IMG/VR virus record: IMGVR_UViG_3300013005_000207
Location: 1-20,871 of that record
Strand: one strand, 5' to 3'
Length of the DNA stretch: 20,871 bases
Source: a virus
Part shown: positions 1 through 20,871 of the stretch, one piece after another
How the letters are laid out: each line of letters starts with the position of its first letter
How positions within the stretch are numbered: the stretch's first letter is position 1
Notes under the pieces: generated by a model
What the model was told of the DNA's origin: nothing
Seen by the model: only the letters and a program-made list of their open reading frames with translations
Databases searched by the model: none
Made by a program: the position numbers and the translations under genes

Positions 1-2
1 AA

Positions 3-140
3 CCCAACAAAGTGACACCCAAACAAGAAGAGTGGATGCGTATGTTGAGCAGACAAAACTATGATACGCTTGTATGTTATGACTTTGATAGTTTCAGAGA
101 ACATATTGACAAGTATATGTTTTGGGCAATCCATGATTAG
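3..140 (+). CDS. VRR-NUC domain protein, C-terminal fragment (5' end outside window)
   Basis: Seen: an open frame enters from the left edge and stops at TAG 138-140, giving about 45 residues. The segment contains KVTPKQEEWMRMLSRQNYDT followed by a V-C-Y-D strand and the end FREHIDKYM. This spacing (a T-P-x-Q-x-x-W helix, a short loop, a V-C strand, then a D-x-F-x-x-x-I-x-x-Y helix) is what I know from the end of VRR-NUC nuclease domains (PD-(D/E)xK fold), common in phages as a small Holliday-junction or replication-associated nuclease. The catalytic part lies outside the window, so activity cannot be judged. A 38-bp gap with a possible promoter separates it from the sigma factor gene. It could be another small restriction-fold nuclease. 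Confidence 0.6.
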   Translation, partial: PNKVTPKQEEWMRMLSRQNYDTLVCYDFDSFREHIDKYMFWAIHD

Positions 141-157
141 AATACGATAATTTATCG

Positions 158-166
158 TACATTTAC
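158..166 (+). promoter_or_regulatory. Possible -7-like promoter element TACATTTAC before the sigma factor gene
   Basis: TACATTTAC lies 12 nt before the GTG start at 179, in an AT-rich 38-nt gap. It resembles the Bacteroidota -7 consensus TAnnTTTG with A in the last position. No TTG is seen about 20 nt upstream. The same TAnnTTTAC pattern precedes 2488 and 5386. So short a leader fits weakly; it is a candidate only. Confidence 0.35.
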
Positions 167-178
167 AAAATTAAAAAA

Positions 179-787
179 GTGGTTACCCTTGAAGATATTG
201 CCAAACGACACAAAGAATGGTATAAAATTGCCAAGTATCTCGGGGCTAACAACGATCAAGCCGATGATATGGTTCAAGCAATGTACCTGAAGTTAGCAGA
301 ATTACAACTTGTAGAGGGTAATTTCCAACGTATCACTAATTATCACGGGCAGGTCAACACGATATATTTATTCAAGATGCTTCACAATGCGTTTATTGAC
401 ATTAAAAGAGCCACGAAGCACCCAATACCATACCAAGACCATTTCGTTCCAATAGAAAGCCCAGAAATGGCTGAAATCGCACATTTGGAATTAATGTTAG
501 AAGTCAAGAAAGCAATTGATGAACTACGTGACTACGATCAGATGTTATTAGAACTACATTTTGTGTATGGTCATTCTATGCGAGACATCGAAAAACGGAC
601 GGGGATTCCAACACGGAGTGTGTTTAACTCCATCAAGAACGCAAAATTACATATCAAACAAAGAACGCAAAATCAATACAAATCATATGCAGAACAAAAA
701 AGAAACACGGAGACGATTTACAGAAACCCGACCAAGTTTGGGAGTGGGGGACACGATTCAGAAAGTAACGAAGGCAACGGGTATTGA
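179..787 (+). CDS. Phage-encoded sigma-70 family (ECF-like) RNA polymerase sigma factor
   Basis: 202 aa from a GTG start; no ATG lies nearby in frame, and the upstream A-run is typical of Bacteroidota initiation. Residues about 10-45 (HKEWYKIAKYLG..NDQADDMVQAMYLKLAEL) match sigma region 2, with the D-x-A-x-D-x-V-Q-x-x-Y core. Residues about 112-165 form a region-4 helix-turn-helix (IDELRDYDQMLLELHFVYGHSMRDIEKRTGIP, then SVFNSIKNAKLHI), which would read a -35-type element. The protein presumably redirects host RNA polymerase to phage promoters, perhaps for late genes. The tail after residue 165 is polar and overlaps the next gene by 101 nt in another frame, so it is probably not conserved. Family assignment is good; the promoters it uses are unknown. 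Confidence 0.82.
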   Translation: MVTLEDIAKRHKEWYKIAKYLGANNDQADDMVQAMYLKLAELQLVEGNFQRITNYHGQVNTIYLFKMLHNAFIDIKRATKHPIPYQDHFVPIESPEMAEIAHLELMLEVKKAIDELRDYDQMLLELHFVYGHSMRDIEKRTGIPTRSVFNSIKNAKLHIKQRTQNQYKSYAEQKRNTETIYRNPTKFGSGGHDSESNEGNGY

Positions 788-1085
788 AAAGTTAGCCAAG
801 TTTATTGCAGGAGAAGATTGTGGATGTGACGCCCGTAAGGAGAAGTTGAACTCATTGTTTAGGTATAAACAACCACTATGTATGACAGAAGACGAATACA
901 CGTGGTGGACGGAATTTAAACAAGTAAATACTCAAACCCTAAGTCCCACAGAAGCCGATAAAGTCGCCGCCATTTGGTCCCGTATCTTCCAATCCAAACG
1001 ATTGTATCGTCCATGCAGTTGTAACCCACGTGAGTGGCAGAAGATGATCAACGAAATCACAATTGTATACAACACCTATGAATAA
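687..1085 (+). CDS. Small cysteine-rich phage protein of unknown function, possibly metal-binding
   Basis: 132 aa from ATG 687, overlapping the sigma gene by 101 nt. The conserved-looking part starts around GVGDTIQKVTKATGIEKLAK and continues through AGEDCGCDARKEKLNSLF, a single Cys before MTEDEYTWW, and a C-terminal PCSCNPREWQKMI. The CxC pairs (DCGC and PCSC) suggest four cysteines binding a metal, possibly zinc. I recall similar small proteins, annotated as hypothetical, near the terminase of many Bacteroidota phages. Function is unknown. Alternative starts are TTG 738 or GTG 744, which would cut the overlap to about 50 nt and still keep the recognisable part. The 3' end overlaps the ParB-like gene by 8 nt, so translation is probably coupled. 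Confidence 0.7.
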   Translation: MQNKKETRRRFTETRPSLGVGDTIQKVTKATGIEKLAKFIAGEDCGCDARKEKLNSLFRYKQPLCMTEDEYTWWTEFKQVNTQTLSPTEADKVAAIWSRIFQSKRLYRPCSCNPREWQKMINEITIVYNTYE

Positions 1086-1725
1086 CGTGATCCAAGTTTC
1101 GTTAGATTCCATCAAACCAAACCCCAATAATCCGAGGTTTATTCGAGATGCAAAATTCAAGAAGTTAGTTCAATCGATTAAGGACTTCCCAGAAATGTTG
1201 AAGATCCGTCCCATTGTAGTAAACCAAGATATGGTCGTACTAGGGGGTAACATGAGATTGAAAGCATTGAAAGAATGTGGCTATGAAACCATTGATGTGA
1301 TCCAAGTTGAGAACCTCACAGAAGAGCAGGAAAAAGAGTTTATTGTTAAAGACAATGTAGGATTCGGTGAATGGGATTTTGATATACTCGCAAACGAGTG
1401 GAATGTTGTAAAACTTGACGAATGGGGATTGAACGTTGCAGTTGACCTCAAAGACATTGAAGCCCTAGAGATCGGTAACAACTTTGAAGAACGATTTGAG
1501 AACATCAAGAACCAAGATAGCATCTACCCGATAGTACCTGAGTATGACGAAGATCAAGAAGCGTTTATTATTGTAGTAGACAATGAAGTTGACGCTAATT
1601 GGCTTAGAGAAACCCTAGGTATGCAGAAGATGGCTAGTTACAAGAATAGCGAAGTAGGCAAGTCCAACGTGATCAGTTTTAACGATTTTAAGGATGCAAT
1701 TGAAAATAGTCATACCGAGTCATAA
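1078..1725 (+). CDS. ParB-like nuclease-fold (ParB/sulfiredoxin superfamily) phage protein
   Basis: 215 aa from ATG 1078, preferred over an in-frame TTG at 1063; it overlaps the upstream stop (ATGAATAA). Residues about 5-100 have the ParB N-terminal pattern: V-SLDSIKPNPNNPR, a helix ending in the IRPIVVNQDM strand, then the signature VLGGNMRLKALKECGY (GxxR-x-x-A box variant) and DVIQVENLTEEQEKEFIVKDN. Known: in this superfamily the motif binds nucleotide (CTP or ATP), and phage members often sit beside terminase or DNA-modification genes. There is no clear helix-turn-helix after it, so this is not a classical centromere-binding ParB. The C-terminal half is acidic (EYDEDQEAFIIVVDNEVDANWL) and of unknown role. 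Confidence 0.75.
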   Translation: MNNVIQVSLDSIKPNPNNPRFIRDAKFKKLVQSIKDFPEMLKIRPIVVNQDMVVLGGNMRLKALKECGYETIDVIQVENLTEEQEKEFIVKDNVGFGEWDFDILANEWNVVKLDEWGLNVAVDLKDIEALEIGNNFEERFENIKNQDSIYPIVPEYDEDQEAFIIVVDNEVDANWLRETLGMQKMASYKNSEVGKSNVISFNDFKDAIENSHTES

Positions 1726-2434
1726 ACGTCACGATAATGTGATCACTACCAAACTAGTCAAGAATGCGATTATTTGCGTAGCAGAGAGCCAAGTTGATCT
1801 GTACAAAGAACACAACCCCGATTATGAAATTGTAGCCCATCCTGATAGTGTTATAGGGTTGATCCCCAAACGTAATTGGATGAAGAACCATTTTGGCGAT
1901 ATGTTTATGATAGATGACGATGTGTTTATGTTCCACAAATTGTACATGAACATGGGAGAACCCTCAGTAGTCAAAAGTTCAGCATTCATCGAAAATCAAA
2001 TCTACGCTTTGTATGAAACTGCCAAGTTGATGGAAGTCCCATTGTTTGGGTTTACAAAAAATCCACGTCCTGAGCAATACAACGTATTCAAGCCATACCG
2101 ATTAGATCAAACAATTACGGGGTGTGCGTACGGAGTAATGGGTAATTCAGACATCAAGTGGGACGAAGATTTTAAATTGAAAGAAGATTTTTATATAAGT
2201 TGTTTAGCGAAGTATAAATATCGTAAAATATTAGTAGATACCCGTTTCAACTTTGGTCAGAAAGACACGTTTGTGAGTTCGGGTGGACTTGCGGAGATCC
2301 GTAACCACGACCAAGAACGCAGAGACATGCTACGTATGCGGAAAAACTTTGGAGAATGTGTAACCCTCAAACAAGATAGATCATTTGCTAAAAGTAAAGT
2401 GAAAAATAATATAACAGTAAAATTCGGTTTTTGA
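1694..2434 (+). CDS. GT-A fold glycosyltransferase resembling the TAGT (TET-associated glycosyltransferase) group
   Basis: 246 aa from ATG 1694, which overlaps the ParB-like gene by 32 nt. The N-terminus MQLKIVIPSHKRHDNVITTK is the first GT-A strand and nucleotide-binding loop. GLIPKRNWM at about 55-63 and MIDDDVFMF at 72-80 supply an Arg/Asn helix and a DxD-type metal/nucleotide-sugar site (D74-D76). The compact GT-A core with I-V-I-P-S, K-R-N and D-D-D resembles the phage TAGT group, proposed to glycosylate hypermodified pyrimidines in DNA. No TET/JBP oxygenase or thymidine-modifying enzyme lies in the window, so DNA as acceptor is an inference; a structural protein is also possible. The nearby epimerase could supply the sugar donor. 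Confidence 0.65.
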   Translation: MQLKIVIPSHKRHDNVITTKLVKNAIICVAESQVDLYKEHNPDYEIVAHPDSVIGLIPKRNWMKNHFGDMFMIDDDVFMFHKLYMNMGEPSVVKSSAFIENQIYALYETAKLMEVPLFGFTKNPRPEQYNVFKPYRLDQTITGCAYGVMGNSDIKWDEDFKLKEDFYISCLAKYKYRKILVDTRFNFGQKDTFVSSGGLAEIRNHDQERRDMLRMRKNFGECVTLKQDRSFAKSKVKNNITVKFGF

Positions 2435-2459
2435 GTTTTTTTATCTCGTTTTTATTATT

Positions 2460-2484
2460 TAATTTTACAATATCAAATTAAAAC
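2460..2484 (+). promoter_or_regulatory. Candidate promoter/leader: TAATTTTAC plus the 21-nt leader shared with 5361-5381
   Basis: TAATTTTAC (2460-2468) ends 19 nt before ATG 2488. The leader from 2464 (TTTACA, three variable bases, TCAAAT, then A-rich) is 17/21 identical, by eye, to the one at 5361-5381 before the second non-structural cluster. Its position and AT-rich context suit a Bacteroidota-type -7 box. No TTG stands at the usual -33 spacing. Confidence 0.5.
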
Positions 2485-2487
2485 TAT

Positions 2488-3033
2488 ATGTCATACACAC
2501 CAAGAACTATCAACAACTACGACTTCTATGAAGTCAGTTCCTCACTCCAAAAAGCGATTCGTCGCAACGACATCAAAACTGCGGGATTCTTTGCTCTCGA
2601 ACTTTGGCATAGCGGATTTGCCAACTATGTTTGGAAGCGATTGTACACCATTTCCGCCGAAGATTGTTGGGGCGTAATCACCAAAGAGATCGAAGCATTG
2701 TGGCAGGGCTACCAACTTGTCAATGACGGGGCAAAATCACCCAAGGGGCGTATCTTTATTAGCAAAGCCGTCATTTTACTTTGTGAATGCACCAAATCAC
2801 GTGAAGCCGATCATTTACAAAATCTCATCTACGATAAAATGAATATCGATATTGATGAAATTGAAGCATATCTTGACGATGTGCGTAAAAACCCACTACC
2901 AATACCACAATATGCGTATGATTGTCATACGTGGAAGGGCAAAAAAATGGGCAAAACCAAAAAAGAGTTCTTCAAAGAAGAATATGAAGCGTTGCAACCA
3001 AAACAAATAGGCATTTTTGATAACTTAGTATGA
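2488..3033 (+). CDS. Stand-alone protein resembling the C-terminal domain of RarA/MgsA AAA+ ATPases
   Basis: 181 aa from the first ATG after the leader. No Walker A or B motif is present. Residues about 15-110 form a helical segment (SLQKAIRRNDIKTAGFFALE, W-HSGFANYVWKRLYTISAEDCWGV, then an alanine- and charge-rich helix with KGRIFISKAVILLCECTKSREADHL) that follows the MgsA C-terminal pattern: a paired-helix 'A-x-x-x-A-x-x-L', an 'R-L-x-x-x-S-x-E-D' motif and 'A-x-x-x-L-x-x-x-x-K-S'. The C-terminus has YAYDCHTWKGKKMGKTKKEF, also typical. Known: RarA/MgsA proteins act at stalled forks, and this domain contributes to tetramerisation and SSB or DNA contacts. A role in phage DNA replication is inferred. 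It is the first gene after its own putative promoter and overlaps the epimerase gene by ATGA. Confidence 0.5.
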   Translation: MSYTPRTINNYDFYEVSSSLQKAIRRNDIKTAGFFALELWHSGFANYVWKRLYTISAEDCWGVITKEIEALWQGYQLVNDGAKSPKGRIFISKAVILLCECTKSREADHLQNLIYDKMNIDIDEIEAYLDDVRKNPLPIPQYAYDCHTWKGKKMGKTKKEFFKEEYEALQPKQIGIFDNLV

Positions 3034-3794
3034 GAGTAGTCGTAACTGGATCCAATGGATTCATAGGTAAAAACCTCGTAGAAAAACTAATCACTAACCC
3101 CGATATCCTCGGGGTTCAGTGCATAGATATAAAGACGGGATGGGATATCAAATTTATTGATAAGTTAGTCGTAGTCCCCGATGTGATTGTACACCTTGCA
3201 GCCGAAGTCAGTGTTTTTAACGAGGACCACGACCAAATTGTCAAGACGAACATGCTTGGATTTATGGTAGTCGCAGATTATTGCAAGAAGCACAATGTAA
3301 GATTGATATATGCAAGTAGTAGCAGTGCCAACAATATCACAAGCATGTATGGTATGTCCAAAAAATTTAATGAGTATTACGCGATGATCTACGCACCCAA
3401 TAGTTTAGGATTGAGATTCCACAATGTATACGGCAAATACCAAAGGAAAGACACATTGATTGGGAAGATCCTTAACGAAAGGAAAATCACTCTGCACAAC
3501 AACGGAGACAATGTCAGGTTTTTTACCCACGTCAATGACGTAGTAGATTGCATCGAACACCATATTTTTACAAGTGAAGTGGGAGTAATGAACATATGTT
3601 CCAAAGAATGTTATACCACCCACGATATAGTAAACTTTTTGCGTAAGTACTACAATTTCAGTGTGCAGTATGTATCAGAAATGAGACGACACGATAGAGT
3701 GTACCAAAAGATTGAAGACCTCCTCGAATGGGAATGTAAACACACCGATATTGATTTTAACCTCAAACAATTAGTAGAAGATCATGGCAAATGA
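3030..3794 (+). CDS. NAD(P)-dependent epimerase/dehydratase (extended SDR family)
   Basis: 254 aa. The Rossmann signature GSNGFIG at residues 7-13 (GxxGxxG) follows strand MRVVVT. VIVHLAAEVSV fits the second NAD-binding motif, and IYASSSSANN with YGMSK gives the catalytic Ser cluster and Tyr107-xxx-Lys111 pair. LGLRFHNVYGKYQRKD is the usual 'R-x-x-N-V-Y-G' strand, and the later RFFTHVNDVVDCI matches the conserved cofactor/substrate lid region. The likely reaction is epimerisation or dehydration of a nucleotide-sugar. At about 50 residues shorter than typical GalE/RfbB-type enzymes, it has a reduced C-terminal substrate domain. Start ATG 3030 overlaps the previous stop; its end overlaps the small terminase by 11 nt. 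It may provide a sugar for the glycosyltransferase at 1694. Confidence 0.88.
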   Translation: MRVVVTGSNGFIGKNLVEKLITNPDILGVQCIDIKTGWDIKFIDKLVVVPDVIVHLAAEVSVFNEDHDQIVKTNMLGFMVVADYCKKHNVRLIYASSSSANNITSMYGMSKKFNEYYAMIYAPNSLGLRFHNVYGKYQRKDTLIGKILNERKITLHNNGDNVRFFTHVNDVVDCIEHHIFTSEVGVMNICSKECYTTHDIVNFLRKYYNFSVQYVSEMRRHDRVYQKIEDLLEWECKHTDIDFNLKQLVEDHGK

Positions 3795-4146
3795 ACGACT
3801 GAACACGACACTCTTAAAAAAGAACATGATTGTTGCCCTAGAAAAGAACATGGGCATAGTAAGTATCGCAGCGAGACAAGTAGGAGTACACAGAGCCACT
3901 CACTATGATTGGATGAAAGACGATGAGCATTATCGTACCGCAGTTCAACACCTAGAGGGTAACCAACTTGACCTTGCAGAATCCGTACTATTGAATCAGA
4001 TTAGAGATGGCAACACCACAGCAGTGATCTTTTTTTTGAAGACGAAAGGCAGAGTACGTGGGTATGTAGAGAGAACAGAAATCACGGGAGTTGGAGAAGA
4101 TAATCGCATACGCATTGAGATAGTAGATGCAAACCCTAAGAACTAA
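3784..4146 (+). CDS. terS: Terminase small subunit
   Basis: 120 aa. Residues about 8-50 contain a helix-turn-helix (MIVALEKNMGIVSIAARQVG, then VHRATHYDWMKDDEHYRTAV), the DNA-recognition fold of small terminases. The rest, LDLAESVLLNQIRDGNTTAV followed by IFFLKTKGRVRGYVERTEI, is the typical 'L-L-x-x-I-x-x-G-x-x-x-A-x-x-F-x-L-K-x-x-G-x-x-x-G-Y' segment of Bacteroidota phage TerS proteins. It would recognise the packaging site and load the large subunit encoded immediately downstream, with which it overlaps by 20 nt. The T8 run inside codons for I-F-F-L is probably incidental. Confidence 0.85.
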   Translation: MANERLNTTLLKKNMIVALEKNMGIVSIAARQVGVHRATHYDWMKDDEHYRTAVQHLEGNQLDLAESVLLNQIRDGNTTAVIFFLKTKGRVRGYVERTEITGVGEDNRIRIEIVDANPKN

Positions 4147-5287
4147 TGTAGTATTTAAACACTTGCGGGATAGTAAATCCCGTATTGTCGTAGAACAAGG
4201 GGGTACACGTAGTGGTAAGACCTACAATATCCTCATGTGGCTGATATTTGATTATTGTACTCACAATAAGAAGAAGATAGTATCAATCGTACGTAAGACG
4301 TTTCCTGCTTTACGTGGAACTGTGATGCGTGACTTTTTAGAGATCATACAAAACGTAGGATTGTACAATGAAGATCACCACAACAAAAGCACGAATGAAT
4401 ACTATTTGATGGGAAACACAATTGAGTTCCTATCAGTAGACGAACCACAAAAAGTACGTGGTCGTAAACGTGATCTGTTATTCGTTAATGAAGCCAATGA
4501 ATTAAAGTTGGAGGATTTTCGGCAGTTAATGATGCGTACCACGAACAAGATCATTATTGACTACAATCCGTCAGAGGAATTTCACTGGATCTACGACCAT
4601 GTCCTGATCCGAGATGACGTTGAGTTTCATCAAACCACCTACCTAGACAACCCGTTCCTCGAACAATCGTTGATCGATGAGATTGAGAAACTTAAGAACA
4701 TAGACGAAAACTATTGGAATGTATACGGGTTAGGTATGCGAGGGCAATCACGATCACTTGTATTCAGTTTCGTAGAAGTTGAGCAAATCCCCGAGGTAGC
4801 CAAGTTCAAAGCGTTTGGACTTGATTTTGGGTATACGAATGATCCAACTGCACTAGTAGCCATGTACATTCATGATACCTATATTTACTTTGATGAGTTG
4901 ATCTACCAGACGGGTATGACCAATAGTGACATAGGCAACATGCTTAAAACATTAGATATAGATCGTAGTGATATCATTTGGGGAGATTGTGCTGAACCAA
5001 AAACCATTGCAGAGTTACACCGATTTGGATTCAATGTCAAGGGTACGGCTAAGGGATCAGATTCAATTAATGTGGGGATAGACATGATGAGGAGATACAC
5101 CATTTGCCTCACCAAACGTAGCGTAAATCTCATCAAAGAGATGAGGAACTATAAATACATAGAAGATCGTGAGGGGAGGTTAACAAACAAACCTATCGAT
5201 GCGTTTAACCACGCTATTGACGCATGTAGATACTCAGTATACAACACACTCGCCAAACCGAACATAGGTAAGTATAGTATCCGTTGA
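4127..5287 (+). CDS. terL: Terminase large subunit (PBSX-type packaging ATPase/nuclease)
   Basis: 386 aa. Walker A is GGTRSGKT at residues 25-32, preceded by the adenine-binding Q24. Walker B with catalytic Glu is LLFVNEANEL at about 117-126. The C-motif region MMRTTNKIIIDYNPSEEFHW follows. The RNase H-like nuclease domain starts with GLDFGYTNDPTAL (Asp about 232), continues with WGDCAEP (Asp about 286) and ends with DAFNHAIDACRY (third acidic site). Length and motifs fit PBSX-family terminases. It cuts concatemers and drives DNA into the prohead through the portal (here 12 kb downstream). Start ATG 4127 lies inside terS; no SD is visible, so coupling is likely. A 98-nt non-coding stretch follows. 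Confidence 0.95.
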   Translation: MQTLRTNVVFKHLRDSKSRIVVEQGGTRSGKTYNILMWLIFDYCTHNKKKIVSIVRKTFPALRGTVMRDFLEIIQNVGLYNEDHHNKSTNEYYLMGNTIEFLSVDEPQKVRGRKRDLLFVNEANELKLEDFRQLMMRTTNKIIIDYNPSEEFHWIYDHVLIRDDVEFHQTTYLDNPFLEQSLIDEIEKLKNIDENYWNVYGLGMRGQSRSLVFSFVEVEQIPEVAKFKAFGLDFGYTNDPTALVAMYIHDTYIYFDELIYQTGMTNSDIGNMLKTLDIDRSDIIWGDCAEPKTIAELHRFGFNVKGTAKGSDSINVGIDMMRRYTICLTKRSVNLIKEMRNYKYIEDREGRLTNKPIDAFNHAIDACRYSVYNTLAKPNIGKYSIR

Positions 5288-5320
5288 TCCAATCGTCTTT
5301 TTTTAGTCACCTTTTTATTT

Positions 5321-5381
5321 TATTTTTACAAATCTAAATATCTAGCAAATTATGCCTATCTTTACATAGTCAAATAAAAAC
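5321..5381 (+). promoter_or_regulatory. Tandem candidate promoter elements (TATTTTTAC, TATCTTTAC) and shared leader
   Basis: The gap 5288-5385 holds two TAnnTTTAC matches, at 5321-5329 and 5357-5365. The second ends 20 nt before ATG 5386 and begins the leader that nearly repeats the one at 2464-2484. No hairpin terminator is seen after terL, only T-rich runs. The arrangement suggests an independent start for the 5386-6205 cluster. Confidence 0.5.
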
Positions 5382-5385
5382 AACT

Positions 5386-5613
5386 ATGAAACAAAACCTA
5401 ATCCTCATTAACCGCCTCAATCGTATATTCGATATGAGCATGTTTTATTCCATCAGCGTTGGCGAACATCGTGTACACCTCCAAGGCGAATTAACACAAG
5501 CCAACATCGTCAAAATCAAAGCAATTGATCAACGCAATCGTTTCAAATATGAAGTGACTGCTATTGGCTCTATTGAATTTCGTTACAAAAACTATTTAAT
5601 CGTACTTTTATGA
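5386..5613 (+). CDS. Small conserved-looking hypothetical protein
   Basis: 75 aa from the first ATG after the tandem promoter candidates. No family is recognised. The product starts with a basic, hydrophobic stretch (MKQNLILINRLNRIFDMSMF), continues with short beta-like segments (YSISVGEHRVHLQGELT, YEVTAIGSIEFRY) and ends in a hydrophobic IVLL. It has no transmembrane segment of convincing length. The stop overlaps the RadC-like start (ATGA), so it is translated with that gene. Its base composition (more CGC, ATC and AAC codons) looks more like the 2488 gene than the structural genes, by eye. A DNA-metabolism or early-gene role is only a guess from this context. Confidence 0.65.
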   Translation: MKQNLILINRLNRIFDMSMFYSISVGEHRVHLQGELTQANIVKIKAIDQRNRFKYEVTAIGSIEFRYKNYLIVLL

Positions 5614-6056
5614 GCAAGGCATTTCAAGTAGGCGAAGTAAAATTGACGTATGGGCGTACTGAAGAATATCGTGGGCAACTGCGATCCGCTAATTGTACCA
5701 TCAAGTTCCTACGTAAATTGATTGATGAATCTGTCATTGAACACCATGAAGAATTTTGGGTGTTATTTTTAAACCACGCTCACAAAATAATTGGGTTTCA
5801 GCAACTTAGCGTTGGGGGAATTGCGGGATGTGTTGTCGATGTACGCCATTTGTATCAAGCAGCGTTATTGACCAATGCTTCCAAAATAATTGTATGTCAC
5901 AATCATCCAAGCGGAGCAACCACACCAAGCGAACCCGATATTGAGATTACTGAAAAAATCAAACAATGTGGCAAAATCCTCGATATTCAATTGTTAGACC
6001 ACGTGATCCTCACAAGTGATAGTTATATGTCTTTTGCCGAGGAGGGGCGTTTATAA
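5610..6056 (+). CDS. RadC-like JAB domain protein
   Basis: 148 aa. It consists almost wholly of the RadC/JAB (JAMM-like) fold. The metal site is complete: Glu in the EEFWVLFLNHAHKIIG strand, His97 and His99 in HNHPSG, Ser107 and Asp110 in PSEPD (pattern HxHPSGx4PSxxD). The bacterial RadC N-terminal helix-hairpin-helix region is missing; about 30 residues with KFLRKLIDE take its place. Known: RadC-type JAB proteins are common on phages and islands; biochemical function remains unsettled, although the metal ligands suggest hydrolysis. The end LLDHVILTSDSYMSFAEEG is typical of the family. It lies second in a three-gene cluster and overlaps the next start by one base (TAATG). Confidence 0.88.
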   Translation: MSKAFQVGEVKLTYGRTEEYRGQLRSANCTIKFLRKLIDESVIEHHEEFWVLFLNHAHKIIGFQQLSVGGIAGCVVDVRHLYQAALLTNASKIIVCHNHPSGATTPSEPDIEITEKIKQCGKILDIQLLDHVILTSDSYMSFAEEGRL

Positions 6057-6205
6057 TGCAACTTAGACCTTATGACGAAGAAATTTTTAATGATTACGAT
6101 AACTATGCTGATTGGCAAACCAACTTCATTGAAGAGTGTGAATCCGATGAGAACTTGTTGTATTACGATAACGAAGCAGATTATGACCTATTCGATAACG
6201 AGTAA
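6056..6205 (+). CDS. Very acidic 49-aa small protein
   Basis: An ATG overlapping the RadC-like stop (TAATG) opens a 49-codon frame starting MQLRPYDEEIFNDYDNYADW and ending DLFDNE. It is rich in Asp, Glu, Asn and Tyr and has almost no basic residues. Overlap-coupled translation and the terminator 20-odd bases after the stop support a real gene. No family is recognised. Highly acidic phage microproteins sometimes mimic DNA or inhibit host nucleic-acid-binding proteins, but nothing here demonstrates this. It could also just be a short poorly conserved ORF. Confidence 0.6.
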   Translation: MQLRPYDEEIFNDYDNYADWQTNFIEECESDENLLYYDNEADYDLFDNE

Positions 6206-6227
6206 GTCCTAGTTGCTTAATTGACAA

Positions 6228-6255
6228 AAGAAAGGGGTTAATAGCCCCTTTTTTT
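6228..6255 (+). terminator. Rho-independent terminator
   Basis: AAAGGGG (6231-6237), a 7-nt loop TTAATAG and CCCCTTT form a 7-bp stem, with the 3' T-run extending to 6255. It closes the RadC-like cluster just before the tail operon promoter. Confidence 0.85.
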
Positions 6256-6273
6256 ATCGTTGGTAACATTCGT

Positions 6274-6281
6274 TACTTTTG
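6274..6281 (+). promoter_or_regulatory. Bacteroidota-type -7 element TACTTTTG before the tail operon
   Basis: TACTTTTG is an exact TAnnTTTG match placed 15 nt before ATG 6297 and just after the terminator, as expected for the start of a new transcription unit. No clear TTG occurs at the usual -33 spacing; the nearest (6260-6262) is too close. Confidence 0.55.
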
Positions 6282-6296
6282 TCGTTTTATAGATAT

Positions 6297-7040
6297 ATGA
6301 TTGAAACAATCAAGATAATAGTGCCAACAGAACTACGTGATGTTAAATTGCATCAGATGTTAACCTACAATGGGTTGAAGCCCGATATGGATAACACACA
6401 ACGTCAGTTAGAAGCCGTATCCATCTTTTGTGACCTCACCATGACTGAAGTTAAAAACATTCCGTTTGAAACACTGAAGTATTGCGTAGAGAAGATCACG
6501 GCAATGTTAGATACCAAACCTACATTTACACCAAGGTTCACGTTTGAAGGTATTGAGTATGGGTTCATACCAAACTTTGATGAATTGACCACGGGTGAGT
6601 TTATTGACATTGAAAACTATTGCAAAGATTCCAATGATCTGTGGAAGGTATTGAGTGTTTTGTATCGTCCGATCACCAAAAGTGGGCAGAACGGGAGGTA
6701 CGAGATAGTGGCGTATAATGCTGATCTTAACACGTCATTTAAGGACATTGATGCGAACACTGCATTTGGTGCGATGCTTTTTTTTTGGAGTTTAGGAATC
6801 GACTTATTGAGTTCTTTCCAGAAGTATTTGCGGAAGGTGAGGAAGGGGGAACTAACGATGAAATACGCCTTACCAAAAAGTGGGGATGGTTTGGAATGGT
6901 CTACCGACTTGCTAACCGAAATTTCCTCAACCTTGACTCAGTTTATACAAAGCCCATACAAACCGCTCTCATGTGGACCGCTTACGAAAGTGACATTGCG
7001 GCGATGGAACAAAAAGCAATTAGAAAAAAATGAACAATAA
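6297..7040 (+). CDS. Tail assembly chaperone, frame-0 product
   Basis: 247 aa from ATG 6297. An in-frame TTG at 6279 overlaps the promoter and is less likely. The N-terminal 160 residues hold a two-part fold: a basic/hydrophobic start with LRDVKLHQMLTYNG, DMDNTQRQLEAVSIFCDLTM and KNIPFETLKYCVEKI, then a domain with FEGIEYGFIPNFDELTTGEF, IDIENYCKDSNDLWKVLSVL and YRP. 'Y-x-F-x-P-x-F-x-x-L-T-x-G-E-x-I-D-L/I-E' is what I recall from Bacteroidota phage tail chaperones. Past the T9 run (6778-6786) frame 0 continues with WSLGIDLLSS and KSGDGLEWSTDLLTEISSTL to TAA 7038-7040. A -1 shift gives a second product (see 6785-7033). Chaperones of this kind coat the tape measure during tail tube assembly. Confidence 0.65.
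   Translation: MIETIKIIVPTELRDVKLHQMLTYNGLKPDMDNTQRQLEAVSIFCDLTMTEVKNIPFETLKYCVEKITAMLDTKPTFTPRFTFEGIEYGFIPNFDELTTGEFIDIENYCKDSNDLWKVLSVLYRPITKSGQNGRYEIVAYNADLNTSFKDIDANTAFGAMLFFWSLGIDLLSSFQKYLRKVRKGELTMKYALPKSGDGLEWSTDLLTEISSTLTQFIQSPYKPLSCGPLTKVTLRRWNKKQLEKNEQ
6778..6786 (+). other. Slippery T9 tract, likely programmed -1 frameshift site
   Basis: In frame 0 the run reads CTT TTT TTT TGG, containing the heptamer T TTT TTT at 6779-6785. Slippage by -1 continues as TTG GAG TTT into the frame open to 7033. RNA polymerase slippage on nine Ts would have the same effect. Confidence 0.7.
6785..7033 (+). CDS. Tail assembly chaperone, -1 frame extension (expressed as a fusion)
   Basis: 82 codons in the -1 frame, entered from the T9 tract and ending at TGA 7031-7033. 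The product LEFRNRLIEFFPEVFAEGEE is followed by KKWGWFGMVYRLANRNFLNL, then YTKPIQTALMWTAYESD and a basic end. The 'W-G-W-F/Y-x-x-x-Y-x-L-A-x-x' helix, the 'L-x-x-A-L-x-x-x-x-Y-x-x-x' segment and the charged tail are what I know from the downstream (T) part of Bacteroidota phage tail chaperones. No ribosome-binding signal or ATG lies at the entry, so it is expected as a fusion of about 245 aa (163 from frame 0 plus 82). The stop overlaps ATG 7030 of the next gene (ATGA), which links that gene to the shifted frame. G/GT-type pairs in lambda-like siphoviruses work similarly. Confidence 0.72.
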   Translation: MEFRNRLIEFFPEVFAEGEEGGTNDEIRLTKKWGWFGMVYRLANRNFLNLDSVYTKPIQTALMWTAYESDIAAMEQKAIRKK

Positions 7041-7521
7041 TCACATAGGCACGGCATTCGAGTTAATGAAGGATATAGCAGTCCAAGAAGGATGGAACTA
7101 TTCGCATGGTACATTAACTGAACTTGACTTCAAAGCGTTTCTCGTATTTCCGTTGATGCACTGCTCAATTCAATCAGTATCGTTAACAGATCAAGTTGCC
7201 ACAATCCAAATGAACATCATGGTAGCGGATCGTGTGAACTTTTTGAAAACAGAGAACGAACAAGAAAACTTGATCACGGAGTATACCGATTATGGGTACA
7301 CAGAAAATCAAAACTATGGTCACATTTTACAAGATCTGTACGTACGTTTTTCAAAAGGGTTATGGCGTACTGAACAAGAGTACTACAACCAAGTGCAATA
7401 TATAAGACCTATCAATTTCAATCCATTCATTGAAGCCATGGATAGCGTATTAGCAGGATATCAAATCCAAGTAGGTATTGAATTAATAAACCCATGGGTA
7501 ACTGATGGCGACTGCATTTAA
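7030..7521 (+). CDS. Probable tail completion/terminator-type structural protein
   Basis: 163 aa. No catalytic motif. The sequence has a short N-terminal helix (HIGTAFELMKDIAVQEGWNY), a strand-rich middle (FKAFLVFPLMHCSIQSVSLT, VATIQMNIMVADRVNF), a long helix (GHILQDLYVRFSKGLW) and an end with the pattern 'A-G-Y-x-I-x-V-x-I-x-L-x-x-P-x-V-x-x-x-x-C'. I recall this closing pattern from small structural proteins between the tail chaperone or capsid genes and baseplate genes in Bacteroidota phages; some align with tail terminators. The exact role is uncertain. It overlaps the chaperone stop (ATGA) and the next ORF by 17 nt. Confidence 0.5.
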   Translation: MNNNHIGTAFELMKDIAVQEGWNYSHGTLTELDFKAFLVFPLMHCSIQSVSLTDQVATIQMNIMVADRVNFLKTENEQENLITEYTDYGYTENQNYGHILQDLYVRFSKGLWRTEQEYYNQVQYIRPINFNPFIEAMDSVLAGYQIQVGIELINPWVTDGDCI

Positions 7522-8053
7522 AAATAGCGAAAGAGTAGTTGCTGAATACTCCGATAAGTGGGCTATTGCATGTAGATCACTATTAGAAACCAAGCGACCA
7601 CGAACTAGTATCCGTGCCAAGTGGAAAAAAGTAGGTAGTTCTTGGCAGGTTATCTCTAGTACCAAACGTACATTCCGTGGTAACTACGTTTCATCGGGAG
7701 AGTTAGTAAACTCCATACAACCAAATCCTCAAGGATTGACTCTAGGGATTAAAATGAACAAAACGGGGCAGTATGTGCAAAGTGGACGTAAACCTGGCAA
7801 AGGTATCCCGTTGGATGCTATGCGTAACTGGGTGAAAATGAAGAAGATACAACCACGTGATCTGTCAACGGGTAAATACAAATCCAAAACTACGATAGGT
7901 AGTATGATGTATATGATGAATCGTAAGATCAAGTACTTTGGTATTGAACCATTCCCATTCGTAGCAATGGCACAGAAACAAATATTGCCGAAGTTTAACA
8001 AGGCATTAGCACAAGCAATGGCAAAAGATATTAAAAACCGATTTAAGCGATGA
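7505..8053 (+). CDS. Small basic tail/neck protein (HK97 gp10-like in character)
   Basis: 182 aa, strongly basic. Start ATG 7505 lies within the end of the previous gene. Features: an N-terminal helix (MATAFKNSERVVAEYSDKWA), a Ser/Thr-rich middle with SGELVNSIQPNPQGL, then GQYVQSGRKPGKGIPLDAMR and NWVKMKKIQPRD, and a C-terminal IEPFPFVAMAQKQILPKFN helix. The elements 'S-G-x-L-x-x-S-I', 'Y-x-x-x-x-x-x-G-x-x-P-x-x-x-x-x-x-x-W' and 'P-x-F-x-x-x-A' resemble head-tail joining or minor tail proteins of the HK97 gp10 type. The position beside the chaperone and before the baseplate genes supports a tail completion role. A minor structural subunit is the safest description. Confidence 0.55.
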   Translation: MATAFKNSERVVAEYSDKWAIACRSLLETKRPRTSIRAKWKKVGSSWQVISSTKRTFRGNYVSSGELVNSIQPNPQGLTLGIKMNKTGQYVQSGRKPGKGIPLDAMRNWVKMKKIQPRDLSTGKYKSKTTIGSMMYMMNRKIKYFGIEPFPFVAMAQKQILPKFNKALAQAMAKDIKNRFKR

Positions 8054-9168
8054 TATTCAATCAACAACCCGAATCCATAGTGGGATGCAATTCCCCGATC
8101 ATGTATCAGTTCTACGATGGCTTGTATGCATCAGATAAGTTTTACTATCAGTGTGATGTGTATGTTTGGAGTGGAACTGCAACAATACCCGCAACTCCAA
8201 ATTGGACGATCAATCGTAAACCTGATCAGTATGGGAGTGGACGTGGTTGGATTGATATTCACAAGTTAGTACAACAAGAAGTAACCCGTGACTTTCTGAT
8301 TAACGGAACTTACAAACCAAACATCGGTAGCGGGGCAAAAAGATTTGCAGTTAAAGTACGTGGAGTTTACTATGTAGGATCGACCATTACGTACACAAGT
8401 TATGTAACTAGCAACGTATGTCTAGCATCAGCAGGGTATGCGTATACTGCAGAAGGATTTAACCAAGGGTATCCGACCAAGTATGTTTACACAGATAAGA
8501 GCAAAGTGACGTTAACGACTGCAACACCAAGTGCCTACCTTTGGTACGATGCATCAGTGATCACTTCTATCGTATGTGGATCAGCAACGATTACACCAAA
8601 TACGATCACGGGATCAGATCAATTGATACAAGGTATTGAGTTGAAGCAACTGATAACGGCAGGGGGAACTTGGGGTGCAGATATCAATATCACGTTTGTC
8701 AAGTCTGGCGATGACATTGTGATCCCCGTAGATTTTGTGTGTGAAAATAAGTATGGTCAACAAGATGTATTGTTCCTGAACAAATACGGGGTATATGACT
8801 CGTTTTTATTTAATGGAGTGTTTAAGTCCACGTATGAAGTGACCAAAGAAAGATATGAACAACCCATATTCAAACAAACCGATATGGCTCAAGCATGGAC
8901 ATACGGCGTAGGTATAACAACTCCATACCTCACAAATAGCGTAGAAACCATGTCAGTAAACACCGATTGGATTAGCGAAAATGATGTTGACGTTGTAGAA
9001 CAAATGTTTTATTCCACCAACATATTGATACTCGATGGAAGTCAAGTGCTATCAGCAAGAGTTATTGATACTGCGTTCGAAAGGAAAACAAGGGTAAACG
9101 AAAAGTTGATATTGTATACCATTCAGTTAGAGTACAACCAACCTAAAATTAACAAGATTGTACGATGA
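8050..9168 (+). CDS. Beta-rich tail/baseplate structural protein
   Basis: 372 aa, no signal peptide. The product is almost entirely beta-like: Tyr, Thr, Val and Ser rich, with few long helices. A distinctive region at about 235-265 (VDFVCENKYGQQDVLFLNKY, then GVYDSFLFNGVF) and the C-terminal NVDWI-like NTDWISENDVDVVEQMFYST, then NILILDG, followed by V-I-D-T-A-F-E-R-K-T-R-V-N-E-K-L-I-x-Y-T-I-Q-L-E-Y, match a family I recognise across Bacteroidota phages: 'N-K-Y-G-x-x-x-x-x-x-F' then 'I-x-E-x-x-x-x-x-x-x-x-L-x-x-S-x-N-V-Y-I'. These are usually annotated as tail or baseplate components. It overlaps the 928-aa gene by ATGA and probably forms a complex with it at the tail tip. Confidence 0.6.
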   Translation: MIFNQQPESIVGCNSPIMYQFYDGLYASDKFYYQCDVYVWSGTATIPATPNWTINRKPDQYGSGRGWIDIHKLVQQEVTRDFLINGTYKPNIGSGAKRFAVKVRGVYYVGSTITYTSYVTSNVCLASAGYAYTAEGFNQGYPTKYVYTDKSKVTLTTATPSAYLWYDASVITSIVCGSATITPNTITGSDQLIQGIELKQLITAGGTWGADINITFVKSGDDIVIPVDFVCENKYGQQDVLFLNKYGVYDSFLFNGVFKSTYEVTKERYEQPIFKQTDMAQAWTYGVGITTPYLTNSVETMSVNTDWISENDVDVVEQMFYSTNILILDGSQVLSARVIDTAFERKTRVNEKLILYTIQLEYNQPKINKIVR

Positions 9169-11951
9169 TCCGTTTTAGTTTATCAATCCAAGACAATAAC
9201 GAAGACACGATTACTCCCATTATGTCGGCGTACTACCAACGTACGATATCGGGATACATTGAAGGTCAAGAATGTTGTATTGAGAAGTTAGAATCCCTTG
9301 GAGGTACATTCAGCGAGTTGATACCCGTTGATCTTTTTAATGATGAATCAATACCACTCACACGTCAGTTAAAGGACTTGATGAACCTTTCCACAATTTG
9401 GACTGATTATACCAAAGATTTCCAAATCCCCGCATCAGAAACCAACAACCAAATCTTTGCTAATTGGTTTGATGAGAACTTAGTAATGGGTAGTTGGAAT
9501 CCCAATTTTGGTAAGAATGCTATCATTTATATTCATGGATTACCCGTTTTTGAAGGAAGAGTAGAATTGATAGGGTGTAAATTCAAGGATGGGTTACCTG
9601 AATTGTACAACATCATTTTTTACGGAACGACCAAAAAGATACTAGATCAGTGGGGCGAAACACTCATGAACGAAGTTGATTGGAGTGCTTATGATAACAC
9701 AATAAACGCCACGGCAGTTATCAATTCATGGAATCAAACACTTAAAGGTGGCGATATCTTGTGGCCTGTTGCCGATTACAACCAAGGATGGAGGTATTCC
9801 AAATCACTCGGTGTCAATGGTAACATCTACCAAACACGTGGTGTAGAAGTAGATGATCTACGTCCTGCAATTCGATTAAGAGCCATGCTAACAACTGCGT
9901 TTGCAGAAATTGGGTATACGTTAAGTGGATCATTTTTGACACGTCCTGAAATGGATGATCTGTATATATTGCCTATGCAAACTGCAGGTCCTTTGTATGA
10001 TCCCGAATATGTAGCAAGTGGCGTATGTGAAGCGTTTGTTGCACCGAAAACATTTTCGGGTAGTATTTTTGCCTCGTTAAGTTTTAAGTCATTAGTATTC
10101 AGTGCATTAGTGAACAACCCATCTGGTAACTACGATGTAGCAACGGGTAATTATACTGCTAATCGTACGGGTAATTATCAGTTCACTGTATTTTTAACAG
10201 ACCTCACTGCGTCAGGAGTGCCATTGCAACAATTACAATTTGCATTTTTTGTAAATGGTCGTAAAATTTATGCACCCGCAACGGGGACATTTACAAGTGG
10301 GTTCGGGTTGCCAGGCGCAACGATTGTCTTCAATTACTTTTTAAAAACTATGGATGTAGTTTCTATCAAGTATAGTGCAACGGGAACATGGTCAACATCA
10401 TCAATCACATTTAAATGTACGAAAGCCCCACAAGGTATTAATAACAACTTAGTAGACATGGGTGATGCGATGCCACAAAAACCGATTAAGGACTTTGTAA
10501 ATGGCGTATTGCAGGGATTTAACTGCATATTGTTACCCGTAAGTGAAACTGAGATTGAGATCCACAACTTGCAAGATTGGTTAAAAACGGGTACAACACG
10601 GAATTGGACACAATTCGTAGATATCACAGATATCCAACACGATAAGATACCAATCCCACGTCACGTATCGTTTACTCACCAAGAATCCACATGTTTAGCC
10701 AATGCGTACTACAAACAAATTAACAGACGTGAATACGGGAGTACCAAGTTTATGCCCGTTATTGATTACCCAACAGATGAGTTTAATGTAGAAACCCCAT
10801 TCCATGTTATTGCACCACAAGCCATGAATGAGGTAAACGCCAACGGGCAATTTGTACGCAAAACAGAGTTGAATGTTCCCATATTTATGGATCAAGATTC
10901 TAAGCCCGTGCAACAAGATTACACTTTGTTCTATTATGGGGGTAAACAATCAGTATCAGATACATGGTTTTTTGCGGGAGTAACCCAATATGTGATGCCG
11001 TTAATGACTCCATACTCTGCATATCCAACTCTATCGTCTAGTTATTCCAATGCCTTTGGATTAGAACTTTCACTACGTGGAGATGCCCCCGTAAACACGA
11101 TGTATGAAATGTATTGGAGTGAATACCTATCTCGTATGTATTCAACGCAATCTAGAGTAGTTAAAATGACTGCAATTCTACCCGTAGGTGAGTGGTTAAA
11201 CCTGAAATTGAACGATACCATTGCGATTTCATCAAATTACTACAAAGTTCAATCGATCCAATACGATATGTTGACCGAAAAGGCAAACCTAGAACTCGTT
11301 ACGTATCCTGATGTTGACATTCTAAAATTCACAACCACTGGTCAGAAGCCCGATTTTACCAACCCAACAGAAACCCCATTTGGTTTGACCTATTTGAAAG
11401 ATTATTCCGTAGCCAAGGGTATCATGAACTCGTATAAGTTTAATAATCAAGATTACCTAGACACAAACCAAGATACAGATTACAACAAAAACAACGTATT
11501 TAGTTTAGTGCAACAAGTAGACACTATTCAATCCATTTTGCAGTTCAACCAAATAACTATGTACAGAAACACGCCCACATCAAGAACCACAGATTCAACG
11601 ATATGGGACCCGATTCCAATGGAAACTACAGAAACGATTGGGTATGTGGATAACATCACATCTGATATGCCCCTTTCCAAGTATGTGTGTACCGATGGTG
11701 GGCAATACAAGTTCACGGCGATGTGTGCATTTGGGCAAAGTGGAAACAAACAAATTGAGTTTGAGATCCAAGTCAACGGAGTTGAAACAACTGGTTATGG
11801 ATTGACTGATTCAAACCACCATAGTGTGAACATGGAAACCATTTTAGATTTAGCCCCCACGGATGAAGTGACATTTGTTTGGAAACTGCAAACGGGTGGA
11901 TCACATACGATTGTAATTCAGAAAGCCAACTTTTTAATACTCAAAAAATGA
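9165..11951 (+). CDS. Large baseplate/receptor-binding type tail protein with two jelly-roll-like segments
   Basis: 928 aa, the largest product here. Residues 1-250 carry a hub-like start: SIPLTRQLKDLMNLSTIWTD then YTKDFQIPASETNN, an 'N-F-x-x-P-x-S-x-x-N' insertion motif common in Bacteroidota phage baseplate proteins. Residues about 308-421 (GNYDVATGNYTANRTGNYQF, VNGRKIYAPATG, VVSIKYSATGTW) and the last 130 residues (VDNITSDMPLSKYVCTDGGQ, YKFTAMCAFG, IEFEIQVNGVE) each show the 'G-x-Y-x-F-x-x' / 'V-N-G' strand pattern of C1q/TNF-like jelly rolls used for host glycan binding. Between them lies a beta-rich connector. Role at the tail tip or receptor binding is inferred. The end overlaps the 51-aa gene by ATGA. 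Confidence 0.6.
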   Translation: MIRFSLSIQDNNEDTITPIMSAYYQRTISGYIEGQECCIEKLESLGGTFSELIPVDLFNDESIPLTRQLKDLMNLSTIWTDYTKDFQIPASETNNQIFANWFDENLVMGSWNPNFGKNAIIYIHGLPVFEGRVELIGCKFKDGLPELYNIIFYGTTKKILDQWGETLMNEVDWSAYDNTINATAVINSWNQTLKGGDILWPVADYNQGWRYSKSLGVNGNIYQTRGVEVDDLRPAIRLRAMLTTAFAEIGYTLSGSFLTRPEMDDLYILPMQTAGPLYDPEYVASGVCEAFVAPKTFSGSIFASLSFKSLVFSALVNNPSGNYDVATGNYTANRTGNYQFTVFLTDLTASGVPLQQLQFAFFVNGRKIYAPATGTFTSGFGLPGATIVFNYFLKTMDVVSIKYSATGTWSTSSITFKCTKAPQGINNNLVDMGDAMPQKPIKDFVNGVLQGFNCILLPVSETEIEIHNLQDWLKTGTTRNWTQFVDITDIQHDKIPIPRHVSFTHQESTCLANAYYKQINRREYGSTKFMPVIDYPTDEFNVETPFHVIAPQAMNEVNANGQFVRKTELNVPIFMDQDSKPVQQDYTLFYYGGKQSVSDTWFFAGVTQYVMPLMTPYSAYPTLSSSYSNAFGLELSLRGDAPVNTMYEMYWSEYLSRMYSTQSRVVKMTAILPVGEWLNLKLNDTIAISSNYYKVQSIQYDMLTEKANLELVTYPDVDILKFTTTGQKPDFTNPTETPFGLTYLKDYSVAKGIMNSYKFNNQDYLDTNQDTDYNKNNVFSLVQQVDTIQSILQFNQITMYRNTPTSRTTDSTIWDPIPMETTETIGYVDNITSDMPLSKYVCTDGGQYKFTAMCAFGQSGNKQIEFEIQVNGVETTGYGLTDSNHHSVNMETILDLAPTDEVTFVWKLQTGGSHTIVIQKANFLILKK

Positions 11952-12103
11952 TCACAAAAATAATTGAACTATTGCAGTCACAACCTTGGTACGGGGTATC
12001 AGAGAATGTAGAAATTGCCAAAGGCAAGAACCAATACAACCAAAATTTGAAACAAGTTAAACGCACTTACATTAGAATAATTAAGTCATGGCAGAAGAAG
12101 TAG
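11948..12103 (+). CDS. Small basic hypothetical protein (51 aa)
   Basis: ATG 11948 overlaps the previous stop (ATGA); stop TAG 12101-12103 overlaps the next gene by 16 nt. The product starts MITKIIELLQSQPWYGVSEN and is rich in Lys, Gln and Asn, ending in YIRIIKSWQKK; it looks helical. Tight coupling on both sides supports expression. No family is recognised. Between baseplate and tape-measure genes it may be a small tail-assembly accessory. Confidence 0.6.
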   Translation: MITKIIELLQSQPWYGVSENVEIAKGKNQYNQNLKQVKRTYIRIIKSWQKK

Positions 12104-13986
12104 AAGTAAACGTAAAAACTGACACTAAAGACGTCAGTAAATTAGGTATCCTCTTAGACAAACTTGGCGAAAAAGTCAAGGGAGTTATGAGTGGATTCGG
12201 TAAAGCACTTGACAATGTAGGTAACAAGTTCCGTGAATTGCCAGGTCCTATCGGTCAAATGTCGGGTAGCGTAATGGATTTGGGTAAATCAATGTTGACG
12301 TTAGTAGCAAACCCAATAGGTGCGTTCCTTGCATTGCTTGTAGGAACGTTTACGGCGTTGCGTAGTGCGTTAACTAAAACGGAGAAGGGTATGGATGCCC
12401 TCGCCAAATTGACTGCGATATTTGGGGCTATATTGCATCCGATCATTGAAGCAGTTTCGGGATTTGCGACATTGCTTGTAGACGGGTTAGCAAACGGATT
12501 AGAGTTAGTTGGGAGTTTGTTTGGCTCAGCCGCATCAGAAGGGCGTAAACTAGCAGAGTTGCAAGACGAACTTGAAGATCGGGAGTTAGCATTGAATGAA
12601 GCCCGTGCAAAAGGAAACAAGGAGTTAGCCCAAGCACGTGAATTGTTATCAGATTCCAACGCATCTCTAGCAGATCGTAAGAAGGCATTAGACCAAGTAC
12701 GTAAAAGTGAAACTGATCTCGCCGCCAAAGAACTGAAATTTGCCCAAGATCGCTTAGCAGCCGCTAGATTAGACCAAAAGTTGAATGGAGAAACCGAGTC
12801 ATCTAAGAAGGCGATCAGTGATGCAGTTGTTGCTACTCAAAATGCAGAAACCGAATTAGCAGCCAAAAGACGTTTGTTCAACAGAGAAGCCAAGAAACTT
12901 GACAAAGAAGATGAAGAGCGTAAGAAGGAAGCCATCAAAGCAGAGCAAGAACGTCAAAAAGAGTTAGCATCCAAACAGAAAGAGTATGCACAAGAAAGGC
13001 GTGACGCTTCAGACAAAATCCGTGAGGCGGATCGTAAAAACATCATTGATTCCATTAAGGATGAAGAAACCAAGGCAAGGAAACAAGCAGAGTTTGATCT
13101 TGACAACGCCAAGCGAGAAATTGCACGAGGTAAATACACCAAAGCGGAAAAAGATCGGTTGATCCAAGAAGCCGAAGAAGCAAACCAAATCAGATTGACA
13201 CAAATTTCCGAGGATGCTGAGAAAAAGAAACTTGATGATAAGAAAAAAGCAGACGAAGAACTCAAAGCGTTTATGCAAAAGTCAGCAGATGACGAAGCCA
13301 AGTTTATTGATGAGCAGTATGCCAAAGAACAATTGCGGTTGACACAAACTTTGACCAATGAAAAGGATTTGCAAGATGCGTTGACTAAATTAGAATTAGA
13401 ACGTCTACAAAACCAAATACAAGCACGTAAGGATGCAGGTATTGCTACCACAGATCTTGAAACTCAATTAGCAAACAAGCGTATAGATATCGCCAAGAAT
13501 GAAGAAGCCCAAAAGAAAGAATTAGCACAAAAAGAGTTTGATGCTAAGATGGCAATATTTGATGCGACCTCCAATGCGTTATCAGCGTTAGGTAGTGCCA
13601 TTGGTGAAGAAACGGCAGAAGCAAAAACACTAGCCATTGCAGGTGCTATCATTGATACTTATGCGGGTGCAACTAAAGCATTGAAAGCAGGTGCGGGTAC
13701 ACCATTAGGGTACATCAATGCGGCGGCTATTATCGCAACGGGATTAGCCAATGTTCGCAAAATGACGTCAGTACCCGTGCCAGGATCTAATGATACCGCA
13801 ACACCAACGATGAGCGGACCAAGTGTGTCTATTGTCGGAGGATCAGCAGATCCGTCAGCACAGATTGCAAGGTCACTAGCACAACAAAACCAAAAACCAA
13901 TCAAAGCATACGCAGTTGCCACTGATATGAGTACACAACAAGCATTGGATCGTAGGATTCAGCAAAACGCAACATTCCCGGGATAA
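12088..13986 (+). CDS. Probable tail tape measure protein
   Basis: 632 aa, mainly helical. Residues about 55-150 hold hydrophobic stretches (LGKSMLTLVANPIGAFLALL, VGTFTALRSAL, LTAIFGAILHPIIEA). Residues about 150-490 are a long, charged, Ala/Glu/Lys/Arg-rich coiled coil (ELQDELEDRELALNEARA, KEDEERKKEAIKAEQERQKE). A second apolar block follows at about 495-570 (LSALGSAIGEETAEAKTLAI, AGAIIDTYAGATKAL, PLGYINAAAIIATGLANV), and a polar tail with SGPSVSIVGG ends it. This hydrophobic/coiled-coil/hydrophobic order is that of tape measure proteins, which fix tail length and leave through the tube. At about 1.5 angstroms per residue, it would predict a tail near 95 nm, on the short side for siphoviruses. 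Its place after the baseplate genes is unusual; a baseplate-associated coiled-coil protein is the alternative. Confidence 0.6.
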   Translation: MAEEVEVNVKTDTKDVSKLGILLDKLGEKVKGVMSGFGKALDNVGNKFRELPGPIGQMSGSVMDLGKSMLTLVANPIGAFLALLVGTFTALRSALTKTEKGMDALAKLTAIFGAILHPIIEAVSGFATLLVDGLANGLELVGSLFGSAASEGRKLAELQDELEDRELALNEARAKGNKELAQARELLSDSNASLADRKKALDQVRKSETDLAAKELKFAQDRLAAARLDQKLNGETESSKKAISDAVVATQNAETELAAKRRLFNREAKKLDKEDEERKKEAIKAEQERQKELASKQKEYAQERRDASDKIREADRKNIIDSIKDEETKARKQAEFDLDNAKREIARGKYTKAEKDRLIQEAEEANQIRLTQISEDAEKKKLDDKKKADEELKAFMQKSADDEAKFIDEQYAKEQLRLTQTLTNEKDLQDALTKLELERLQNQIQARKDAGIATTDLETQLANKRIDIAKNEEAQKKELAQKEFDAKMAIFDATSNALSALGSAIGEETAEAKTLAIAGAIIDTYAGATKALKAGAGTPLGYINAAAIIATGLANVRKMTSVPVPGSNDTATPTMSGPSVSIVGGSADPSAQIARSLAQQNQKPIKAYAVATDMSTQQALDRRIQQNATFPG

Positions 13987-14001
13987 ATCGTTATATAGAA
14001 T

Positions 14002-14412
14002 ATGAAAACATCATTTGAAAAATTCATGGCATCGAATGCCGTCAACCAAGTTGAGTTAAGTGAAGTTAAAGTTGATCTCGCTGTAATTCAAGATATTGAT
14101 AAATTGATTGTAGAAATTGAAAAAATTGGTAATGCAGGTAAAGGATCAGCATTGAAAGCCGTAGAAAAAGCAAGAAGTATCAATCCATTGTTAGTAGAAG
14201 CACGTCAAGGATATAATAGTTTGAACACTTTTACCCTCAAAGCATCTCAATTATACACCGAATTGAGCCAACAATACAAAGCGTTGGGCATTAGTTTGCC
14301 ATCCGAGATCGAAAATAAATTTAAAAAACTTCAAGATACTCAAGGTGCGTTAAAATCAGCAATTATCACATTGATGCTTGAATCTAAAAACGTAATTGAC
14401 AATCGTTATTAA
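14002..14412 (+). CDS. Helical hypothetical protein between tail and head genes
   Basis: 136 aa, start ATG 14002 after a 15-nt gap with no SD (ATATAGAAT). The sequence is mostly helical: MKTSFEKFMASNAVNQVELS, then IQDIDKLIVEIEKIGNAGKG, ALKAVEKARSIN, LKASQLYTELSQQYKALG and a final IENKFKKLQDTQGALKSAI helix. No cysteine and no known motif. I recall similar-sized helical proteins just before the XkdF-type protease in Bacteroidota phages, annotated as hypothetical. Its stop overlaps the protease start (TAATG), so it is expressed with the head genes. It could be a head-assembly accessory or internal virion protein. Confidence 0.6.
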   Translation: MKTSFEKFMASNAVNQVELSEVKVDLAVIQDIDKLIVEIEKIGNAGKGSALKAVEKARSINPLLVEARQGYNSLNTFTLKASQLYTELSQQYKALGISLPSEIENKFKKLQDTQGALKSAIITLMLESKNVIDNRY

Positions 14413-15014
14413 TGAGAATCGTTGAACTCATATTGGATGACCAACAAATGGCAAGTGGCATTGATGCGATCAGTATCGTAGAAGCCCCTGCCATTGAATC
14501 CAATTTTGTTGCTTTAAAATCTCATGAAGTCAAATTTGCCAAGGTAGATGCTGAGAAGCGTATCTTAATGGGACCAATTTTAATTCCCGACAAACCGATA
14601 TACCGCAAACAAGTAGTCGATGGGGAGTTAGATGAGTTTTACATTTATTTCTCCAAGGATACAGTCCGCAAGGCATCACAGATGTTCTTGATGAAAGGTA
14701 AGCAAGGGAACGCTACTATTGAACACGAACTAGCAGTGCAAGGCGTATGTATGGTAGAGACGTGGATCAAAGAAGACATGGAAAAAGACAAGTCCGCTAT
14801 CTATGGGATGAGTGATCCTATCGGGACTTGGATGGGATGCTTGAAGATCACCAACGATGATGTGTGGAACGATGCCAAAGATGGCAAGTTCAAAGGATTC
14901 AGCATTGAAGGGTACTTTGCAGACAAGATGCGTATGAGTAAGCAACCTTCACTACTCGAAGAAGTAGTTGACATGTTAAAAGAATATCAAAAATGTAACA
15001 ATATAAAAAAATAA
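14412..15014 (+). CDS. XkdF-type prohead protease
   Basis: 200 aa. The N-terminus MRIVELILDDQQMASGIDAI, then SIVEAPAIESNFVAL, followed by RILMGPILIPDKPIYRKQ, is characteristic of XkdF-like proteins (Peptidase S78 superfamily). Likely catalytic residues are His105 in IEHELAVQGV and Ser164 in GFSIEGYFADKM; DPIGTWMGCLKITNDDVWND fits the conserved strand between them. The enzyme would process the scaffold and capsid proteins during prohead maturation. It sits directly before scaffold and capsid genes. Many relatives carry C-terminal extensions after this domain; this one ends about 25 residues past FADKM, while comparable extension modules occur on the portal at 17681-19900. Confidence 0.85.
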   Translation: MRIVELILDDQQMASGIDAISIVEAPAIESNFVALKSHEVKFAKVDAEKRILMGPILIPDKPIYRKQVVDGELDEFYIYFSKDTVRKASQMFLMKGKQGNATIEHELAVQGVCMVETWIKEDMEKDKSAIYGMSDPIGTWMGCLKITNDDVWNDAKDGKFKGFSIEGYFADKMRMSKQPSLLEEVVDMLKEYQKCNNIKK

Positions 15015-15020
15015 AGTTTT

Positions 15021-15659
15021 ATGAGTATGAACGCAGAAACAATCTTGGATCGTATCATGGTAAAGTTGGGTATTGCAGAACCCGTTGCCGTGGCATTGGA
15101 ACAAGTAAAAACTGAAGATGGTCAAGCCGTCTTTGAAGCGGATTCCTTTGCCGTAGGTGAAGCCGTATTTATTGTAACCGAAGATGGTAAAATCCCCGCA
15201 CCTGCAGGTGAGTTTGCTATGGAAGATGGTAACATCGTAGAAGTAGACGAAAACGGAGTTATCGTTGAAATTGGTAAGAAAGAAGCCGAAGTATCTGAAG
15301 AGGAAATTGTTGAGGAAGTAGAAGCCGAAGACATGCCAATGAAAGAAGAGATCGGTGAGATGGCTATGAAGCCAAAGAAAACTGTAAAATCTAAAACTGA
15401 AATGGAAGAATCTTATTTCAGCGCTCAGATCAAAGAACTTGAAGCCAAGTTTGAAGCCCGTTTGAGTGCCTTAGAATCAGAGAAAGTTGCATTAAGTGCA
15501 GTTAATCAAGAATTAGAAGAGAGATTGGCAAACGAACCCGCCCCTCACACTCCATTCAATCCTGAAGCCACTAGCACAAATAGCAAGATGCACTTCCACA
15601 TCAGCGACAAGCGTGAAAAAACAATTAAAGACCGAGTATTTGACCAACTTTTTAACTAA
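15021..15659 (+). CDS. Capsid scaffold protein
   Basis: 212 aa, acidic. ATG 15021 (an alternative ATG lies two codons later) follows an A-rich leader. Residues about 1-90 have a beta-type repeat (VKTEDGQAVFEADSFAVGEA, VFIVTEDGKIPAPAGEFAME, DGNIVEVDENGVIVEI) that I recognise from Bacteroidota phage scaffolds: 'P-A-P-x-G-x-Y/F-x-L/M-x-D-G'. A Glu-rich linker (EVSEEEIVEEVEAEDMPM) and a coiled coil (IKELEAKFEARLSALESEKV) follow. A basic C-terminus (ISDKREKTIKDRVFDQL) is where scaffolds usually bind capsid subunits. Position between protease and capsid agrees. It should be cleaved or expelled on maturation. Confidence 0.8.
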   Translation: MSMNAETILDRIMVKLGIAEPVAVALEQVKTEDGQAVFEADSFAVGEAVFIVTEDGKIPAPAGEFAMEDGNIVEVDENGVIVEIGKKEAEVSEEEIVEEVEAEDMPMKEEIGEMAMKPKKTVKSKTEMEESYFSAQIKELEAKFEARLSALESEKVALSAVNQELEERLANEPAPHTPFNPEATSTNSKMHFHISDKREKTIKDRVFDQLFN

Positions 15660-15666
15660 CACACAA

Positions 15667-16608
15667 ATGAAAAATAATCTGATCAAAACCCATTTGAGTG
15701 GTCCAACTGTATCGCCAAACACCTATGCGGGTTTATTCGGCAATAAGTACATTGCGGCTGCTCTGTTGTCAGGCGAGACCTTGGCAAAAGAACTTATCAC
15801 ATTGCACCCCAATGTGGCTTTCAAAGAAGTTATCCGTAACTACCAAGATTCGATCACTATTGCTGATGCAACTTGTGATTTCACTGATTCAAGTTCAGTG
15901 ACCTTGGGCGAATACGTGTTGACTACAATCGAAAAGCAAGTAAACTTGCAGTTGTGCAAAAACCAATTGCGTACAACTTGGGAAGCAGCACAAGCAGGAT
16001 TCTCTGCATTTGAAAAACTCCCCGCTACGTTTGAAGAATTTATGTTGGCTCAAACCGCCGCCGAAGTTGCTCAAGCAAACGAATTGGGTATTTGGAAATC
16101 AAGCCTTTGGTATGATTCCGCTATCGTTGCAGGTCAAGATGGTATGATCGGTTACTTGATCGATAACTCTGCTATCACTCGTCCTTTCAGTGGTGCTACT
16201 ACGGGTTCAAACGTTGTTGCTCGTTTGCAAGAAGCGTTGGATTACTCACCCGCAGCATTGTATGGTAAAGAAGGTTACCAATACTACGTTGGTCCTGCTA
16301 CCATGAAGGCGTACCAAGCAGCGTTGTCAGCAGGTAACTACAACTTCCAATTCTACGTTGGTGAGAAGCCAATGAACTTCCAAGGTATCCCCGTTACAAT
16401 GGTTCCTGGTCTTAACGACTACGACTGCGTATTGGGTATGAAGAGCGATTTGCACTTCGGTACAGGTTTGTTGAGCGATTACAACGAGGTAAAAGTTATC
16501 GACATGAGCGATATCGATGGTTCACAGAACGTACGTGTCATCATGCGTTTCACTGGTGGTATCATCGCGACCAACCCAACTCAACAAGTTGTAATTAACG
16601 TAACCTAA
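15667..16608 (+). CDS. Major capsid protein
   Basis: 313 aa from ATG 15667, seven nt after the scaffold stop; an in-frame TTG at 15613 would overlap the scaffold gene and is less likely. The family pattern is clear: TYAGLFGNKYIAAALLSGET, PNVAFKEVIRNYQD, ADATCDFTDSSSVTLGEYVL, KQVNLQLCKNQLRTTWEAAQ and AGFSAFEKLPATFEEFMLAQ match Bacteroidota phage HK97-fold capsid proteins I recall. Codon choice becomes noticeably biased (GGT, GCT, GTT, TTC, TAC, AAC), as expected for the most abundant phage protein. A strong terminator follows directly. The N-terminal cleavage point, if any, cannot be told. Confidence 0.88.
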   Translation: MKNNLIKTHLSGPTVSPNTYAGLFGNKYIAAALLSGETLAKELITLHPNVAFKEVIRNYQDSITIADATCDFTDSSSVTLGEYVLTTIEKQVNLQLCKNQLRTTWEAAQAGFSAFEKLPATFEEFMLAQTAAEVAQANELGIWKSSLWYDSAIVAGQDGMIGYLIDNSAITRPFSGATTGSNVVARLQEALDYSPAALYGKEGYQYYVGPATMKAYQAALSAGNYNFQFYVGEKPMNFQGIPVTMVPGLNDYDCVLGMKSDLHFGTGLLSDYNEVKVIDMSDIDGSQNVRVIMRFTGGIIATNPTQQVVINVT

Positions 16609-16631
16609 TCCGACAAGGAAAATATAAACAC

Positions 16632-16663
16632 GGGGTGGGCATAAACACCCGCCCCTTTTTTTT
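16632..16663 (+). terminator. Strong Rho-independent terminator after the capsid gene
   Basis: GGGGTGGG (16632-16639), loop CATAAACA and CCCGCCCC (16648-16655) form an 8-bp stem with one T-G wobble, followed by eight Ts. It lies 23 nt after the capsid stop. Confidence 0.9.
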
Positions 16664-16683
16664 AACAAGATAATAGAAAAAAT

Positions 16684-17244
16684 ATGCCAAGTTGTGGAAC
16701 ATTAGCCAATAGATACGAACCATGTAAGCAGTTTGTCGGTGGTTTAAAGGGTGCTTTTTTGATCCCCTTTGAATTTGCCAACAGAGTGACTAAAAGTGGT
16801 ACGGGATTAGTAACGTTGATTGACAACGGGACAACCACCACTCCAATTACTGCCAATTTTTGGGAGTTGAAGGGTTTGTCAACAATCGAAACAACCGTGA
16901 TCGCTTCACGTGATAACGGAACAACTGCCTACGAAACATTGTTTACCTTGTCATTCAAACCAAGTGGTAAAACACCCGTAACGGGCGATGCCGATATGGA
17001 TACTTTGAAGACATTGTCACAAGGTAGATGGCAGATCATCGTATGGGATCGCAACGATCAATTTTGGTTGTTGGGTGAAACCTTGGGTTGTGATGCCAAC
17101 GGCGGATCATCTTCATGGGGTGTACAAATGGGTGATGCCCGTTTGAATACTTTGACTTTGATGTCAAGTGAGCCAAACCCACCCGCACCCGTTGATGCGG
17201 ACAATTACACCGAAATGGCAAGTATTGTCACTGTTGCCCCTTAA
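16684..17244 (+). CDS. Tail tube-like structural protein
   Basis: 186 aa from ATG 16684, preceded by an A-rich leader. The start MPSCGTLANRYEPCKQFVGG, then LKGAFLIPFEF, the middle FWELKGLSTIETTVIASRDN followed by GTTAYETLFTLSFK, and the end GRWQIIVWDRNDQFWLLGET with GDARLNTLTLMSSEPNPPAP match a family I know from Bacteroidota phages beside capsid genes. The beta-rich two-sheet pattern and the 'R-x-N-G-T-x-x-x-x-x-x-x-x-x-x' strand resemble tail tube monomers (gpV/Hcp-like), though the annotation in relatives is usually just structural protein. The gene lies alone between two intrinsic terminators, so its dose is probably set by read-through. A minor capsid decoration protein is the alternative. 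Confidence 0.6.
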   Translation: MPSCGTLANRYEPCKQFVGGLKGAFLIPFEFANRVTKSGTGLVTLIDNGTTTTPITANFWELKGLSTIETTVIASRDNGTTAYETLFTLSFKPSGKTPVTGDADMDTLKTLSQGRWQIIVWDRNDQFWLLGETLGCDANGGSSSWGVQMGDARLNTLTLMSSEPNPPAPVDADNYTEMASIVTVAP

Positions 17245-17272
17245 TTTGATTTCAGTTTTAATAGTAAGACGA

Positions 17273-17303
17273 CCCTCACCAAATCGGTGGGGGTTTTCTT
17301 TTT
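17273..17303 (+). terminator. Rho-independent terminator after the tail tube-like gene
   Basis: CCCTCACC (17273-17280), loop AAATC and GGTGGGGG form an 8-bp stem with one T-G wobble; TTTTCTTTTTG follows. It lies 28 nt after the stop at 17244. Confidence 0.88.
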
Positions 17304-17336
17304 GTAACAAAAACCTCAATTTGCGTTCTATTGTAT

Positions 17337-17684
17337 ATGCACATCAATAATACTTCCACCTCAATTACGTTCACATCGTTTGTGGATTTTGAAGGCATAT
17401 CAACCGCAACCATTGAAGTGTGGCATAAACCCACTAAAACGATGGTTTCTACGAATACTGCATGTGTGAAGACATATTCATTCATCACTATGAATTTACC
17501 CGCTCTAACGTCAATTAACGCAGTTGCCAAAAATACAGATGAATTATTGTTTCGTGTTTACAATGGTAATGTGTTACTTTGGGAGGTATTGGGGTATTGG
17601 ATAGTCGGTACTACAAACATTTACAACACTTGGAAGCAGTTTACTACAACAGCCCCTGGTACACCTAATTGGAAGACACTATGA
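17337..17684 (+). CDS. Small beta-rich hypothetical protein before the portal
   Basis: 115 aa from ATG 17337; a TTG two codons earlier is possible. The product is rich in Thr, Ser, Asn and aromatic residues and looks all-beta (HINNTSTSITFTSFVDFEGI, then STATIEVWHKPTKTMV, YSFITMNLPALTSIN, LLFRVYNGNVLLWEVLGYWI). No Cys pairs or catalytic motif are seen. Bacteroidota phages often have a small beta-sandwich protein next to the capsid or tail tube; this may be a head decoration or minor tail subunit, but I do not recognise it firmly. The stop overlaps the portal start (ATGA). It is the first gene after the terminator at 17273-17303, so it depends on read-through or a promoter in the 33-nt gap, where no good TAnnTTTG is seen. 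Confidence 0.6.
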   Translation: MHINNTSTSITFTSFVDFEGISTATIEVWHKPTKTMVSTNTACVKTYSFITMNLPALTSINAVAKNTDELLFRVYNGNVLLWEVLGYWIVGTTNIYNTWKQFTTTAPGTPNWKTL

Positions 17685-19900
17685 GTTTAGAATTTATACA
17701 ATTACAATCATACACCGCCCCCTCGATCATTGAGCAAAAGAACAAGGATTGGGTGCAATATGGTGATGATAATAATTACTACCAATATTTGATTGACTTA
17801 TACCATTCATCACCCACCAACAATGCGTGTATCAAAGGCACGGTTGACCAAATTTTTGGTAAAGGGTTGGAGGTTACAAGGGCATCAAGGGATTTGCCAG
17901 GTTACATTGAATTCAAAAAGTTGTTCAGTGCGGATGACCTTCGTGCCGTTGCAATGGATTTGAAGATGTTGGGACAAGCATCGTTTCAGTTGATCAAATC
18001 TAAGGATCGTAAGAAATACGTTCAAGCCAAGCACTTTCCACAACAAACCCTCCGTCCTGCTAAGTGCAACGAAAAGGGTGAAATTGAGAAATACTATTAT
18101 TGTCCTGATTGGGCGAACATGAAGCGTAATCACACGCCAATTGAATTTAGGGCGTTCGGTTATGACCAAAGTGCAAACGAATGTATCCTTACAATCAAAC
18201 CATATTCAACGGGTTCGTTTTACTTCGCACCCGTGGACTACCAAGGAGGTACGCAATATGCCAACTTGGAATCGGAGATATCGAATTTCCACATAAACAA
18301 TATCATGAATGGGTTAGCCCCTTCGATGTTGATCAATTTCAACAATGGACAACCCGCTGCCGAAGTAAAAGATACTGTAGAAGCACAGATCAAACAGAAG
18401 TTTGGTGGATCTTCTAATGCAGGTCGTTTTATTATCAGTTGGAATGATGGCAAAGACACAAGTGCCGATATAACACCCGTACAATTGAGTGATGCTCACA
18501 ACCAATATCAATTTTTATCGCAAGAATCCATGCAGAAGATCATGGTGGCTCACCGCATTGTATCTCCTTTGTTGTTGGGTATTAAAGATAACACGGGATT
18601 TGGTAGCAACGCAGACGAATTGAAGTCAGCATCTATCTTGTTTGATAACGTAGTGATCCGTCCTTTCCAACGATTGATTATTGATGCAGTCACCAAGGTA
18701 TTGAATTTTAATGGGTACAATTTGAATCTGTACTTTAAGACCTTACAACCTTTGGAGTTTACTGATTTGAGTGGCAATGTCATCGATGATGAAACACGTG
18801 AGGAAGAAACGGGCGTATCGTTAGCATCTCAAAAAAAAAAGATTGAACTAGTTGAACCCAATGCAGGGGAATCCCAAAGTGATTTCATGCAACGTTGTGT
18901 TCCAATAGTGATCCGTGAGGGTAAAGAAACTGATCAAGCCGTTGCTATTTGCTACTCTTATTTTGAAGGTAAGACCGAATTAGCCGAGTCGTATACTGAT
19001 TACCCTGAAGGTGCTAGGAGTAATGCTAAGAAAGCATTAGCATGGGCTGAAAAAAACGGATGGGGTGATTGTGGCACTGCCGTAGGTAAAACACGTGCAA
19101 ACCAATTAGCCAAGGGAGAACCGATTAGTAGAGATACCATTGCAAGGATGGCATCATTTCGTAGACACCAACAAAACAAAGATGTACCCTATTCTGAAGG
19201 ATGTGGGGGGTTGATGTGGGATGCTTGGGGTGGTGATGCGGGTATCCGTTGGGCAGAAAGTAAACTCAAAGAGATTGATTTATCCAAAGACATGACCATC
19301 GCAGATGAGAAGTCATGGATAGAACATTTGAAAGACAAGGGGGAATTAATTAACACTGATGAGTGGGAACTTGTTGATGTTCAAGAAGTTACAGATGCCG
19401 ATGAAGAAATGAAATTTAACTTGGCTTATGATAATCCCAATCAAAAAAGTAATGACGATAAAGGGGTGTACAAAATCCGATACCGCTATGGTCCTGATTT
19501 CGTATCCAACAATTCACGGGAGTTTTGCTCTACAATGGTTCAAGAAGCCAAAAACGGAGTGATCTTCAGACGTGAGGATATTATTGAAATGGGAGATGCG
19601 GGAGTAAACGGGCAGTTTGCACCTAGTGGTAAAAGTACCTACTCAATATGGAAATACAAAGGTGGAGTAAATTGCCACCACAGATGGGAACGATTGACCT
19701 TTAAACGTAAGCAAGTTAAGGGTAAGTTCCTCCCAAAACAACCCAACGAAACGGGTACTGAACGTGACATAGATAACTATAAAGAAGTATCGAATAAAAG
19801 TGCAGATCAAGCGGGAGTGCCATTCTCACCAAGTGGTTGGAATACCGCCAAGACACGCCCCATTGATATGCCAAACAAAGGATCATTAAAGAATAAATAA
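17681..19900 (+). CDS. Portal protein with a long C-terminal extension of head-morphogenesis modules
   Basis: 739 aa from ATG 17681. Residues 1 to about 385 are a portal: WVQYGDDNNYYQYLIDLYHS, SPTNNACIKGTVDQIFGKGL, then MVAHRIVSPLLLGIKDNTGF, GSNADELKSAS and the wing/stem end LYFKTLQPLEF. It forms the ring through which TerL pumps DNA. Three added segments follow: about 396-428 (QSDFMQRCVPIVIREGKETD, QAVAICYSYFEG), about 440-530 (YPEGARSNAKKALAWAEKNG, ANQLAKGEPISRDTIARMAS, EGCGGLMWDAWGG) and about 597-674 (YKIRYRYGPDFVSNNSREFC, YSIWKYKGGVNCHHRWE). I recall all three from phage head proteins, often fused to XkdF-type proteases. The core/extension border lies at an A10 run (18831-18840) with an A AAA AAG slippery heptamer. 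Confidence 0.85.
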   Translation: MSLEFIQLQSYTAPSIIEQKNKDWVQYGDDNNYYQYLIDLYHSSPTNNACIKGTVDQIFGKGLEVTRASRDLPGYIEFKKLFSADDLRAVAMDLKMLGQASFQLIKSKDRKKYVQAKHFPQQTLRPAKCNEKGEIEKYYYCPDWANMKRNHTPIEFRAFGYDQSANECILTIKPYSTGSFYFAPVDYQGGTQYANLESEISNFHINNIMNGLAPSMLINFNNGQPAAEVKDTVEAQIKQKFGGSSNAGRFIISWNDGKDTSADITPVQLSDAHNQYQFLSQESMQKIMVAHRIVSPLLLGIKDNTGFGSNADELKSASILFDNVVIRPFQRLIIDAVTKVLNFNGYNLNLYFKTLQPLEFTDLSGNVIDDETREEETGVSLASQKKKIELVEPNAGESQSDFMQRCVPIVIREGKETDQAVAICYSYFEGKTELAESYTDYPEGARSNAKKALAWAEKNGWGDCGTAVGKTRANQLAKGEPISRDTIARMASFRRHQQNKDVPYSEGCGGLMWDAWGGDAGIRWAESKLKEIDLSKDMTIADEKSWIEHLKDKGELINTDEWELVDVQEVTDADEEMKFNLAYDNPNQKSNDDKGVYKIRYRYGPDFVSNNSREFCSTMVQEAKNGVIFRREDIIEMGDAGVNGQFAPSGKSTYSIWKYKGGVNCHHRWERLTFKRKQVKGKFLPKQPNETGTERDIDNYKEVSNKSADQAGVPFSPSGWNTAKTRPIDMPNKGSLKNK
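18831..18846 (+). other. A10 run with A AAA AAG slippery heptamer and immediate -1 stop in the portal gene
   Basis: In frame the codons are CAA AAA AAA AAG. The heptamer A AAA AAG (18835-18841) is the classic dnaX slippery sequence. A -1 shift reads GAT TGA next, stopping at 18846 and giving a portal core of about 388 residues. No strong downstream hairpin is evident. Confidence 0.45.
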
Positions 19901-19901
19901 G

Positions 19902-20414
19902 ATGTACGCAAACGATGACATATTACTGGTTGACAAAGAACTAATCTTCAAATACACCCAATTGGGTGGTAATGTGGATGTGGACAAAATTTATCCCTTT
20001 GTTAAAATCAGTCAAGACATACAAGTTCAAGAACTTTTGGGAACGAAGTTGTATCGGTACATTTTAACCCAAGTGGAAGCGGGAACATTGACGGGCAATT
20101 ACCAAATCCTTGTTTCACACTATGTTCAACCGATGTTGATTCATTACGCCATGGCTGATTTGTTGTTGTTTCATGGTTATGAGGTGAGCAATGCGGGTAT
20201 TTTGAGGAACTCACCCGAAAACACCACATTGCCAGACAAAACCGAAATTGATACATTGGTTCAACGCCAAAGAAACATTGCGGAAACTTATCGCCGTAGG
20301 GTTGTGGATTATTTGAGTTACTACCCACAATTATTTAGTCAGTACACCGAGGACCAACAAGCGGGTGAATACCCAAATACAAATCCGTCAAACTATGTTT
20401 CATGGAATCTGTAA
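19902..20414 (+). CDS. Head-tail connector/adaptor-like protein (DUF6712-like)
   Basis: 170 aa from ATG 19902, one nt after the portal stop. It is a mostly helical protein: LLVDKELIFKYTQLGGNVDV, DKIYPFVKISQDIQVQELLG, TKLYRYILTQVEAGTLTGNY, then YVQPMLIHYAMADLLLFHGY and RRRVVDYLSYYPQLF. The pattern 'I-x-x-A/S-Q-D-x-x-x-x-x-L-L-G-T-x-L-Y', 'L-x-x-x-Y-V-x-P-x-L-x-x-Y-x-x-x-x-x-L', then 'N-A-G-x-x-x-x-S-x-x-N' and a Tyr-rich closing helix fits a family I know from Bacteroidota phages beside portal or capsid genes, thought to be adaptor (gp6/gp15-like) subunits below the portal. Assignment of the role is by analogy. Confidence 0.65.
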   Translation: MYANDDILLVDKELIFKYTQLGGNVDVDKIYPFVKISQDIQVQELLGTKLYRYILTQVEAGTLTGNYQILVSHYVQPMLIHYAMADLLLFHGYEVSNAGILRNSPENTTLPDKTEIDTLVQRQRNIAETYRRRVVDYLSYYPQLFSQYTEDQQAGEYPNTNPSNYVSWNL

Positions 20415-20871
20415 AAAAGACATACAAGCCAAAGGATGAAAAGGTCAAGAAATTGACCAACTACATGACGCAGTTGAAAACCATCAATAAGGTGAAGTGC
20501 GATTTGTTTGTCAAAGGTGGTAAATTATTAACACTTATCATCTTGTTGACGGGGTGTTCTGCGCAGTGGCATTTAGAACAAGCCATCAAAAAGAACCCCG
20601 CCATGGCACAAATTAGTGTGTATGGCATTGATACCGTGTTTGTGCGTGATTCTGTGACCATTACAGACACTTTCGTGAGCAAAACGATTGATACCCTCAC
20701 AATAGAAAAAGATGGCGTTAAAACGATTGTTTACAGAAATCACGATGTGATAAGAGTTCAAACAATTGTAAAGGCAGACACCATCCGTTACACCAAGACC
20801 ATTCAGTTACCACCACAAGTTCAATACAAAGAAAGAATCAGTGTACCACAAAAAATTGGGGTGGCGATTGG
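20402..20871 (+). CDS. Spanin-like lipoprotein, 5' part (3' end outside window)
   Basis: An open frame of at least 156 residues runs off the right edge. From ATG 20402 a lipobox LLTGC places the acylated Cys at residue 52, after the apolar KLLTLIILL. That is too far for a normal signal peptide, so ATG 20465 (Cys 31) or GTG 20492 (Cys 22, the best fit) may be the true start. After the Cys come SAQWHLEQAIKKNPAM and many Asp-Thr pairs (GIDTVFVRDSVTITDTF, IDTLTIEKD, KADTIRYTKTIQLPP) in a beta-like stretch. I recall this DT-rich lipoprotein from Bacteroidota phages. The start of an apolar stretch at the edge (IGVAI) suggests a C-terminal membrane segment, as in unimolecular spanins that fuse inner and outer membranes at lysis. 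Confidence 0.6.
   Translation, partial: MESVKKTYKPKDEKVKKLTNYMTQLKTINKVKCDLFVKGGKLLTLIILLTGCSAQWHLEQAIKKNPAMAQISVYGIDTVFVRDSVTITDTFVSKTIDTLTIEKDGVKTIVYRNHDVIRVQTIVKADTIRYTKTIQLPPQVQYKERISVPQKIGVAI

Follow-up and report, generated by a model that had tools for sequence, protein, structure and literature searches.

The window (the whole stretch of DNA analysed, a virus contig of 20,871 bases) contains one gene that very probably gives rise to two proteins, which would share an N-terminal domain and carry alternative ends through slippage at a run of nine Ts (T9). Comparison with homologous sequences strongly supports dual coding over the entire 82-84 codons past the run.

Gene structure and the T9 tract

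Under standard decoding the product would be 247 aa long and end in an 84-aa tail of its own. If slippage occurred at T9, through RNA polymerase adding one U or the ribosome slipping back one base on U_UUU_UUU, the product would instead be a 245-aa fusion carrying the conserved -1 domain of the family. The N-terminal domain of ~163 aa would be common to both products. The features of the gene and its surroundings are as follows.

6297..7040, + strand: frame-0 product (G-like), 247 aa, made of the ~163-aa shared N-terminal domain and the 84-aa tail
6778..6786, + strand: putative T9 slippage tract, with the -1 heptamer T_TTT_TTT at 6779-6785; T9-T11 in 217/217 sequences
6785..7033, + strand: -1 frame C-terminal (T-like) domain, ~82 aa, which would be reached by a shift from the N-terminal domain; KWGW motif family-wide
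6787..7033, + strand: dual-coding overlap with selection in frame 0 and frame -1, as judged from sequence comparison
7030..7521, + strand: next gene, 163 aa, whose ATG at 7030-7032 overlaps the -1 stop (ATGA)
12088..13986, + strand: tape-measure-like gene of the same tail module (PHROG tape measure, E=1.4e-7), in the same order as in Nonlabens phage P12024L

A preliminary description of this DNA had placed a T9 tract with an in-frame -1 heptamer at 6778-6786, and these coordinates check exactly; the context of the tract in frame 0 is CTT TTT TTT TGG. As had also been described, both frames are open past the tract. Frame 0 runs from the ATG at 6297 to a TAA at 7038-7040 (247 aa), and the -1 frame, of which TTG at 6785-6787 is the first codon after the shift, runs to a TGA at 7031-7033 (245 aa as a fusion). 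The reported overlap of this stop with the ATG of the next gene is likewise correct, and frame-0 translation ends 8 nt beyond that ATG. Just ahead of the ATG at 6297 lie a hairpin resembling a terminator (6231-6251) and a promoter-like TAnnTTTG motif (6274-6281), neither of them above chance. The TAnnTTTG motif was not enriched in the window, and a sigma-70-type promoter scan gave sites no more frequent than in shuffles.

Conservation among relatives and tail-length groups

Viral contigs yielded 38 loci in an initial scan. T9 was present in all 34 loci in which the tract was read, and all 28 loci spanning both stops had the same end points in both frames. Alignment-based scans found several hundred further loci, of which 80 were retained per scan. 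The analysis comprised 217 sequences, with at least one contig sampled twice. The tract was T9 in 165 of them, T10 in 46 and T11 in 6, without interruption down to ~30% identity, and a KWGW-type domain was found in the -1 frame throughout. Within the window's clade the tract was exactly T9 in 70/70 sequences. An assembly error, expected to appear as a T8 or T10 tract, had been named as an alternative, and these counts speak against it. Since the locus scans admitted T runs as short as 5-6, the conservation of the run is not an artefact of locus selection. One locus outside the 217, L118:2501-3249 (on the same contig as L202), has a T10, so that the -1 domain directly continues the reading frame of the N-terminus; read with T9 it has an alternative tail of ~72 codons, and it is either a real variant or an assembly error.

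The isolated-phage relatives found are the Nonlabens phages P12024L and P12024S, whose annotation splits the gene into two hypothetical proteins. Further query searches found no other isolated-phage relatives, and none of 63 candidate stretches from bacterial genomes, where prophage relatives were sought, was a relative.

By length, the frame-0 tails fall into three groups: short (~16-36 codons), middle (52-65) and long (79-90). A tree of 63 sequences recovers both the long-tail (99/88) and the mid-tail (100/96) group as monophyletic, with the short tails, P12024L included, as the remainder. P12024L has a very long branch, which makes the root of this tree uncertain. Since the three groups lie over the same -1 domain, that domain is family-wide, and with the long frame-0 tail confined to the window's clade, extension of the frame-0 tail is the simpler reading. 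The long tail was probably overprinted by such an extension in the window's clade, as far as the sequences indicate. The two ends had been described as nearly equal in size, which holds for their lengths (84 and 82 residues) but not for their ages, the long frame-0 end being restricted to the clade.

Selection on both frames of the overlap

In the N-terminal part of the gene, the first, second and third frame-0 codon positions of 16 close relatives diverge by 0.12/0.06/0.54. Divergence is 0 in the tract codons and 0.04-0.12 at each codon position of the overlap tail, and third-position divergence is back to 0.43-0.49 in the next gene. The -1 synonymous difference over the whole clade is 0.459 upstream vs 0.197 in the tail. 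Between the window and relative L018, -1 synonymous change was seen at 6/68 sites in the tail vs 71/132 upstream (Fisher 7e-11); in the very close pairs L191/L192 and L186/L187 the suppression was not significant. Within the overlap, frames 0 and -1 have almost the same coding potential, with -1 slightly ahead, and the third frame scores low.

If only the -1 frame were functional past the tract, frame 0 would be open through chance or codon bias. The -1 domain is indeed the one conserved family-wide, and the frame-0 tail is short in the other groups. However, with the -1 protein fixed and synonymous codons drawn at random, frame 0 stays open with a probability of 0.0004 in the window, and the values for 15 relatives are 0.0006-0.037. 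Frame-0 identity was also compared with a null in which the -1 protein was fixed and the pair's own upstream synonymous rate was used. The window and L018 share 71/81 frame-0 residues against 39.1±4.2 under the null, with 51 as the best of 2000 draws, and for the window and L033 the identity is 52/81 against 33.3±3.9. Across 14 clade representatives there are 113 sites at which a synonym makes a frame-0 stop; none of these synonyms is used, whereas the usage seen in the N-terminal part predicts 43. With frame 0 open, such synonyms are necessarily absent; what matters is that their absence extends along the entire overlap.

The short-tail group serves as an internal control. Its synonymous change is 0.19-0.33 at -1 codons 3-29 and 0.44-0.58 at codons 30-65, which lie past most frame-0 stops. 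The middle-tail group is less sharp, with 0.241 in the dual part and 0.289 after it. Without suppression beyond the frame-0 stops of the short-tail group, and with -1 synonymous change suppressed and frame-0 identity far over the null in the window's clade, a functional role for the -1 frame alone is already contradicted, and we regard it as extremely improbable.

Low divergence at all codon positions might also arise if it were the nucleic acid of the overlap that is conserved, through RNA structure, a regulatory role of the DNA or recent exchange, rather than two proteins. Against this, no RNA fold signal was found in the eight stretches folded, lengths and stops are kept in both frames, and the suppression tracks the extent of frame 0 across the groups and stops where frame 0 stops; we give this explanation very little weight. 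The pattern characteristic of dual coding, namely suppression limited to the overlap together with conservation of both frames, was found. Alignment of homologues with analysis of synonymous constraint past 6786 had been proposed as a check, and its outcome, with both frames conserved, gives strong support to the original suggestion of slippage with true dual coding (synonymous suppression and frame-0 identity above the null).

Possible mechanisms of the proposed slippage

We infer that slippage would take place at the tract, and we lean slightly towards the polymerase as the main source of the fusion. Programmed transcriptional slippage is marked by mRNAs with extra U and by an unbroken A/T run of at least 9 under selection; such a run is present here. 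In bacteria, most transcription errors at A/T runs insert a single base, and they become more frequent as the run lengthens (PMC5574713); such insertions at the T run would lead into exactly the -1 frame. Of 13 sequences checked, 12 have a +1 frame that closes within 2 codons.

In 146 sequences, neither frame would change its protein if the final T of the last in-frame TTT became C, which would leave T_TTT_TTC. A C was never found at this position in these sequences (P 2e-4 to 1.5e-9 vs Phe codon usage, for 28-65 lineages). Since tRNA-Phe on U_UUU_UUU may likewise favour U over C, the silent-site result fits both mechanisms.

Ribosomal -1 frameshifting on U_UUU_UUU could make the fusion without any polymerase slippage, and we rate its chance as somewhat below even. 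Such frameshifting is known for phage tail chaperone genes (PMC5009743), and the heptamer is in phase. On the other hand, the 9-11 Ts are never broken, even at the silent position, and folding of eight stretches from seven loci gave no downstream stimulatory RNA structure (z -0.54 to 1.5).

A second tract, A10 at 18831-18840, was observed in the portal ORF (17669-19900), where the portal domain meets a mosaic, variable C-terminal cassette. It is conserved as A9-A10 followed by G in 78/80 relatives, with A_AAA_AAG in frame, and the -1 frame meets a stop one codon later in 77/78. The tract is possibly a site of dnaX-style truncating frameshifting, by which a truncated portal would be made alongside the portal-plus-cassette protein.

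Predicted function and tail-module context

The AlphaFold2 model of the frame-0 product has a mean pLDDT of 84.6, with tail helices at 198-218 and 231-246, and the -1 domain is also modelled as helical (pLDDT 77). The N-terminal domain is confident and both tails are helical. Sequence searches of Pfam, NCBIfam and the PDB gave no credible match, and Foldseek gave no significant match to the PDB for either model. Inspection of fold matches with VIA-align gave only common helical arrangements at residues 151-222, which were discarded. In BFVD a fold match to a named chaperone was not significant (E 0.44), and the related viral models are all unnamed. The PHROG families matched, phrog_32199 and phrog_38404, are unnamed too, and a weak PHROG 'tail protein' match was obtained for 13/49 members (best E 0.0016). 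The family phrog_166 was considered as that of lambda gpG/gpT and rejected, as gpG and gpT belong to other PHROG families.

The slippage gene is followed by a tail-completion-like gene (phrog_29822), phrog_35281, phrog_38559 and the tape measure gene, an order common to P12024L. In the lambda type the chaperone gene stands between the tail tube and tape measure genes; here the gene lies several genes before the tape measure gene rather than adjoining it, and no tail tube gene was recognised. A 928-aa protein of the tail module (window 9165-11951) contains a C1q-domain match (E 1.8e-5).

The preliminary description called the gene a tail chaperone. Its architecture and its position in the tail module fit this assignment, whereas the Pfam, NCBIfam and PDB searches lend it no homology; a tail assembly chaperone is therefore a plausible identity, drawn from architecture and position. 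By analogy, the pair may act like lambda gpG/gpGT, in which case the common part would bind the tape measure and the -1 domain would recruit the tail tube. A role other than tail assembly, for example in head-tail joining, would agree with the missing homology to chaperones and with the location of the gene directly after terminase in P12024L and L038. We consider it rather unlikely, as the architecture matches G/GT and the module holds tail-completion-like and tape-measure-like genes.

Comparison with known systems

Lambda gpG/gpGT (Levin 1993; Xu 2004, via PMC5009743) combines an upstream domain with a -1 fusion produced by slippage near the end of the upstream gene, the arrangement proposed here, and this and other G-T pairs are likewise located in the tail module and similar in total size; sequence similarity between lambda-type pairs and the window gene was not found. 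Two features of the lambda type are present here: a -1 slippery site that would fuse an upstream ORF to a downstream domain, and conservation of the shift site and both products in divergent relatives (217 sequences, three groups). A short frame-0 end, usual in the lambda type though not strictly defining, is not; the end here has 84 codons. Lambda-type chaperones are further characterised by binding to the tape measure and tail tube, absence from the virion and a fixed G:GT ratio. Annotated SEA-PHAGES genes have on average 26 nt between the slip site and the in-frame stop, and for the Xu set the mean is 36 nt (PMC10885494); the corresponding distance in the window gene is ~250 nt, all of it dual coding. 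For lambda itself, the record places the end of G 18 nt beyond the annotated start of the T ORF. A report of full-length dual coding in tail chaperone frameshift genes was not found in the open-access papers searched.

Bacterial slippage genes (Thermus dnaX, Shigella spa13/mxiE; PMC5009743) have A/T runs of at least 9 at which a one-base gain leads to an alternative product, as here. The window gene differs from them in its two long alternative ends, both selected, and slippage in it is putative. In potyvirus P3N-PIPO (PMC4761962), polymerase slippage gives access to a region coding in two frames; there the polymerase is that of an RNA virus, and motif and function are unrelated to those of the window gene. 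P12024L and P12024S (P12024L_40, _41) have the homologous gene, the T9, the -1 KWGW domain and the gene order, all as in the window, but their frame-0 tail is just ~24 codons, and no frameshift is annotated between the two hypothetical proteins.

Implications

Tail-chaperone frameshift genes are the standard example of recoding in phages, and their unshifted end, usually a few residues in length, is regarded as a short remnant. In the window gene this end is selected over its whole length and should therefore have some role. The short, middle and long frame-0 tails over one -1 domain form a graded natural series of overprinting, and the invariant T9-T11 makes polymerase vs ribosome slippage directly testable. 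The phage family is known from hundreds of contigs, and in its isolated members the gene is annotated only as hypothetical proteins. Our tentative proposal, a possibility to which we give about a one-in-three chance, is that polymerase slippage on the T run would produce tail-assembly isoforms with helical C-terminal domains of similar size, both functional, and that the unshifted chaperone of this clade would have gained its second domain by overprinting the whole T-like domain.
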